Source: Eubacteriales bacterium
Lineage (GTDB): Bacteria; Bacillota; Clostridia; Tissierellales; GPF-1
Length of the DNA: 64,000 bases
Assembly: GCA_030625815.1 (NCBI GenBank)
Contig: DAOUQF010000004.1
Location: 62,001-126,000 of the forward strand
Direction of reading: 5' to 3'
Position numbers and translations under genes: made by a program. Under the pieces are notes generated by a model that made no database searches, had not been told where the DNA came from, and saw nothing but the letters and a program-made list of their open reading frames with translations. This document shows, in pieces, positions 1-64,000 of the stretch; position 1 is the stretch's first letter, and each line of letters begins with the position of its first letter.

Positions 1-878
1 ACGGCTTTGCCGTCTCGAAGCCCCAGTGCGTTTTGTTGACAAGCTTCAACGCAATGTCCGCAGCCTACACACCAATCTGCTATCTTTAATTTTTTTTCCT
101 GAAAATGAAAACGCTCCTGTTCGGATTGCGTCCAAGTTCGATCCACGATGCTTCGAACGTTCAAATCAACTTCCGTTTTACTTTGCATCCCAATGGCAAT
201 CACCGCATCCGGGAATTCCTCGTGAAGATACGAAATCGCCTGGGGATATTCCTTCAAAAGATGACCCCCGCCCAAGGGTTTCATCAAATAGCAGCCTATT
301 CCACGAGCAATCTGCTCATGTATGGCTTCTTCCATCTCCATTCTTTCCCCATCCACAATGCCAATCCCTCGTCGATTGATCAAAGGATGAATCACATCCA
401 TTGACGGAATAGTCGACGCCGCTTTTACCCCTCGAACAAAATGCGTCGAATAACCAATCCCTCGAATCACGCCTTTTTGCTTTTGTTCCAAAAAATACGC
501 TATCGCTTCTCTATGACCCCTCAAGGTGTGTTCGCTTTCCTGTTCGTGAAGCATCATCAGATCCAAGTAGTCCGTGCCAACCTCCGTCAAGGCTCGCTCC
601 AGACTTTCTTGAGCGGTCTTCCGATCATACGCATAACACTTTGTCGACAAGACAAACTCCCTTCGCTTCACCCGGTTGAGAAGGGCGCGAAAATGCGCGT
701 AGTTTCCGTACAATTCCGCCGTATCAAAGAAATTGATTTGATGCTCTTTGATCGCATATGCAAACAACTCCGCGGCTTCCTCTGCAGAAAAATTCTTCTG
801 GAGCCGGCTCGTTGTCAAACTGCCAAAACAAATTTTCGAAACGCGAATTCCCGTCGTACCTAATTCAGTAAACTGCAT
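1..878 (-). CDS. Aldo/keto reductase with C-terminal 4Fe-4S motif (3' end outside window)
   Basis: I translated this gene directly from the minus strand; 292 codons are visible and the stop lies beyond base 1. It begins with ATG at 878 behind an AGAGGAAT ribosome site. The aldo/keto reductase tetrad is recognisable: Asp52 and Tyr57 (FDTAELYG), Lys80 (STKCY) and His111 (MMLHE). After the barrel the chain carries CVGCGHCVEAC (Cys270, 273, 276, 280), a CxxCxxCxxxC motif that binds a 4Fe-4S cluster in ferredoxins. This matches the group of predicted oxidoreductases that fuse an AKR barrel to a ferredoxin-like tail (COG1453 type). Substrate unknown; electron transfer through the cluster is inferred. 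It follows ireB after a hairpin and has no obvious promoter of its own. Confidence 0.9.
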   Translation of the reverse strand, partial: MQFTELGTTGIRVSKICFGSLTTSRLQKNFSAEEAAELFAYAIKEHQINFFDTAELYGNYAHFRALLNRVKRREFVLSTKCYAYDRKTAQESLERALTEVGTDYLDLMMLHEQESEHTLRGHREAIAYFLEQKQKGVIRGIGYSTHFVRGVKAASTIPSMDVIHPLINRRGIGIVDGERMEMEEAIHEQIARGIGCYLMKPLGGGHLLKEYPQAISYLHEEFPDAVIAIGMQSKTEVDLNVRSIVDRTWTQSEQERFHFQEKKLKIADWCVGCGHCVEACQQNALGLRDGKA

Positions 879-900
879 AAATTCCTCTTTCACTTAAAGA

Positions 901-927
901 AAAGTACAGCAAATACGGCTGTACTTT
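901..927 (-). terminator. Probable intrinsic terminator after ireB
   Basis: A 10-bp stem (AAAGTACAGC with GCTGTACTTT, 7-nt loop) is followed on the minus strand by TCTTTAAG. The U-tract is imperfect, so read-through into the aldo/keto reductase gene is likely. Confidence 0.6.
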
Positions 928-934
928 CTTCCCC

Positions 935-1213
935 TTACTTGGTCACATTATTTTGAATATACTCGCGCAGAATTTCTTCCAATAATTCATCCCGCTCAAT
1001 TCTACGAATCAGGCTCCTCGCGTTGTTGTAGCTTGTAATATACGTCGGATCCCCTGATAAGAAATAGCCGATCAGTTGATTGATTGAATGATACCCTTTC
1101 TCTTCAAGCGCTAGATAGACGTCGCGTAGAATTTCTTTTGCATCATTTTTATCGTCGACTGCAACCTGTAAATGAATGGTATGATTTGAATCAACGGTTT
1201 TTTCTTCTGTCAT
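935..1213 (-). CDS. ireB: IreB family regulatory phosphoprotein (UPF0297)
   Basis: 92-residue protein of the UPF0297/YrzL family. In Enterococcus faecalis, IreB is a small cytoplasmic dimer phosphorylated by the PASTA kinase IreK and linked to cephalosporin resistance. The family core ([44 protein letters not shown]) is intact. An in-frame ATG lies eight codons upstream, but AAGGAG sits 10 bases before the ATG at 1213, so that start is chosen. The gene follows alaS, as in Bacillus, where a ruvX homologue normally comes next; here ruvX is missing. The IreK homologue PrkC and its phosphatase are encoded 5-8 kb away in this window. Confidence 0.93.
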
Positions 1214-1269
1214 AATGGTATCACTCCTTTCTCTCAAATTATACCACAGAAAGAAGATCCATCAAGGAT

Positions 1270-3891
1270 TTATAAAAACTTCTTCGCCTCTTCTTTAGCA
1301 AAAGTCAAAATTTCATCAATTTTTTCCGTGTTCGGAGCGCCTGCTTGCGCCATATTGGGACGTCCGCCACCGCCGCCGCCAGCCAATTTCGCCATGGCGC
1401 GAATCAAATTTCCTGCATGGAATCCTTTTTTCACAAGATCTTCACTGCCGGAAACAAGAAGCAACAGCTTGCCTTTCGACTCTGTAACCCCCGCAAACAA
1501 ATATGATGGGGATTGATCCTTCATGCGATCCATCAGGCCTCGCAATCCATCGCCGTCTTGTCCCTCGAAAGCCGCAATCAAGACTTTGGTTTCGCCCACA
1601 ACCTCTACTGCATCAAAGATCGATTCAAACATTTGATTGCGCAATTGAGCCGTCGCTTGCTCCAATTCCTTCTTCAATTGCTTCTGCTCCGCCAAAAGGT
1701 CAGAGACTCGACCTATCAAATTGTCCTTTTTCGTGCGTAAGAGTACCGCCATTTCAGCCTGTTCCTTCTCCAATTCGTTTGTATAGGCATAGGCCGACTT
1801 GCCCGTAACCGCTTCAATTCTTCGTACACCTGCCGCAATCCCGTTTTCATGCAAGATCTTGAAAATTCCAATATCGCCGGATCGAGAAACATGGGTTCCT
1901 CCACACAGCTCTTGGCTGTATCCTTCCACCGATACAACCCGCACCTTATCCCCGTATTTGTCAGAGAACAAAGCCGTCGCTCCAGATTGAACCGCCTCTT
2001 CCATGGTCATCAAATCGGTCACCACCTTGTGGTCTCCATAAATGATCTCGTTGACACGTTGCTCGATTTTCCCAAGTTCCGCGGGCGAAATCGCCTCGAT
2101 ATGCGTAAAATCAAAGCGCAATCGTTCCGGCGTTACAAATGAACCCGATTGACGCACATGATCGCCCAGCACCTCCTGTAATGCCTTGTGAAGAAGATGG
2201 GTCGCCGTATGGTTCCTGGCAGTCGACCGTCTTCTGTCCCCTTCAACAATCATCTGAACCTGATCTCCCACAGAAAGAAGGCCTTGCTCCACTTGTACTT
2301 GATGAAGAACAGCGTTGCCGTTCTTTTTGGTATCTGCGATCTGTGCATGGCCGGCAGAAAATCGAATCTGGCCATGATCGCCAACCTGTCCGCCGCTCTC
2401 CCCGTATAGAGTTGTGCGATCGACAATCACGATTCCCTTTTCGTTTTCAGTCAAAGCGTCGACCGCAACACCCTCTTGGAAAATCGCCAGAACCGTTGCT
2501 TTCGTCCGCACTCTCTCATATCCAAGGAATTCCGTTTGATATTGGTCGAAGGTTTCAGTCGAGCCTGACAACCAGCTTTCTTGATCCTGTGCGTTTCTAG
2601 CCGCGCGAGCCCGTTCCTGCTGCTGCTTCATCTCGTCTTCAAAACCGGCTTGTTCCACAATGAATCCCTGTTCTTCCAAGATCTCGATGGTCAAATCGAG
2701 AGGGAATCCGAATGTGTCATAGAGACGAAATGCTGCTGTGCCAGACAATTCCGTCTTGCCATCGGCCTTCATCTCCTCTAGGAAGGATTCCAGCTTTTGA
2801 AGACCCTGCTCCAGGGTCTCTTGGAATTTCTTTTCTTCATATTTTAACACCTTGTAAATCTGCGTTTGCTCCGATTCAAGGTTCTTGTAAAACTCTTTCC
2901 AGTTGTCAATGACTACGTGGGAAAGATCCGCCAAAAACGGCTTTTCGATGCCAATCAGCTTGCCGTGGCGATACGCGCGGCGAATCAATCGGCGCAATAC
3001 ATATCCACGCCCTTCGTTGCTTGGAAGAACGCCATCAGAAATCATAAAGGTTGCCGCGCGAAGATGATCCGTAATGACCCGAATGGATACGTCGGTTTTT
3101 AAATCTTTTTTATAGGTCAGATTCGCGGTCTTTTCCACAGCTTCAATGATTTTAACGATGGGATCAATTTCAAAGATGTTCGCACACTCATTCAATACAA
3201 CCGTCAAACGCTCCAATCCCATTCCTGTGTCAATATTTGGCTTGGCCAACGGCAAGTACTCCCCGTTTTCCTGCTTGTCAAATTGAGTGAATACAAGATT
3301 CCAAACTTCAACATATCGATCGCATTCGCAACCCGGCTTGCAATCAGGCTCGCCGCATCCATATTTTTCGCCTCGATCAATATAAATTTCCGAACAAGGT
3401 CCGCAAGGTCCGGTTCCATGCTCCCAGAAATTGTCCTCTTTACCCAATCGAACAATTCGAGATTCAGGAAGTCCCACGATATCACGCCAGATTTCGTAAG
3501 CTTCATCGTCCTCCAAATAAACAGACGCCCATAGAATTTCCGGATTGACTTTCAATACATCGGTCATAAATTCCCAGGCCCATTGAATCGCTTCCACCTT
3601 AAAATAATCACCGAAGGAGAAATTCCCCAACATCTCAAAAAAAGTGCCATGGCGATCCGTCTTTCCAACATTTTCAATGTCGCCCGTCCGAATACATTTT
3701 TGGCAAGAAGCCATTCTTACACTCGGGGGTGTTTGGGTTCCAACAAAATATGATTTCAATGGCGCCATTCCCGCATTGATCAATAGCAGACTCTTGTCAT
3801 TGATCGGCACCAACGGATAACTGTTTACAATCTGATGTTCCTTTTCTTGGAAAAAGCTCAAATATTTTTCTCGTAATTCATGCAAATTCAT
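1270..3891 (-). CDS. alaS: Alanine--tRNA ligase
   Basis: 873-residue class II synthetase that charges tRNA-Ala. The N-terminal catalytic domain (GTFFEMLGNFSFGDYFK, near residue 85) is followed by the tRNA-recognition helices, the editing domain with its zinc site (HTATHLLH and CGGTHV) and a C-Ala domain containing a run of six glycines and GRPNMAQAG. Length is normal. The chosen ATG lies five bases behind GGAGG; an upstream in-frame extension of six codons is not supported. It has a consensus promoter and a short leader of about 45 nt, too short for a T-box. It is transcribed with ireB. Confidence 0.98.
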   Translation of the reverse strand: MNLHELREKYLSFFQEKEHQIVNSYPLVPINDKSLLLINAGMAPLKSYFVGTQTPPSVRMASCQKCIRTGDIENVGKTDRHGTFFEMLGNFSFGDYFKVEAIQWAWEFMTDVLKVNPEILWASVYLEDDEAYEIWRDIVGLPESRIVRLGKEDNFWEHGTGPCGPCSEIYIDRGEKYGCGEPDCKPGCECDRYVEVWNLVFTQFDKQENGEYLPLAKPNIDTGMGLERLTVVLNECANIFEIDPIVKIIEAVEKTANLTYKKDLKTDVSIRVITDHLRAATFMISDGVLPSNEGRGYVLRRLIRRAYRHGKLIGIEKPFLADLSHVVIDNWKEFYKNLESEQTQIYKVLKYEEKKFQETLEQGLQKLESFLEEMKADGKTELSGTAAFRLYDTFGFPLDLTIEILEEQGFIVEQAGFEDEMKQQQERARAARNAQDQESWLSGSTETFDQYQTEFLGYERVRTKATVLAIFQEGVAVDALTENEKGIVIVDRTTLYGESGGQVGDHGQIRFSAGHAQIADTKKNGNAVLHQVQVEQGLLSVGDQVQMIVEGDRRRSTARNHTATHLLHKALQEVLGDHVRQSGSFVTPERLRFDFTHIEAISPAELGKIEQRVNEIIYGDHKVVTDLMTMEEAVQSGATALFSDKYGDKVRVVSVEGYSQELCGGTHVSRSGDIGIFKILHENGIAAGVRRIEAVTGKSAYAYTNELEKEQAEMAVLLRTKKDNLIGRVSDLLAEQKQLKKELEQATAQLRNQMFESIFDAVEVVGETKVLIAAFEGQDGDGLRGLMDRMKDQSPSYLFAGVTESKGKLLLLVSGSEDLVKKGFHAGNLIRAMAKLAGGGGGGRPNMAQAGAPNTEKIDEILTFAKEEAKKFL

Positions 3892-3943
3892 AGGAAGCCT
3901 CCATCTCATTCGTGATCTTTGATACAGTTTTCTTCATTAAACA

Positions 3944-3972
3944 ATTCTACTGAAATCCCAGCTGTTTGTCAA
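3944..3972 (-). promoter_or_regulatory. Sigma-A promoter of alaS-ireB
   Basis: TTGACA (3967-3972) and TAGAAT (3944-3949) are separated by exactly 17 bp. It lies between the thiN terminator and alaS, giving alaS-ireB its own transcript. Confidence 0.8.
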
Positions 3973-3978
3973 TTGCAC

Positions 3979-4001
3979 AAAAAAACCGGCTTCCGCCGGT
4001 T
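3979..4001 (-). terminator. Intrinsic terminator after thiN
   Basis: AACCGGC/GCCGGTT stem with a short loop, followed by seven U on the minus strand. The stem includes the stop codon of thiN and ends the long yicC-to-thiN transcription unit. Confidence 0.9.
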
Positions 4002-4644
4002 AATCATTTGACAAAATCAAGAGTGCCGCTCCATCCGCCACTTCGATCTCAATATCTTCTCCAAGGCTCTCGTTGCTGACCCCTCTTGTATGGCCAAACA
4101 ACAATCGCTCACGATTCAAGGGATACTTGACACCGGTTACAGAAACGAGAACACCCTCCATGCTGATAGGCAAAATCGAAAGATATCGATACTCTTTCAA
4201 TACTTCTTTTCGAATCCTCTGGTGAACGGTTAAAGCCATGGCTCTATTTTTCTCATTCACCAAAACGACCTGCAGTCCCAAGTCAAGGAACCGCTTCAAC
4301 ATGAAAAGATTCGAAAAACTATGATCCCACCTCGTCCCGGTCGCACCATAAACTTCAACCCGTTCCAATTCCAGTTCCACGCAAAGTTCCAAAGCCAACT
4401 CCAAATCAGATGCGTTTTTTTCCGCCGCAAACTTTTGCAAGCGCTCTGTCGGAATGTCAGGTATGTCTTTGGGATCGATGGAATCAAGATCCCCCAGATA
4501 ATAATCGGCTTCCAAGCCCGCCTTTATAAAGACAGAGATTCCTCTGTCCACGCCAATGGAAATCGTCCCAGGCTCTCGAATCTTTAAAATTTGTTGGATG
4601 CTGTGATCGATTGTTCCTCCGGCCACTACGATTCCACGTTTCAT
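4000..4644 (-). CDS. thiN: Thiamine pyrophosphokinase
   Basis: 214-residue enzyme transferring pyrophosphate from ATP to thiamine to make TPP. Family motifs: GDLDSID (residues 51-57), an EKNASDLELAL segment (about 75-84), and GATGTRWDH (100-108); the C-terminal half is the thiamine-binding beta domain. Its ATG overlaps the stop of thiT as ATGA, so the two are translationally coupled. Transport of thiamine by ThiT followed by pyrophosphorylation gives a complete salvage route. In Bacillus the homologue (yloS) also follows rpe; here thiT and a riboswitch are inserted between them. Confidence 0.96.
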   Translation of the reverse strand: MKRGIVVAGGTIDHSIQQILKIREPGTISIGVDRGISVFIKAGLEADYYLGDLDSIDPKDIPDIPTERLQKFAAEKNASDLELALELCVELELERVEVYGATGTRWDHSFSNLFMLKRFLDLGLQVVLVNEKNRAMALTVHQRIRKEVLKEYRYLSILPISMEGVLVSVTGVKYPLNRERLLFGHTRGVSNESLGEDIEIEVADGAALLILSND

Positions 4645-5192
4645 TTGATCTTAGCAAGCGGTCGCAGCAAGACGCCCAACAGCAAGAAGGTAACCAAAAT
4701 TTCCGGTAGCATATAGGAGCCATTATAGATAAAGGAATAAACCCAAGGATTTTGTCCCTCTGGCGCATAGATCGCCCATACGGTTCCACCTGCAATAAAA
4801 TGAGCAACAAACCGTCCGAGCATGCCCACTAGAATGGCTAGATAAATACTAAATTTTGCTTTTCCGCCAGTGCGCATCGCGTCAAATCCAGTTTTTGCAA
4901 ATCCGGCCAGTCCCAAGGCTCCAAAGGCCAATCCATAATCCAATAAGATTTGCACGGGAGTCATCGCATAGGGTTCAAGAATCATCTGAATGGTTCCATA
5001 CACCGCACCCACAAGAATCCCCGGTTTTACACCCCATCTGAGGGCAAAGATCAAGATTGGTATCATGCTGCCGGCAGTAATGGATCCGCCATAGATATTC
5101 AGTGGCAAAGAAAGCTTGATCAAACTCAATACCGTTGCCAATGCAATTAGAATTCCTGCTTCAGTGATCATTTTTGTCGATTTCGTTTTCAT
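4641..5192 (-). CDS. thiT: Energy-coupled thiamine transporter ThiT (ECF S component)
   Basis: 183-residue integral membrane protein with about six hydrophobic segments, the usual size for an ECF S component. The ThiT-like segment LRWGVKPGILVGAVYG is present, and the TPP riboswitch in front settles the substrate. It needs the shared EcfA/A'/T module, which is not in this window. An earlier in-frame ATG at 5249 falls inside the riboswitch and is rejected; the ATG at 5192 has AGGAGG four bases upstream. Its stop overlaps the thiN start. Confidence 0.95.
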   Translation of the reverse strand: MKTKSTKMITEAGILIALATVLSLIKLSLPLNIYGGSITAGSMIPILIFALRWGVKPGILVGAVYGTIQMILEPYAMTPVQILLDYGLAFGALGLAGFAKTGFDAMRTGGKAKFSIYLAILVGMLGRFVAHFIAGGTVWAIYAPEGQNPWVYSFIYNGSYMLPEILVTFLLLGVLLRPLAKIK

Positions 5193-5204
5193 GATTTCCT
5201 CCTC

Positions 5205-5233
5205 AAAAAAAGCCATTTTCAAGGAAAATGGCT
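5205..5233 (-). terminator. Expression-platform terminator of the TPP riboswitch
   Basis: A 10-bp perfect stem (AGCCATTTTC with GAAAATGGCT, 3-nt loop) is followed by seven U and then directly by the thiT ribosome site. It is the expected OFF structure when TPP is bound. Confidence 0.9.
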
Positions 5234-5246
5234 CTAGATTCAGAGT

Positions 5247-5329
5247 CACTTCCCTACGCTGGCATCATCCAGATCAGGTTATAAGGGTCGAAAGCAAGCT
5301 TTCATCTCAGCCGTTAGGCCCCCCTAGTG
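5247..5329 (-). promoter_or_regulatory. TPP riboswitch (THI element)
   Basis: The minus strand carries the conserved aptamer elements in order: GGGGGGCC, CTGAGATGA, ACCCTT, ACCTGATCTGGATGATGCCA and GCGTAGGGAAGTG, with CACT/AGTG closing P1. It controls thiT-thiN through the terminator just downstream. Confidence 0.97.
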
Positions 5330-5350
5330 CGTATGATTCAATTCTTGCTT

Positions 5351-5379
5351 AGTATAGCAGGTTCTATTTCCCTTGTAAA
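5351..5379 (-). promoter_or_regulatory. Promoter of the riboswitch-thiT-thiN unit
   Basis: TTTACA (5374-5379), a 17-bp spacer and TATACT (5351-5356), the latter within an extended TGCTATACT. The -35 box lies inside the 3' end of rpe. Confidence 0.8.
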
Positions 5380-6029
5380 GCCAACATTTCTCGTACGTCC
5401 CTTGTCGTCTGTTCGGGATCTTCGCTATTGAAAATGGCCGATCCCATAACAAAAACATCGGCGCCAGCAGCCTGCAAATCAAGGAGGTTTTCTCGATTTA
5501 CACCGCCATCCACTTGAATTTCAACGGTCAATCCCATTCCTTCCACCATAGCTCGAAGCGCCTGAATCTTCGCCTTGACCTGAGGAATAAAACTCTGACC
5601 GCCAAAACCTGGATTTACGCTCATCAATAAAACCAAATCCAAATCCGGCAGCAGATACTCGATTGTTTCCAAAGAAGTGCCCGGATTCAACACAATTCCC
5701 GCCTTTAGGCCCTGGGCATGAATGGATTGAAGCACACGATGGGCATGAGGCGTAGCCTCGACATGGAAAGTGATTAGATCCGCACCCGCCGCGGCAAAGG
5801 CTTCAATATATCGTTCCGGTTTATCAATCATCAGATGAACATCCAAAAACATCTCCGTGCAAGCCCGAATGGATCGAATGACCGGGGGTCCCATGGTGAT
5901 ATTGGGAACAAATTGTCCATCCATGACATCGATATGCAAATACTCGGCTCCGCCACGTTCTACTTTTCCAATATCCTCAGCCAATCGTGCAAAATCAGCC
6001 GATAAGATTGAGGGTGCAATTTTTGCCAT
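5364..6029 (-). CDS. rpe: Ribulose-phosphate 3-epimerase
   Basis: 221-residue TIM-barrel enzyme of the pentose phosphate pathway interconverting ribulose 5-phosphate and xylulose 5-phosphate. Metal-binding and catalytic segments are present: SILSADF, HIDVMDGQFVPNITMGP, DVHLMI, VNPGFGGQ and QVDGGVN. ATG at 6029 lies behind GGAGGTATTGAA. Only one base separates it from rsgA. The 3' end contains the thiT promoter. Confidence 0.98.
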   Translation of the reverse strand: MAKIAPSILSADFARLAEDIGKVERGGAEYLHIDVMDGQFVPNITMGPPVIRSIRACTEMFLDVHLMIDKPERYIEAFAAAGADLITFHVEATPHAHRVLQSIHAQGLKAGIVLNPGTSLETIEYLLPDLDLVLLMSVNPGFGGQSFIPQVKAKIQALRAMVEGMGLTVEIQVDGGVNRENLLDLQAAGADVFVMGSAIFNSEDPEQTTRDVREMLALQGK

Positions 6030-6030
6030 T

Positions 6031-6888
6031 TCAATACCTCCGTTTATTCATAGTCTCTTCCAACAGCAATAGGTAATTCTCATATCGGACGGGATCAACC
6101 GCTCCCCGCACCGCGCAACCTGGCTCCGTTCGATGCAAACAGTCATTGAATCGGCACGAGCCCGCCAACGCCTCCATCTCCGGATACCCAAGCTGAATAT
6201 CGTGCGAATCCAAGGAAGCCAAATCCAAGGCGCTAAATCCAGGTGTATCGGCAACCGCACCGCCGCCGTTCAAGAGCAAAAGCTCTGTATGGCGCGTTGT
6301 ATGCTTGCCTCGTTGCGTCTTTTCACTCACTTCACCTATTCGAAGGGCCAATCCCTCTTGCACTGCATTGAGCAGGGATGATTTCCCTACGCCGGACGGA
6401 CCTGCAAAAACAGAAATCCGGTCCCTGAGAACATCTCGCAGTTCATCGATTCCCTGCTCCGATTTTGCCGAAGTCACAAGCACGAGATACCCCGCCTTCC
6501 GATAGATCTCCGCCATCGCTTCCGTTTCGGCATCCGATACCAAATCGCCCTTGTTGAGGCAGATAATCGCATCAACTCCGCGAACTGCACTCATCACCAA
6601 AAAACGATCCAAGAGATTCAAATGAGGGTCGGGCGATTTAAGCGAAAAGACAATAATCGCGCAGTCCACATTGGCGATCACGGGCCGCAACAGGGCGTTT
6701 TTTCTAGGCAAGATCTTTTCAATCATGGCGTTTCCCTCAGGATCGACTGACAATTCCACAAAATCCCCCACCGCGGGGCGAATCTTGGACTTTCGGAGTT
6801 TACCCCTCAGCCGGCCTTTCACAAGTTCCCCATCGGCTAGAATCGTGTAATTGCCGCCAACACCCTTTACAATTCTCGCTTTTTTCAT
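6031..6888 (-). CDS. rsgA: Ribosome small-subunit-dependent GTPase A
   Basis: 285-residue circularly permuted GTPase that helps mature the 30S subunit. An N-terminal OB fold is followed by the permuted G motifs, with NKGDL (G4) before GPSGVGKSS (G1), and a C-terminal zinc site (CRFNDCLH, then a Cys in GCAV). Length is normal for Bacillota RsgA/CpgA. The start ATG overlaps the prkC stop as ATGA. Linkage to prkC/prpC matches Bacillus, where CpgA is reported to be phosphorylated by PrkC. Confidence 0.97.
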   Translation of the reverse strand: MKKARIVKGVGGNYTILADGELVKGRLRGKLRKSKIRPAVGDFVELSVDPEGNAMIEKILPRKNALLRPVIANVDCAIIVFSLKSPDPHLNLLDRFLVMSAVRGVDAIICLNKGDLVSDAETEAMAEIYRKAGYLVLVTSAKSEQGIDELRDVLRDRISVFAGPSGVGKSSLLNAVQEGLALRIGEVSEKTQRGKHTTRHTELLLLNGGGAVADTPGFSALDLASLDSHDIQLGYPEMEALAGSCRFNDCLHRTEPGCAVRGAVDPVRYENYLLLLEETMNKRRY

Positions 6889-8822
6889 TGGCCCGTCCCG
6901 CTAAAAGTCACATTGTAATCAATCAAGTATTGATCATCATAATAGATCTTATAGGTTTGTTGACCCGTCCCCTTCAGGGCGATCGCTGCATTTCCCTGTT
7001 CCGTGCTCAATACTTCCTCGTACACGGTAATCTCTCCGCCTGGACTGACAAGGGTAAGCTTGACCTTCACCGTCGGATTGGTTTGCGGCAGTCTGAGTGT
7101 AATCGTTTTCGATACTTCCTTCGGGCCTGAATCAGCACTTTCTTTACTTACTTTCACGCTAATTTCACTTCCCTTCACAACATCCGAACCCTCTGGATAA
7201 CTTTGATACAAGATTTCGCCTGCGGGTTGTTCGCTGTTTTCATAAATAATCTGTCCAATTGCAAATCCTAAATCTTCAAGTTGTTGCGTCGCTTCTTCCA
7301 ATTGAAGCCCAATAATCGACGGCATGGCGCGGTATTCCTTCTCCACACCGGAACTCACAATATAATTGACTGGAGTTCCTTCCGCAACCATCTCACCCGC
7401 TGAGGGTTCTTGGCGGATGATAATTCCATCCGGCTCATCAGAAAACTCATAAACCAAGCTTCCCTTGATCAATCCGCTTCCGCTTAACAGCACATCGATG
7501 GAATATGCATAATTATTGACAATGTCCGGTACTTCCACCAATTTAGCGCCCTTGCTCAAGGTTACGCCCACTGGAGATCTTTTGATCTTTCTGCCTGCGG
7601 GAATCCCTTGTTCCACAATCACGCCCTTGTCATAGGAGTTGCTATAAATTTCCTTTTCCACATACAGCTCAATTCCGATATCATCGATCAAGGCTTGCGC
7701 TTGCGTCAGGGTTAAGCCCTGCATATTCGGCACTTCCACCTCGCTGATATTGACAATATTGTTCATGGACAATTGATAGGCGCCAAACAAGACCAATAAA
7801 AAGGCTAAGATCACCGCTGTGCCTGAAATCGCCCATTTCTGAAGACTTGAAACTTTTTTCTTTTTTGTCTTTTTTTTCGGCTGCTGTTTTTTCTGCTGCA
7901 TGCTGCTCCCATCCTCCGCCCTTTTTCTTACCCGCTCTTTAACCCCCTCAACATCCACTTCCGTTGTGGGTGAATCTGAAAATGATTGTGAGGCAATGGC
8001 CTCGTTTTCCGGCTCCGCCTTTGCCTTTTTCAAATCAACAACCAATTCTCGAACCGATTGATATCGATTCTCCGGCAATTTCTGAGTCAGTTTTCGAATG
8101 ATGTTTTGATAGCCTATGGGCACATCATCCGTTTCTTCAAAGGATAATTCTTCCTCCAGATGTTTCATCACCACAGAAATCGGAGTTTCGCCTTTAAAGG
8201 GTGTCCGGCCTGTCAACATTTCATAAAACACAATCCCCAAGGAATATAAATCGGAACGTTCATCGCTATAGACACCCTTGGCTTGCTCAGGAGACAGATA
8301 GGCAACAGAACCCAACACCTTGTCCGAAACCTGAAGGGTTTCCGAGGTTGTCGCCCGCGCAATCCCAAAATCCATCACCTTAATATTGCCAAGATGATTC
8401 ACCATAATATTCTGCGGCTTCAAATCGCGATGAATAATATGTCGATCATGCGCAAATTCCACCGCGCTGGCAATCTGTGCAAAAACCCGAACCGCTTTTT
8501 CAGGACTCAATCGTTTCCGTTCCCGTATCACTTCTTGCAATGTTTTCCCTTCGATCAATTCCATGACAATATAGTACATGCCCTGATCGGCGCCAACATC
8601 AAAGACATTGACAATATTGGGATGATTCAGCCCAGCGGACGCTTGCGCTTCAATCTTAAATTTTTGAACAAATTCGTCATCCTTCATCAATTCGCTTTTC
8701 AAGATTTTCACCGCGACCTGTCGATTCAACAAATGACATTTCGCCCGATAGACTTCCGCCATACCGCCCGACCCAATACACTCGAGCAATTCATAGCGAT
8801 TCCCTAAAAGTTTCCCCTTCAT
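6885..8822 (-). CDS. prkC: Ser/Thr protein kinase with PASTA domains (PrkC/PknB/IreK type)
   Basis: 645-residue transmembrane kinase. The cytoplasmic kinase domain (1 to about 270) has GSGGMAEVY, Lys39, HRDLKPQN with catalytic Asp133, and DFG at 151-153. A Ser/Gln-rich linker with a very basic KKKTKKKKV stretch precedes one membrane helix (about 335-355). Outside are three PASTA repeats of 65-70 residues each, which in this family bind muropeptides or lipid II, and a beta-rich tail of about 70 residues after the last PASTA. Overlaps prpC and rsgA by ATGA at both ends. Likely targets nearby are IreB and RsgA; this is inferred. Confidence 0.97.
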   Translation of the reverse strand: MKGKLLGNRYELLECIGSGGMAEVYRAKCHLLNRQVAVKILKSELMKDDEFVQKFKIEAQASAGLNHPNIVNVFDVGADQGMYYIVMELIEGKTLQEVIRERKRLSPEKAVRVFAQIASAVEFAHDRHIIHRDLKPQNIMVNHLGNIKVMDFGIARATTSETLQVSDKVLGSVAYLSPEQAKGVYSDERSDLYSLGIVFYEMLTGRTPFKGETPISVVMKHLEEELSFEETDDVPIGYQNIIRKLTQKLPENRYQSVRELVVDLKKAKAEPENEAIASQSFSDSPTTEVDVEGVKERVRKRAEDGSSMQQKKQQPKKKTKKKKVSSLQKWAISGTAVILAFLLVLFGAYQLSMNNIVNISEVEVPNMQGLTLTQAQALIDDIGIELYVEKEIYSNSYDKGVIVEQGIPAGRKIKRSPVGVTLSKGAKLVEVPDIVNNYAYSIDVLLSGSGLIKGSLVYEFSDEPDGIIIRQEPSAGEMVAEGTPVNYIVSSGVEKEYRAMPSIIGLQLEEATQQLEDLGFAIGQIIYENSEQPAGEILYQSYPEGSDVVKGSEISVKVSKESADSGPKEVSKTITLRLPQTNPTVKVKLTLVSPGGEITVYEEVLSTEQGNAAIALKGTGQQTYKIYYDDQYLIDYNVTFSGTGQ

Positions 8823-9547
8823 GCCTTCACCTCTATTTCGCTGATCTCAACCAATACCAGTGAGATATTGTCTTCTCCGCCCCGCAGCAATGCCTCTTCA
8901 AGCAGTTCTTTCCCTTTGCTGTCCAGGGGAGCATCTGATACCAGTATTGCTTGTAATGCCTTCGCTGGCAATTTATTGCTTAATCCATCGGAACAGAGCA
9001 AAAACAAATCATTCTTTTGAACCGGAAATTGAATCACATCCGCCTCTGCCAGGGAGTGCGTACCCAAGGCGCGGGTAATGATATTGCGGTTTGGATGAGA
9101 AAAAGCTTCTTCCCTGGTAATCTTTCCCGCATCGATCAGCTCTTCCACATAGGAATGATCCTTTGTCAGCAATTCCAGGCTGGCTTCACGCACGCGATAA
9201 ATCCGACTGTCTCCAATGTGCCCGATCCAACCGATGCTGCAATCCGGTTCGATATACAAAAGAGAGGCAGTCGTCCCCATAAGTTTTTTCTCTTTGTTCT
9301 TTGAGGTTTCAAAAACCGTTTGATTCGCGAGTGAAAAACCCTCCGTCAAGATAGAGCGATTGACTTCTTCGCAATTTTGAATGCAGGCGGACAACACCTC
9401 AACGGCCAATCGACTCGCAATTTCTCCGCCAAAATAACCGCCCATCCCGTCCGCTACAATATACAATTGCTCCGATTCACTGATATAAACCGAATCCTCA
9501 TTGATTTCTCTGATTTTCCCTCGATCGGTGCACGAATAGATTTTCAT
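8819..9547 (-). CDS. prpC: PP2C-family protein phosphatase (PrpC/Stp/IreP)
   Basis: 242-residue metal-dependent Ser/Thr phosphatase, partner of PrkC. PP2C metal motifs are present: NEDS near residue 17, DGMGGYFGG near 35, GHIGDSRIY near 110, LCSDGLSN near 185 and GGEDNISLV near 225. A 17-codon in-frame extension exists, but AGGAGG followed by 10 bases points to the ATG at 9547, which also forms an ATGA overlap with rlmN. Coupled translation with the kinase suggests matched amounts of the two enzymes. Confidence 0.96.
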   Translation of the reverse strand: MKIYSCTDRGKIREINEDSVYISESEQLYIVADGMGGYFGGEIASRLAVEVLSACIQNCEEVNRSILTEGFSLANQTVFETSKNKEKKLMGTTASLLYIEPDCSIGWIGHIGDSRIYRVREASLELLTKDHSYVEELIDAGKITREEAFSHPNRNIITRALGTHSLAEADVIQFPVQKNDLFLLCSDGLSNKLPAKALQAILVSDAPLDSKGKELLEEALLRGGEDNISLVLVEISEIEVKA

Positions 9548-10587
9548 TGAGTATCGTCCTCCTGTGATGCAACGAACCGTTGTTTCAATTGGCCGCAAGC
9601 AGCAGAGATGTCCGTTCCAAGTTCTCTTCTTATTGTAACATTCATGACCCCTGCATCTTGTAAATGTTTTTGAAACTTTCGTACAAAGGCAGGTTTGGGT
9701 CGCTTGAAGCTTGGATCCACCGGATTGATGGGAATCAAATTCAAGTGATAATTCTGGTCGCGAAGGATTCCCTTCAATTGCTTTGCATCATCAATTCGAT
9801 CGTTCACACCCTTAATCAGGGTATATTCAAAAGTCGTTCGCCGACCGGTCTTTTTTTGATGATACTTCGTCGCCTTCATCAACTCCGGCAGCTGATATCG
9901 CTTCGCAATCGGCATCAATTCCTCTCGTTTCTCTTGAAAAGGCTGATGCAAAGACACAGACAAATTCACGGGAATTCCCTCATCCGCCAGTGAATAGATA
10001 TTCGGAACAACGCCAGCCGTCGACAAGGTGATATGTCGATATCCCATCCCGCGACCTTCCGGATGATGGATGATTTCAAAAAACGTCTTCACGGCTTCCC
10101 AATTATCCAAGGGTTCCCCCGATCCCATCATCACAAGATTCGTCGATTTCTCGCCAAGAACTTTTTCGATCATCACAACCTGGCCTAAAATTTCACCCGG
10201 GCTAAGATTACGGACAAAGCCTTCTTTGCCTGTTGCGCAAAAAACGCAACCCATCTTGCATCCGACTTGAGTCGACAGGCATAGACTGATCCCATGCTGA
10301 TAAAACATTGCAACCGACTCAACAATATGCCCATCGGACAATTGAAAGAGAAATTTCCGCGTTGGATCCAATTGCGATTGCATTTCATCCACACAGCTCG
10401 GCAAGGCCAGACTTCCCTTCGCATCCAAATCCTCTCTCATCTTTTTCGAGAAGACCGTAATCTCTTCCATCTTTTCTATGGGATTACGATGGATCCATTG
10501 GAAAAACTGCTTGGATCTAAATTTCGGATATCCGAAGTCTCGCATTCGATTTTCTAATTCTTCATAGGATAAGTCTCGGTAATTCAT
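9544..10587 (-). CDS. rlmN: 23S rRNA / tRNA (adenine C2) methyltransferase RlmN
   Basis: 347-residue radical-SAM methyltransferase making 2-methyladenosine at 23S rRNA A2503 and in tRNAs. The cluster motif CKMGCVFC gives Cys110, Cys114 and Cys117. The N-terminal accessory domain (FRSKQFFQWIH), the GEPL motif (GSGEPLDN), and the C-terminal VTIRRELGTDISAACGQL, which holds the methyl-carrying Cys, are all intact. Overlaps rsmB (10584-10587) and prpC (9544-9547). Confidence 0.98.
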   Translation of the reverse strand: MNYRDLSYEELENRMRDFGYPKFRSKQFFQWIHRNPIEKMEEITVFSKKMREDLDAKGSLALPSCVDEMQSQLDPTRKFLFQLSDGHIVESVAMFYQHGISLCLSTQVGCKMGCVFCATGKEGFVRNLSPGEILGQVVMIEKVLGEKSTNLVMMGSGEPLDNWEAVKTFFEIIHHPEGRGMGYRHITLSTAGVVPNIYSLADEGIPVNLSVSLHQPFQEKREELMPIAKRYQLPELMKATKYHQKKTGRRTTFEYTLIKGVNDRIDDAKQLKGILRDQNYHLNLIPINPVDPSFKRPKPAFVRKFQKHLQDAGVMNVTIRRELGTDISAACGQLKQRFVASQEDDTQ

Positions 10588-11891
10588 ATCGTATCCTTTC
10601 TCAAAATTGCAATAAAGAAACCATTCATTCCATCCCGATGAGGCATCAAGGTAATCATGCCCGGATTCTGTTCCAGCGCTATTCTAGAAGCCGGGATCGG
10701 TTTGCCGATCTCTGCCGGAATCAGACCGGTTTCCTCGCACAGCCAAGCCACCTGTTTCTCGTTTTCTTTGCGATTCAAGGTACAGGTTGCGTAAATCAAG
10801 GCTCCCCCCGGCTTGAGATATTGAACCGCTTGTTTCAAAATACGTCTCTGAATCTCAATGATTTCATCCAAATCTTCCGGTTTTCTAAGCAATTTGATCT
10901 CCGGCTTTCTTCCGATCAAACCCAGTGCCGAACAGGGGGCGTCCACCAGACAAAGATCAAATTTTCCGATCCAATCCTCCTGCAGTTTTTCAGCATCTCT
11001 TACGGTAAAACGACAATTGCTGATTCCCAAACGGTTCGCTTCCCGGTGCATCCTTTCGATTTTCTTTTCAAAGATATCATTGGATACAATCTCGCAATCC
11101 GGACATTTTTCCGCCAGATGAAAACTCTTCCCCCCTGGTGCCGCACATAAATCAAGAATGCGACCTTGGGCAGGTGGCGCAATCAAATCGCCGACTAGCA
11201 TGGCACTTTCGTCTTGAATGGAAAATCGGCCATTTTGATAGGCCTCACTTTCTGATAATTCGCTGGCGTGTTCAATGCGCAGTCCGGAAGGCGAATAGGA
11301 AAGCGGAGAAACTTGATAGCCCGCTGCCTTAAGTTCCGCCCGCAATGCTGAAACAGATCCAACCTGTCGGTTCACACGAATCGTCACGCCCCTTTGCAAC
11401 CCCATGGATTCCATCAGCTGAAGCGCAACCGATTCATCATATTGCTTTCGCCATAAATTCGCAATCCAGCCGGGAAATCCCCAAAACAACGCTTTTTCTT
11501 GAAAATTTGCTTGGGTCAAATCCAATAGATCCTCCCGATTCTCAAGAATTCGTCTTAAGACAGCATTGATCATAGCTGATGCATGACTGGTTTTTGGATT
11601 CTTCTTTGCCAAAGAAACCGTTTCAAATACGGCGGCATGATCGGGAATCCAAGGCATAAATAAAATCTGATATGCCCCCATCAATAGAACCACGCGGACT
11701 GCCAATCGATTCTTTTCAAAGGATTGATGCACCACCCTGGCCAGAACGGATTCCAGATAAAGACGGCGTTCTGTAACACCCAGAACCAGTTCGCGAATCA
11801 TCCGCTGATCCTCTGGAGGCACCTTTCCCGTTAATTGCGCATGCAATTCAATATTAAGATAGCGATTTTCATGGATCGCTTGTTTTAACAA
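10584..11891 (-). CDS. rsmB: 16S rRNA (cytosine-967-C5) methyltransferase
   Basis: About 435 residues from the TTG at 11891: NusB-like RNA-binding N-terminus followed by a Rossmann methyltransferase with DLCAAPGGKSFHLAE (SAM binding) and two catalytic cysteines in DAPCSALGLIG and ATCTLNRKENE. The start is unresolved. The reading frame stays open upstream and encodes DARGIAFEL, which resembles the usual RsmB beginning, so translation may start inside the 3' end of fmt, although I see no ATG, GTG or TTG in frame with a good ribosome site within the next 50 bases. The stop overlaps the rlmN start. Confidence 0.94.
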   Translation of the reverse strand: MLKQAIHENRYLNIELHAQLTGKVPPEDQRMIRELVLGVTERRLYLESVLARVVHQSFEKNRLAVRVVLLMGAYQILFMPWIPDHAAVFETVSLAKKNPKTSHASAMINAVLRRILENREDLLDLTQANFQEKALFWGFPGWIANLWRKQYDESVALQLMESMGLQRGVTIRVNRQVGSVSALRAELKAAGYQVSPLSYSPSGLRIEHASELSESEAYQNGRFSIQDESAMLVGDLIAPPAQGRILDLCAAPGGKSFHLAEKCPDCEIVSNDIFEKKIERMHREANRLGISNCRFTVRDAEKLQEDWIGKFDLCLVDAPCSALGLIGRKPEIKLLRKPEDLDEIIEIQRRILKQAVQYLKPGGALIYATCTLNRKENEKQVAWLCEETGLIPAEIGKPIPASRIALEQNPGMITLMPHRDGMNGFFIAILRKDTI

Positions 11892-11899
11892 TTCAAAGG

Positions 11900-12850
11900 C
11901 TATGCCTCTTGCATCTCTTCTTTCGATCGCAACACAACACCTTTCTCCAATGTATTTCCCCTCAAGAATTCCTCTACGGTCATCCGTCGTTTCCCGGGTG
12001 CCTGAATTTCTTGAATCAGCAAAGATCCGACTCCGGTTTGAACCGAAATTCCATTCTTGGAAACCGCCAAGATCTCGCCGGGCTTGCCCTCCGAATCCTC
12101 AGAGCGGCAAACAGAAGCAAAAACTTTCAGCTTTATTGCGTCCGCCCTGGTCCAGGCTCCCGGGAATGGATCAAAGGCACGAATCTGATTGTGAATCGCT
12201 CTCGCGCTTTGCGCCCAATCGATCTCCGCCTCTGCTTTAGAAATTTTCGCGGCATAGGTTGCCTTCGATTCGTCTTGCGGGATCGCGTCGATTTCTTCCC
12301 GAAGCAAACCGTCCAAGACATCGGTAATCATACATGCGCCCATCTTTGATAGTTCATCATGCAATTGACCTGTCGTCAAGGCCTCCGAAATCGCAATGGA
12401 TTCCGATCGATACATATCGCCGGTATCAAGACCGACATCCATCTTCATGATCGTAATGCCCGTCGTCGGATCGCCGGAAAGAATCGCACGGTGAATCGGT
12501 GCGGCACCACGATGTTTTGGCAACAGGGACGCATGAATATTGATACATCCAAAGGTCGGAACGTCCAAAATCTCTTTTGGCAGGATTTGTCCATAGGCCA
12601 CGATGACCATCACGTCCGCCTCCGCCTCCAGAACGCGTTGAATCGCCTCAGGGTCGCGTAATCGATTGGGCTGATAGACGGGAAGACCCAAATCCATGGC
12701 CCTTTTCTTTACTGGAGAAGGGGTCACTTTCTTCCCTCGCCCCCGTGCTCGATCCGGTTGCGTAACAACCATCACAATTTCATGAGATTGATGAATTGCA
12801 TTCAATGCCGAAACAGAAAAATCCGGAGTCCCCATAAAGACTACTCTCAT
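11900..12850 (-). CDS. fmt: Methionyl-tRNA formyltransferase
   Basis: 316 residues. Formylates initiator Met-tRNA using 10-formyl-THF. N-terminal formyltransferase domain with MGTPDFSV at the start, the signature INIHASLLPKHRGAAPIHRAI (Asn, His and downstream Asp in GLDTGDM are the catalytic set), and the C-terminal OB-like tRNA-binding domain. Its start overlaps the def stop as ATGA, matching the universal pairing of Fmt with peptide deformylase. Confidence 0.98.
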   Translation of the reverse strand: MRVVFMGTPDFSVSALNAIHQSHEIVMVVTQPDRARGRGKKVTPSPVKKRAMDLGLPVYQPNRLRDPEAIQRVLEAEADVMVIVAYGQILPKEILDVPTFGCINIHASLLPKHRGAAPIHRAILSGDPTTGITIMKMDVGLDTGDMYRSESIAISEALTTGQLHDELSKMGACMITDVLDGLLREEIDAIPQDESKATYAAKISKAEAEIDWAQSARAIHNQIRAFDPFPGAWTRADAIKLKVFASVCRSEDSEGKPGEILAVSKNGISVQTGVGSLLIQEIQAPGKRRMTVEEFLRGNTLEKGVVLRSKEEMQEA

Positions 12851-13311
12851 TCTTGAACCTCCAAAAGTTCTTCTTCAACTTTGTCAATATAGAGAATCCC
12901 ATTTAAATGGTCATTCTCGTGGCAGATTGCACGAGCAAAAAAGCCTTCTGCTTCCAGAATCTGATCATTTCCTTCTAAATCCATATACTGCAATTTCACA
13001 TAATCCGGGCGCTTTACCTTGCCGGATTTTCCTGGGACAGACAAACAACCCTCATAATCGGTTTGTTCGCCATTCTGCTTAATAATTTCCGGATTGATTA
13101 CGACATGAAGACCAATCTCTTCGATTTCAACCACAAATAATCTTCTGAGAATGCCGATTTGCGGCGCTGCTAAACCCACGCCTTGCTCCGCCCTCATGGT
13201 TTCAATCATATCCTTTGCCAGAATCCGAATTCGATCCGTCACGGTATCGATCGGACGGCTTACCTTGCGTAGAACTGGATCTCCATCGTATCGCATTTGT
13301 CGTATTGCCAT
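12847..13311 (-). CDS. def: Peptide deformylase
   Basis: 154-residue metalloenzyme removing the formyl group from new proteins. The three motifs are GVGLAAPQIG, EGCLSVPG and the metal-binding CHENDHLNG. A GTG two codons upstream is possible, but it abuts AGGAAGG; the ATG at 13311 has the better six-base spacing. It lies between priA and fmt as in Bacillus. Confidence 0.97.
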   Translation of the reverse strand: MAIRQMRYDGDPVLRKVSRPIDTVTDRIRILAKDMIETMRAEQGVGLAAPQIGILRRLFVVEIEEIGLHVVINPEIIKQNGEQTDYEGCLSVPGKSGKVKRPDYVKLQYMDLEGNDQILEAEGFFARAICHENDHLNGILYIDKVEEELLEVQE

Positions 13312-13326
13312 TTTCACCCTTCCTTT

Positions 13327-15630
13327 CTATGCTTCTTCGTTCCATAAAACTGAAATCTGACATCCCTCGGAACGCAATCCGATAAGAGGCGTTTCGATCA
13401 GCTGAAAATATCGATTCCGAAATTCTTCGATTCGGTTCACGGGGATTTGAATAATAAATTCTTTGCGAAAATATCCATCCGCCTTTGAGATTCTGGAAGG
13501 AATCGGTTCCCCGATTTGAATCTCTCCCAGATTTCCTCGCTGTTCCTTCAAAAACAATTGTCTTGCACTTTGAATCCCGCGTTCCAAGCGGTCTTCCTTC
13601 CGCGAGGAGCCAAAGACCGTCAATAAATGGCCAAAGGGAGGGAACTTCAAGACTTGCCTGATGCCTTGTTCATTCTGATAATACCAATCCGACGAATGGG
13701 TTGCAACCGCCTCAATGGCATAATGATTGGGAGAATAGGTCTGCAGCACCACATGGCCGGCGTGATCGCCTCGCCCTGCTCGACCGGACACCTGATCCAA
13801 CAATTGATAGGTTCGGTCCGCTGCATCGTAATGGCTGCCATACAGCGATAGATCCGCTGCCAAAACGCCAATCAATGTGACTCCTGGAAAATCCCACCCC
13901 TTGGCAATCATCTGCGTGCCAATCACGATATCGCAATTTCCGGACTTGATCGTTTCGTAAAGTTCCTGAAAACTTTCCTTGGATCGCGTCGTGTCATAAT
14001 CCATCCGTACAATTTTCGTTTCTGGAAAGGCTTTTTGCACAATTCTCTCCAATTTTTGCGTCCCCGCTGAAAAAGGCTTCAGCCAGGTGCTTCCGCAGCT
14101 TGGGCAGGTGCGAATTTTAGGAAATCTGCGCCCGCAAAGATGACACCGCAGGGATCCGTCCTCGTGATGATAGGTCAAGGACACATCGCAATGGCTACAC
14201 TTCAACGCTTCTCCGCAAGCCCTGCACGAGATAAATCCGGAATACCCCCTTCGATTCAAGAACAAAATCACCTGTTCCTTTCGCGCAAGGGTTTCCTTCA
14301 TTTCCGCATACAGGCTTCGGCTAATCATGCTCCGATTCCCCTGCTTCAGTTCTTCGCGAAGATCGATTACTTCCACGCTGGGCAATACCGCATCCCTCGC
14401 ACGCTCCCGTAACGGGGTGTAGTGATAGGTATCGGATTGCGCCGCATAATATTGCTCAAAGGTCGGTGTAGCAGAACCCAAAATAACGGGTGCTTCCACC
14501 CTTTTCCCAAGTTGTGCCGCCACTTCAGCGGCGCGAAATCGTGGCGCCGACTGAGAATGATACGATCGATCATGACACTCGTCGACAATGATCAACCCTA
14601 AATTCCGCATGGGCGAAAACAAAGCGGATCGTGTCCCCAAAACCAATGAAACCTGATTTTTCGCGATACGATCCCAGGCATGCTTTCTTTCCTTTACCGA
14701 GAGACGACTATGCAAAACTGCAACGGAAACTTGAAATCGCTGTCGAATTCTGTCAATCATTTGCGGCGTTAAGGCAATCTCTGGAATCAAATAACAAACC
14801 GTCTGATTCTTTGCAAGCATCTGATCGATATAATGAAAATAGATCTCGGTCTTTCCGCTTCCGGTCACCCCATGAAGCAGGATCGGTTTTTCACTTCCGA
14901 TTTGCTGGATTTCTTCCAAAACAACCGACTGCGCATCGGTCAGTTCATAGATCCGAATCGATTGCTCCGGCGTTCCAGGTCCCTTTGGCTCTCGCACTTC
15001 AATCATCTCTTTTTCCCGCATCGTTTTCAAAATGCTTGTATTGGACAATTGAAGCGTCTCGAGTAGAACGGAAACCAAAGTCCAGTCTCCCTGATCGCTC
15101 AAATACTGAAAAACTTGATTCTGTTTGCGCGCCTGCCGAGAAGGTGCAATCACTGGCTGCGCCAAACAAATTTCGCAGTCTCGAATCGCGAACTGCGTCT
15201 TCTTCACTTTCTCCTGGATCGTAAAAAGAAAATGATTAGAATCCATCGGTTGCTTAACATTTTCGCTTTCCTGAAAAATCACGCCAGTTTCGTGATGAAT
15301 CAGCTCATAGGACGAAAAAGCGTATTCCGGGAAAAAGAGTCTTGCGGTTTCATAAAAGGGTGAAAAATATTCCTGCCGAATCCACAGCAAAAGAGACAAT
15401 CGTTCGGCAGACAAAGTTAGACTTTGCGGAAACCGGCCGACAATAGGCTTTAGGGCATATTTCCCTTGATGATCTTCTCTTGTTCGAATCACCAAGCCCT
15501 TCTTGATCCGATTCCCCTTTCCAAAAGGAAGCGCAACCAGTTCCCCCGGGGAAACCCACTCCTTGGCAGGCACCGAATAGGTGAATACCTGATGCATCCC
15601 CAATTGGAAAACCAACACCTCGGCAAACAC
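13327..15630 (-). CDS. priA: Primosomal replication restart helicase PriA
   Basis: 767 residues from the proposed GTG at 15630. It reloads the replisome at collapsed forks. Order: DNA-binding N-terminal domain, helicase core with GVTGSGKTEIYF (Walker A), LIIVDECHD (motif II; DECH where DEEH is more usual), and the zinc-binding insert with eight Cys (CRACG, CSHC, CHLCG, CPSCG). A TTG 14 codons upstream has no ribosome site; GTG at 15630 lies 8 bases after GGGAG and overlaps the coaBC stop as TAGTG. Confidence 0.96.
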   Translation of the reverse strand: MFAEVLVFQLGMHQVFTYSVPAKEWVSPGELVALPFGKGNRIKKGLVIRTREDHQGKYALKPIVGRFPQSLTLSAERLSLLLWIRQEYFSPFYETARLFFPEYAFSSYELIHHETGVIFQESENVKQPMDSNHFLFTIQEKVKKTQFAIRDCEICLAQPVIAPSRQARKQNQVFQYLSDQGDWTLVSVLLETLQLSNTSILKTMREKEMIEVREPKGPGTPEQSIRIYELTDAQSVVLEEIQQIGSEKPILLHGVTGSGKTEIYFHYIDQMLAKNQTVCYLIPEIALTPQMIDRIRQRFQVSVAVLHSRLSVKERKHAWDRIAKNQVSLVLGTRSALFSPMRNLGLIIVDECHDRSYHSQSAPRFRAAEVAAQLGKRVEAPVILGSATPTFEQYYAAQSDTYHYTPLRERARDAVLPSVEVIDLREELKQGNRSMISRSLYAEMKETLARKEQVILFLNRRGYSGFISCRACGEALKCSHCDVSLTYHHEDGSLRCHLCGRRFPKIRTCPSCGSTWLKPFSAGTQKLERIVQKAFPETKIVRMDYDTTRSKESFQELYETIKSGNCDIVIGTQMIAKGWDFPGVTLIGVLAADLSLYGSHYDAADRTYQLLDQVSGRAGRGDHAGHVVLQTYSPNHYAIEAVATHSSDWYYQNEQGIRQVLKFPPFGHLLTVFGSSRKEDRLERGIQSARQLFLKEQRGNLGEIQIGEPIPSRISKADGYFRKEFIIQIPVNRIEEFRNRYFQLIETPLIGLRSEGCQISVLWNEEA

Positions 15631-16817
15631 TATTTCGACTCCCGAATTCTCAGAAACCGATCGAGAATGCAATCGGCAACCGATGCCTTCGTCATTTTCG
15701 GCAATGATTCCACACCATCCAAGTCAACCAGTGCAACCTGGTTTTCTTCAGAACCAAATCCAATGTCCGCGCGGGATATATCGTTGGCAACCACCAAATC
15801 CAAGGCTTTCTCCTCGCATTTTTTCTTCGCGTTTTCAATGAGGTTCTGACTCTCGGCAGCAAATCCAATCACAACTTGTCCCGCTTTTCTCGGAGTTGTG
15901 CGTAAAATATCCACGGTTCTGACTAGGGTCAATTGAAGCGCGCCGTCGCCCTTTTTGATTTTTTCTTTTTCCACCCGATTCGGTTGATAGTCCAAAGGCG
16001 CAGCAGCCATAATCAATCCATCTGTATGCTGAAAAGAGCTTGCTACAGCCTCAGCCATATCACTCGTTGTTTCAATGGGTATCCAATTTACAACAGATTG
16101 CAAGGATTTCGGACAAGTTCTTGCGATCAAATCCACCCTTGCGCCTCGCTGGCTGGCTTGTTTCGCCAGCTCAAATCCCATCTTTCCCGTCGAACGATTG
16201 GTGATCAAACGAACCGGATCGATGGCTGCCGCTGTCGGGCCCGCAGTGATCGTCAAAGACACGCCCGAAAAATCAGTTTTCGTCAAACTCTTTTCCATGG
16301 CAAACACAATCTCTTCAACATCCAATAATTTGCCTTTCCCGATATCGCCGCAAGCAAGCCTGCCTTCCGCCGTATCCAGCACAAGAACCCCTCGCCTGCG
16401 CAAGGTCTCCATATTTTCTTGAACGGCGGGATGCTCAAACATCTTCGTATTCATCGCGGGAGCTACCATCACGGGAGCGGTCGTTGCAAGAATCGCTGTG
16501 CTCAAAAAATCATCGGCGATTCCGTTCGCCATCTTCCCAATCATATTCGCCGTTGCGGGAACAACCGCAAAAAGATCCGCCTTCTGAGATAAAGAAATAT
16601 GTGCCAATTCCCACCCCGTAGGCGTTTCAAATTGCTCAACAACGACTGGATTCCCCGATAAGGTTTGAAAGGTTAAGGGATTGATAAAAGAAGTGGCATG
16701 TTTCGTCATCACAACATCAACATGCGCGCCGGCTTTAATCAATCGACTGCATAAATCAGCCGCTTTATATGCCGCAATCCCTCCCGTTACACCAAGAACG
16801 ATATTCTTTCCTTTCAT
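15630..16817 (-). CDS. coaBC: Bifunctional phosphopantothenoylcysteine decarboxylase / phosphopantothenate--cysteine ligase
   Basis: 395-residue coenzyme A synthesis enzyme. The N-terminal flavodoxin-like CoaC half has GVTGGIAAYKA, His in TKHATSFINP, and PAMNTKMF (FMN and substrate binding). The CoaB half begins near residue 185 with the nucleotide site ITAGPTAAAIDPVR and ITNRSTGKMG. ATG behind GGAGGTCAAAG. It follows rpoZ and precedes priA, the order seen in Bacillus. Confidence 0.97.
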   Translation of the reverse strand: MKGKNIVLGVTGGIAAYKAADLCSRLIKAGAHVDVVMTKHATSFINPLTFQTLSGNPVVVEQFETPTGWELAHISLSQKADLFAVVPATANMIGKMANGIADDFLSTAILATTAPVMVAPAMNTKMFEHPAVQENMETLRRRGVLVLDTAEGRLACGDIGKGKLLDVEEIVFAMEKSLTKTDFSGVSLTITAGPTAAAIDPVRLITNRSTGKMGFELAKQASQRGARVDLIARTCPKSLQSVVNWIPIETTSDMAEAVASSFQHTDGLIMAAAPLDYQPNRVEKEKIKKGDGALQLTLVRTVDILRTTPRKAGQVVIGFAAESQNLIENAKKKCEEKALDLVVANDISRADIGFGSEENQVALVDLDGVESLPKMTKASVADCILDRFLRIRESK

Positions 16818-16832
16818 CTTTGACCTCCGATC

Positions 16833-17102
16833 TTATTCGGTCGCTTGTCCTTCTCCAATTATCGATTCAACCGCTTCCACAACCTCTGCCGGCTCCTCAA
16901 TCGCATTTGGATCATATTCGGTATAATGCACCTTGTCTTCATAAAATTCTTCGACGGCCACCGAAATTGGTTTCGTTGATTCGCTTTCCACCAAGGGTTC
17001 ATTCTTCTCAATCAATTGGCGCGCGCGTTTTGCAACCACCATCACCAAGGTATAACGACTGTCTACCTTCTCCATTAATTCGTCAATATTAGGCTTCAAC
17101 AT
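16833..17102 (-). CDS. rpoZ: RNA polymerase omega subunit
   Basis: 89-residue subunit that helps assemble and stabilise RNA polymerase. The conserved LMEKVDSRYTLVMVVAKRARQL core is at residues 8-29, followed by an acidic tail. The ATG at 17102 lies nine bases behind GGGAGG, inside the 3' end of gmk (14-base overlap). The longer in-frame reading from 17138 lacks a ribosome site. Confidence 0.95.
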   Translation of the reverse strand: MLKPNIDELMEKVDSRYTLVMVVAKRARQLIEKNEPLVESESTKPISVAVEEFYEDKVHYTEYDPNAIEEPAEVVEAVESIIGEGQATE

Positions 17103-17712
17103 AAAACTCTTCCTCCCTGTAATTATGAATTCTCTCATGATTTCTTTTGATCAAACAACGTTCAGCCTTTACAACAGCTTCCATCTCTTCAACTGCCGCA
17201 TCAACTTCATCGTTTACAATGCAATATTCATACTCAAACGCCAGTTCGATTTCCTCTAATGCGGCACCGAGCCGTTTTTTGAGGGATTCTTCCGTTTCCG
17301 TCCCCCGTGAAGTGATTCTCTTTTGCAGTTCCTTCAGGGTTGGCGGCAAGATAAAGACAAAAACACCATCTGGGTATGTCTCTTTTATCTTCAAGGCTCC
17401 CTGGATATCAATTTCAAGCAATACATCATTTCCGGCTTCCAAGGCATCAAGAACGAATTTTTTAGGCGTGCCGTAGTAATTTCCGTACACTTCCGCATAC
17501 TCCAAAAACCCGTCGTCGCCAATCTGCTCGATAAATTCCTCTTTTGTAAAGTAGTGATAACTCACTCCTGGCTTTTCCATATTTCTCGGCGCGCGCGTCG
17601 TTGCCGAAATAGATAATTTGATATCGGCCTGCTTGGCTAAAAGAGCGGAACAAACCGTGCCTTTGCCGGCTCCAGATGGTCCTGAAACCACAATTAATAA
17701 TCCCTTTGACAT
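17089..17712 (-). CDS. gmk: Guanylate kinase
   Basis: 207 residues. Phosphorylates GMP to GDP. P-loop GPSGAGKGTV near residue 10, GMP-binding segment TTRAPR and GVSYHYFTKEEF, LLEIDIQGA, and the lid with TSRGTETEESLKKRL. The ATG at 17712 follows AGGAGGAGTTCT; a 34-codon upstream extension overlaps remA and is rejected. Part of the conserved yicC-remA-gmk-rpoZ block. Confidence 0.97.
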   Translation of the reverse strand: MSKGLLIVVSGPSGAGKGTVCSALLAKQADIKLSISATTRAPRNMEKPGVSYHYFTKEEFIEQIGDDGFLEYAEVYGNYYGTPKKFVLDALEAGNDVLLEIDIQGALKIKETYPDGVFVFILPPTLKELQKRITSRGTETEESLKKRLGAALEEIELAFEYEYCIVNDEVDAAVEEMEAVVKAERCLIKRNHERIHNYREEEFYVEA

Positions 17713-17722
17713 AGAACTCCTC

Positions 17723-17980
17723 CTAGACATCCGCTGACTTGTGATCTTCCAAGCGATGTGCGACCGTTTCCGGCTGCACCGCTGAAAGGATGATATGATT
17801 GCTGTCTGCCACAATCACAGCCCGAGTACGGCGCCCATAGGTGGCGTCAATCAATCGGTTCGCCTCTCTCGCTTCTTGAATCAGCCTTTTGATCGGCGCG
17901 GATTCTGGATTGACGATTGCAATAATCCGTTTAACCGGCACTATATTTCCAAATCCAATATTGACAAACTTCGATTGCAT
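17723..17980 (-). CDS. remA: RemA-like DUF370 DNA-binding regulator
   Basis: 85-residue protein of the RemA/YlzA family. In Bacillus subtilis RemA is a DNA-binding activator of biofilm matrix and osmoprotection genes and forms ring-shaped oligomers. Family segments [24 protein letters not shown] and the basic [12 protein letters not shown] are intact. It sits between yicC and gmk as in nearly all Bacillota; the target genes here are unknown. Confidence 0.94.
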
Positions 17981-17989
17981 TCGCCCCTC

Positions 17990-18868
17990 CTATTCGATAT
18001 TTTGAACCTGTTCCCGAACCTTCTCCAAATAGCTTTTGATTTCAATGACAGACTCTGTGATTCCGACATTGTTCGATTTTGATCCAATTGTATTGGTTTC
18101 CCGGTTCATTTCTTGCAGGATGAAATCGAGTTTCCGTCCAATCGCGATATCCTTCTGAATCACATCTTCAAATTGCTTCATATGACTGTTCAACCGCGTG
18201 ATCTCTTCATTGATGTCCGCACGATCCGCAAAGAATGCGACTTCATTGGCAATTCTTGCTGGATCCAACTCGATCTTTTGATCCAGCAGTTCCGCCAAAC
18301 GCGTTTCCAGTTTCACCTTGTATTCCTTGACTACCAGGGGTGCTCGTTCTGCAATTCTTTCTGTCAATAGGGCGACTTCATTCAAATACTCTTGAATATC
18401 CACCTGTAGATGATCCCCTTCGATTCCCCGCATCTCTGACAGATTTTTGACTGCCGCCTCTGTGGCCTCAAGCAATACCGCCAGCAATAAATCCTCCTCT
18501 GCTTCCGATTGCTCCACCTGAATAATGTCGTTGAATCTCAGCAAATGATCCAAGCGTGTTGATTCTTCCAGGTTGAATCGCTCTTTTAAGGCATCAAGGG
18601 CATAATAATAAGCATCCGCCAAGGCATTGTCGACAGAGACCTTTGTAAATGCTTCGGTATCCATATCCATATTGATATAGGTCTCAATCCGTCCTCGCTG
18701 CAAATGCTTTTTAATTGTTCGTTTTACTGACTCTTCCGCAAATTTCAACATCCGCGGCATCTTGATATTGGGATCCAAATAGCGATTGTTCACACTCTTC
18801 ATTTCCACAACAATTCGAATTCCGTTCTTTTCCGCTTCTCCTCGTCCAAATCCAGTCATGCTCTTCAT
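17990..18868 (-). CDS. yicC: YicC/YloC family endoribonuclease
   Basis: 292 residues, full family length. Starts with MKSMTGFGRGE, the hallmark YicC N-terminus; EMKSVNNRYLD follows, and the C-terminal DUF1732 domain ends with a REMNRETNTIGSKS segment. YicC proteins are reported RNases that act on small RNAs or mRNA ends. The ATG at 18868 lies behind GGAGG. First gene of the long left-hand operon, divergent from rqcH. Confidence 0.93.
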   Translation of the reverse strand: MKSMTGFGRGEAEKNGIRIVVEMKSVNNRYLDPNIKMPRMLKFAEESVKRTIKKHLQRGRIETYINMDMDTEAFTKVSVDNALADAYYYALDALKERFNLEESTRLDHLLRFNDIIQVEQSEAEEDLLLAVLLEATEAAVKNLSEMRGIEGDHLQVDIQEYLNEVALLTERIAERAPLVVKEYKVKLETRLAELLDQKIELDPARIANEVAFFADRADINEEITRLNSHMKQFEDVIQKDIAIGRKLDFILQEMNRETNTIGSKSNNVGITESVIEIKSYLEKVREQVQNIE

Positions 18869-18993
18869 TTTTCGCACCTCCATACTCTATATATAGTATC
18901 ATGTCCCCGCCCAGAACTCTATGGAATGTGACGTTTTCTTAACATTTTTTCTTTCCCCTCTCCAGTACAATTGAATGATAAGGAGTGATCATT
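18869..18993. promoter_or_regulatory. Divergent yicC / rqcH intergenic region
   Basis: This 125-bp AT-rich gap must start both operons. I see a near-palindromic TACTCTATATATAGTA close to yicC and a TACAAT -10-like box (18966-18971) before rqcH, but no well-spaced -35 for either, so the exact promoters are not assigned. Confidence 0.4.
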
Positions 18994-20700
18994 ATGGCTT
19001 ATGACGGATTCCTTGTGAATCGGTTAGCAAAAGAATTACACGATCTGCTTGCAGGCAGACGAATCGATAAGGTCTTTCAACCCGAACGAGACGAGATCCA
19101 ACTCAGTATTCGAGGCATCAAAAAAGAACGGCTTTTAATCTCGATCAACGGTACCTTTCCTCGCATCCATATGACGACATACAGCAAGCCCAACCCGGCG
19201 CAACCGCCCATGTTCTGCATGTTGTTGCGCAAGCTCTTAGGCGGCGCGCAAATCGAATCCATCGAACAGGTTGGATTTGACCGAATCATTCGAATCAATT
19301 GCATCCGCAAGACGGAATTGTACGATCATGAAAAACTCTCTCTGATTATTGAAATGATGGGCAAGCACAGCAATTGCATTCTCATTGATGATGAAAATCG
19401 AATTTTGGAAGTCCTGAAGCGGGTATCGAGTGCTATGAGTTCTGTTCGACAATTGTTGCCGAACTTGACCTATACCCTTCCGCCGAATAAAAAGGAATCT
19501 CCCTTCGCCCTAACAACGCCCGATGCTTTTCAGGGAATTCGGACAGATTCACTGTCCCGCTCCTATTTTCAACTGGTATCCGGCACAAGTTATGACATTG
19601 CGGATGAATTCGAGTGGCGCGCCACGAACGATCATGCTCAAACTCCCGAAGAATTTCTGGGGGTTCATTTAGCCTTGCTTCAAGAGCTGACAGACTCGGC
19701 AGCACCGCTCCTTTACAATCCGGATGCGGAACGGAAGCAAAAAAGAACCATCAGCGCCCTTGCCCTCACCCATCGATCGGCTGAACCCCTTTCCTTTCCA
19801 AGCTTCAGTCTCTTGATCGACGAGTTCTTTTACTCTCAAGACAAAGCGCAGCGCACCCACCAAAAAACCAGCGATTTAACAAAATTGCTGTCCCAAAAAG
19901 TTCATGGGCTTGAAAAGAAGATTGAAAAATTGCATGCTGAGCAAGACAACGCCAAAAAAAGAGACATCTACCAAAAATACGGAGAGCTCTTAATGACCAA
20001 TCTTTATAGCAAGCAAGAATCCCGCGACTCCATTGTCGTTGTGGATTATTATACAGAAGATCAATCCACCTTGGAAATTCCGCTGAATGATCAATGGAAT
20101 CTCCAGCGCAACGCGCAATACTACTTTAAACGCTATCAAAAACTGAAAGCGGCAATGATCCACACCGCGGAACAAATGGAAATCGCCACGCGAGAGAAGA
20201 ACTATCTCGAATCAGTCTTGACTGCTCTGGAATCCGTCGAAACTGAAGATGACATCGAAGGGATCCGATTTGAACTGCAAGAAACTGGAATCCTGCGGAA
20301 GCGGCATACGAAAAAACAAAAAAAAATCCGACATATCCCGCTGCGCTATAAAACCAGCGATGGATTTATCGTCTTGGTTGGAAAAAACAATTATCAAAAT
20401 GAAGAGATTACCTTTAAAAAGGCGGATCGAATGGACTGGTGGTTCCACATCACAGCATATCCGGGCTCTCATGTGATCTTAGTCACCAATGGGGAGGAAA
20501 TTCCCGATCGAAGCATGGAAGAGGCCGCTATGATTGCCGCCTACCACAGCAAAGCCCGGGAATCGAGTCTCGTGTCCATTGACTATACGCGAAAGAAACA
20601 TATTAAGAAACCGCCCCACAGCAAACCCGGCATGGTGATCTATCATGAGTATTATTCCATGCACATCACCCCGGATTTAGAAAAAATTCAATCGCTGCGA

Positions 20701-20715
<15 letters not shown>
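18994..20715 (+). CDS. rqcH: Rqc2 homologue RqcH (NFACT protein, ribosome quality control)
   Basis: 573 residues. Bacterial Rqc2/NEMF homologue that binds the peptidyl-tRNA-blocked 50S subunit and directs C-terminal alanine tailing of stalled chains; older annotation calls it fibronectin-binding protein FbpA. NFACT-N domain (1 to about 230), a long coiled-coil hairpin (about 280-430) and the NFACT-R domain from about 440 with DGFIVLVGKNNYQNE and WWFHITAYPGSHVIL. ATG at 18994 behind AAGGAG with eight bases spacing; a GTG three codons earlier is inside that site. One of only two plus-strand genes. Its last codons lie inside the shared terminator. Confidence 0.95.
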
Positions 20716-22162
<1,447 letters not shown>

Positions 22163-22173
<11 letters not shown>

Positions 22174-22627
22174 GCTTAAAAATCTCCCCTTCTCGGAATA
22201 TCACCCAAATTGCAATCAGTATTGTCGAAACAACAATACAAATATCAGCAAAGTTAAACACGGGGAAATCATAGAATCGTCCAAAAGTCACATCCAAAAA
22301 ATCCACTACATAGCCGCGAAACATGCGATCGATAAGATTTCCAACGGCGCCGCCCGTCAATACCATGATAAAAATCATAAACGGCGTACGGAAATGATAG
22401 CGCTTCATCACATAGATAACCCCAACCACAAAAGGCACGGTCAAAATCAAGAAAAATAGCCGTTGATTTTGCAGGAGCCCGAAGGCCGCACCGTAATTTT
22501 CCACATAGTTCAACTGAAAAAAACCAGGGATCATCGAAATTGCCGGTTGCCCGGCCAGCGAAGCACTCGCCCAAATTTTAATCAGTTGATCAATTGCAAT
22601 CAATGCGATTGCCAATAACCAGCCCAT
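22163..22627 (-). CDS. lspA: Lipoprotein signal peptidase
   Basis: 154-residue, four-helix membrane aspartyl peptidase that cleaves prolipoproteins after Lgt modification. Catalytic aspartates lie in NLIDRMFRGYVVDFLDV and FNFADICIV; DQLIK near the N-terminus and NYGAAFGLL are also conserved. The partner enzyme Lgt is encoded at about 49.1-49.8 kb. Confidence 0.97.
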
Positions 22628-22642
22628 AACTTCCTCCTTATA

Positions 22643-23386
22643 CTAAAAACGAATTGACTGAATCAATTCCTCAAATTCGACAAAAGTCAATGATTGCTCC
22701 CCATCGGAAAGCGCCTGATCCGGTGATGGATGAATCTCCACCATCAGCCCCTGTGCGCCTGCAGCCAACCCCGCCTTCGCCAATGGAACCACCAAGCTTC
22801 GAACTCCAGCCGCATGGCTGGGGTCCACAATGATCGGATAGGTGCCCAATTGACGCAAATAGGCGACCGCACCCAGATCCAGGGTATTCCTCGTCACCTC
22901 CGTGACCGTTCGTATTCCACGCTCGCACAAGAGGATTTTCGAATTCCCCTCGTTTTCTATATAGGCGGCTGCTTGCAGCCATTCGTGCACCGTTGCCGCC
23001 ATGCCTCGCTTCAATAAAACGGGGCGATTCTGCCTGCCCGCTTCTTTCAGCAATGCAAAATTCTGCATATTTCTTGATCCAATTTGAATGATATCCGGGA
23101 GCCAATCCGTATTTTCAAAATCTCGGGGATCCATGATCTCTGAGATGGTCATCAGACCAAACTCCTCACCGATCTGCTTTATTATCTTTAATCCCTCAAC
23201 TCCAAGCCCTTGAAAACTGGTCGGTGATGTTCGCGGCTTAAAAGCCCCGCCTCTCAAAATAGGCACACCATGCTTGACCAGAATCCTTGCAATCAACCTC
23301 ATCTGATCCTCCGATTCCACTGCGCAAGGTCCAGCAATCAAAATCGGCAGATCCAATCGTTCCTGAATTTCTTTCCATATTTCCAT
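22643..23386 (-). CDS. aroF: 3-deoxy-7-phosphoheptulonate synthase (core-only, KDOPS-like type I-beta)
   Basis: 247-residue TIM-barrel enzyme making DAHP, the first step of aromatic amino acid synthesis. Motifs: LIAGPCAVES, LRGGAFKPRTSPTSFQGLG, LLKRGM, LLCERGIRT, IVDPSHAAG. It lacks the N-terminal ferredoxin-like or chorismate mutase regulatory domain many relatives carry, so feedback inhibition may be absent or mediated elsewhere. No other shikimate genes are nearby. It has its own promoter within the divIVA-lspA region, so it looks like an insertion into an otherwise conserved order. The ribosome site (GGGATGAG) is weaker than its neighbours'. Confidence 0.94.
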   Translation of the reverse strand: MEIWKEIQERLDLPILIAGPCAVESEDQMRLIARILVKHGVPILRGGAFKPRTSPTSFQGLGVEGLKIIKQIGEEFGLMTISEIMDPRDFENTDWLPDIIQIGSRNMQNFALLKEAGRQNRPVLLKRGMAATVHEWLQAAAYIENEGNSKILLCERGIRTVTEVTRNTLDLGAVAYLRQLGTYPIIVDPSHAAGVRSLVVPLAKAGLAAGAQGLMVEIHPSPDQALSDGEQSLTFVEFEELIQSIRF

Positions 23387-23442
23387 TCAACTCATCCCTT
23401 TACTGATTCAACTCATGCGTCAAACAAAAGCTGCTTCGACAC

Positions 23443-23486
23443 AAAAAAGGCTTGTATCCCTAACCTAACTAGTATACAAACCTTTT
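23443..23486 (-). terminator. Probable terminator after divIVA
   Basis: AAAAGG-T-TTGTAT pairs with ATACAA-G-CCTTTT (one mismatch in a 13-bp stem, 16-nt loop), followed by TTTTTTG on the minus strand. It ends the hlyD-like-to-divIVA transcripts and overlaps the aroF promoter. Confidence 0.65.
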
Positions 23487-23500
23487 GGCACTTTCGTCAA
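23471..23500 (-). promoter_or_regulatory. Promoter of aroF
   Basis: TTGACG (23495-23500), 18-bp spacer, TATACT (23471-23476). The -10 box lies within the terminator hairpin of the upstream operon, so transcripts starting here contain only the second half of that hairpin. Confidence 0.7.
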
Positions 23501-23510
23501 TCCTTATTCT

Positions 23511-23984
23511 TTACTCAAATAATCCAGGTTCTTCTTGCAGGGCTCGAAGATTGGATTTCAAAAAATCGCTTTGGTTTTGCAACAATTGCGTAAACTTTGC
23601 TTCAAATACAAAGAGCTCCTTTTTCAACAAATCGGACTTTTGCGTCAGCTCAACCGCCTTCATCCGCGCCTCGTTGATAATCTTCTCAGCATCGCGTTGC
23701 GCTTCGTTGATCACCATGTCCGCTTTGTCCGTCGCCTGCATATTCAAGCGTTCTGACGTCTGCTGCGCAAGAACCAAAGTGTTTTTAAGGGTTAACTCAA
23801 GATCATCATACTTGGCGATCTGCTCCTGTAAAATCATGGCTCGCTCTCGAAGTTCGACATTCTCTTGATACAGCCGTTCGTATCCGGCAATTACTTCTTC
23901 CAAAAAATCTTCCACTTCCGTAACTTTATATCCACTCAATGCTTTTGAAAATGTCTTCTGCTCAAGATCAATCGGTGCCAGCAT
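23511..23984 (-). CDS. divIVA: DivIVA domain cell-division / polarity protein
   Basis: 157 residues. N-terminal membrane-curvature domain (LAPIDLEQKTFSKALSGYKVTEVEDFL) and a long coiled coil (about residues 30-150) typical of DivIVA, which gathers at septa and poles. The ATG at 23984 follows a G-rich site (GGGGGGATACAA); an 11-codon upstream extension is rejected. It comes right after ylmH, the standard position. Confidence 0.95.
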   Translation of the reverse strand: MLAPIDLEQKTFSKALSGYKVTEVEDFLEEVIAGYERLYQENVELRERAMILQEQIAKYDDLELTLKNTLVLAQQTSERLNMQATDKADMVINEAQRDAEKIINEARMKAVELTQKSDLLKKELFVFEAKFTQLLQNQSDFLKSNLRALQEEPGLFE

Positions 23985-23995
23985 TTGTATCCCCC

Positions 23996-24772
23996 CTAAA
24001 ATTTTTCGATTTCGCACTGAATTCTTCCCTTTTTCGATGTCTTCACATCAACGCCCAACTGGTATCTTCCCGCTTTGCGAATAGAAATCAGATCTCCCGG
24101 TGAAAGCTCATAGGCAATTCTTTTTTCCAACTGATGATTCACCTTCACCCTCTCCTGTCGTATCAATTCCTGCGCCTTCCCGCGACTCGTCGGCACAAGG
24201 GCCGAAACTACCGCGTCCAAGCGAAGGGATGCGACGGAAATCCGCTTGATCGTCCCGACTTCACGCCGATGCTCAAACCCCTCCAAAGAAATCACCTCTC
24301 CTGAAATGGATTCTCGCCCAACTTCAGCCAATTGGCTCGAGACATAATTCTCAATCTCTTTCTCCATGAACACATAAAACTGATTCTCGCGAATCACAAT
24401 ATCTCCAAATTTGCTGCGATCGATCCCCAAGCCCATCAGACTGCCCAAAATCTCTCGATGCTCCGGTTTCCACGATTCCTGACCGACGCCTCGATACAAG
24501 GAAATTTCCGCATCCTGAAGCCATTCTTCCTCCCCATAGGTAAAAAGAATTCTTTTTCGTTCCGCGTCCCTGTATCCCCCTTCCAAACGGTAGGAAAGAT
24601 CAGACTCTTGCCTCATAACCGATTCCGCCACCTCAACCGTATAGGGATCAAGGAAATCCGTCGTCTCAACTCCCCTGCGAAAACTCGCTCGTCTCATCAG
24701 ATCCATCAAACGATAAATCTTCTGTCGGCAATCATCATCACGGATAAATTGCAGATTAAGCTCTTTTACCAT
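23996..24772 (-). CDS. ylmH: YlmH S4-domain RNA-binding protein
   Basis: 258 residues. C-terminal S4 domain (about 182-245) with SLRLDAVVSALVPTSRGKAQELI. In Bacillus YlmH binds 50S subunits and has been linked to a second ribosome quality control route for blocked peptidyl-tRNA. It overlaps sepF by seven bases; the usual intervening ylmG (YggT) is absent. With RqcH in the same window, both suggested rescue factors are present. Confidence 0.92.
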   Translation of the reverse strand: MVKELNLQFIRDDDCRQKIYRLMDLMRRASFRRGVETTDFLDPYTVEVAESVMRQESDLSYRLEGGYRDAERKRILFTYGEEEWLQDAEISLYRGVGQESWKPEHREILGSLMGLGIDRSKFGDIVIRENQFYVFMEKEIENYVSSQLAEVGRESISGEVISLEGFEHRREVGTIKRISVASLRLDAVVSALVPTSRGKAQELIRQERVKVNHQLEKRIAYELSPGDLISIRKAGRYQLGVDVKTSKKGRIQCEIEKF

Positions 24773-25257
24773 GTAAGTTTTAAATCGTCAGAAGACTGAA
24801 TGGGTTCCGCGGCAGCTCCCGCAGTAGAAATCTTGACAGCCTTTGGCGTAATGATAAAGATATTGGAATCAACTTTCTCAACATTTCCTTCCAGGGCATA
24901 AACAGCTCCCAGCATAAAGTGATATGCATTTTTCTTCCAATCGCCCTTCAATTGCTTGAAATTGATTATAACCGTCTTTTCATTTTTCAATCGATCAATC
25001 GATTTTGTGATTTCATCGTAGTTGACCGGTTCTTGAATAATAATGCTGCCATCCTCTCCAAAGCTTGAGGCGAAATGGCTTGATTCTGATTCGCTAAATA
25101 AAATTTCCTTATTGATATCCAATGTATCCGTCATCTCTTTGCTTCCTTCCTCCAGCCCATCATCCTGGAATAGACCTTCTTCGACATCCATCCCTTGATC
25201 TTGATTCATTCCAATTAAATTTTTAAACTTTGATGCGAAGGTTTCCTTTTCTTCCAT
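24766..25257 (-). CDS. sepF: SepF cell division protein
   Basis: 163 residues. A short amphipathic N-terminus for membrane binding (FASKFKNLIGM), an acidic linker, and the C-terminal SepF core (about 70-150, with KTVIINFKQL and YALEGNVEKVDSNIFIITP). SepF polymerises, binds the FtsZ C-terminal peptide and can replace FtsA as membrane anchor. ftsA is missing from the ftsZ region here, which raises SepF's importance. Confidence 0.95.
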   Translation of the reverse strand: MEEKETFASKFKNLIGMNQDQGMDVEEGLFQDDGLEEGSKEMTDTLDINKEILFSESESSHFASSFGEDGSIIIQEPVNYDEITKSIDRLKNEKTVIINFKQLKGDWKKNAYHFMLGAVYALEGNVEKVDSNIFIITPKAVKISTAGAAAEPIQSSDDLKLTW

Positions 25258-25267
25258 GATATCCTCC

Positions 25268-25948
25268 TTATGCTAGATAAATCGCGCTGCCAATGCGAAC
25301 CATAGTCGCGCCGGCGTGAATCGCCTCTTGATAATCATTGGACATCCCCATGGACAATTCCGTCCATTCCTTTGCGCCGGGATGCGCCTTCACCTTGTTC
25401 AGCAATTCAGAAAGCCGCTGAAACCAGGAAATATTTTCTTCTGGCGTTCGTCCATAGGGTAAAATCGTCATCAATCCGCATATTTTCAAATGTTCGAATT
25501 TCTCCATTTGATCCAGGGAATCCAATAATTCCTTCTCGGTAAAACCAAATTTATTGGGATCCTCTCCAATATTGACTTGAAGCAGCCCCGCCTGTCGGCA
25601 ACCTTGCTTTTCACAAATGCTCTCGATGGTTTCAAGCAACCGTATCGAATCAATCGCATGGATCATCGCGACTTTGCCAACGATTTTCTTCGCCTTGTTC
25701 CGCTGCAAATGCCCAATAAAATGCCATGAAATCTCCAGGTCCTGAAGTTCTTCCATTTTTTTCTCAAGCACCGGAACCCGATTCTCGCCGAAATCCCGAA
25801 TCCCCAGTTTATAGGTCTCGCGAATTTTATCTGAATCAACAGTTTTCGATACGGCAACCATGGTAACCGATTCTTTCTTTCCCTGCTCCACTGAATCCTC
25901 AATATTCCCTTGAATCTCAAGAATTCGCTGTTTTAATAGACTGTCCAC
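25268..25948 (-). CDS. yggS: YggS family pyridoxal phosphate homeostasis protein
   Basis: 226 residues from the GTG at 25948, which sits behind AGGAGG; the longer frame from 26014 has no ribosome site. PLP-binding TIM-barrel protein related to alanine racemase; the PLP lysine is in VAVSKT and phosphate contacts in LSMGMSNDYQEAI and RIGSAIY. It keeps free PLP and amino acid pools balanced rather than being a known enzyme. The first bases overlap the upstream HlyD-like gene by 32 bp. Neighbour of sepF as in most Gram-positive bacteria (ylmE). Confidence 0.95.
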   Translation of the reverse strand: MDSLLKQRILEIQGNIEDSVEQGKKESVTMVAVSKTVDSDKIRETYKLGIRDFGENRVPVLEKKMEELQDLEISWHFIGHLQRNKAKKIVGKVAMIHAIDSIRLLETIESICEKQGCRQAGLLQVNIGEDPNKFGFTEKELLDSLDQMEKFEHLKICGLMTILPYGRTPEENISWFQRLSELLNKVKAHPGAKEWTELSMGMSNDYQEAIHAGATMVRIGSAIYLA

Positions 25949-27131
25949 TCTCTTCCTCCTGCAATTGTACTTCGTCATATGCGCGCAATCGATTTTCTTC
26001 AATCGGCTGCACAATCAAGTCCACTCTATTTTGATCCACAATAGTCACGGGGGTCCACACCACATCTTTGTTCAATCGTAGGCGATCGACACCCCATGAT
26101 CCGTCTTGAAAACGGACGGCTTGCCGATCCAGCCGAACCCCCTCAGGAATTCTTGCCGGCCGCAATTCCATGCTAAGATGCCGCACATCGTTGATTTCAT
26201 AGAATCGTTCTTCCACTTCAAGGAGCCAATACTCGCCGTCGTCCGTCCTGCTGACAAAAGACTTGGTCCCGCGTACAGGAACCAAACACTCCTCACAGGT
26301 GAGAATAAATTGATTGCTCTCTCTAAAAAAAAGACTGGCTTCGTCCGGAATTCGAAGCAAAACATACCAGGCGCTATTATCCGATAGGCGATAGATCGGC
26401 TGCATCCATTCCCGTTCCGATTCAATGGGCAATCCTTGAAAAGGATCATGGATGTATCGATATGCCCGCTCCAAATCATTGCGTACATTCTCAAATAAAA
26501 ATTCTTCTTCATAGGAGTCAAACACATAGGAGACAATCCCGGCAATTGGCGCTTGATATTGAATTTCGCCATGCTTCATCTTGTCCAATTCCCGTTTTGT
26601 CCGCTGTACTTTCGCCAATTGAATACCCATGACGTTTTGCTCGGAAAACAATCCGTCATAGGTGTTTTGATAGTCTTGAACCGACTCTGAAACGGTTAGA
26701 AAATCATTTCTTTGAATGGCGCGCCGATAGGCATCGGAAAACACCTGATTGGCTCCGTCAATTTGCCCTCGAATCTTTTGGAGATCCACCCGAATATTGT
26801 CATAAGATGAGAGTTCCGAAATAGTCAGTTCATATCGGCTCTCCACCGCTTCAAGCGACTCCTTTTGATCCCATTCATAAAGACCCATTTCAGCGCCCCG
26901 CCGCACCTTCTGCCCTTCCTCCTGAGAGATTGTGAATTGTCCTGACACCGGTGCGTAATACACAAATTCCTTTCGAACTACAATTCCCTCTACTTCAATC
27001 GCCAACGCTTGATCCACGGGTGCCGCCATCATTGTCGGGTGCGATTGTTGCGGCAGTATTTTTGAAAGAAAAAAGATACTCGTCACCATGCAGATCATCA
27101 ATATTAATGTAAGTATTCGATTCGCCTTCAT
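25917..27131 (-). CDS. HlyD-like membrane-anchored adaptor protein
   Basis: 404 residues. One N-terminal membrane helix (about 8-24), then a lipoyl/barrel-sandwich half (VYYAPVSGQF, near 62), a predicted alpha-helical hairpin (about 90-190), the second barrel-sandwich half (YQAPIAGIVSYVFDSYEEE) and beta-barrel C-terminal domains. This resembles HlyD/MFP adaptors of secretion or efflux pumps, but no ABC or RND partner is nearby. Homologues in front of yggS-sepF are, from memory, common in Clostridia, hinting at a cell-envelope or division role. Starts with ATG 27131 behind GAGGGAAG, with an extended -10 promoter. Confidence 0.75.
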   Translation of the reverse strand: MKANRILTLILMICMVTSIFFLSKILPQQSHPTMMAAPVDQALAIEVEGIVVRKEFVYYAPVSGQFTISQEEGQKVRRGAEMGLYEWDQKESLEAVESRYELTISELSSYDNIRVDLQKIRGQIDGANQVFSDAYRRAIQRNDFLTVSESVQDYQNTYDGLFSEQNVMGIQLAKVQRTKRELDKMKHGEIQYQAPIAGIVSYVFDSYEEEFLFENVRNDLERAYRYIHDPFQGLPIESEREWMQPIYRLSDNSAWYVLLRIPDEASLFFRESNQFILTCEECLVPVRGTKSFVSRTDDGEYWLLEVEERFYEINDVRHLSMELRPARIPEGVRLDRQAVRFQDGSWGVDRLRLNKDVVWTPVTIVDQNRVDLIVQPIEENRLRAYDEVQLQEEESGQSIKTANS

Positions 27132-27160
27132 TGCTTCCCTCAATTGCTGAATTTTCTTCT

Positions 27161-27169
27161 ATTATATCA
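27161..27169 (-). promoter_or_regulatory. Extended -10 promoter of the hlyD-like-yggS-sepF-ylmH-divIVA operon
   Basis: TGATATAAT on the minus strand (TATAAT at 27161-27166 with the TGn extension). No good -35 box, as is common for extended -10 promoters. The same TATGATATAAT string occurs before glyA. Confidence 0.65.
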
Positions 27170-27193
27170 TAACTGATAAGTCTTGAAACAAGA

Positions 27194-27222
27194 AAACCGG
27201 AGGGTTAATCCCACTCCGGTTT
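27194..27222 (-). terminator. Terminator after gpsA
   Basis: 9-bp stem AAACCGGAG/CTCCGGTTT with an 11-nt loop, followed by TTCTTGTTTC. It includes the last codons and stop of gpsA. The following T-run is interrupted. Confidence 0.75.
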
Positions 27223-28197
27223 CGAATCTCTCATCATCAATTTATAAACGGACCCGGAGACATCCGCAGTCCCGTACAAGACTTCATAGATCTCTTCCGT
27301 AATCGGCATTTCAATATCATATTGCCGCGCCAATTCAACGGCCGCTTTCACCGTTTCAGCTCCTTCAACTGCCATGCCAATCTTTTGAATCGTCTCCTCG
27401 AGGCTCATGCCTTTTGCCAGCAAAATTCCAGCTCGTCGATTGCGGCTGTGCTTGCTCATGCATGTAACGATCAAATCGCCCATTCCAGACAAGCCCAAAA
27501 ACGTCTTTCGCAAGGCGCCCATTGCTTCTCCGAGTCGAGTGATTTCAACAATTCCACGATTCATTAAAGCGGCTTTAGTATTGTCGCCATAACCCAATCC
27601 ATCGGAAATCCCGGCGCCAATGGCGATTACATTTTTCAATGCACCGCCCAGCTCGACACCCGTCAAGTCGTCGTTTCGATAGATTCGCAAAAATTCTGTT
27701 GTAAAGGTCTCTTGTAGCAAATGTGCAAATGCGGTATCTGTCGATGCCACCGTAATCGTTGTTGGCATTTTCTTCGCCACTTCTTCTGCATGGCTCGGAC
27801 CAGACAAGATTCCGTAAACCGATTCCGGCAATTCTTCCCCAAAGATCTCGGAAATTCGCAGAAGGGTACCATTCTCCAAGCCCTTCGCAACATTCACAAA
27901 GCGATGCCCCGGCTCGATCATGGGCTTTAATTGCTTCAATACCTTGCGAACCTGTTGAGTCGGCACGGCCAGGAGTGTGAAAGAAACCCCTTCAACAGCC
28001 TCGTGCAAGCTTGACGTTAACGCAAGATTTGAAGGAAGCTTGCGTCCAGGCAGGTAATGATGATTCTCCCGTGTCCGCTCCAGCTCTTCCCGCTTCTCCG
28101 GGTTCCTTACATAAAGCGTTACATTAAAATTCTTTTCGGCGAGTGCGATTCCCAATGCGGTTCCCCAACTGCCTGCACCGATGATGCCAATTTTCAT
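27205..28197 (-). CDS. gpsA: NAD(P)-dependent glycerol-3-phosphate dehydrogenase
   Basis: 330 residues. Makes sn-glycerol 3-phosphate for phospholipids. N-terminal Rossmann fold with GAGSWGTALGIALA; the catalytic lysine region (ELGGALKNVIAIGAGISDGLGYGDN) and Arg region (SRNRRAG) are intact. It is two bases behind plsY, which uses its product, so der-plsY-gpsA links GTPase and phospholipid genes as in many Clostridia. Confidence 0.97.
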   Translation of the reverse strand: MKIGIIGAGSWGTALGIALAEKNFNVTLYVRNPEKREELERTRENHHYLPGRKLPSNLALTSSLHEAVEGVSFTLLAVPTQQVRKVLKQLKPMIEPGHRFVNVAKGLENGTLLRISEIFGEELPESVYGILSGPSHAEEVAKKMPTTITVASTDTAFAHLLQETFTTEFLRIYRNDDLTGVELGGALKNVIAIGAGISDGLGYGDNTKAALMNRGIVEITRLGEAMGALRKTFLGLSGMGDLIVTCMSKHSRNRRAGILLAKGMSLEETIQKIGMAVEGAETVKAAVELARQYDIEMPITEEIYEVLYGTADVSGSVYKLMMRDSKPEWD

Positions 28198-28199
28198 GT

Positions 28200-28793
28200 C
28201 TACACCTTCTCTCCAAATTTTCTTTCATTCCCATTGATCAATCGAACAATATTGGCACGATGTCTAAATACCGCCATCAAACCCATCAGACCTGCAGCGA
28301 GAATCAAGGTCCATGAAAATGGCCGATAAAAAATCGCAATAAAAATCGGCAAGAGGATGGCGTTCACAACAGAACCCAAGGATACGTATTTGGTGATCCA
28401 TACAATCAGGACCATCAGCGTAACTTGCAAGAGAAGCAGGAGGGGCGACAAGGCCAACAAAACCCCCGCCGTGGTGGCAATTCCTTTGCCCCCTTTGAAT
28501 TTCAAAAAAACTGGATAATTGTGTCCAATTACGACTGAAAGCGCTGCTATAGCCATCGTGGTTTCGCCGCCTAGGGCAAACCCGATCCGCGTTGCTAAAA
28601 ATCCCTTTAGCATGTCGCCGGCCAAAGTCATCAAACCGATTTTGATGCCAAAAACTCTCAAAGCATTCGTTGCACCGGCATTTTTGCTGCCATATTCACG
28701 AATATCTGTTTTCCGTAACCATTTCCCCAATAAAAAACCGGTAGAAATATTCCCAAGCAAGTAGGAAAGAACAATTACCAAGCCTATTATCAT
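28200..28793 (-). CDS. plsY: Acyl-phosphate glycerol-3-phosphate acyltransferase
   Basis: 197-residue membrane enzyme making lysophosphatidic acid from acyl phosphate and glycerol 3-phosphate. Motifs: [26 protein letters not shown] (motif 1), and [13 protein letters not shown] (motif 2). The ATG at 28793 has AAGGAG six bases upstream and overlaps the der stop. Confidence 0.96.
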
Positions 28794-30112
28794 TTCTGAC
28801 TCCTTTCGCGGATGGTAAACCAAATTGGCGTTCCTTTAAACCCGAAATGAGACCGAATTTGGTTTTCCAAATATCGTTGATATGAAAAGTGCATCAATTG
28901 CTTGTCATTGACAAAGATAATGAAATGCGGCGGTTCCGTACTCCCTTGTGTCGCGTAGAAAATCTTCAATCGTCGACCCTTGTCAGACGGCGGTTGATTC
29001 ATTAGAATCGCATCTCCGATAATATCGTTCAAGACGCCCGTCTTCACGCGGATGCGTCGTGTTTCATAGACCTCGTTGATCGCATCCAACATCTTATGGG
29101 CGCGCTGTCCCGTCAGGGCAGAAATATACACAATCGGCGCATAGCTCATAAAGGCCAGTCCGTTTCGAACATCCTTCTCAAAATTCAAATAGGTCTTGCT
29201 GTCTTTCTCAATCAAGTCCCATTTATTCACCACGATAATTGCGCCTTTGCCGTTATCGTGCGCGAAGCCGGCAATTTTTTTGTCTTGTTCGGTGAGACCC
29301 TCGGTGGCGTCGATCATGATCAGACAAAGATCCGCTCGCTCTACTGCGGCAAGGGTTCGGATCACACTATATCGCTCGATGCTTTCGTCTTCGATCTTCT
29401 TTTTCTTACGCAATCCGGCTGTATCGATAAAGACGTATTTTTTCTCGTCGACTTCAAAGCCCGTATCAATCGCATCTCGCGTCGTGCCCGGAATATCGCT
29501 TACAATTACGCGTTCTTCCCCCAAAAGACGATTGACCAAGGATGACTTGCCCACATTTGGCTTGCCGACAAAAGCAACCTTGATGACGTCTTCATCCGCT
29601 TCCGTTGATTTTCCTTCCGGAAAGAGGGCAACCACTTGATCCAGCAAATCCCCAAGACCCAAGCCCTGGCTAGCCGAAATCACATTGGGTTCTCCCAATC
29701 CCAGTTCGTAAAACTCATAAAAAGTATCGGGCATATTGTTGGTGTCGATCTTGTTAACAACCAAGAGCACCCGCTTATTCGCCTTGAACAATATTTGCGC
29801 GACCTCGCGATCGGTGGCGGTCAATCCCTGGATCCCATCCACCATCAGCATGATGACATCAGCCATTTCAATGGCCATTTCTGCCTGACGGCGCATTTGC
29901 TTTAGAATTATATCCTTGCTTGCGGGCTCAATTCCCCCCGTATCAATCATGGTAAAATATTTATTTAGCCATTCAGCCTCTGCGAAAATACGATCCCGCG
30001 TAACGCCCGGCGTATCTTCCACAATCGATATTCTTTTTCCTGCTAATTTATTAAATAATGTAGACTTCCCGACATTCGGTCTGCCCACGATGGCTACAAC
30101 TGGTTTTGCCAT
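28790..30112 (-). CDS. der: Ribosome assembly GTPase Der (EngA)
   Basis: 440 residues. Two tandem GTPase domains, [12 protein letters not shown] at residue 8 and [12 protein letters not shown] near 183, each with [16 protein letters not shown] or DTAG, and NKID or NKWD motifs, followed by the KH-like domain. Essential for 50S subunit maturation. Part of DUF512-der-plsY-gpsA. Confidence 0.98.
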
Positions 30113-30123
30113 GGTGTTCCTCC

Positions 30124-31449
30124 TTAAAAAAAGCGAAAGAATTGATTTCCATCATTCTCCATAATAATGATATCGGTATTTAGCCGAGCTTTCAAGTCCT
30201 CTAGTAGCATATCATCCAAAAAAACGGCTTCTCCCGTTTTCAGTACATTTTCAGGCAAGAGCAAAGTTTTCCCTTTGACCTTATCCTGAACCTGTGCGAA
30301 GATGTCCTGCCCGGTCAATAAACCGCTTACGGTAATGCTGGAGCCGAAAAACTGATTTTTCACGGCGATAACCTCAACTGAGATATGCGGCTTTTTTTCC
30401 ATCAGAATTTTTGCTACCCTTTGCATAATCGCTTCCATCAAGGTGCCTGTCGCCAACAAAAATTCTTGCCGTTCCTTGGCGGGCGATTCCTGATAGGAGT
30501 CGCTTGCCTCCATAAATTCCTGAACAAATTTAGAGATCATCCCTACGCCGTCTTCCAGCATATCAAAATCTTCGTAGTGTTCCGCCCTCGGCAAATCACG
30601 CTTCGCCAATAGATAAAACTCATCTCCAGCGAAAACGAATTTGGTTTGAAATCGCTCCAGGCATTCTTCCTGATACCGAGACAATTGATCCAGAAACTCG
30701 GCCGCCTCCGATTCTCGAAACCCACGAAGTTCCGTCAGCCCGTCCCGGTGTTTGGTTAATCCAATGGGGACGATGGCAATGGAATGCACCGCCGGATGCA
30801 ATTCTGCCAGGTCGTGTATCGTTCGATCCAAATGAGTCCCGTCGTTCATTCCGGGAATCAATACGATCTGGCAACTCATCTCAATCCCCGCATCGGCAAA
30901 CCGCTTCATCAAAGGAAGCAAATTACCGGCTTTCGGATTTTTCAACATCTTTACGCGCAACTCCGGATCCGTTGTATGCACCGATACATTAATTGGCGAA
31001 ATCCGATACCGAATGATTCGCTCAATCTCTTCTTCCTCGATATTTGTGAGTGTGACAAAATTCCCTTGCAAAAAAGACAAGCGACTGTCATCATCTTTAA
31101 AATATAGGGTTTTCCGCATTCCCTTAGGAAGTTGATCCACAAAACAAAACAGGCATTTATTCTTGCAATGATGCGCGCATCCTAGCAGTTGATTATGAAA
31201 AAGGATTCCCAAATCATCATCGTATTCTTTTTCCACCTCGATTTCCCATTGCTCGCCATTGGCTTTTTCCATCAAAACCAGAATGGACTCATCTGCGATT
31301 AAAAATCGATATTCAATGATATCATTGACTGCAATACCGTTAATCGAGATCAAACGATCTCCCGGTTGTATGCCAACTTCATCTGCAATACTGTCTGGTT
31401 CGACAAATTCGACGCAATTACGCAACGAACGTTCATTCTTTACTTCCAT
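30124..31449 (-). CDS. DUF512 / radical-SAM-like protein with N-terminal PDZ domain
   Basis: 441 residues. An N-terminal PDZ-like fold (about 12-60, [15 protein letters not shown]) is followed by a radical-SAM-like core with [13 protein letters not shown]; the CxxxxCxxC-like cysteines (near 90-100) could hold an iron-sulfur cluster. The C-terminal DUF512 domain completes the standard architecture. Function is unknown across the family, although the gene is widespread in Clostridia and usually precedes der, as here. Possible link to ribosome or RNA maturation is only by neighbourhood. Confidence 0.85.
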
Positions 31450-31468
31450 AACAATCCTCTCAATTCTT

Positions 31469-31507
31469 TATCCTTCTAAGGATACATGCTTTCCTGCCTG
31501 AAATCAA
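31469..31507 (-). promoter_or_regulatory. Candidate promoter of DUF512-der-plsY-gpsA with overlapping inverted repeat
   Basis: TTGATT (31502-31507), 17-bp spacer, TATCCT (31479-31484). The -10 box is one arm of TATCCTT-CT-AAGGATA (31469-31484), which could be an operator or simply a hairpin at the transcript start. Confidence 0.5.
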
Positions 31508-31509
31508 GA

Positions 31510-31533
31510 AAAAACGCCCAAAAGGGCGTTTTT
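31510..31533 (-). terminator. Intrinsic terminator after glyA
   Basis: AAAAACGCCC/GGGCGTTTTT 10-bp stem with a 4-nt loop and a U-tract on the minus strand; symmetric enough to act in both directions. Confidence 0.9.
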
Positions 31534-31536
31534 CAA

Positions 31537-32769
31537 CTATCGATATAATGGATAGTTGGAACAAAGCGAGTCAACCAATTTCTTCGCTTGCTCTAAATCC
31601 GGGTTTTCTTTCAATGTCAGTTCAAAGATTTCTGCAATCACATCCATATCCGCTTCCGTAAATCCCCTTGTGGTTATCGCCGGTGTGCCAAGGCGAAGTC
31701 CGCTAGTCACAAATGGGCTTTCCGGATCAAATGGAATGGTGTTCTTGTTTGCAGTCACCCCGATTTCATCCAAGCGATGCTCCGCCTCTTTCCCAGTAAT
31801 TCCTCGATTTCGAACATCAACCAGAACCAGGTGATTATCGGTTCCGCCGGATACCAGGGTAAAGCCGCGTTTCAATAGCGCGTCGCTCAATGCCGCTGCA
31901 TTATCGATGGTCTTCTGTTGATAGACCTTGAACTCTGGTGTCAAGGCTTCCTTGAAACTCACCGCTTTTGCGGCAATGACGTGCATCAATGGACCGCCCT
32001 GGGTTCCGGGGAAAATTGCCTTGTCAATCTTTTTCGCATATTCTTCTCGACAGAGAATGGCGCCGCCCCGCGGACCGCGCAAGGTTTTATGTGTGGTCGT
32101 TGTGACAAAATCAGCATAGGGTACCGGATTTTGATGCAAGCCCGCTGCAACAAGTCCAGCAATATGCGCCATGTCCACCATCAAATAGGCGCCAACCGCA
32201 TCCGCTATCTCTTTGAATTTGTCAAAGTAAATTTCCCGCGGATAAGCGCTCGCACCCGCAACAATCAGTTTTGGTTTTACTTCTTTTGCCAATTCCATCA
32301 AGACATCGTAATCAATGACTTGAGATTCTTTCTCCACGCCGTAGCTCACAAAATTAAAATAGGTTCCAGAAATATTAACAGGACTGCCATGAGTCAAATG
32401 TCCACCATGGGACAAGTTCATTCCAAGAACGGTGTCTCCCGGCTTCAGAATGGCGAAATATACGCCCATGTTCGCGTTTGCTCCGGAGTGCGGCTGAACA
32501 TTGGCATGGTCTGCGCCAAACAATTCCTTCATGCGATCCCTCGCGAGGTCTTCTACAATATCAACAAACTCGCAACCGCCATAATATCGTTTCCCCGGGT
32601 ATCCTTCTGCATATTTATTGGTCAGATAACTCCCCATTGCCTCCATCACAGACTCGGAAACAAAGTTTTCCGATGCAATCAATTCAATCTTGTCGGATTG
32701 ACGATTTTTCTCCAATTGAATCGCTTCATATACTTCTGGATCAGTTTTCATTACTTGCTCAAAATTCAT
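31537..32769 (-). CDS. glyA: Serine hydroxymethyltransferase
   Basis: 410 residues. Converts serine and THF to glycine and methylene-THF. PLP lysine in [15 protein letters not shown] (near 226), [11 protein letters not shown] and YYGGCEFVD regions are intact. Transcribed alone from an extended -10 promoter and closed by a strong terminator. ATG behind GAGGGAGGTCGCGT. Confidence 0.98.
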
Positions 32770-32798
32770 ACGCGACCTCCCTCTAAAAAGATACCGTT

Positions 32799-32807
32799 AT
32801 TATATCA
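32799..32807 (-). promoter_or_regulatory. Extended -10 promoter of glyA
   Basis: TGATATAAT (TATAAT at 32799-32804) on the minus strand, about 28 bases before the ATG; no clear -35 box. Confidence 0.65.
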
Positions 32808-32830
32808 TAGGTTTCAACACAGTTTATGCA

Positions 32831-33112
32831 TTATTTTGAATACTTCACGACCAAATCCAGCAAGTTTTTCAATAGGTCTTCTTGGTTTCCTTCTTTCAAT
32901 TGATTCACCAGGCACTCTTCGATATATTCTTCCAGAACCAAACCGCCAACTTTATGCAGCGCCGCTTTGGCCGCTGAAATTTGGATCAAAATATCCTGAC
33001 AATCCTTGTCCTCGTCCACCATCTTTTGAATCCCTTTTACCTGCCCTTCAATTCGTCTCAATCGAAGAATCAAACTGCCTTTGTCCTTCCGACTACAAGA
33101 TTTTGTCGTCAT
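32831..33112 (-). CDS. CsoR/FrmR family (DUF156) repressor lacking the metal-site histidine
   Basis: 93-residue all-helical regulator. The family core LRRIEGQVKGIQKMV is at 18-32. The copper sensor CsoR uses Cys-His-Cys; here Cys38 and Cys67 have the same 29-residue spacing, but the residue four before Cys67 is Tyr63, not His. Two cysteines without the histidine are seen in the persulfide sensor CstR, so sulfur or thiol sensing is at least as likely as copper; this is inference. It overlaps the 3' end of rseC by 20 bases and is co-transcribed with it. No metal ATPase or sulfur gene is nearby. Confidence 0.85.
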   Translation of the reverse strand: MTTKSCSRKDKGSLILRLRRIEGQVKGIQKMVDEDKDCQDILIQISAAKAALHKVGGLVLEEYIEECLVNQLKEGNQEDLLKNLLDLVVKYSK

Positions 33113-33527
33113 ATTGATCCCCTCCCAAAACTCGTTTCATTGCCAATCGTTTCTTCTGGCGGCTAAATACCTTTCGATCCAAAACCCATAGAAATCCAAA
33201 TGTCGCGATCATGGTCAACAGTCCTACGCCAAAGGCTTTCACCTCGGATTCGAACCAAGCCGACCCCAGTAAGATGCCAATGATCATGCCGGCGGCCGGA
33301 ATCCCGTAGACAATCAGACTCGACAGCAAAATAAATCGCGTATCGGAAATAATCTCCACATAATCCCCTTGACTTGCACCAAGTTCATTCTTCAACGCAA
33401 CAACAATCGACGGCGCGTCGCAAGATCCCCCGCAGGACTTGCAATTCCCGCCGCATGAAGAGATCCGTCTCACTTGTACCATTACTTGGTTCTCTTTTTC
33501 CTCAATTACATATCCTATTTGATCCAT
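33093..33527 (-). CDS. rseC: SoxR-reducing-system RseC/MucC family membrane protein
   Basis: 144 residues. A soluble N-terminal part carries Cys25, Cys29, Cys32 and Cys36 (CGGNCKSCGGSC), followed by two membrane helices (about 70-90 and 98-118) and a basic C-terminal tail. This is the RseC/MucC layout; in proteobacteria RseC assists the Rsx/Rnf complex that reduces SoxR. Neither rnf genes nor soxR are nearby. The cysteine group could bind a metal or cluster or act as a thiol pair. Co-transcribed with a CsoR-family regulator, an uncommon partner. Confidence 0.85.
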   Translation of the reverse strand: MDQIGYVIEEKENQVMVQVRRISSCGGNCKSCGGSCDAPSIVVALKNELGASQGDYVEIISDTRFILLSSLIVYGIPAAGMIIGILLGSAWFESEVKAFGVGLLTMIATFGFLWVLDRKVFSRQKKRLAMKRVLGGDQYDDKIL

Positions 33528-33571
33528 ACCCTCATCCTTTCGGTACCCCTACACCGTATCATTCCAGTATT

Positions 33572-33599
33572 ATCATACCACAAATCCCCTCTTTTTCAA
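33572..33599 (-). promoter_or_regulatory. Promoter of rseC-csoR
   Basis: TTGAAA (33594-33599), 16-bp spacer, TATGAT (33572-33577) with a TGG extension. The -35 box almost touches the rarA terminator. Confidence 0.65.
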
Positions 33600-33601
33600 G
33601 C

Positions 33602-33624
33602 AAAAAGACGACTCTAGTCGTCTT
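33602..33624 (-). terminator. Intrinsic terminator after rarA
   Basis: AAGACGAC/GTCGTCTT stem with a 4-nt loop and following U-tract on the minus strand; it contains the rarA stop codon and closes the ftsZ-nrdR-rarA run. Confidence 0.85.
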
Positions 33625-34942
33625 CTCTCAACAATTCCAAATATGCTTTCATCTTCTTTTCATAACCCTGATCGGTGGGTTCGTAAAAATCGCTCTCTCC
33701 CAAAGAATCCGGCAAATACTCTTGCTTCACATAATGATTCGGATAGGTATGGGTATGGGGATAGCGATATGCCGGTCCCGCATCGCCTTGATGCCGCGCC
33801 TTCATGCCGCGCGCCGTGGAATCCCGCAAATGCTCGGGAACCGCCGCAATTTTTTCAGTTTGCACCTTCTGCAGCGCGCGATTGATCCCCAAATAGGAGG
33901 CGTTGCTCTTCGGCGCCGAAGCCAGATAGGTCGTCGCTTGCGCCAGTAAAATCCTGCCCTCAGGCATGCCGATCCGCTCAACTCCTTGCGCGACGGACAG
34001 CGCCACTTGAATGGCTTGCGGATCCGCATTTCCGATATCTTCCGAAGCACTGATCATCAGCCGCCGGCAGATAAATTTCGGATCTTCTCCCGCTTCGATC
34101 ATCAATGCCAGCCAATACAACGCGGCATTCGGATCCGAGCCTCGAATGCTTTTGATAAAGGCGGAAATCACATCGTAATGGAAATCGCCATTTTTTTCAT
34201 AACGCACCGGTTTTCTCCGGGACGCGTCCGAAATCAAAGCAAGGGAAATGCGTATTTCCTCTTCTGTCGATTCGGCAATCATAACCCCCATCTCCAAAAG
34301 ATTCAACGCAACACGCGCATCGCCATTTGCCACTTGAATCATATATTCCACGGCCTCATTCTCAATATGAATCGGCAGTTTGCCAAACCCATTTTCTTGG
34401 TCACTAATCGCACGCTGAACGATTTTGCGAATAGCTTCATCCTCCAAGGGTGCGCATTCCAATACGATTGATCGTGAGATCAATGCCTTGTTCACTTCAT
34501 AATATGGATTTTCCGTCGTTGCTCCAATCAAGATCAAGGTGCCGTTTTCAACATAGGGAAGGAGGGCATCCTGCTGCGCTTTGTTAAATCGATGAATTTC
34601 ATCGATAAACAAAATCGTTCCAATTCCCTCAAAGCGTTGAGATGCCTTTGCCTTCTCAACCACCTCGCGAATGTCTTTCACCCCCGAAGTAACTGCATTC
34701 AGCCGAAAGAAGGCTTTTTTTGTTTCATTGGCCAAGATCCGCGCCAGGGTTGTCTTTCCCGTGCCCGGAGGTCCAAATAAAATTAAAGAAAGCAATTGAT
34801 CATGATCAATCGCTTTTTTCAACACTGAATTTTCACCGACCAAGCGTTCCTGCCCTTGAAAATCGAACAATCGATTCGGACGCATTCGCTCTGCCAATGG
34901 CTGATATACTTTTTTTTGTTCTGCAAATCCAAATAAATCCAT
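33614..34942 (-). CDS. rarA: Replication-associated recombination protein RarA (MgsA)
   Basis: 442-residue AAA+ ATPase acting at stalled forks. Walker A FGPPGTGKTTLARIL near 55, Walker B LFIDEIHRFNKAQQD, sensor GATTENP, and the C-terminal oligomerisation domain ending with a conserved YRYPHTHTYPNHYV segment. Starts at ATG 34942 behind AGGAGAAAA; the longer frame adds seven unsupported codons. Follows nrdR by seven bases. Confidence 0.96.
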   Translation of the reverse strand: MDLFGFAEQKKVYQPLAERMRPNRLFDFQGQERLVGENSVLKKAIDHDQLLSLILFGPPGTGKTTLARILANETKKAFFRLNAVTSGVKDIREVVEKAKASQRFEGIGTILFIDEIHRFNKAQQDALLPYVENGTLILIGATTENPYYEVNKALISRSIVLECAPLEDEAIRKIVQRAISDQENGFGKLPIHIENEAVEYMIQVANGDARVALNLLEMGVMIAESTEEEIRISLALISDASRRKPVRYEKNGDFHYDVISAFIKSIRGSDPNAALYWLALMIEAGEDPKFICRRLMISASEDIGNADPQAIQVALSVAQGVERIGMPEGRILLAQATTYLASAPKSNASYLGINRALQKVQTEKIAAVPEHLRDSTARGMKARHQGDAGPAYRYPHTHTYPNHYVKQEYLPDSLGESDFYEPTDQGYEKKMKAYLELLREDD

Positions 34943-34949
34943 TTTTCTC

Positions 34950-35405
34950 CTACTTTTCGTCAAGCATCTTTTTCAATTCATCAAGAAAGGTATTCAAATC
35001 CTTAAATTGACGGTAAACCGATGCAAAGCGAACATATGCAATCTCATCCAGGTCTTTGAGCTGATTCATCACCAATTCGCCAATCATCGTGGATGAAATT
35101 TCCCGCTTCAAAGAATTCTGCAAATTCTTTTCAACTTCATCTGCAATCGACTCCATCTGCTTCACGGATACCGGCCGTTTCTCGCAAGCGCGAATCAAAC
35201 CATTTAAGATTTTATCTCGATTGTATTCCTGCCGAGTTCCATCTTTCTTGATGACAACGATCGGAATATGTTCGATTTTTTCATAGGTTGTAAAGCGCTG
35301 GTTGCATTTTACGCATTCCCGACGGCGACGAATCGAATGACCCTCTTCTGTCGGTCTCGAATCTACCACTTTTGTTTCATAATAATCACAAAAAGGACAT
35401 TTCAT
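34950..35405 (-). CDS. nrdR: Transcriptional repressor NrdR
   Basis: 151 residues. N-terminal zinc ribbon (Cys3, Cys6 and CVKC at about 31-34) and an ATP-cone (about 49-139) that senses ATP/dATP to repress ribonucleotide reductase genes. I see no paired NrdR boxes in this window, so its targets lie elsewhere. It directly follows ftsZ; in many spore formers spoIIGA, sigE and sigG lie between the two. Confidence 0.97.
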
Positions 35406-35422
35406 TTTCGTCTCCCTCCCTA

Positions 35423-36619
35423 CTAAAAGTTCTGGCGTATAAACGTCGGAATATCCAGCGTATCTTCTTCTGAATCCTTCTCAGGCGTTTTTTCAATTTT
35501 CTCTTCAGACGCAGTCCCGTAGACTGTCGCTTCCGATTGCTTCGGTTCAATTTCTTCAGCCTGCTTGGTCTCAACAGACTCGGCCGCTTCCACTTTCACC
35601 GCAACCGCCTCTACAACCGGTTCCGGCTTTGCTTCAACAACCACTGGCTCAACAGGCGCTTTTTCTTCCTTTTCCTGATAGCCTGTTGCAATGATGGTCA
35701 CCTTGATCTCTCCGTTTAAGCTGGCGTCTTCCGCAGCTCCAAAGATGATATTGGCATCGGGAGAAGCAGCCTGTTGAACCAAATCGGCTGCCTGGGTCAC
35801 TTCCATCAAACTCAATTGATCCCCGGTAATATTTAATAAAACACCCGCAACCCCATTAATGGTGGTTTCAAGCAAAGGACTTTCGATCGCTTTTCGAACC
35901 GCCTCAATGGCACGATTCTCTCCACTGGCAGATCCGATTCCCATATGGGCAACCCCTTGATCTTCCATAATGGTTTTTACATCGGCAAAATCCAAGTTAA
36001 TCATTCCTGGAACCACAATCAAATCAGAAATTCCTTTGATACCTGAATGCAAAACTTCATCTGCAATCCCGAAGGCTTCCAGCATCGTCGTGCTTGGTTC
36101 CACAATATCCAACAAGCGATCGTTTGGAATCGTCACCAAAGTATCGACTGCCTGCTTCAACGTATCAATCCCGGATGTAGCAAAACGCATCCTCCGAGAT
36201 CCTTCAAATGTAAATGGTTTTGTTACGACAGCCACCGTCAAAATACCCATCTCGCGCGCAATGCCAGCTACAACCGGAGCAGCGCCTGTACCGGTTCCGC
36301 CGCCCATCCCCGCTGTGATAAAGACCATGTCTGCGCCTTCAATGGATTCCATAATCGTCTGTCTGCTTTCTTCCGCCGCTTGTCGTCCAATGTCAGGGTT
36401 TGCTCCCGCGCCTAAGCCACGTGTCAGTTTTTCACCGATTTGAATGGTGAATTCCGCTTCCGAAGCCTTTAGTGCCTGCATGTCCGTGTTGATTGCGACA
36501 AAATCGACGCCCTGCAAATCCTTGGTAATCATTCGATTCACCGCATTGTTTCCGCCTCCGCCGACGCCTACCACTTTAATTTTTGCATTCGAATCTTTTT
36601 CAAAATCTATCTGAAACAT
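35423..36619 (-). CDS. ftsZ: Cell division GTPase FtsZ
   Basis: 398 residues. Tubulin-like GTPase forming the Z ring. GTP-binding [11 protein letters not shown] near 20 and [10 protein letters not shown] near 107, T7 loop [11 protein letters not shown] near 208. After the core (to about 315) there is a charged Glu/Val-rich linker of about 70 residues and the C-terminal peptide [10 protein letters not shown], which SepF or FtsA bind. ATG behind GGAGGTGCGGA. ftsA is not upstream; sbp is. Confidence 0.98.
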
Positions 36620-36720
36620 TCCGCACCTCCGAAATCACGAGATCTAGTAGTTATTATCAGTAATAATGTTTTTAAAATCTATATACAGTTTATCGTATTC
36701 CAAGCGAAAGTACAATCCTT
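36620..36720 (-). promoter_or_regulatory. ftsZ upstream region
   Basis: 100-bp AT-rich leader. Best sigma-A match is TTGTAC-17 bp-TAAACT, which is weak; a small TTATTA/TAATAA dyad lies nearer the gene. A local ftsZ promoter is likely but not assignable by eye. Confidence 0.4.
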
Positions 36721-37041
36721 CTATTCGGACAAGTTTTCAGCCCAAGAACGAATTCGACCGAACATTCGTATGCAGATCGGCAAATACGCACCCAGATACA
36801 ACAGGTTGTTGAATTGATCCGCTAAAAAAACGATCCCTGTGCAAAGAAGCATCTCCATTCCAAGGGCCATCAGGGTATGACTCTTCTCCGAACTTTCCGG
36901 TTGCAAAACACTGCCCAAAATGCCATCAATAGAAAGCAAAATATAGGCCAATAAATAGGCGGAAAAGTTCAAGGGCCATCCCAGAGGAATCAGATAACCA
37001 ATGACGCCTCCCGCAAGAATTCCCAGCATCAAATATTTCAT
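36721..37041 (-). CDS. sbp: Small basic protein Sbp (DUF1290)
   Basis: 106-residue membrane protein with three to four hydrophobic segments (MLGILAGGVIGYLIP at the start). DUF1290 proteins occur in the division cluster between the DUF881 genes and ftsA/ftsZ in Bacillus and Clostridia; role unknown, membrane-located. Its start follows the upstream stop directly. Confidence 0.9.
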   Translation of the reverse strand: MKYLMLGILAGGVIGYLIPLGWPLNFSAYLLAYILLSIDGILGSVLQPESSEKSHTLMALGMEMLLCTGIVFLADQFNNLLYLGAYLPICIRMFGRIRSWAENLSE

Positions 37042-37719
37042 TTACCTCCTCCTCTCATAACCTAAAATCTCCAAGTTTTCACTCACCCGAACACGAACCT
37101 CCAGATTGTATACCGATCGCAAAAGATCCGTGTACGTATTGGGAGCCGTGACTGCCGCAAACAGAATCGATGGATCCCCAATGACCTTCATCACAAAGGG
37201 AGCCGTCGTGCTCTCGTCATTTACCCAGATAATCGGTCCGCCGCATTGAATCTTCGATCCCCAGGTCACCCGTTCGCCTTCAATGCTGATGGCCTCCGCG
37301 CCCGCGGCTCGAAGATCGTTGACGATATTGAGAATATCCGTATTGTGAACCAAATCAAACATCTCCACTTGCTCGCCGCTATCGGATCGATCGTTCACCT
37401 TAATCAGGATCCCCGGTCCCTTTACAGCCTCCGCGCCGGAAAAAATCCTTTTTCCCTGCAAGTCTTCACGCAAATACGCAAGGGTTTCCGTTTCGTCTGT
37501 CAGGCTCTGATACGTTGTAAGGATCTCGATCCTCTTGGTTAACGAATCTTCCCGGGTCTGAATCTGTTCCGATATGATACTAATCTGATTTTCCAAGCGA
37601 ATCAGTTCCGCTTTCTCAGCCTCCTGAAGCCGATTCGATTGAACACGCACAAGCCACAATAAACAAAATCCAAGAACAAGCGAGGCGATAAACAACGAAT
37701 GTTTCTTCTTGTCATTCAT
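37042..37719 (-). CDS. DUF881 membrane-anchored protein, second copy
   Basis: 225 residues: one N-terminal membrane helix (about 10-25), a coiled coil (about 30-75) and the DUF881 domain (about 80-225, GPGILIKVNDRSD and NDLRAAGAEAISIEGERV). Matches the position of Bacillus ylxX. The ATG at 37719 has AAGGGG eight bases upstream and lies inside the end of the preceding DUF881 gene. Function unknown; placement suggests a septal or wall role. Confidence 0.88.
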   Translation of the reverse strand: MNDKKKHSLFIASLVLGFCLLWLVRVQSNRLQEAEKAELIRLENQISIISEQIQTREDSLTKRIEILTTYQSLTDETETLAYLREDLQGKRIFSGAEAVKGPGILIKVNDRSDSGEQVEMFDLVHNTDILNIVNDLRAAGAEAISIEGERVTWGSKIQCGGPIIWVNDESTTAPFVMKVIGDPSILFAAVTAPNTYTDLLRSVYNLEVRVRVSENLEILGYERRR

Positions 37720-38407
37720 CCTCAACACCCCTTATAAATCGATTGGATTCGCGAGAAACTTGGCTTTTTAATGTCATTTCCTCTTGCTTCTCAACCTCAA
37801 CTTCCAATCCCAAGTAGTTCTCAATGGCAAAAACAATCCCGCCTTTCAAATCCAAAGCGGCTGCCAATTTATCGGGATCGCCAATAGCGCGAATAACGAT
37901 TGGACTTCCAATGGAAATTCCATTGACATTGATATGCGAACCAACCTTGAGGATTTCTGTTCGTGCTGTATATCTTTCCCCGTTGATCTCTATGGCTTCC
38001 GCATCGGCAACATTCAAGTAGCTGATGACATCATGTAAAATATCTGTATTCTCCGCCAAAACACTCATATTGGGATATAAATTGTCTTCTTGAATCCTCA
38101 CCTCGACGCCAGGACCCTTTGCTTGGGTGTAGCCCAATTTCAATTCAAGCTGATCAATGGTTTCAATATACTGGTTCACGATTTCATCGCTGGACTTGGT
38201 TCGATCCCGCAAAAACCCGTTCTCCGTTTCCAAAACCGTGATGGTTTCCGATTGTTGCTGCCGCTCTTTTTTCAGTGTTTGAATCTGCTGCAACAAGGCT
38301 TCATTCCCAAATGGATACCGCTGTTCAATTTCCATTTGAGAGGCAACTCGAATGCCGGCAACACAGATCACACCTATGATTAAGCCTTCAATCCATCGTT
38401 TCTTCAT
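37712..38407 (-). CDS. DUF881 membrane-anchored protein, first copy
   Basis: 231 residues, paralogue of its downstream neighbour: membrane helix (about 5-22), coiled coil (about 35-80) and DUF881 domain with GPGVEVRIQED, NVADAEAIEINGERY and INVNGISIGSPIVIRAIG. Matches Bacillus ylxW. The two copies are diverged, indicating an old duplication with retained separate roles. Confidence 0.88.
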   Translation of the reverse strand: MKKRWIEGLIIGVICVAGIRVASQMEIEQRYPFGNEALLQQIQTLKKERQQQSETITVLETENGFLRDRTKSSDEIVNQYIETIDQLELKLGYTQAKGPGVEVRIQEDNLYPNMSVLAENTDILHDVISYLNVADAEAIEINGERYTARTEILKVGSHINVNGISIGSPIVIRAIGDPDKLAAALDLKGGIVFAIENYLGLEVEVEKQEEMTLKSQVSRESNRFIRGVEDE

Positions 38408-38415
38408 ACCCTCAC

Positions 38416-39150
38416 CTACTCTTCTTGTAAAAATCTGGCATCATAGCCGGCTTCAAGTTGAATGGTCCCAGCTGAAATCCCTTTGCGAGACAGGTCGCTG
38501 ACTATTCTCGCAAGCATATCCACAATATAGGGTCCATCGATCATATCCTTCACTTCTACTTTCAAACGCTTTGTCAGCCAAAATTCCATCTCTTGATCGG
38601 TCAGCTTCGTCACCCGAAATGCCCTTTCTCCGACAAGCGTGTCTTTCCAATTCAAAATTTCCATCAAGCAATCCCATCGCTCAGGCGAAAAATTGTTCGG
38701 GGATGTTCCTAGCTCAAATTCCAATGACACATCCATGATCTCCGTATCCCCATCCCAAGGATCATTCGAATTCGCATAATCCAAAAAGATCCCCTCTTCA
38801 TCCATCAATACCACTCTTTCATCACTCAATTGAATCATATATCGAGGGGTTCGCTCTGTAATCTCAATTTCCAGTTGATCTGGCAAATTACGTTTGATTG
38901 AACTCGATTGAATCCAAGGTAAATTTGCCAAATTGGTTTCGACTTGTTTCGGATCAATATTCCATAGCATCTGCTGCGACTCCACATGGGCCGCAGCCAA
39001 AATCTCTTCTTCCGATAATTGCTCTTCTCCATGAATCACAATGGTGCCAACGCCGAAAATAAGATATTGATAACTGAGCATGCCCAATAAGCCACAAAAT
39101 ACAGCCCCTATCACAATCCAGCTCGACACCTCTTTGATTCTATTCACCAT
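38416..39150 (-). CDS. ftsQ: Cell division protein FtsQ/DivIB
   Basis: 244 residues. Short cytoplasmic N-terminus, one membrane helix (about 12-32), POTRA domain (VGTIVIHGEEQLSEEEILAAA, residues 34-100) and the FtsQ/DivIB beta domain. With FtsL it forms the complex activating septal wall synthesis. Overlaps the murG end by 11 bases. A separate divIC gene is not in this window. Confidence 0.92.
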   Translation of the reverse strand: MVNRIKEVSSWIVIGAVFCGLLGMLSYQYLIFGVGTIVIHGEEQLSEEEILAAAHVESQQMLWNIDPKQVETNLANLPWIQSSSIKRNLPDQLEIEITERTPRYMIQLSDERVVLMDEEGIFLDYANSNDPWDGDTEIMDVSLEFELGTSPNNFSPERWDCLMEILNWKDTLVGERAFRVTKLTDQEMEFWLTKRLKVEVKDMIDGPYIVDMLARIVSDLSRKGISAGTIQLEAGYDARFLQEE

Positions 39151-40213
39151 GTTTCACACGCTCCCAAATCAATTGAAATATTTCTTGCGTCACCATCGGG
39201 TTCGACATTTCATGAGACTTACTCGCCATCTTCTTTCGCAAGTCTGAATCACGCTGCAATTTTTCTATTGCTTCCATCAGCCATTGCCCTGTCAAGTCCT
39301 TCTCTTCGCACATCAAACTGGCACCCGCATCCGCCATGGCTTTTGCGTTGAAAAATTGATGATATTCTGTCGTATACGCCTTCGGTATCAAGATGGAAGC
39401 CTTCCCCAATGCTTGCAATTCCGCAATGGTGATGGCGCCAGCACCCGTTATCACCAAATCTGAATTCACCATATCCTCAAAGATCTCCGGCAAATAGGCA
39501 TGAATTCGAACCCCTTTTGGAAGTTCCTCCAGACCTTTGATAAAGGCGTCATAATGTCTTTTCCCCGTCGCATGCGTCCAGGAAAAATTGATTTTCGTTT
39601 GTTGCAAGAGCGCAAGAATCGCTTGATTCAGAGAGGTTTGACCCCCGGATCCGCCAAAGGAAAGAACGCGAAACTCACTCGATTCTCTTTCGTGCGTTTC
39701 ATAAAACGCCTTTCGAACGGGATTTCCAACCAATCGAATTTCTCTTGCTCCCTTTAACCATTTATGACTCTCCTGGAATGCCGTAAACACAAGATTCACC
39801 CGTCTGGAAAGAATGCGGTTCGTAACCCCGGGATATGCATTTTGTTCTTGGATCGCTGTGAAAACGCCAGGAAACAAGGTGCCCATCATAACGATCGGAC
39901 CGCTCACATATCCCCCGGTTCCAATCACGACATCCGGCTTGAAGGAACGCAGCACTGAAAATGCGCCGAAAATCCCCTTCACCAATACCAAAACGGTCTT
40001 TATTGTCTCAACCGACAATTTTCTTCTGAATCCCTGAACGAAAATCCCATGATAGGCAATTCCCTTCGCTTCGGCCAATTCTTTTTCCAAGCCGTTCGGT
40101 GTGCCCACATAAAGGATCTCCCCCTCAGGATCTTGCTTCTGAATTTCTTCTGCCAGCGAGAGAGCAGGGTAAATATGTCCGCCCGTCCCTCCGCCACTAA
40201 TGATATACCGCAT
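39140..40213 (-). CDS. murG: UDP-GlcNAc:undecaprenyl-PP-MurNAc-pentapeptide GlcNAc transferase
   Basis: 357 residues. Converts lipid I to lipid II at the inner membrane face. Glycine-rich loops GGGTGGHIYPALSLAEE and SFGGSGGQ, acceptor region with VVIGTGGYVSGP, and donor-site ITGAGAITIAELQALGKASILIP. Lies between ftsW and ftsQ; murB, present next to murG in Bacillus, is absent. Confidence 0.97.
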   Translation of the reverse strand: MRYIISGGGTGGHIYPALSLAEEIQKQDPEGEILYVGTPNGLEKELAEAKGIAYHGIFVQGFRRKLSVETIKTVLVLVKGIFGAFSVLRSFKPDVVIGTGGYVSGPIVMMGTLFPGVFTAIQEQNAYPGVTNRILSRRVNLVFTAFQESHKWLKGAREIRLVGNPVRKAFYETHERESSEFRVLSFGGSGGQTSLNQAILALLQQTKINFSWTHATGKRHYDAFIKGLEELPKGVRIHAYLPEIFEDMVNSDLVITGAGAITIAELQALGKASILIPKAYTTEYHQFFNAKAMADAGASLMCEEKDLTGQWLMEAIEKLQRDSDLRKKMASKSHEMSNPMVTQEIFQLIWERVKHGE

Positions 40214-40222
40214 GGTTCCCCC

Positions 40223-41332
40223 TTATTCGCTGATCGAAATACTGATTAAGATTCCCGCCATGGACAGAAAAGTAATCAATGCCGTTCCTCCATAACTAAT
40301 CAATGGCAATACGACTCCCGTATTGGGCAGCAATCCCGTTCCCACACCAATATGAATAATGGTTTGGAAGGCATAAAGCGCAGTGATCCCAATAGCCAGA
40401 AGCGCCCCATATCGATTTTGTGTGCGCATGGCAGTCTTCAACCCCGCCCAAATAAATAACCCGTAAACAAAGATCGTGGCGATTGCGCCGATAAACCCCA
40501 GCTCCTCGGCCAAAACTGAAAAGATAAAATCATTATACGGAAACGGCAAATAATAATATTTTTGTATCCCTTGACCAATGCCGACTCCCGTTAAACCGCC
40601 ATGGGCATAGGCGTAGAGAGACTGTCTTAATTGAAAATTCAAGGTGCCTAAATATTCATCCTGGTGCAGCCAGGCATCCACTCGTTTCCATTGATAGGAG
40701 CCACTGACAAATGCTCGATAAAACACCGCTCCAACAGCACCTGCCCCCACTATAATGGAAAGAAGGAGCTCGCGCAATCTCAATCCAGCGCAAATCAACA
40801 TCACAAACATGGTTGCAGCCACCGTCAATGTGCTGCTCAAATCGTCTTGAATCAATATCAGTCCCGCAGTCACCGCAATCAATAACAGCGCCGGCAAGGT
40901 TTCTTTCAGAAAACTCTTGAACTCGCAGGTTGACAAAAACTTCGCATAGTAAAGAATAGCGCCAACCTTCACGAATTCCACCGGCATCATCCGATACCCG
41001 AAAAGCTCCAAAAATCGTCTCGATCCATTCACTTCTTTTCCCAACGGAGAAAAAAGGGTCAACAAAACAAGACTGATGGAAGCTGCGTACAACAAAATGG
41101 AAATCCGCTCATAGAGCCGATAATGGATTCGACTTGCCGCGAAAAACAGAATAAATCCAAGACCTAGGAATTTCAAATGACGGGAAATGAAATAATAGAC
41201 GTCCCCGTTTTTCTGAATCAAGGCAGTTGGCACGCTGGCGCTATAAACCATGACAACTCCAAGAATCGATAGAATTGCAACAAGGATGAAAATCATCCAA
41301 TCCATTTTTTTTCGATTAATCAGTTTCTTCAA
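40223..41332 (-). CDS. ftsW: SEDS-family peptidoglycan glycosyltransferase FtsW
   Basis: 369-residue protein with about ten membrane helices. Polymerises lipid II at the septum with its partner PBP. Conserved SEDS features: VMVYSAS near the first helix, the loop with EFVKVGAILYYAKFL, VRLQQDDLSS-like segment (LIQDDLSSTL) and the C-terminal GVVLPLISYGGTALITFLSMAGIL. The partner transpeptidase is in the same operon. Overlaps murD by 17 bases. Confidence 0.95.
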   Translation of the reverse strand: MKKLINRKKMDWMIFILVAILSILGVVMVYSASVPTALIQKNGDVYYFISRHLKFLGLGFILFFAASRIHYRLYERISILLYAASISLVLLTLFSPLGKEVNGSRRFLELFGYRMMPVEFVKVGAILYYAKFLSTCEFKSFLKETLPALLLIAVTAGLILIQDDLSSTLTVAATMFVMLICAGLRLRELLLSIIVGAGAVGAVFYRAFVSGSYQWKRVDAWLHQDEYLGTLNFQLRQSLYAYAHGGLTGVGIGQGIQKYYYLPFPYNDFIFSVLAEELGFIGAIATIFVYGLFIWAGLKTAMRTQNRYGALLAIGITALYAFQTIIHIGVGTGLLPNTGVVLPLISYGGTALITFLSMAGILISISISE

Positions 41333-42650
41333 TTTGCATCACAACCTGACGGAATATTTCTCCTCGTTCTTCATAACTTTTATATTGATCCCAGCTTGCA
41401 CAAGCCGGCGACAAAAGAATCCAATCATCTTCTTGGGAACTCTCCATGGATAGGGCAACCGCCTCTTTCAGATTCGATGCATCCAAAATTGTTGGAATCC
41501 CCGCTAGCCTTGCGGCCTCTTTCATCTTCGGAGCGGTCTCCCCCATCAAAACAACCGTGTGAACTTGATTGCGTCGACAGACTTCAAAAAATTCACCGAA
41601 CGCCTCGCCCTTGTCGTATCCCCCGCCAATCAGCACTTTCGGCCCTTCTACAGCTTGGACCGCCGCCACGCTGGCTTCCGTATTCGTTCCCTTGGAATCG
41701 TTGAAAAAACCTCGCTTTCCGTGTTTTCCCAACCATTCAAACCGATGGGAAATACCTTGAAAGGAAAGGATCGCTTTCCGTATAGCCTCAATCCCGATCC
41801 CGGCCTGAACGCTCAAGGCAACGGCAACAGCTAAATTTTGATAGTTATGACGTCCCTTCAATGGAACCTCATCGAGTTTCGCAATCACAATGGTTTCGCC
41901 ATTTTCACGATACACCAATGCATTGTCTAGAAGAAAACAGCCTTCCTCCAACTCCTTTTCTATGGAAAAGCCAATGATCTTGGCCTTTGATTGTTTCCCC
42001 TCCGCCATAAGCTCCGGGTCATCTTGATTGACCACAATGATATCGTCTACGGATGCATTTATCCAGATCCGCTTTTTCGCCGCTTTATACGCCTCATATC
42101 CCCCGTGCCACCCTAGATGATCGGGACGCAAATTGATAATCGTTGATATTTTCGGCTGAAAACGAATGCAGGATTCCAATTGAAAGCTACTCAATTCCAA
42201 GACAAACCAGGTATCTTTCTTTGCATGAACCGCACATGGCAAAATTCCAACACCGATATTCCCGGCAACACAGGTTTCTCTTCCTGCTTGCCTGAAAATC
42301 TCTCCAACCAAGGTCGTCGTGGTAGTCTTCCCGTTTGTCCCCGTGATCCCGACAACCGGAAAATCAAACTGCGTTTGAAAAAATTCCACATCCGTGACAA
42401 CCTGAATATTCGCCTGAATCAATCGCTGGATCAAGGGATGATCCATTCGAATTCCCGGGCTTTTAATCGCAATGTCCAAGCCCTCCGGAATCTCATCGCC
42501 AGCCCATAAAACAGCCGAAGAATCCTCGCAGAAATCGGCTAACTGAATGTCATTGTCGTCATAGATCATTACTTGATAACCCATATATAATAAGGCTTCC
42601 ACATTTCCCTGTCCGTTTTTTCCATATCCAATGACTGCCGCGTATCTCAT
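41316..42650 (-). CDS. murD: UDP-N-acetylmuramoylalanine--D-glutamate ligase
   Basis: 444 residues. Adds D-Glu to UDP-MurNAc-L-Ala. Mur ligase layout: Rossmann N-terminal domain, ATP site VVGITGTNGKTTTTTLVGE near 112, carbamylated-lysine region, and C-terminal domain with LIGGGYDKG. Located between mraY and ftsW as in Bacillus. Confidence 0.97.
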   Translation of the reverse strand: MRYAAVIGYGKNGQGNVEALLYMGYQVMIYDDNDIQLADFCEDSSAVLWAGDEIPEGLDIAIKSPGIRMDHPLIQRLIQANIQVVTDVEFFQTQFDFPVVGITGTNGKTTTTTLVGEIFRQAGRETCVAGNIGVGILPCAVHAKKDTWFVLELSSFQLESCIRFQPKISTIINLRPDHLGWHGGYEAYKAAKKRIWINASVDDIIVVNQDDPELMAEGKQSKAKIIGFSIEKELEEGCFLLDNALVYRENGETIVIAKLDEVPLKGRHNYQNLAVAVALSVQAGIGIEAIRKAILSFQGISHRFEWLGKHGKRGFFNDSKGTNTEASVAAVQAVEGPKVLIGGGYDKGEAFGEFFEVCRRNQVHTVVLMGETAPKMKEAARLAGIPTILDASNLKEAVALSMESSQEDDWILLSPACASWDQYKSYEERGEIFRQVVMQIEETD

Positions 42651-42659
42651 GTCAACCCC

Positions 42660-43622
42660 CTACAATGCCCAATATCCAATCATTCCCGCCAATATCGCAA
42701 TCAAAGAGAAGCGAATCACGATTTGATTTTCCGTCATTCCCCCCAATTCAAAATGATGATGAATCGGACTCATCCGAAAGACGCGTTTTCCCCTTGTTTT
42801 AAAAGAAGCGACTTGGATAATCACGGACAAGGCTTCAGCGAAATAAATACAGCCGACAATGGGAATCCACCACTGCAATCCCGACAAAAGCGCCAGAACA
42901 AAAACGGCGCCCCCAAGTCCCAGGGAACCGAGATCCCCCATAAATACACGAGCTGGGTAGCGATTGAACACTAAAAATCCGAGGAGACTCCCCACGGAGG
43001 CAATTGTCATGATCCGCAATTCCGATCCGACACCCAACTTGACGCCAATTGAATAGAACGCCAATAAAACAACGATGGTGACACTGGTTGAAAGTCCATC
43101 CAATCCATCCGTTAAATTTACGCTGTTGACTGTAGCAAGACATACAAATACGGAAAACAGAACGAATGGTAAAAATCCAATTTCCCATTTTCCCGGTAAA
43201 AACGGAATTCTTACAGAAAAATCGCCAACTATTTTTGCATAAAGCAGTACGATGATCAATCCAACTGCAAATTGTAGTATTATTTTCTGTTTTGCAGTCA
43301 ACCCAAGATTTTGTTTCTTGACCACTTTTTGATAATCATCAATAAATCCAATGGCAGCAAATCCGAAGATACCAAGAAACATCAATACACCCTCGATACG
43401 CCGGTGAACCATGGCCTCTGTAAGCATCACGATTCCCATGGGAATCAAAAAGAAAAGGCCTCCCATCGTTGGGGTACCTGTCTTTTTCAAATGAGATTGA
43501 GGTCCATCTTCTCGAATATGCTGGCCAACTTTCAATCGTATCAGCCATGGCAACAAAAGTTTGCCGGTTACAAGCGCTCCTATAAGCGCAATAATCCCTA
43601 TGATCCACTCACTCATTCCCAA
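42660..43622 (-). CDS. mraY: Phospho-N-acetylmuramoyl-pentapeptide transferase
   Basis: 320-residue membrane enzyme with ten helices that makes lipid I. Catalytic motifs: KKTGTPTMGG, GFIDDYQKV (DD), NLTDGLDGL and SPIHHHFELGG. murE precedes it directly by two bases, so murF, usually between them, is missing from this cluster. Confidence 0.97.
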   Translation of the reverse strand: MGMSEWIIGIIALIGALVTGKLLLPWLIRLKVGQHIREDGPQSHLKKTGTPTMGGLFFLIPMGIVMLTEAMVHRRIEGVLMFLGIFGFAAIGFIDDYQKVVKKQNLGLTAKQKIILQFAVGLIIVLLYAKIVGDFSVRIPFLPGKWEIGFLPFVLFSVFVCLATVNSVNLTDGLDGLSTSVTIVVLLAFYSIGVKLGVGSELRIMTIASVGSLLGFLVFNRYPARVFMGDLGSLGLGGAVFVLALLSGLQWWIPIVGCIYFAEALSVIIQVASFKTRGKRVFRMSPIHHHFELGGMTENQIVIRFSLIAILAGMIGYWAL

Positions 43623-43624
43623 TT

Positions 43625-45088
43625 CTACTCCTTCTCAAAAAACGCCTTCACGATCTTTCGCTCGTCCATTGGAATCTTTTTGGTTCCAACAATCTGATAC
43701 CGCTCATGTCCCTTTCCAAGGAGCAAAATCAAATCGTCTTTTTCAGCTAACCGCAATGCACGTTCCACTGCTTTCGTTCTATCGGGCTCGCAAAGATAAT
43801 TTTGATTCTCTACAGGAATTCCCTCTTGAATTTGTGAAATGATAAAGAGCGGATCCTCGGTGCGCATATTGTCCGATGTGATCACAACCATATCGCTGCC
43901 TTCCGAGGCAATTCGTCCCATGATCGGACGCTTGGTCTGATCCCGCTCGCCGCCACAACCAAAGACTGTAATCACGCGTCCCTTTGTGATCGCTCGTGCC
44001 GCTTGAATAACTTTGTCCATGCCGTCTGGGGAATGTGCGTAGTCGATGACCACAGAAAATTCCGCTGGCGTTTCGACCAATTCAAATCGTCCGCAAATGC
44101 CCCTCACAAGTGGAATCGCCTTGCAAATTGCTACAAAGTCCATTCCTTCATGATACGCGATCGCCGCCGCCGACAGCAGGTTGTAGATCGCAAACTCGCC
44201 CAATAATTGCGTTTCGACTCGCGCGCGCTGCCCATAGACAATCAAGTCAAAGGAAGATCCCCAAATGTCGAGTTCCAAGTTCTCAGCGCGAAGATTCCAA
44301 TCCCCGTGCAATCCAAAGGAACAGGCATTGTCCTTGTACTCATCAAACAATCGAAGTCCGTAGGGATCATCGCAATTGATGATGCGTTTGCCATCCGTTC
44401 GTTCAAATAATTTTTTCTTTTCCAAAAAATATTCTTCCATCGTATGATGGAAATCCAAATGATCCTGGGTCAGATTTGTAAACACGGTATGACGAAATCG
44501 AATATCGCCCACCCGTTCCAATGCCAGTGAATGAGAAGAGACCTCCATCACACATCGCTTGGCGCCGGCCTTGACCATCTCACGAAAGGTTTGCTGCAAC
44601 TCAATCGCCTCAGGTGTCGTTACCGTCGTAATCGAGATCGGCAATTTCTTGTCCCCTAACTGGATGCCCAAGGTGCCGATCACTCCGACTTGCGGATCAA
44701 GTCCCGCCAGGATTTGTTGCGCAAAGTAACTGGTGGAAGTTTTTCCGTTTGTGCCCGTAATGCCGATCACACCCAGTTCGCGAGACGGATTCTGGTAAAA
44801 ATTCGCCGCGATAGTCGCCATGGCGACCCGCGAGTCCTCCACCATAACAGCTGTTGTTCCCTCCATGGAGGAAAGCAAACATTCTTTCTCCGTTACAACC
44901 GCCGCTGCACCGCGTGCAATCGCTTCTCCGATATAGGCATGTCCGTCTACCCGAAAGCCCGAAACCGCTATAAACAGTCCATCTGAAGTGATTGAGCGTG
45001 AATCGTACGTAAGGCCGCCAATCTCTTTGTCCAAATCCCCAATTGAATTTAGGATTTTCACTCTATGTAGTAGGTCTTTCAGTCTCAA
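43625..45088 (-). CDS. murE: UDP-MurNAc-tripeptide synthetase MurE (probably meso-diaminopimelate-adding)
   Basis: 487 residues from a TTG start at 45088, eight bases after GGGAGG; the upstream in-frame ATG is itself part of the ribosome site. Adds the third residue to UDP-MurNAc-Ala-Glu. ATP loop GITGTNGKTSTSYF near 105, and TSDNMRTEDP near 405 in place of the DNPR motif that marks diaminopimelate-adding enzymes. The Asn and Arg contacts are kept while Pro is Met, so meso-DAP is the likely substrate, not lysine. Confidence 0.94.
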   Translation of the reverse strand: MRLKDLLHRVKILNSIGDLDKEIGGLTYDSRSITSDGLFIAVSGFRVDGHAYIGEAIARGAAAVVTEKECLLSSMEGTTAVMVEDSRVAMATIAANFYQNPSRELGVIGITGTNGKTSTSYFAQQILAGLDPQVGVIGTLGIQLGDKKLPISITTVTTPEAIELQQTFREMVKAGAKRCVMEVSSHSLALERVGDIRFRHTVFTNLTQDHLDFHHTMEEYFLEKKKLFERTDGKRIINCDDPYGLRLFDEYKDNACSFGLHGDWNLRAENLELDIWGSSFDLIVYGQRARVETQLLGEFAIYNLLSAAAIAYHEGMDFVAICKAIPLVRGICGRFELVETPAEFSVVIDYAHSPDGMDKVIQAARAITKGRVITVFGCGGERDQTKRPIMGRIASEGSDMVVITSDNMRTEDPLFIISQIQEGIPVENQNYLCEPDRTKAVERALRLAEKDDLILLLGKGHERYQIVGTKKIPMDERKIVKAFFEKE

Positions 45089-45147
45089 AATTCTTCCTCC
45101 CATGCGCTAATCTGTTGTTACTATCATACTTCTCCCCCCCGAAAAAA

Positions 45148-47139
45148 TCAACTTTCCTTTTCCGCTTTTTCGATCTGGATTTCTAGGTAAATCCGGTCTT
45201 CCAGTTCCGTTCCCGGCTGAGGATACTGAGCGATCACAAGGTCTTCCAACTCTCTGTCGCCTAGAAAGCGATATGGGATTTCCGCCTTTTTACAACTCTC
45301 AATCGCCTCTTCTTTTGTAAGTCCGATTAGGTTCGGGATTAAAACAGTTTCCCAGGCTGCTTCCGGCTGATAGCCATTCTTATCCAACAAAAAGGCAAGC
45401 AACCGCGATGACGCATAACCCGATGTGCTTCCGCCTCCAGTCAATTCCCCTTGCGGCTCATCGACAATGATTAATACACTGTACTTGGGCGCATCCATGG
45501 GCGCCGCAGCAATAAAGGACGCAATCAAAGCTCCGTCATCATAGGATCCGTTGATCAGTTTTTGCGCCGTACCGGTTTTCCCGCCAATTTGATACCCGTT
45601 GAGATCCGCTCGTTTGCCCGTGCCTTCCTCGACCACTTTACGCAGCATCCATCTCAACTCCTCAGATGTTTCTCTCGAAACCGCCTGACGAAGAATATTC
45701 GGCTCAAAGGATTCAACCACCTTTCCCTCGTTGTTTGCAATCTTAGTCACCAAATGCGGTTCAATCAGATAGCCCCCATTGACCAGGGCATTAAAACCGC
45801 TCAGCAATTGCAGAGGCGTCAACTGAAACCCCTGTCCAAAGGACATGGTGGCCAATTCGACAGCATTGATACCCTCCGGCTTTCCATAAATCCCCGCCTG
45901 TTCACCGCGCAAGTCAACCCCTGTCAGCCGATTCAATCCAAACTGATCGAGATAGCGATAGAAGGTATCAACCCCCAGCCTTTGTCCAACCTCTACAAAG
46001 ACTTCGTTGCATGAATTCGCCAAACCATCCGAAAAACTTTCCGCGCCATGAGGGTGTTCCCAGCTCCAGCAACGGATATCCGCGCCGCGAATTTGCCTGA
46101 CATAGCCATCACAATAGAATCCCTCCTCTTGATTTACGCGCGCTTCCTCAATGGCAGCCGCAGCGACAATGGTTTTAAAGGTGGAACCCGGTTCATAGCT
46201 GTCCATGATAAACGGAATTCTCCACAATTGATAAATCTCTTCGCTGATCTCCGACCAGGACTTCCGATTCCACTCTGCAATTTTTTCCGCATTCAAGTCG
46301 GATGGCATTTCGGGATTCCACAAAAATTCCGTAGGGCTATTGCCGTCATAATTGGGAAAAGCCGCTGCGGACAAGATTTCGCCGCGATTCACATCCATCA
46401 CGAGAATCTGAACCTGTTTCGCTTGTGTTCGCTGCGCAATGGTGAACGCCTCATCTTCAGCCAATTCCTGCAATTCCATATCCAAGGCTGTGATCAAATT
46501 CTGCCCGTCTTCCGCTTGTACGGATCGATCCATGCCAAACAAGACATTGTTGTTCCCCGCATCGGTCATCTTCATAACACGCCCTGGCGTTCCCGCCAGA
46601 TAGGCATTATAATACCGTTCCAGTCCATATTGACCGACTCCGTCATAATTGGTGAACCCAATGACATGGACCGCATATTCATGATAGGGATAAAATCGCT
46701 TGTTTTTTTTGCGAATCTCAATCCCCGACAGATCGCTCGTCATTAAAATCTTCATTTCATCCAGGGTTAAATCTTCCCGCAAAACCACCTCGGACCGCTC
46801 GGTTTCCAATTTTTTTATCACCTCTGCAGGATCCAGATCCAGCAACTCGCTGATTGCAACCGCAAAACTCTCCTTGTCTTCAATCAGTTTCGGGGTGGCA
46901 ATCACAGTTTGAGAAACAATATTTTCCGCCAAGACCTTCCCGTCTCGATCGTAAATCTCTCCCCGCTCCCCTTGGGTCCAATAATCCTTTGTCCATTGTC
47001 CATATGCTTTTTCCGTCATCTCGCCGCTGTCCAGCAATTGCACTTGTCCCAGCGTGGCAACGACGACAAAAAGCGCTCCATAAATAAGAAGCGCCATCAC
47101 AAGTATTCTTCGATTCAATTTTAATCTCTGTTTATTCAT
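45148..47139 (-). CDS. ftsI: Division-specific class B penicillin-binding protein (PBP2B/SpoVD type) with one PASTA domain
   Basis: 663 residues. One N-terminal membrane helix (about 12-32), pedestal domain with RGEIYDRDGKVLA, transpeptidase domain with active-site Ser in GSTFK (about 320), SCN in LANSCNEVF and KTG in GGKTGTAQK, then a single C-terminal PASTA domain (about 598-660). Partner of FtsW in septal crosslinking. Bacillus has pbpB and spoVD side by side here; this genome has one gene, so sporulation-specific SpoVD duty cannot be told from sequence. Confidence 0.94.
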   Translation of the reverse strand: MNKQRLKLNRRILVMALLIYGALFVVVATLGQVQLLDSGEMTEKAYGQWTKDYWTQGERGEIYDRDGKVLAENIVSQTVIATPKLIEDKESFAVAISELLDLDPAEVIKKLETERSEVVLREDLTLDEMKILMTSDLSGIEIRKKNKRFYPYHEYAVHVIGFTNYDGVGQYGLERYYNAYLAGTPGRVMKMTDAGNNNVLFGMDRSVQAEDGQNLITALDMELQELAEDEAFTIAQRTQAKQVQILVMDVNRGEILSAAAFPNYDGNSPTEFLWNPEMPSDLNAEKIAEWNRKSWSEISEEIYQLWRIPFIMDSYEPGSTFKTIVAAAAIEEARVNQEEGFYCDGYVRQIRGADIRCWSWEHPHGAESFSDGLANSCNEVFVEVGQRLGVDTFYRYLDQFGLNRLTGVDLRGEQAGIYGKPEGINAVELATMSFGQGFQLTPLQLLSGFNALVNGGYLIEPHLVTKIANNEGKVVESFEPNILRQAVSRETSEELRWMLRKVVEEGTGKRADLNGYQIGGKTGTAQKLINGSYDDGALIASFIAAAPMDAPKYSVLIIVDEPQGELTGGGSTSGYASSRLLAFLLDKNGYQPEAAWETVLIPNLIGLTKEEAIESCKKAEIPYRFLGDRELEDLVIAQYPQPGTELEDRIYLEIQIEKAEKES

Positions 47140-47144
47140 CGCAC

Positions 47145-47462
47145 CTATCTCCTAGAAGCAAGAACCACTCCATCGTATGCAGATATTCCATCGTTCAATG
47201 CCAAAACAATTTCCTGTTGTGACCCCGGATAATCCATTGCGATCTTTTTTGCAACCCGCTCAAGATCGATTTTCTTTGCAATTCGATCGATCTCCACATC
47301 CAAAACCTTCTGATCCTCTGACAATTGCTGGATTTGATCATCCATCGCGCGAATTTCATTTTGAATCTTAATTTCCGCGCTTTGACAGTATAGGGTAATC
47401 ACACCGAAGCTGAGTCCAAAGAAAATTGTGGTGATTATGATTGTGATTCCCCATTTTTTCAT
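47145..47462 (-). CDS. ftsL: FtsL-like cell division protein
   Basis: 105 residues: membrane helix at 5-25 and a coiled coil (about 30-70), the minimal FtsL shape. Sequence alone is weakly conserved; identity rests on size, topology and position between rsmH and the PBP gene. Overlaps rsmH by four bases. Confidence 0.82.
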   Translation of the reverse strand: MKKWGITIIITTIFFGLSFGVITLYCQSAEIKIQNEIRAMDDQIQQLSEDQKVLDVEIDRIAKKIDLERVAKKIAMDYPGSQQEIVLALNDGISAYDGVVLASRR

Positions 47463-48400
47463 TCCTCTACCTCCATTTTTTCAGCAATCCGCAACTTCGC
47501 GCTTCGTGAGCGTCTATTTTCCTCAATCTCTTCATCGGAAGGGATCATCGGCTTTCTTGTGATAATCCGCACCTCTTGTTTTTTATCGCATTGGCAAATT
47601 GGAAATTCCTTTGGACAGATACAGTCTTTCGCCAAATATTTAAAGGTTTCCTTGACGATGCGATCCTCGAGAGAATGGAAGGTAATAACGCAAATTCTTC
47701 CCCCCGGTTTTAAAACATCAACAATATTTTCTAGGGCTTGGCGCAGCATGCCGAGTTCATTGTTCACTTCAATTCGCAAGGCTTGAAAGGTTCTTCTCGC
47801 GGGATGAATCTTGCTCCTTAGTGCCTGTCCCGGCATTGCCGAGCGAATCACATCAACCAAATCCAAGGTTCCGTCGATGGTCGCCTCTTCGCGCCGCTCA
47901 ACAATTCGTCTTGCGATGCGTCTCGCATATCGTTCTTCCCCATATTGATAGATCACATCTGCCAATCGACTCTCTTCATAGGTATTGACAACATCCCAGG
48001 CGCTCAGTCCCGTCTGAGACATGCGCATATCCAATTTCGCGTCATACATGTAAGAAAAACCTCGATCCGTTGTGTCAAATTGATGAGACGAAACACCCAA
48101 ATCCAAAATCATGCCATCGATTTTTTCAACACCCAATCGTTTCAAGACAATCTTGATGTTTTTAAAATTATTTTCAACAACGGTGACCCGGCCGTCTTCT
48201 TCAATGCCCAATTCCTTTGCGTTTCGAATCGCATCCGGATCTTGATCGATCCCAATGACTCGGCCCGTCGACAGTCGCTTGGCAATTTCTCTCGTATGCC
48301 CCGCGCCACCCATGGTGCCATCGACATAAAGTCCGTCTGGCTTAATCTGCAAGCCTTCAATTGTTTCATGCAATAGTACGCTAATATGTGAAAATTCCAT
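47459..48400 (-). CDS. rsmH: 16S rRNA (cytosine-1402-N4) methyltransferase
   Basis: 313 residues. SAM-dependent enzyme (MraW) with DGTMGGAGHTREI near 28, LDLGVSSHQFD, the MRM segment (LDMRMSQTGL) and HSLEDRIVKETF. Second gene of the mraZ cluster, two bases after mraZ. Confidence 0.97.
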   Translation of the reverse strand: MEFSHISVLLHETIEGLQIKPDGLYVDGTMGGAGHTREIAKRLSTGRVIGIDQDPDAIRNAKELGIEEDGRVTVVENNFKNIKIVLKRLGVEKIDGMILDLGVSSHQFDTTDRGFSYMYDAKLDMRMSQTGLSAWDVVNTYEESRLADVIYQYGEERYARRIARRIVERREEATIDGTLDLVDVIRSAMPGQALRSKIHPARRTFQALRIEVNNELGMLRQALENIVDVLKPGGRICVITFHSLEDRIVKETFKYLAKDCICPKEFPICQCDKKQEVRIITRKPMIPSDEEIEENRRSRSAKLRIAEKMEVEE

Positions 48401-48401
48401 T

Positions 48402-48833
48402 TTATATCCCCAATTCTTCCATTTTTAATGCGATGCTGTCAGAACTCAATAAATCCGATTGATTGTATGCTTCCCATGAATCCTTCGACCAAATCTCAAC
48501 ACGGGTAGATACGCCAATAATCACCGCGTCTTTTTCAATCTCTGCATATTCCCTCAAGCTGTTGGGGATTAAAATGCGTCCCTGCTTGTCAAACTCGCAT
48601 TCATTGGCACCGGAAAAGAAAAATCGTGTAAATGCACGCGCATCCCTCTTTGTCAAAGGCAAGGCTTTTAATTTTTCTTCAAATAATTCCCATTCTTTTT
48701 TTGGATAGACAAACAAACATTTATCGAGGCCTCGGGTAATGACAAAATGCTCATCCAGCGCAGCACGAAATTTTGACGGAATAATAATCCGCCCTTTTGC
48801 ATCCAACCCGTGTTGATATTCGCCTATAAACAT
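48402..48833 (-). CDS. mraZ: Transcriptional regulator MraZ
   Basis: 143 residues. Two AbrB-like half-domains, each with the DxxGRI motif ([14 protein letters not shown] and [14 protein letters not shown]). MraZ binds repeats in its own promoter and controls the division/cell wall cluster. A GTG four codons upstream is possible; [11 protein letters not shown] is the normal family start. Ribosome site is modest (GTGGTGAT). Four 10-bp-spaced GTGG-like boxes lie just after its promoter. Confidence 0.96.
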
Positions 48834-48863
48834 GAAAATCACCACTTTCCCCGATCAAATCTT

Positions 48864-48897
48864 CCATTTTGTGACACAATCTACCACTTCTATCCAC
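48864..48897 (-). promoter_or_regulatory. MraZ operator: GTGG-like repeats with 10-bp phasing
   Basis: On the minus strand GTGG, GTGG, GTGT and ATGG start exactly 10 bp apart (plus positions 48894-48897, 48884-48887, 48874-48877, 48864-48867), right after the -10 box. MraZ is known to bind short G-rich direct repeats in other bacteria. A further AAAGTGG lies at the mraZ ribosome site. Confidence 0.7.
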
Positions 48898-48926
48898 ATT
48901 ATACTACTTTTCCTATTCCTTGTAAA
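48898..48926 (-). promoter_or_regulatory. Sigma-A promoter of the mraZ division/cell wall cluster
   Basis: TTTACA (48921-48926), 17-bp spacer, perfect TATAAT (48898-48903). Confidence 0.85.
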
Positions 48927-48938
48927 GGAATCCCGCAG

Positions 48939-48956
48939 TGAAAATTCGAATTTTCA
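48939..48956. repeat. 18-bp perfect palindrome upstream of the mraZ promoter
   Basis: TGAAAATTC followed immediately by its reverse complement GAATTTTCA, ending 12 bp upstream of the -35 box. It has no T-tract and no spacer, so it looks more like a dimeric protein site than a terminator. No regulator is assigned. Confidence 0.6.
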
Positions 48957-48983
48957 GAATACTTTTCATCCTTGCTCTTTCGC

Positions 48984-49035
48984 AAAAAAAATAAGCATTT
49001 GCTTTCAACCAAATAGGCCAAAGGCATTTGCTTAT
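48984..49035 (-). terminator. Intrinsic terminator after lgt
   Basis: A long imperfect hairpin (ATAAGCA/TGCTTAT outer stem, TGC-TTT/AAA-G-GCA inner stem with a symmetric internal loop) is followed by eight U on the minus strand. Confidence 0.85.
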
Positions 49036-49057
49036 CCTGCATAAAATCATTCGATTT

Positions 49058-49786
49058 CTAAAACTCTTTCTTTCCCCTGGCATAGAGAATCAATCCAAAG
49101 GCGATCATTCCAAAAGAGACCAATTGTGCAACCCGGAATGGTCCGAGCATCAAACTATCCGTTCGCAAACCTTCAATCCACACGCGCCCCAATGAATACA
49201 AAATCATATAGGCTCCGATGGTTTGTCCATTTCTTTTGAAGACTCGATCCCGCAAGGCGATCAAAATAAAAAATACCGCCAGATTCCAAAAAGATTCATA
49301 CAGAAAAGTGGGATGCACGCGGATCCCGTCAACCAAAATTCCCCAAGGCAAATCAGTCGGTCCGCCATGGGCTTCCTGATTGATATAATTCCCCCAACGC
49401 CCAATGGCTTGAGCTAAGATAATGCTCGGCGCAACAATATCCAAAATCTTCAAGATGGAAATTTGTTTTCCCTTGCAGTAGAGCCAGGCAACCAAGATAG
49501 CCGCAATCAGCCCTCCGTGAATGGCCAATCCGCCACCCCGCACATCCAGGATTTTCGCCAAATCCCCGCGATAAGCCGGCCAATTGAACAACACATAATA
49601 GATCCTTGCGCCCACGATTCCACTTGGAATCGCAATCAACAAGACATTCAATAAATCATCTTCAGAAAATCCAACCTTTTTTGCTCTTCGCAAAGCAAGT
49701 AAAATTCCCAACGCCATTCCGATTGCAATCAAAACGCCATACCACATCACAGAAATTCCGAAAATTTCAAAGGCTACTCGACCCAT
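49058..49786 (-). CDS. lgt: Prolipoprotein diacylglyceryl transferase
   Basis: 242-residue membrane enzyme with about seven helices that lipidates prolipoprotein cysteines. Signature AIGRWGNYINQEAHG near 125, RGGGLAIHGG near 85 and LYESFWN are typical. Transcribed alone from a near-consensus promoter that sits back to back with the ychF promoter, and closed by a strong terminator. LspA, the next enzyme, is at 22.2-22.6 kb. Confidence 0.97.
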   Translation of the reverse strand: MGRVAFEIFGISVMWYGVLIAIGMALGILLALRRAKKVGFSEDDLLNVLLIAIPSGIVGARIYYVLFNWPAYRGDLAKILDVRGGGLAIHGGLIAAILVAWLYCKGKQISILKILDIVAPSIILAQAIGRWGNYINQEAHGGPTDLPWGILVDGIRVHPTFLYESFWNLAVFFILIALRDRVFKRNGQTIGAYMILYSLGRVWIEGLRTDSLMLGPFRVAQLVSFGMIAFGLILYARGKKEF

Positions 49787-49812
49787 TGTATCATCTCCCT
49801 TTTGTCTCTCCT

Positions 49813-49841
49813 ATTATAGGGTGAGAAGAAAAAATAGTCAA
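49813..49841 (-). promoter_or_regulatory. Sigma-A promoter of lgt
   Basis: TTGACT (49836-49841), 17-bp spacer, TATAAT (49813-49818). Confidence 0.85.
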
Positions 49842-49845
49842 ACCC

Positions 49846-49874
49846 TTGCCCTCCCCAGCCGATTGCGATATAAT
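49846..49874 (+). promoter_or_regulatory. Sigma-A promoter of ychF
   Basis: TTGCCC (49846-49851), 17-bp spacer, TATAAT (49869-49874). Its -35 lies four bases from the lgt -35, so the two promoters diverge from one short spot. Confidence 0.75.
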
Positions 49875-49903
49875 TCATCTGTTATAGACAAGGAGGAATT
49901 GGT

Positions 49904-50989
49904 TTGAAACTAGGAATTGTTGGCCTACCCAATGTAGGAAAAAGCACTTTGTTTAATGCGATCACCGCCGCCGGCGCAGAATCCGCAAATTACCCATTTT
50001 GCACAATAGAACCCAATGTCGGAACCGTCGCAGTGCCTGATCCGCGATTGCAAGCATTAGCCGAGGTCTTTCATTCAAAAAAAATTGTTCCAACGGCCAT
50101 TGAATTTTATGATATTGCAGGCCTGGTAAAAGGGGCTAGCAACGGCGAGGGTCTTGGCAATAAATTTTTATCTCATATACGCGAAGTTGAATCAATCGTC
50201 CACGTGGTTCGATGCTTCGAAGATGATAACGTCATCCATGTAGAAGGAAGCATTGATCCTATTCGCGATATCGAAATCATTGAATTGGAATTGATCTTGT
50301 CGGACTTGGAAGTTATCGAACGCCGCGTAAACAAAACTGGAAAAATGGCAAAATCCGATAAAACTTTACTCAAAGAACTAGCACTTTTAAAACGGATTCA
50401 AGATGTCCTGACAGATGAGAAACCAGCCCGCAGCTTAGACCTCGACGATGATGAAAGATTGAGCCTGCGCGGCTTCAACCTTCTCACATCAAAACCCATC
50501 TTGTATGTCTGCAACGTCTCTGAAGACGACCTGGTTGATGGAAACCCCAATGTTCAAGTGGTTCGGGATCGCGCAGTAAAAGAAAATGCAGAAGTCATCA
50601 CGATTTGCGGGAAAATTGAATCAGAGATTGCCGAATTGGACGAATCTGAAAAGCATGAATTTCTTGAAGAGTTGGGACTGGAGGAATCTGGCCTCGACAA
50701 ATTGATTCGTGCCAGTTACACATTGCTCGGTCTCATCTCCTACCTGACAGCAGGCGTGCAGGAAACCCGTGCCTGGACAATCAAGCGCGGAACCAAAGCA
50801 CCGCAGGCTGCTGGAAAAATTCATTCCGATATCGAACGTGGCTTTATCCGTGCCGAAATCATTCATTTTGATAAATTGATGGAATGCGGCACGATCGTGA
50901 AAGCCAAAGAACTCGGACAATTGCGCCTCGAAGGAAAAGAATACATCATGAAAGACGGCGATGTTGTTGAATTTCGATTCAACGTATAG
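49904..50989 (+). CDS. ychF: Redox-regulated ATPase YchF (Obg family)
   Basis: 361 residues starting with TTG at 49904, seven bases after AAGGAGG. G1 [16 protein letters not shown]3 [16 protein letters not shown], and NVSE in place of the NKxD motif, which is why YchF binds ATP rather than GTP; a coiled-coil insert and C-terminal TGS domain follow. Ribosome-associated, with roles in translation start and stress. Second of the two plus-strand genes; single-gene transcript with its own promoter and terminator. Confidence 0.97.
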
Positions 50990-50991
50990 CC

Positions 50992-51030
50992 AAAATCCCA
51001 GCGGCCTCACTATGGCCGCTGGGATTTTTT
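50992..51030 (+). terminator. Intrinsic terminator after ychF
   Basis: A 15-bp stem (AAAATCCCAGCGGCC with GGCCGCTGGGATTTT, 7-nt loop) runs into six T. The matching A-run could let it also end transcripts arriving from the ppaC side. Confidence 0.92.
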
Positions 51031-51081
51031 ATACAATCCAAGTGTTTCTACATAAAGTGTCGCAATTGATTTGATAATTCA

Positions 51082-52695
51082 TCATATCAAATGAATGGCT
51101 TGCAAGATCCTTGGAATAACCTGCTGTTTTCGAGACACCACTTGATTAAAGAACTCACCCTGTTCCGCAACCTCAAAAATCCCCTCAAAAGTTTCCTGCG
51201 CTTGCTTCGAATAGTACATATAGCTTCCGCGTTTTGAAATATCCGTCACCATCAAGATCGCCAAAACCAAGTCTCGTTCCTTCGCCTTTATATCCAGAGC
51301 CTGAAGCAAGGCATCTCGATTCTTTTGAATCCCTTCATCGTCCAAAGTAAATACTTGACTCACTCCAAATCGACCGATGTCACATAAAAACTCCTTATAA
51401 TCCTGCGCCAGCACCTCTCCCGGGTCATCACCCATCAGCTGCGAAGCCGCCAAAAACATTTCATGAGAAAACTCCTCCAAATTCAAATGAAGACTTTCAT
51501 TGATTGCCTCGACCGTTTCGATATCCAGGGCCGTTGTTGTCGGAGATTGAAGCATCAGCGTATCGGAAATAATCCCGCTGATCATCAACCCCAACACCCA
51601 TTTCGGCGGCTCGATCCGCTGCTCTTGATACATCTGATACAAGATGGTATTCGTGCTGCCAACTGTCATATTCCGAAAATGAATGGGTTTCATGGTTGAG
51701 ATGTTTCCGATCTTATGATGATCGACAATCATCACGATCTCCGCCTGTTCAATCCCCAGCACGCTTTGCTCATATTCATTGTGATCGACCAGCACCACTC
51801 GTTTTCTTCCAGGATTAAACAAATGCTTGCGGCTCAACATGCCTTTATACCTGCCATCAGCAGAGACGACCGGGAAATTCGAATGTTTCGAATGCCTCAA
51901 TGTTTCAGAAAAATCATCCATAAAATCCGCTTCCGTAAACCGCATAATATGTTTCGCCTTCATTATGGCGCCCACAGAGTTGCTTTGATGAAGGATGGTG
52001 CTTGTCCGATAGGTATCATAGGGGGTCACCAGCAGATTCACTGCATGTTCTTCCGCCAGATCCACCAAGTTTTTCGGAATCACCGCACCACCCGTAACAA
52101 TCAAGCACACTGGTCGCGCAACGATCGCCGCCTCCATCAATCGATAGCGGTCCCCGACTACCAATACCTCATATTGGCTGAGAAGCTTCGATCGATAAAT
52201 GGTTTCCTCTTCATAGGTCAAGATCCCCACACGGCCTCGAATCTCGCGCAGCTTCCCCGAAAGAACATCAGCATCCAGATCAATCAATAGATTGTTGATC
52301 GAGGTGTTCAGCGAATCCATTTCTCCGTGGATCAAAGACATGGCGATATCCTTCATGGTTACAATCCCCACCAATTGCTTGTCCGAATCAATCACAGGGA
52401 GGGTTTTAATCGATTCCTGCTCCATCTTGCGATATGCAGCCAACAGGGATTGTTCCGGTAAAACCCCTCGCGGATGATCATACTCAATATCGCGAATCTG
52501 AACGCGAACGTCCTCCAGCAATTCAGGCTCAGACACTCCAAAATATCGGAGCACAAAGGCCGTATCCTTTTGAATCTCGCCCAAACGGTAAGGTTTTGCC
52601 TTTTGCCCCGTTTGATTCAAGAGATACGCATGCACGATCGCCGCTGTAATTGAATCCGTATCCGGATTGATGTGACCAAAAACTTTTATACTCAT
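51082..52695 (-). CDS. ppaC: Manganese-dependent inorganic pyrophosphatase with regulatory CBS and DRTGG domains
   Basis: 537 residues, far longer than the roughly 310-residue basic family II enzyme. The DHH domain is split: metal-binding GHINPDTDSITAA at residue 7, then CBS (about 70-130), DRTGG (about 140-245), second CBS, and the rest of the DHH part with VDHNE and IVDHHKIG, plus DHHA2 (from about 400). CBS-containing pyrophosphatases are controlled by adenine nucleotides and, with DRTGG, by diadenosine polyphosphates. ATG behind GGAGGGAAT. Follows the SLH protein gene after a hairpin. Confidence 0.95.
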   Translation of the reverse strand: MSIKVFGHINPDTDSITAAIVHAYLLNQTGQKAKPYRLGEIQKDTAFVLRYFGVSEPELLEDVRVQIRDIEYDHPRGVLPEQSLLAAYRKMEQESIKTLPVIDSDKQLVGIVTMKDIAMSLIHGEMDSLNTSINNLLIDLDADVLSGKLREIRGRVGILTYEEETIYRSKLLSQYEVLVVGDRYRLMEAAIVARPVCLIVTGGAVIPKNLVDLAEEHAVNLLVTPYDTYRTSTILHQSNSVGAIMKAKHIMRFTEADFMDDFSETLRHSKHSNFPVVSADGRYKGMLSRKHLFNPGRKRVVLVDHNEYEQSVLGIEQAEIVMIVDHHKIGNISTMKPIHFRNMTVGSTNTILYQMYQEQRIEPPKWVLGLMISGIISDTLMLQSPTTTALDIETVEAINESLHLNLEEFSHEMFLAASQLMGDDPGEVLAQDYKEFLCDIGRFGVSQVFTLDDEGIQKNRDALLQALDIKAKERDLVLAILMVTDISKRGSYMYYSKQAQETFEGIFEVAEQGEFFNQVVSRKQQVIPRILQAIHLI

Positions 52696-52711
52696 ATTCC
52701 CTCCAAAACAG

Positions 52712-52741
52712 AAGCAATCCTTTCCGAAGAAAGGATTGCTT
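52712..52741 (-). terminator. UUCG-capped hairpin between the SLH protein gene and ppaC
   Basis: A 13-bp perfect stem (AAGCAATCCTTTC/GAAAGGATTGCTT) closed by a TTCG tetraloop on the minus strand. The downstream TCTGTTTTGG is a poor U-tract, so it may be a leaky terminator, an mRNA stabiliser or a processing site. Confidence 0.6.
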
Positions 52742-52748
52742 GGACCAA

Positions 52749-54668
52749 CTATTTAATCTTACTTTCTACGATTGTTTCTTTTCCAAAGGCGTTGACCGCT
52801 CGTACAACAATCACTTCATTCTCAGGTGCGTCCGTTTCCAACAGATACTTCCAGTTGCCCAAGTAATCAACCCGTACCTGTTCTCCATTGACCGTCACAA
52901 CCGGGCTGCGGTCAGACTCGTCATAAACGTGTCCGCTGACTATAAATGCTCCGCTGCTGGTTTCTTTGATATCGTCAATCGAAAGCTTCGGACTTCCAAT
53001 TCGGAAAACAATGGTTTTCTCGATTGTGGTTTTCAATCCATCCGGATCTTCAACCTCAAAGAGAATCGTATTGTTGCCTTCTTCCAGAACCACCTGTGAT
53101 TCAAAGTATCCGCTACTGTCCACTTCCACATATTCATTGTTGATGCGCGCCTTCATCAATGCCGGACTGTATGCCATATTGGTGATTCGCGCCTTCGCGG
53201 TAATCCGAGCCTTGCTGGTCTGTTCCGCTACATAGAGTTCCATTTCCGGTTCTTCCGGTTCAAACTCAATAATCTTCTCATATTCATAGGTCTGATTGTA
53301 CTTGTTTTTCACCTCGAATAAAATACGGTTTTTCCCGGGAACCAATCGAATCTTCACGGCAAATTCACCGTCGCCATCGACTGCAATGATGTCATCATTG
53401 ACAACTAAAACAGGATCTTCATCATTCGAATCCCGAACTTCCCCGCGAATTTCAATGGTCTTGTTTGTCACTAATTCCGGATACTCAACCACCCCAATCA
53501 ACTCAGGCGCTGCTGGTTCAAATCGAATATATTTTCTCACACTCGTCGTTTTTCCATAATCGTTCTCTGTGACGAAGTTCAAAACATTGTCTCCGACATC
53601 CAATTGATATGGTAGATCAAACTCTCCATCCGCGCTTAATGGCAAATTGAAATCGTCAAGATATAAACGCGTCGGAACGCCGGCTGTATCAACCTTGCCT
53701 CTCAACTGAACAGCTTGATCGTCCGAAACACTCTTGAAATGATAAAACTCAATATTGGCATTTTCAATCATATAGTCTACGTATTGCGTTTCCGTGCGGC
53801 TTCTACCGTTGGACGTAACAGCCTTAATCCGGAATTCGTGGATTCCTTCTTCATTCAGCAAGACCGTCTCTTCAAAGGATCCGCCATAGACATCGACAGG
53901 ATCGTCATTGATAAAGACCCTTGTGCCTTCGTCAACACTTCCGCTGATCTCGAGAAGATTTTCATACACTTCCTTGTCCATCGTTACCTTAAGAGCAACA
54001 TTGGTGTTGTCGATATAATTCTGCGTATAGGATGACTTCAGTGAACGGTAAACCAGGTTGATTGCGGTCTCCTTGTCCACATAGCTTGTCCCGCGGAAGT
54101 CCCCGTCGATATTGGTGGTGATCAAATTATATGCAATGGCTTCATTCACCTCATCGACCAATTGAGGCGAAACCGTATCAATATCATTGAAGTTACCGGC
54201 TGAAACCGCTGTGTTTTCCGTCTCGATGCCCAGCACGCGCACCAAGGCTACGGCAACATCCTCACGACGCACCCATTCCGTCGGCAAATAAAAGGACTCT
54301 CCGTTTGGTGGGAAATATCCCGTCAAAAAATCCTTGGCCGATTCTACGTATTGAAAAGACCAGTCTTCAGGCGTCACATCCGAGAAAGTCGGCCGTACCA
54401 CCTGAGGCGGCTGCAGATGAAACGTCAAACTCAATAATTTCGCAAATTCTTCGCGTGTGATTTTTTCGGTCGTTGAGAATGAGCGCACCATCATATCCCA
54501 CTGATTCATGTCAATTGAAAGCTTCTCATAATTATGATTGACATAGTCATCATAATTGGTAGCCGTTGCAGCAAATCCCGCACCAGATACCATAAAGATG
54601 ATCAATATGCCACCCAACCATCGCATCAATTTTCTTTTTTTTCTACCGCACGGAAAATTTGTTTTCAT
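52749..54668 (-). CDS. Secreted SLH-domain protein with five tandem Ig-like modules
   Basis: 639 residues. A basic N-terminus and hydrophobic stretch (about 17-33) form a signal peptide, likely cut near AGFA. Residues 60-230 hold S-layer homology repeats: ITREEFAKLL, then FSDVTPEDWSFQYVESAKDFL with VRREDVAVALVRVLG, then a degenerate FNDID-to-TAINLVYRSL copy. Residues about 238-639 form five modules of 75-90 residues sharing the pattern (I/V)xGxVxD, xxVNxxxVxVDxxGxF and GxNxIxFxVxNxxG. Such modules are Ig-like spacers of exported proteins. No enzyme domain or sortase motif; probably bound to wall polymers through SLH. Function unknown; a structural or wall-binding role is inferred. Confidence 0.8.
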   Translation of the reverse strand: MKTNFPCGRKKRKLMRWLGGILIIFMVSGAGFAATATNYDDYVNHNYEKLSIDMNQWDMMVRSFSTTEKITREEFAKLLSLTFHLQPPQVVRPTFSDVTPEDWSFQYVESAKDFLTGYFPPNGESFYLPTEWVRREDVAVALVRVLGIETENTAVSAGNFNDIDTVSPQLVDEVNEAIAYNLITTNIDGDFRGTSYVDKETAINLVYRSLKSSYTQNYIDNTNVALKVTMDKEVYENLLEISGSVDEGTRVFINDDPVDVYGGSFEETVLLNEEGIHEFRIKAVTSNGRSRTETQYVDYMIENANIEFYHFKSVSDDQAVQLRGKVDTAGVPTRLYLDDFNLPLSADGEFDLPYQLDVGDNVLNFVTENDYGKTTSVRKYIRFEPAAPELIGVVEYPELVTNKTIEIRGEVRDSNDEDPVLVVNDDIIAVDGDGEFAVKIRLVPGKNRILFEVKNKYNQTYEYEKIIEFEPEEPEMELYVAEQTSKARITAKARITNMAYSPALMKARINNEYVEVDSSGYFESQVVLEEGNNTILFEVEDPDGLKTTIEKTIVFRIGSPKLSIDDIKETSSGAFIVSGHVYDESDRSPVVTVNGEQVRVDYLGNWKYLLETDAPENEVIVVRAVNAFGKETIVESKIK

Positions 54669-54711
54669 CCCGATCTCCTTGCTTACGATTTTTCGACTCC
54701 ATTATAGGCCT

Positions 54712-54741
54712 ATTATATTCCTGTTTTTATGAGAAATACAA
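54712..54741 (-). promoter_or_regulatory. Promoter of the SLH/Ig-like protein gene
   Basis: TTGTAT (54736-54741), 18-bp spacer, TATAAT (54712-54717). A second TATAAT lies nearer the gene without a matching -35. The surrounding 170-bp gap is very AT-rich and otherwise holds only the folT terminator. Confidence 0.65.
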
Positions 54742-54814
54742 CTTTTTTGTAATGATATACAAAATAATCTAAAAAATAAAAATTTATCCTTATCCATATC
54801 TTACCACAAAATCG

Positions 54815-54841
54815 TAAAAAAAATCAGCCCGAGGGCTGATT
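54815..54841 (-). terminator. Intrinsic terminator after folT
   Basis: ATCAGCC/GGCTGAT stem with a CGAG-type loop and eight U on the minus strand; includes the folT stop codon. Confidence 0.92.
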
Positions 54842-55565
54842 ATCTATCAAAATATGAAAATGTTCTGGATAAATGATACAAAACAATGGTATGAACTGGA
54901 ATTGTAATCAAATTCACGATGATTCTAGCCGGCAATAAGACCAAAAAACCCTTGCCCAGCAAAATACTTAGCCACAATGTGTTCAACCCCATGGAACAGA
55001 CAAGATTCGTGAGAATCACCACCATAAACAGTCGTCCGATGGATCCATTCCGATTTCCTCTTTGATTCTGAAAGTATGTGGCGGCAACTAGAACGACACC
55101 AATGCCGGCAGCACCGAGAATATAAACAAATGAAATCGAGATTTCTCCGACAAACAATTGAGTGCCTTCCCAGCGAAGCGAGCCGACCCGAAAAATCGAA
55201 GCCACCAATCCGACGCAAAAAATCCCAACAATAATCCAAAGCGTTTTTGAAAATCCCCGTTCCTTCCGTTGTTCGGTCATGCTCCATATCCAACCTGGAA
55301 TGGCTCCTGTCATGGCGGCTGTCAAGGTGAATCCCGGCATAAAGGAGCCCATTGGATTCATCATAAATCCCACGATGTCCGCAATGCCCCCCACCGCAAA
55401 GCCATACTTGGGACCCAGCACAATTCCGGCAATCATAATAGGAATGCTGCCAAATCCAATGCGGAAAAAGGGCGTTGTGATCGACAGCAACCTAGTCAGC
55501 ACAATGCTGATGGCAATAAGGAATGCCGCATTGATCATTCGTTTCAATGATCGTTCTTTGTTCAT
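54840..55565 (-). CDS. folT: Folate ECF transporter S component FolT
   Basis: 241-residue membrane protein with about six helices, the substrate-binding subunit of an ECF importer. The conserved run GFGSIPIMIAGIVLGPKYGFAVGGIAD and the preceding RLLSI segment fit folate-type S components, and the THF riboswitch in front confirms the ligand class. The ATG at 55565 has GGGAGG seven bases upstream; a 40-codon in-frame extension would translate the riboswitch and is rejected. The ECF energising module is elsewhere. Confidence 0.92.
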   Translation of the reverse strand: MNKERSLKRMINAAFLIAISIVLTRLLSITTPFFRIGFGSIPIMIAGIVLGPKYGFAVGGIADIVGFMMNPMGSFMPGFTLTAAMTGAIPGWIWSMTEQRKERGFSKTLWIIVGIFCVGLVASIFRVGSLRWEGTQLFVGEISISFVYILGAAGIGVVLVAATYFQNQRGNRNGSIGRLFMVVILTNLVCSMGLNTLWLSILLGKGFLVLLPARIIVNLITIPVHTIVLYHLSRTFSYFDR

Positions 55566-55575
55566 AAAAAAACCT

Positions 55576-55611
55576 CCCTTTGTGCAGCAATACTCTGCAT
55601 CAAAGAAAGGG
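55576..55611 (-). promoter_or_regulatory. Expression platform of the THF riboswitch
   Basis: A hairpin (CTTTG-A-TGCAG with CTGCA-CAAAG, optionally CCCTTT with AAAGGG) whose 3' arm enters the folT ribosome site GGGAGG and is followed by seven U. It could block ribosome binding, end transcription, or both. Confidence 0.7.
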
Positions 55612-55620
55612 CCTCTAATG

Positions 55621-55714
55621 CAGCAGTGGACGCGATCAATCACCGCGGAATTATCCTTCGTTTTGAGGCAACATCCCATCCCCAAACACTTAACGCAATT
55701 GATCTACTCTGCTC
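55621..55714 (-). promoter_or_regulatory. Tetrahydrofolate riboswitch (folT motif)
   Basis: The minus strand shows the conserved THF elements in order: GAGTAGAT, GCGTTAAGTG, GGATGGGATGTTG, AACGAAGG, CGCGGTGATTGAT and GTCC, closed by AGCAG/CTGCT. Its 5' end overlaps the last codons of the DUF1461 gene. I see no convincing promoter just upstream, so it may act on read-through transcripts. Confidence 0.9.
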
Positions 55715-56370
55715 GCACAATTTCTATAAAATTTATCAATCGCTCCAAGCGATGCATGAAGCAATCCATAGGCAATTAAAATCCGCAAAAACAAGACCTT
55801 TGCAGCCTCGATAAAAAATGGTTCCGGCATGATCTGAAGTAAAAAATCACGACTCGGGTCCAACATCCACATGTCATTCGTAAACAAGAGCTCGTGGAAC
55901 CGAATAAATGCCGCCTGAAACTCATTCATCATCAAAAGTGCGAAAACACCAACAACAAGAAGACTGATCAGCGAACTTATCCATATTGTCGCACCCGAAA
56001 CACGCCTTGTCAAGGCGAAAAACAGGATAACGATTCCCACACAAAACCCACTCCATGCAATTCGCTCCAATAGCAAAAAGAGCCCTTGTACATCCTTCAT
56101 ATGCGCAATTTCCTTCTCCGAATAGGAAAAGGAATCATCTGGATTTGCGAGGGTATCCCGATCCCCCGTCGAGAAATCAAAGATTTGTTCATAGGCTTTT
56201 ACAATCTCAGCCTTGTCCAAACCTACAACCTGTTCCAGTTGATTGGATTCAATCTGTCTTACCAAGAAAGTCTGATCTTCCCCCAATTGAAACAGCATAA
56301 CATATGAAAAGAAGATCAGCGAAATCATCGAGAAAACAATTCCCATACCAATTTCTCCAAGTTTTTTCAT
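55690..56370 (-). CDS. DUF1461 (TIGR01906) integral membrane protein
   Basis: 226 residues with a membrane helix at about 10-27, an extracellular-type loop (about 30-95) holding the family segment FSYSEKEIAHMKDVQ, then three more helices. The family is widespread in Bacillota with no known role. It starts nine bases after the YjiH-like gene and its end overlaps the folT riboswitch, suggesting one YjiH-DUF1461-folT transcript. Confidence 0.82.
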   Translation of the reverse strand: MKKLGEIGMGIVFSMISLIFFSYVMLFQLGEDQTFLVRQIESNQLEQVVGLDKAEIVKAYEQIFDFSTGDRDTLANPDDSFSYSEKEIAHMKDVQGLFLLLERIAWSGFCVGIVILFFALTRRVSGATIWISSLISLLVVGVFALLMMNEFQAAFIRFHELLFTNDMWMLDPSRDFLLQIMPEPFFIEAAKVLFLRILIAYGLLHASLGAIDKFYRNCASRVDQLR

Positions 56371-56379
56371 TCTGCCTCC

Positions 56380-57516
56380 TTACCCCAGCAACAAATACAG
56401 ATAATGCGCTGAAACTCCCGCTGCAATCCCGCCGATTAAATGGCTGGAAATAGCTTTTGAAATCAACTGACGAAAATTCAAGGCATCCAGCATGGCAACA
56501 TGGGTGCTTAAAAATCCACTCCAACACATCCCCATGGCAGTGAAAACCGCGATCTCATTTGCTCCGATGATTTGCTCGTTCAAGAACTTCGGCACCAGAC
56601 TCAGAGAAGCCCCTACAGAGCCTAAAGCCGTTAATGGAACCGCAATGCTCTCGCTGCTCGTAAAACCGAACAGGAGCCGCGTAACCGGTGCAAATAGCTC
56701 GCCGACTCGTGGGATTAACGCGATCCCTTCAAAAGCCGCTCCGGTGTACCCGCTCTCCGAGGGGCCAAAAGTCAGCATCATAATCACGGTGCAAATGATC
56801 AGCACCCCCGGGACAATTTCCAAGCCAATCTCCACACCATACTTTCCCCCCTCCAAACAGGCTCGCATCATGCGCTCCGTTCTCGATCCCGAGTTGGGCG
56901 CAAGCTTGCTCTCCGCCATGGAGTCTGTTTCTTTCATGGGTCGTGAATCGTCGGAAACCAATTTTTTCGTATGTCTCAACATCAATCGCACACTGACAAC
57001 ACTTCCAACGACTGCACCCAACAAACCAATTCCCGCCGCCTTTCCATATCCTAGGGAAGCCATAAATGTTGTCACGATCAACCCCATCCCAAAGGAGGTT
57101 CCCAGGTTGCAAAGGCAAGGAATCTCATGGCGCTTAAAATAACGAAGAAACTCTTTGTTTCGCGTTAGGGAAATAATCGCAGGATTGTCCGATAGAAAGG
57201 TCGTAATAATTCCCAGAAACGCACTCCCCGGAAGATTGTAGAGCGGCCGCATCAAAGGGGAAAAAATAAGATTCAATTTTTGAATCAGTCCAAATTCATC
57301 GGCAACCTTCCCAAAGGCGCCAGCCAAGACCGCAATGGCCATAATATAGAAGACCGTATCGATTAAAAGGCGATATGCGGTTTCCATCAGGGTTGAAAAC
57401 ATTTGACTCACGCCCATCGATACACCCGTCAAAAGAAAAAATCCGCCAAAAGTCACCAATAAAAAAAGAAGATCCAATCCTTCTTTTTTGGTGTTCGTCC
57501 GTGTACCCCTCTTCAT
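56380..57516 (-). CDS. YjiH-like nucleoside-recognition (Gate) domain membrane protein
   Basis: 378 residues with about eight to ten helices in two halves separated by a charged cytoplasmic linker (about 183-225). Each half resembles the Gate domain of nucleoside transporters and spore maturation proteins: GSAFLGIITTFLSDNPAIISL in the first and the LLFGFTSSESIAVPLTALGSVGASL stretch in the second (quoted only in part). It may move a small solute, but the substrate is unknown. First gene of the unit that includes folT; ATG behind AAGGGGCAGCT. Confidence 0.7.
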   Translation of the reverse strand: MKRGTRTNTKKEGLDLLFLLVTFGGFFLLTGVSMGVSQMFSTLMETAYRLLIDTVFYIMAIAVLAGAFGKVADEFGLIQKLNLIFSPLMRPLYNLPGSAFLGIITTFLSDNPAIISLTRNKEFLRYFKRHEIPCLCNLGTSFGMGLIVTTFMASLGYGKAAGIGLLGAVVGSVVSVRLMLRHTKKLVSDDSRPMKETDSMAESKLAPNSGSRTERMMRACLEGGKYGVEIGLEIVPGVLIICTVIMMLTFGPSESGYTGAAFEGIALIPRVGELFAPVTRLLFGFTSSESIAVPLTALGSVGASLSLVPKFLNEQIIGANEIAVFTAMGMCWSGFLSTHVAMLDALNFRQLISKAISSHLIGGIAAGVSAHYLYLLLG

Positions 57517-57545
57517 AGCTGCCCCTTATTGGTTCTGTTTTTTTC

Positions 57546-57574
57546 ATTATAACCGAATCTAAAACGTTTGCCAC
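57546..57574 (-). promoter_or_regulatory. Promoter of the YjiH-like-DUF1461-folT unit
   Basis: GTGGCA (57569-57574), 17-bp spacer, perfect TATAAT (57546-57551). The -35 match is partial. Confidence 0.6.
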
Positions 57575-57614
57575 GCTTGAAAATATGATCATTTTGTAAT
57601 AATTTTTTACAAAG

Positions 57615-57639
57615 AAAAAAAGAAGCGCAAAGCGCTTCT
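57615..57639 (-). terminator. Intrinsic terminator after rpsD
   Basis: AGAAGCGC/GCGCTTCT stem, 3-nt loop, followed by seven U on the minus strand. Confidence 0.92.
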
Positions 57640-57643
57640 CTTT

Positions 57644-58240
57644 TTACAATTTTCGCGAGTAAAATTCGACAACAAGCTGATCTTCGATTTGAATCGGAAC
57701 TTCTGAACGGCTTGGCAAGCTAGCCAAAGTCGCTGAAAAGTTTTTTCGATCAACTGTCAAGTAATTCACGCTAAAGTTTGCATTCTCAAGGTTTGCAACG
57801 TAAAGATCATTCTTGCGAGATTTCTCGCGAAGAGAGATCACATCGCCTACTTTTACGATGTATGAAGCGATGTCGACTTTCTTTCCATTAACCAAGATAT
57901 GTCCATGGGAAACCATTTGACGTGCTTGGCGGATTGAATTGCCGAAACCTGATCTGTAAACCATGTTGTCCAATCGACACTCAAGTGTTTGAACCAAAAC
58001 CTCGCCCGTTACACCCTCTGAGTTAATTGCTTTTTCAACATACTTACGGAATTGTTTCTCCATTACGTTGTAGTAGTTTCGAAGACGTTGCTTTTCTAGC
58101 AACTGCTCACCGTAACTTGATAACTTCTTGTCTGCTCGACTTGTACCGCGCTTCGCGCGGTTCATCGCCTTTGGATGACCAACTACGTTCAATCCGAGAC
58201 GACGACATTGTTTAAAACGTGGACCTTTCATTCTTGCCAT
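57644..58240 (-). CDS. rpsD: 30S ribosomal protein S4
   Basis: 198 residues with N-terminal [19 protein letters not shown] and the S4 RNA-binding domain (about 86-150, [12 protein letters not shown] and [15 protein letters not shown]). Binds 16S rRNA early in assembly. The N-terminus carries one Cys rather than the zinc-binding four, so it is the zinc-free form. A single-gene transcript; the roughly 50-nt leader is too short for the Firmicutes S4 autoregulatory structure. Confidence 0.98.
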
Positions 58241-58291
58241 TGTATAAAATACCTCCCTAATTTTTGCCGCGGTAAGGGATAAACCATGAAA

Positions 58292-58320
58292 AGTATACCA
58301 TGATCCTTCAGATTTGTAAA
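58292..58320 (-). promoter_or_regulatory. Sigma-A promoter of rpsD
   Basis: TTTACA (58315-58320), 17-bp spacer, TATACT (58292-58297) with a TGG extension. Confidence 0.85.
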
Positions 58321-58329
58321 CGACAAAAA

Positions 58330-59130
58330 TTATAAATGATAGGTTGCGACAAAAGAATATCCCTGTTCTTCATGCAGCGGCTCCAATTTCCACTTTCCCA
58401 AATAATTGTCGTCGGATGCAAGCCCTTCAAAAAGGAACATTACAATCCCCGCATCTAGATATTCATTGGGTTTGTCAAAGGACTTCATCGCCAACCAAAC
58501 CTTCCCCTTTCGAATGACAAATCGCCATGGTTGATGATTATAGGCGGAAGGAGCATTTCGAACATAGTAAAAAAGATCTTCAATTCCCCATTTATCTAAT
58601 TTTTCCAGATCAAAGGGGTGGTCCAAGTCATCCTCAAAAACCAACTCTTTCAACGGTAGTCGGTTGGCTGTTTCATTCGGCCTGAAAGGCAGGTGGTCTT
58701 TTCCCTGTCCCAAAGCAAGCACAGCCTCTGTCCGTTCTTCCGGATCCGCTGTCACACTCCCTCGTATCTCGTCTGAGACATCCTGCAAACTAATCCAGCA
58801 ACTTTCAACATCAAGTTCAAAGGCTTTTTTTTCTAGCGCCGCCAAGGCAAATGCTCCCCACAGATAGGCTTCATAGGTATCTTGTTTGACACTGAATCCA
58901 ACATAATGGGGACTTTCAATCATCACACCGTGATACCCGGCATGACCTTTCAATTTTCCAATCACTTCTTTGCCGTTTTCAAAAAAAGATAGTGAAAACC
59001 ATTCTTTTCCATAGACCTCGTTTAATTGTTCCATATAGTACTTCAACTGCGCCAAACAACCCTCGTCCAAATCATGCTTGTGATAAGATCGATAGGACTT
59101 TCTTTGCGCCAAATAGGTTTTGAATAGCAT
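58330..59130 (-). CDS. TM1586-type nitroreductase family protein
   Basis: 266 residues from the ATG at 59130 (GGGAGG upstream; the frame from 59166 is longer without support). Two nitroreductase-like halves in one chain: residues 1-170 with KSYRSYHK and [18 protein letters not shown], and 171-266 with [16 protein letters not shown], the FMN-contact motif. This fits the putative TM1586 nitroreductase group, in which one subunit may contain both FMN-site halves. Substrate unknown. The 57-bp gap to addA holds a possible weak promoter (CTGAAA-17 bp-TATACA). Confidence 0.85.
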
Positions 59131-59187
59131 CGATACCCCTCCCTCAACGTCATGTATAATACTCATACCACCCTTTTTCAGGAATAA

Positions 59188-62100
59188 TCAAACCAACTCA
59201 ATTTCTATCTCTTCGCCAGAAATCCATTCATACAAGTACGCCGTTTTGATGTGGATATTGAAACAAGTTGAAAGAATTTCACGATATGCATGGACCTGGC
59301 GAACCGCCAAGTCATGGCTTTCATGGATGCGGAATTTATAGTCGACCAACACCCAGCCATCGTCTTCGAGAAACAGGCAATCCAGTTTCCCTTGGGCATA
59401 CAAGGCATCCTGATTGTCCGGCAGGGTGCCCACAAACGATTTTTCGCGAAAGACTCGTTTCGATTTCGCAATTCGCCTGCCGATGTTCGACTGCGTCCAC
59501 TTCCAGAGAAGATCGATATCCACCCGTTGCCCCGTTTCCGGCATAACGCGTCTCGCCATCACCAATTGTTCAAGGAAATCTGCGACATGCTCGCGGCTCT
59601 CAAATTGAATAAGAGGCAATTTTTCAAGCACCTCGTGAAACGCAAGACCCAATTCAATCCAGGTGGTTTTTTCTTCAAAAACAACTTGCTTTTCCTCTTC
59701 TCTTCGAATCCACCCAGTCAAATTCACCTTTCTTTTCTTCCGTGATTGCACCAAAAACTCGGTTTCCGCGGTTTCAGCGACTGCTTGCCCTCCCGAATCC
59801 TGCAGGAAGAATTTTTCTTCCGAGTCATCATGCGCAGAACCGGCTAAAAAAGTTTCCTCGTGATACGCCCAGGCCGGATGATCCCAAAGCTTTGCTCCCA
59901 CCATCCAATGATAGAGAGAAGGCGACTCGATTCCGCCATAAACCGTTGCATAATATGGCTGCTTTTCCTGTGTTCTCTCGGGATTTATGTCATGGGCAAC
60001 CACAATCAAGCGTTCAACCGCTCGTGTCATCCCCACATAAAAGATCCTCAATTCTTCACTTACCCGTTGTCTTCGAATTCGCTCCCTGGCGATTTTCATC
60101 TCCAGCGGAATATCGAGAGCCTTATTTTCATGATGATAACACGTCATTGCAATCCCGAATTCATCGTGGATCTGAACCGGCTCATACAGCTCGCGAAGGT
60201 TGACTGACTGGCTGGCATTCACGATAAATACCGTTTCAAATTCCAACCCCTTGCTGGCATGGATCGTCATCAGGCGCACGCCTTGTTCGGTCTGAGCAAC
60301 GGGAAGGGTCATCGCGATTCCCTCTCTCTGCTCTTCCTCGATAAAAGCGCATAATTGATGCAGGGTTGCACAATTTCCATTGACTCTGATCTGAAGGCTC
60401 AAGACATAGGACTTCAACCCATGCACTCTCTGAAACCCGCCCGGCAAGCTGGCAAGCTGGCCTATCAAGTCATCCATTTCCAGCAATTCCTCTAGAAAAT
60501 CCACCAAAGGAATCTGCCTCACCCGCTCCCGCATGGCGGCAATCTTTCGATAAAAGCCTTGAATCTTTCGCCCCAGGGGATCCCGCTTTTGTTTGCCATA
60601 GGCGCGGCAAGCCAACTCAAATCGACCTTGGGTTTGAAATCCGCGGATTGTCGCCAATTCATCAGCGGCAAACCCCCAAATCGGCAACCTCATTGCCGCA
60701 AGGAGCACCATGTCGGAAGTGGCTCCATTGATATAAAACAACAGGGATTGATACATTTTAATCTCAACTGAATCCATCGCATTCAATTGCGTATTGGTCT
60801 GAAAAGGAATCCCTCGTTTCTGAAAAACCTGCTGAAACTCTTCCTGCACCGCGGTGAGAGAACGCGCCAATATGGCAATTTGATTGGGCGGATTCCCTTG
60901 ATTAAGAAGGCCTTGAATCTGATCGGCAATCCACTCGATCTCCGCTGTTACTCCCCACTCGCTCTTCACCACCACGAATTTTGGTTTCTCAACGCCCGAC
61001 TTGGCTTGCCCGTATTTCAACTGATCGGTCTTCAGATAATCCACACCGCCGAATTCCACTTCCATACGCTGATTGAAAAAAGCATTGATTCCATCGATCA
61101 CCCTCGCATTCGAACGGAAATTCCGATTCAATCGGATCGCGGAAAATCCATGCCTTCGCTCGCGAATTTTCGACAAAAACAACTCCGGTGTCGCTCCTCG
61201 AAATTGATAAATGCTTTGCTTTCCATCCCCCACAAAAAACAATTGATTCCCCTGATGAATCTTCATCAAAACCGCTTCTTGCATATGGCTTGTATCCTGA
61301 TACTCATCCACATAGATCTGACCGTATCGCTTGCGATAGCGATGCGCAACCTTTGGTTGTTGAAGAAGCTCGTACGCATAGGTCTCCAGATCATCGAAAT
61401 CCATCATTCCCTCTCGGATCTTCCGGTTTTTTATCTCTCGATCCGCTTCCCTCCCCAGGGCAATCAAAGCCTTCGCCTGGGATTCCATGGCAACACTCCT
61501 GGTCCAATCAGATGCGGGAAGAAGGGATTCATCCAGCCATTTCTTTAGCAGTTTTTTACTCAGAGTTCTTAGGCTTTTCACGCGATCGATCAATTGCTCA
61601 TCCAATTGGGATTTCTCCTCTTTTCGAATCGCCTGAAACCGCGCAAACTTCCATTCTTTCGTCTCCGCGAACCTCCCATAGTCCTTCTCCTGCAAAAACT
61701 GCAAAAGAGTGCCGATCAATTCGCGATCCGACTCCAGCGCCGCCTTATACTTTTTGGGTCCGAAAGGCTCTTCGCAGATCCCCGCCAAATCTTGCAAAAC
61801 CGAGTCCAGGGATCGAAGCGCGATCTCCATTTCCCCTGCCAGAATGGATTCCCATTCCTCTTGTGCCGTGGAAACCATGGTTCTTTCTGGATGGCTTCTC
61901 AGGAAACGGTTCACTCGCTCCAGAACCTCAATTAGTTTCTCGTCGGATTTCGCCGTCCTGAATTGCTTGAAAACCGCTTGAATAGACGGATCTTCCGATT
62001 GATAATGCTGTTCCAGCACCTCGCGAATCACTTCCTTTCGAAGCCGGGTCCGCTCTTGGTTCTGGATCAATCGATATCCTTTGTCATAAGGCAAAAGGAA

Positions 62101-62433
62101 TAAATTCTGATCGATGATTTTTTTGCAAAAGCTGTGAAAGGTCTGAATGGACGCCCATTCCAATTGCTCCATCTGCCGTTGCCAAAACCGCTGATTCCCC
62201 GCCTCGCTTGTTATTTCCGCTTGAATTTTTTTTCTGATTCTCGCTTTCATCTCTTCGGCCGCTGCATTGGTGAAGGTTACCACTAAAATTTGCGTCACCT
62301 CGCCGCCATGTCTCAAATAGGTTAAAATCCGTTCAGAAAGCACGGCTGTTTTCCCGGATCCCGCTGCAGCCGCTACCAGAATTCTGTTGTCTGAAGAGAG
62401 AATTGCGCATTCTTGTTCCTCTGTCCATCTCAT
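59188..62433 (-). CDS. addA: ATP-dependent helicase/nuclease AddA
   Basis: 1081 residues, shorter than the roughly 1230 of Bacillus AddA. UvrD-type helicase: Walker A LVAAAAGSGKTAVL near residue 20, DEYQDTSHMQ (motif II), GDGKQSIYQFRG, LNRNFRS, MTIHASKGLEF and YVGMTRA; the C-terminal nuclease domain ends with DCLFLEDDGWVLVDYKF (Asp and Lys of the RecB-like site). Processes double-strand breaks with AddB. ATG 62433 lies nine bases after AAGGAGGG and overlaps the addB stop. All motifs remain, so the shortness likely reflects trimmed loops. Confidence 0.96.
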   Translation of the reverse strand: MRWTEEQECAILSSDNRILVAAAAGSGKTAVLSERILTYLRHGGEVTQILVVTFTNAAAEEMKARIRKKIQAEITSEAGNQRFWQRQMEQLEWASIQTFHSFCKKIIDQNLFLLPYDKGYRLIQNQERTRLRKEVIREVLEQHYQSEDPSIQAVFKQFRTAKSDEKLIEVLERVNRFLRSHPERTMVSTAQEEWESILAGEMEIALRSLDSVLQDLAGICEEPFGPKKYKAALESDRELIGTLLQFLQEKDYGRFAETKEWKFARFQAIRKEEKSQLDEQLIDRVKSLRTLSKKLLKKWLDESLLPASDWTRSVAMESQAKALIALGREADREIKNRKIREGMMDFDDLETYAYELLQQPKVAHRYRKRYGQIYVDEYQDTSHMQEAVLMKIHQGNQLFFVGDGKQSIYQFRGATPELFLSKIRERRHGFSAIRLNRNFRSNARVIDGINAFFNQRMEVEFGGVDYLKTDQLKYGQAKSGVEKPKFVVVKSEWGVTAEIEWIADQIQGLLNQGNPPNQIAILARSLTAVQEEFQQVFQKRGIPFQTNTQLNAMDSVEIKMYQSLLFYINGATSDMVLLAAMRLPIWGFAADELATIRGFQTQGRFELACRAYGKQKRDPLGRKIQGFYRKIAAMRERVRQIPLVDFLEELLEMDDLIGQLASLPGGFQRVHGLKSYVLSLQIRVNGNCATLHQLCAFIEEEQREGIAMTLPVAQTEQGVRLMTIHASKGLEFETVFIVNASQSVNLRELYEPVQIHDEFGIAMTCYHHENKALDIPLEMKIARERIRRQRVSEELRIFYVGMTRAVERLIVVAHDINPERTQEKQPYYATVYGGIESPSLYHWMVGAKLWDHPAWAYHEETFLAGSAHDDSEEKFFLQDSGGQAVAETAETEFLVQSRKKRKVNLTGWIRREEEKQVVFEEKTTWIELGLAFHEVLEKLPLIQFESREHVADFLEQLVMARRVMPETGQRVDIDLLWKWTQSNIGRRIAKSKRVFREKSFVGTLPDNQDALYAQGKLDCLFLEDDGWVLVDYKFRIHESHDLAVRQVHAYREILSTCFNIHIKTAYLYEWISGEEIEIELV

Positions 62434-64000
62434 GCCTTGCAACCCTCCTTCTGATCCGCCGCATTTCCTCGACAGGTATTCTCAAGAAAAGCCTCGTCGA
62501 ACTGACAGATGGCGCCGTAGGCACATCCCTGGCAGGAATTTCGATTCGCCGTTCGATAGGGATGAATCTCGATTTTCCCCTCCTGAATTTCTCGTACGGA
62601 TCTTTCGATATGGACAAGGTTTTCTTTTAAAATGACGTCCATCTCCTGGCGATCAATGATCCCGCGATTCCGTTGAATATTCCCGTTTTTTAAGCGCTTC
62701 GCTGAAATCGAGTCCGCGATTCCCGTATCCTGAAACCCGCGATCCATGGCATTAATCAACTCTCCTTCTCCAAGAAACATGCCTTGCATCTTGTAAAACC
62801 CACGGATTTGTTTCTCCAAGTCCGTTCCCTGTCCCAAAGTGGGCAAGGGCTGATCGAGATAGTAATAAAACATCCCGGCCGGTATGGGATTCACTTCCCC
62901 GCAATTTTCCCGAAAAACATTCATATATGCCGGCAACTGAAGCTGAATGCCTGCATGCATCTCTTCCGCATCCACCGTGTTTCTGCCCGACTTATAGTCG
63001 ATAACCCGCAAATAGGTTTCCTGATTTTTCTCAAAAAGATCCAGACGATCAATTCGTCCGCGCAATGAAATGATGCGCTCCTCCGTCAGGGGAACTTGCA
63101 GCGGCTTCAGGTTGGCATCTCGAGCTCCAAAGTCCAATTCCTGTCCCAAGGTATGAAAATCGCTGAAATCGCTTTGAATGATCAATTGACGCAAAGAGGC
63201 TGAAACACGATCCCGAATCTGATTTTCAATATAGCGAGAGGTATTGGTTTTTCGAAATATTCCGTCCCGATACGCCTCAAAATAATCATCGGCCAATCCA
63301 TCAAAAACAAGTTCCATCGCCTCGGGCTCCACCCCGCCATCAATGTGCTTTTGAAACCCCATTTCAATCAAATCGTGCATAACTTGACCGACATCCGGAT
63401 CTTGAATGCGATAGGGCTGAGGAACAAAGGGCTTTAGTCCATAGGAAACAAAATGCGCGAATGGACATTGATTTTGTTTTTCCAGTTCGGTAATCGAGGT
63501 TTCATCCGCAGCAAAAAGAACCTCCGACTGAAACTTGGAAAGGTCGTTCACCTGATTTCCATATTGCAGCAAATGCCGCAAGTTCCCTCGCGCTTGAGAA
63601 TCCAATTCCATAAAAGCACGATCGGCAAACTCCCGCTCCTCCACAGAAACCGCTTGTCCCTCCATCAATTTCCGATAAACGCGTCTGCAGATCCGCATCG
63701 CTTCTCCCTTGCAGAGAACCAAATCCTTCCAGTCAATCGCTCGAATGGACAAATTATTATGCCAGACCTCCAAATCGCGAATCCACGCTGCCGGCAACAG
63801 CTCTTCATAGTTTTGATTTTTCCGGCTCCATAAAAAGAATACTTGCTCCGCCGTTGTTGCAATAATTTGATAGATAGCCAATTCTTGCATTCTCAGTTGA
63901 TGACTTTGAGTCGTACCCATTTTCAGCTCATGTTTCGCCAATTCTTCTCTCTCATCAAAATCGAAAAAGCCATTCTGGGATTCAATCAAGGGAAACTTGC
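62430..64000 (-). CDS. addB: ATP-dependent nuclease subunit AddB (5' end outside window)
   Basis: The last 523 codons of AddB. The nuclease site is visible (RGRIDRLDLF and VIDYKSGR near the middle), and the 4Fe-4S ligands are one Cys in NQCPFAHF and three in CQGCAYGAICQF near the C-terminus, as in the family. The frame is open to base 64000, with PLIESQNGFF as the first readable residues. Ends with an ATG-overlapping stop that couples addA. Confidence 0.95.
   Translation of the reverse strand, partial: KFPLIESQNGFFDFDEREELAKHELKMGTTQSHQLRMQELAIYQIIATTAEQVFFLWSRKNQNYEELLPAAWIRDLEVWHNNLSIRAIDWKDLVLCKGEAMRICRRVYRKLMEGQAVSVEEREFADRAFMELDSQARGNLRHLLQYGNQVNDLSKFQSEVLFAADETSITELEKQNQCPFAHFVSYGLKPFVPQPYRIQDPDVGQVMHDLIEMGFQKHIDGGVEPEAMELVFDGLADDYFEAYRDGIFRKTNTSRYIENQIRDRVSASLRQLIIQSDFSDFHTLGQELDFGARDANLKPLQVPLTEERIISLRGRIDRLDLFEKNQETYLRVIDYKSGRNTVDAEEMHAGIQLQLPAYMNVFRENCGEVNPIPAGMFYYYLDQPLPTLGQGTDLEKQIRGFYKMQGMFLGEGELINAMDRGFQDTGIADSISAKRLKNGNIQRNRGIIDRQEMDVILKENLVHIERSVREIQEGKIEIHPYRTANRNSCQGCAYGAICQFDEAFLENTCRGNAADQKEGCKA

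Follow-up and report, generated by a model that had tools for sequence, protein, structure and literature searches.

The locus described here raises the question of what a CsoR/RcnR-family regulator senses, and what it controls, when its gene adjoins rseC and not copA or copZ. The window, by which we mean the whole stretch of 64,000 nucleotides that was analysed, carries on its minus strand rseC (33093..33527), encoding an RseC/MucC-family membrane protein of 144 aa, followed by the gene of a putative repressor of 93 aa (32831..33112; DUF156, PF02583). Both belong to their families by profile score, with 93.4 bits for PF02583 (cut-off 22.8) and 82.4 bits for PF04246, the RseC_MucC profile (cut-off 24.4). 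The two reading frames share 20 nt on the same strand, as the initial annotation had noticed. The upstream neighbour is an mgsA/rarA-like ATPase gene (33614..34963, minus strand), and a glyA-like gene (31537..32769, minus strand) comes 61 nt behind the regulator; both were named by recognition. The mgsA gene ends in a hairpin and a run of T (33602..33627, minus strand; z -2.7), which 3 of 200 shuffles equalled in folding. This hairpin is missing from the pattern-scan output for terminators at this locus, and we read it as a putative terminator parting mgsA from the rseC unit. It is followed by a promoter-like site (33572..33599, minus strand; TTGAAA-16-TATGAT, with TG preceding the -10), present at the same place in two relatives (G001, G002), and then, immediately 3' of the -10, by the operator-like site TACGGTGTAGGGGTA (33544..33558, minus strand) of the class TAC-N6-GGGGTA. 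With a terminator-like hairpin after mgsA and a promoter-like site of its own, the rseC-csoR pair thus looks like a separate unit. The initial annotation had remarked that no rnf, soxR or copper genes are near. None adjoins the pair, but rnfC and a cop-linked csoR lie elsewhere in the genome. Among the immediate neighbours we identified no rhodanese, CoA-persulfide reductase or SQR, and no known RNA element was found at the locus.

The translation bears out the earlier description of the regulator: Cys38 and Cys67 stand at CsoR spacing (29 residues), and Tyr63 takes the place of the CsoR histidine. A third cysteine, Cys6, and the operator-like site had gone unmentioned. With C38, Y63 and C67 the protein lacks the Cys-His-Cys set of copper ligands, and its neighbours (rseC, mgsA and glyA) include no copper efflux or chaperone gene. 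It also stays below the NCBIfam equivalog cut-off for RcnR (46.2 bits against 138). It resembles copper CsoR proteins (e.g. 4m1p) in fold family, cysteine spacing, G-tract operator and self-regulating unit, and differs from them in the Tyr and in the genes that it adjoins. Two cysteines at CsoR spacing with the histidine replaced is the residue pattern of CstR. The structure 7mq3, titled CsoR in the PDB, carries Ala at the His position and is presumably CstR, the persulfide-sensing CsoR-family repressor of S. pneumoniae; the pseudo-palindromic operator is a further likeness. Two differences stand against these likenesses. The partner here is RseC, and elsewhere thioredoxin, whereas CstR units described in the available parts of PMC9405070 and PMC10318464 hold rhodaneses, CoA-persulfide reductase or SQR. 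No sulfurtransferase or persulfide-clearing target was found among the immediate neighbours, the genome-wide search covering one motif. Another parallel is TTHA1953 of Thermus, a CsoR-family regulator of sulfur oxidation which, according to the portion of PMC10318464 consulted, is a second, cysteine-based family member beside a true CsoR with a distinct operator. Its targets lie far from its own gene, while the apparent target of the window regulator is its own unit. The protein is best filed within the CsoR family, without the hallmark of copper CsoR and without the known CstR partners, and as CstR-like if our reading of its chemistry holds.

Among 150 relatives of the same order, RseC is present in 146 and PF02583 in 125. 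The 118 rseC loci that we read came from 111 of the 146 RseC-bearing genomes, and the regulator lies directly behind rseC (29-134 nt between the profile matches) in 82 of the loci. These belong to 80 genomes, so that at least 80 of the 150 relatives, spanning 15 families, have the adjacent pair. The cross-genome search for rseC-DUF156 pairs suggested with the initial annotation thus removes the concern that the arrangement is peculiar to this genome. Adjacent pairs were absent from the examined loci of families f4, f15, f16 and f17. In three genomes (G028, G038 and G040) about one gene's stretch separates rseC from csoR. The distance is 2.4-3.2 kb at these loci (L075, L071 and L087, respectively), and a large protein is encoded in between in G028 (767 aa) and G040. 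Two other genomes carry two rseC-csoR pairs each (L074 and L089 in G136; L090 and L094 in G003), through either duplication or mixed assembly. The usual order is aspS-[tcdA]-rseC-csoR, followed by glyA or by an oppositely read thrE-like gene (Pfam identified the ThiF, ThrE and thioredoxin families; aspS, tcdA, mgsA and glyA were named by recognition). At six cluster loci in f9, f12 and f18 (e.g. L037, L060 and L062), csoR has a codirectional thioredoxin-like gene behind it; at the two f17 loci such a gene comes after rseC, with no csoR.

The cysteines of the rseC-linked regulators do not vary: all 86 have the first (C38 position), and the second (C67 position) is found in all 85 readable sequences. 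The His position, in contrast, holds Tyr in 54, His in 28 and Gln in 2 (n=84, one truncated and one distant row having been dropped). It has changed at least seven times on the regulator tree, H, Y and Q alternating among orthologs of the same locus. Since the histidine is freely exchanged while the cysteines never vary, the former seems dispensable, and the latter not, in the rseC-linked clade. All 16 unlinked PF02583 copies retain His (Fisher p 3e-7 against the linked ones, kinship not corrected). We find this pattern easier to reconcile with dithiol chemistry than with a Cys-His-Cys site for copper, though with 28 His-bearing orthologs it is no proof. The initial annotation had likened the loss of His to persulfide sensors. 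Tyr63 is indeed there, but the loss is no fixed mark, and because H, Y and Q alternate and the thioredoxin-linked relatives described below mostly have His, it says less than had been stated.

The window genome contains a second PF02583 gene (L002), with C-H-C residues, directly behind genes for a P-type ATPase and an HMA protein, which is an ordinary copper arrangement. On a tree of 106 rows, many inner forks of which are unresolved because the protein is so short, 84 rseC-linked regulators and one orphan copy (from G028) form a single branch with support 94/88. This branch, to which the window regulator belongs, is separate from the copper-type copies, among them the copA-linked CsoR that these genomes also carry. 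Membership of the window regulator in a copper operon was considered and found unsupported, the cop-linked copy being a different gene.

What the regulator controls is suggested by the operator-like site. The sequence TACNGTNNAGGGGTA has a single exact match in the whole window genome, at 33544-33558, and exact TACTACCNRGGGGTA matches five times in eight genomes, every time at an rseC-csoR unit. Three members of the window's genus carry ATACsGTryAGGGGTACC right behind the -10. In other families the leader preceding rseC or tcdA-rseC-csoR carries related sites: TACTACCTAGGGGTA in f11 (three genomes), TACCTCCTAGGGGTA in f12, TACTACCCAGGGGTA in f13, TACCCACGTGGGGTA in f6 and TACT(A/G)CCGGGGGGTA in f9 (two genomes). 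Overall, TAC-N6-GGGGTA is found in the leaders of 11 of 86 paired loci (1.3 expected), always with identical spacing and on the coding strand, and in 0 of 32 unpaired rseC loci (0.26 expected). Considering leaders of at least 60 nt, the numbers are 11 of 31 paired against 0 of 17 unpaired loci (Fisher p 0.004), so that 20 of the 31 paired ones lack the motif. An operator in every paired family was rejected, none being found in f5, f7, f8, f10 and f18. At most f3, f5, f7 and f14 loci there is no promoter gap directly upstream, and the pair comes after aspS-tcdA. The earlier proposal that the regulator controls its own membrane partner gains from the single operator-like site at the promoter, and self-regulation of the rseC-csoR unit is, on these sequence data, quite probable.

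A profile built from 13 linked regulators had matches at E <= 1e-20 in 211 of 299 genomes, and 88 such loci outside the order, from other classes of the phylum, were examined (L188-L275). There, rseC is near and downstream of the regulator in 16; 38 have a thioredoxin gene nearby, 12 have copA or HMA, and tcdA lies upstream in 34. Throughout the phylum csoR is commonly found immediately upstream of a thioredoxin gene, with tcdA or aspS preceding it and with a G-tract operator. The operator class occurs upstream of csoR in 22 of 38 thioredoxin-linked loci (2.1 expected), 5 of 15 rseC-linked ones (0.64 expected), 4 of 12 cop-linked ones (0.89 expected) and 2 of 23 others (0.64 expected). Histidine is retained in 74 of the 88 relatives, including most thioredoxin-linked ones. 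The 14 Tyr variants lie by thioredoxin (9) or rseC (5), a placement that gave p 0.055 when tested against the 12 cop-linked loci. The initial annotation had suggested a small redox or sulfide-sensing unit, and this agrees with the partners, RseC and thioredoxin, being thiol or redox proteins.

The strongest evidence for a connection with copper is locus L190 (G184), where copA, csoR, rseC and an HMA-like gene, the last named by recognition, form one stretch. The regulator could still sense Cu(I) or another metal, if Tyr is tolerated or if a different ligand, perhaps Cys6, makes up the site; in that case RseC would be a target of copper stress because copper attacks its cysteines or an Fe-S site. 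Conservation of His in a third of the same-locus orthologs (28 of 84) and in most wider relatives is in keeping with this, and 4m1p, a copper CsoR, is the best solved-structure match of the window regulator. As the cop-linked relatives share the operator class, the effector cannot be read from the motif. However, the pair has no adjoining copper gene, the window genome owns the separate C-H-C CsoR described above, and His was lost in 56 of 84 rseC-linked copies of the order but in none of the 12 cop-linked or the 16 unlinked ones. We consider a metal-sensing role unlikely, and favour sensing through the two cysteines.

Somewhat less probable still is that rseC and csoR are mere neighbours, functionally unlinked, in a conserved housekeeping cluster (aspS-tcdA-rseC-csoR-glyA/mgsA). 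The order of this cluster is itself conserved, and f4, f16, f17 and most f19 loci keep the rest of it without csoR. Yet where csoR is missing the operator is missing as well, and the f1 loci, like two of the three from f11, have the unit at a distance from tcdA and preceded by an operator of its own. Outside the order the two genes come in reverse, csoR before rseC, which argues for a functional link beyond inherited order, and otherwise it is mainly thioredoxin that adjoins the regulator there. Improbable, too, is an effector that targets only C38, be it an electrophile (formaldehyde or some other aldehyde) or another oxidant: that invariant Cys is the one used by FrmR of the same family, but FrmR sensing needs Pro2 (both as given in the accessible part of PMC5016687) where the window protein has Thr2, the FrmR equivalog cut-off of NCBIfam is far away (44 bits against 133), and the invariant C67 is unnecessary for such a mechanism. 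A regulator that reads the thiol state of C38 and C67 and acts on its own unit is thus the reading that we develop below.

The output of such a regulator would be RseC. As had been noted, the window RseC is a membrane protein with four cysteines: they form an N-terminal motif, C25-x3-C29-x2-C32-x3-C36, followed by two hydrophobic segments (hydropathy windows starting at 64-73 and 96-99). It shares PF04246, the N-terminal Cys motif, the two membrane segments and the Rnf/Rsx link with RseC of E. coli and C. ljungdahlii; solved structures gave chance matches only. In E. coli, according to the section of PMC11729352 available, the motif is CX5CX2CX5C, RseC needs two of its three conserved Cys and can do without the first Cys of the motif, and the N-terminal part can carry an oxygen-sensitive Fe-S cluster. 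By its place in the motif that dispensable residue corresponds to the first Cys of the window type, which is invariant (Cys or Sec) in the order. Window-type RseC also differs in being linked to a DUF156 repressor and in occurring without SoxR. The reduction of SoxR, which the initial annotation had brought up for RseC, is not borne out and was rejected as its role in the window genome: SoxR exceeds the cut-off in 0 of 41 genomes, the window genome included, and the protein scores 24.2 bits for PRK10862, the SoxR-reducing RseC of NCBIfam (cut-off 184). As for Rnf, no rnf gene is nearby, as had been stated, but rnfC is present in the window genome (G000:C55) and in 147 of 150 relatives. With both RseC and RnfC near universal within the order, their co-occurrence there says little; among 14 named control genomes, the two were found together in just three, those of E. 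coli, B. ihuae and T. maritima. Since Rnf is present and SoxR missing, it is more likely, judging from gene content, that RseC here serves Rnf. In C. ljungdahlii, autotrophy and rnf expression need RseC, the control of rseC itself being left open, and CsoR is not mentioned, in the text of PMC9124969 as far as available. Our literature search found no relevant paper joining RseC with CsoR, nor one joining CsoR, thioredoxin and persulfide in Clostridium.

The first Cys of RseC deserves a separate comment. Across 119 loci of the order the codon at this position specifies Cys in 112, as in the window, and is an in-frame UGA in 7: L082 (G092), L093 (G124), L115 (G072), L121 (G145), L124 (G007), L125 (G080) and L126 (G030). 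These represent only four lineages (f5 g48, f5 g43, f6 and f16), and G127, close to the g48 set, has Cys instead. All seven genomes encode selB and tRNA-Sec, and all seven loci show, 21-24 nt past the UGA, a SECIS-like hairpin of 5-6 bp whose loop contains G. A rule-based hairpin score had a median of 6.5 in UGA loci against 3.1 in Cys loci (p 6e-5, ignoring kinship), while plain folding energy did not differ between them and is uninformative as a SECIS test. RseC, MucC and PF04246 are absent from the accessible portion of a 2026 inventory (PMC13188914) that covers 119 selenoprotein families, and our search found no relevant paper on RseC or MucC as a selenoprotein or with selenocysteine. With UGA at a Cys position, the Sec machinery and the hairpin all in place, RseC of these seven relatives is likely a selenoprotein family missing from that inventory. 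The exchange of Cys for Sec singles out one cysteine of RseC as chemically important, and the mechanism of RseC thereby becomes testable.

Taken as a whole, the observation made in the initial annotation is confirmed, and its interpretation is partly supported. We hypothesize that rseC and csoR would be transcribed as one unit from their own promoter and that the DUF156 repressor, in its reduced form, would bind the single G-tract operator at the start of the unit, thereby limiting its own synthesis and that of RseC. Because His has given way to Tyr and is freely exchanged while both Cys are invariant, sensing would go through C38 and C67' across the dimer and not through a Cu(I) site, similarly to CstR, with persulfide, polysulfide or disulfide stress as the signal. 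Modification of these thiols would then lower repression and yield more RseC, a membrane protein whose redox-active Cys cluster may support the Rnf complex, so that more RseC would change Rnf function. For this whole chain, in which a dithiol repressor responsive to persulfide or disulfide would regulate itself and control RseC as an Rnf-associated redox protein, we regard the chances as evenly balanced.

More tentatively, and with the balance leaning against it, it is tempting to propose a thiol/selenol switch that extends across anaerobes. A dithiol CsoR-family repressor near aspS-tcdA would sense sulfane sulfur or disulfide stress and free thioredoxin in many lineages or RseC in others, and RseC, in some cases an unlisted selenoprotein, would set Rnf, tying sulfur and redox status to energy conservation. 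The conserved, operator-bearing repressor in the rseC unit offers a direct handle on how anaerobes may adjust Rnf to thiol and sulfur status. If its effector is persulfide, it would represent a new output of CstR-type sensing.
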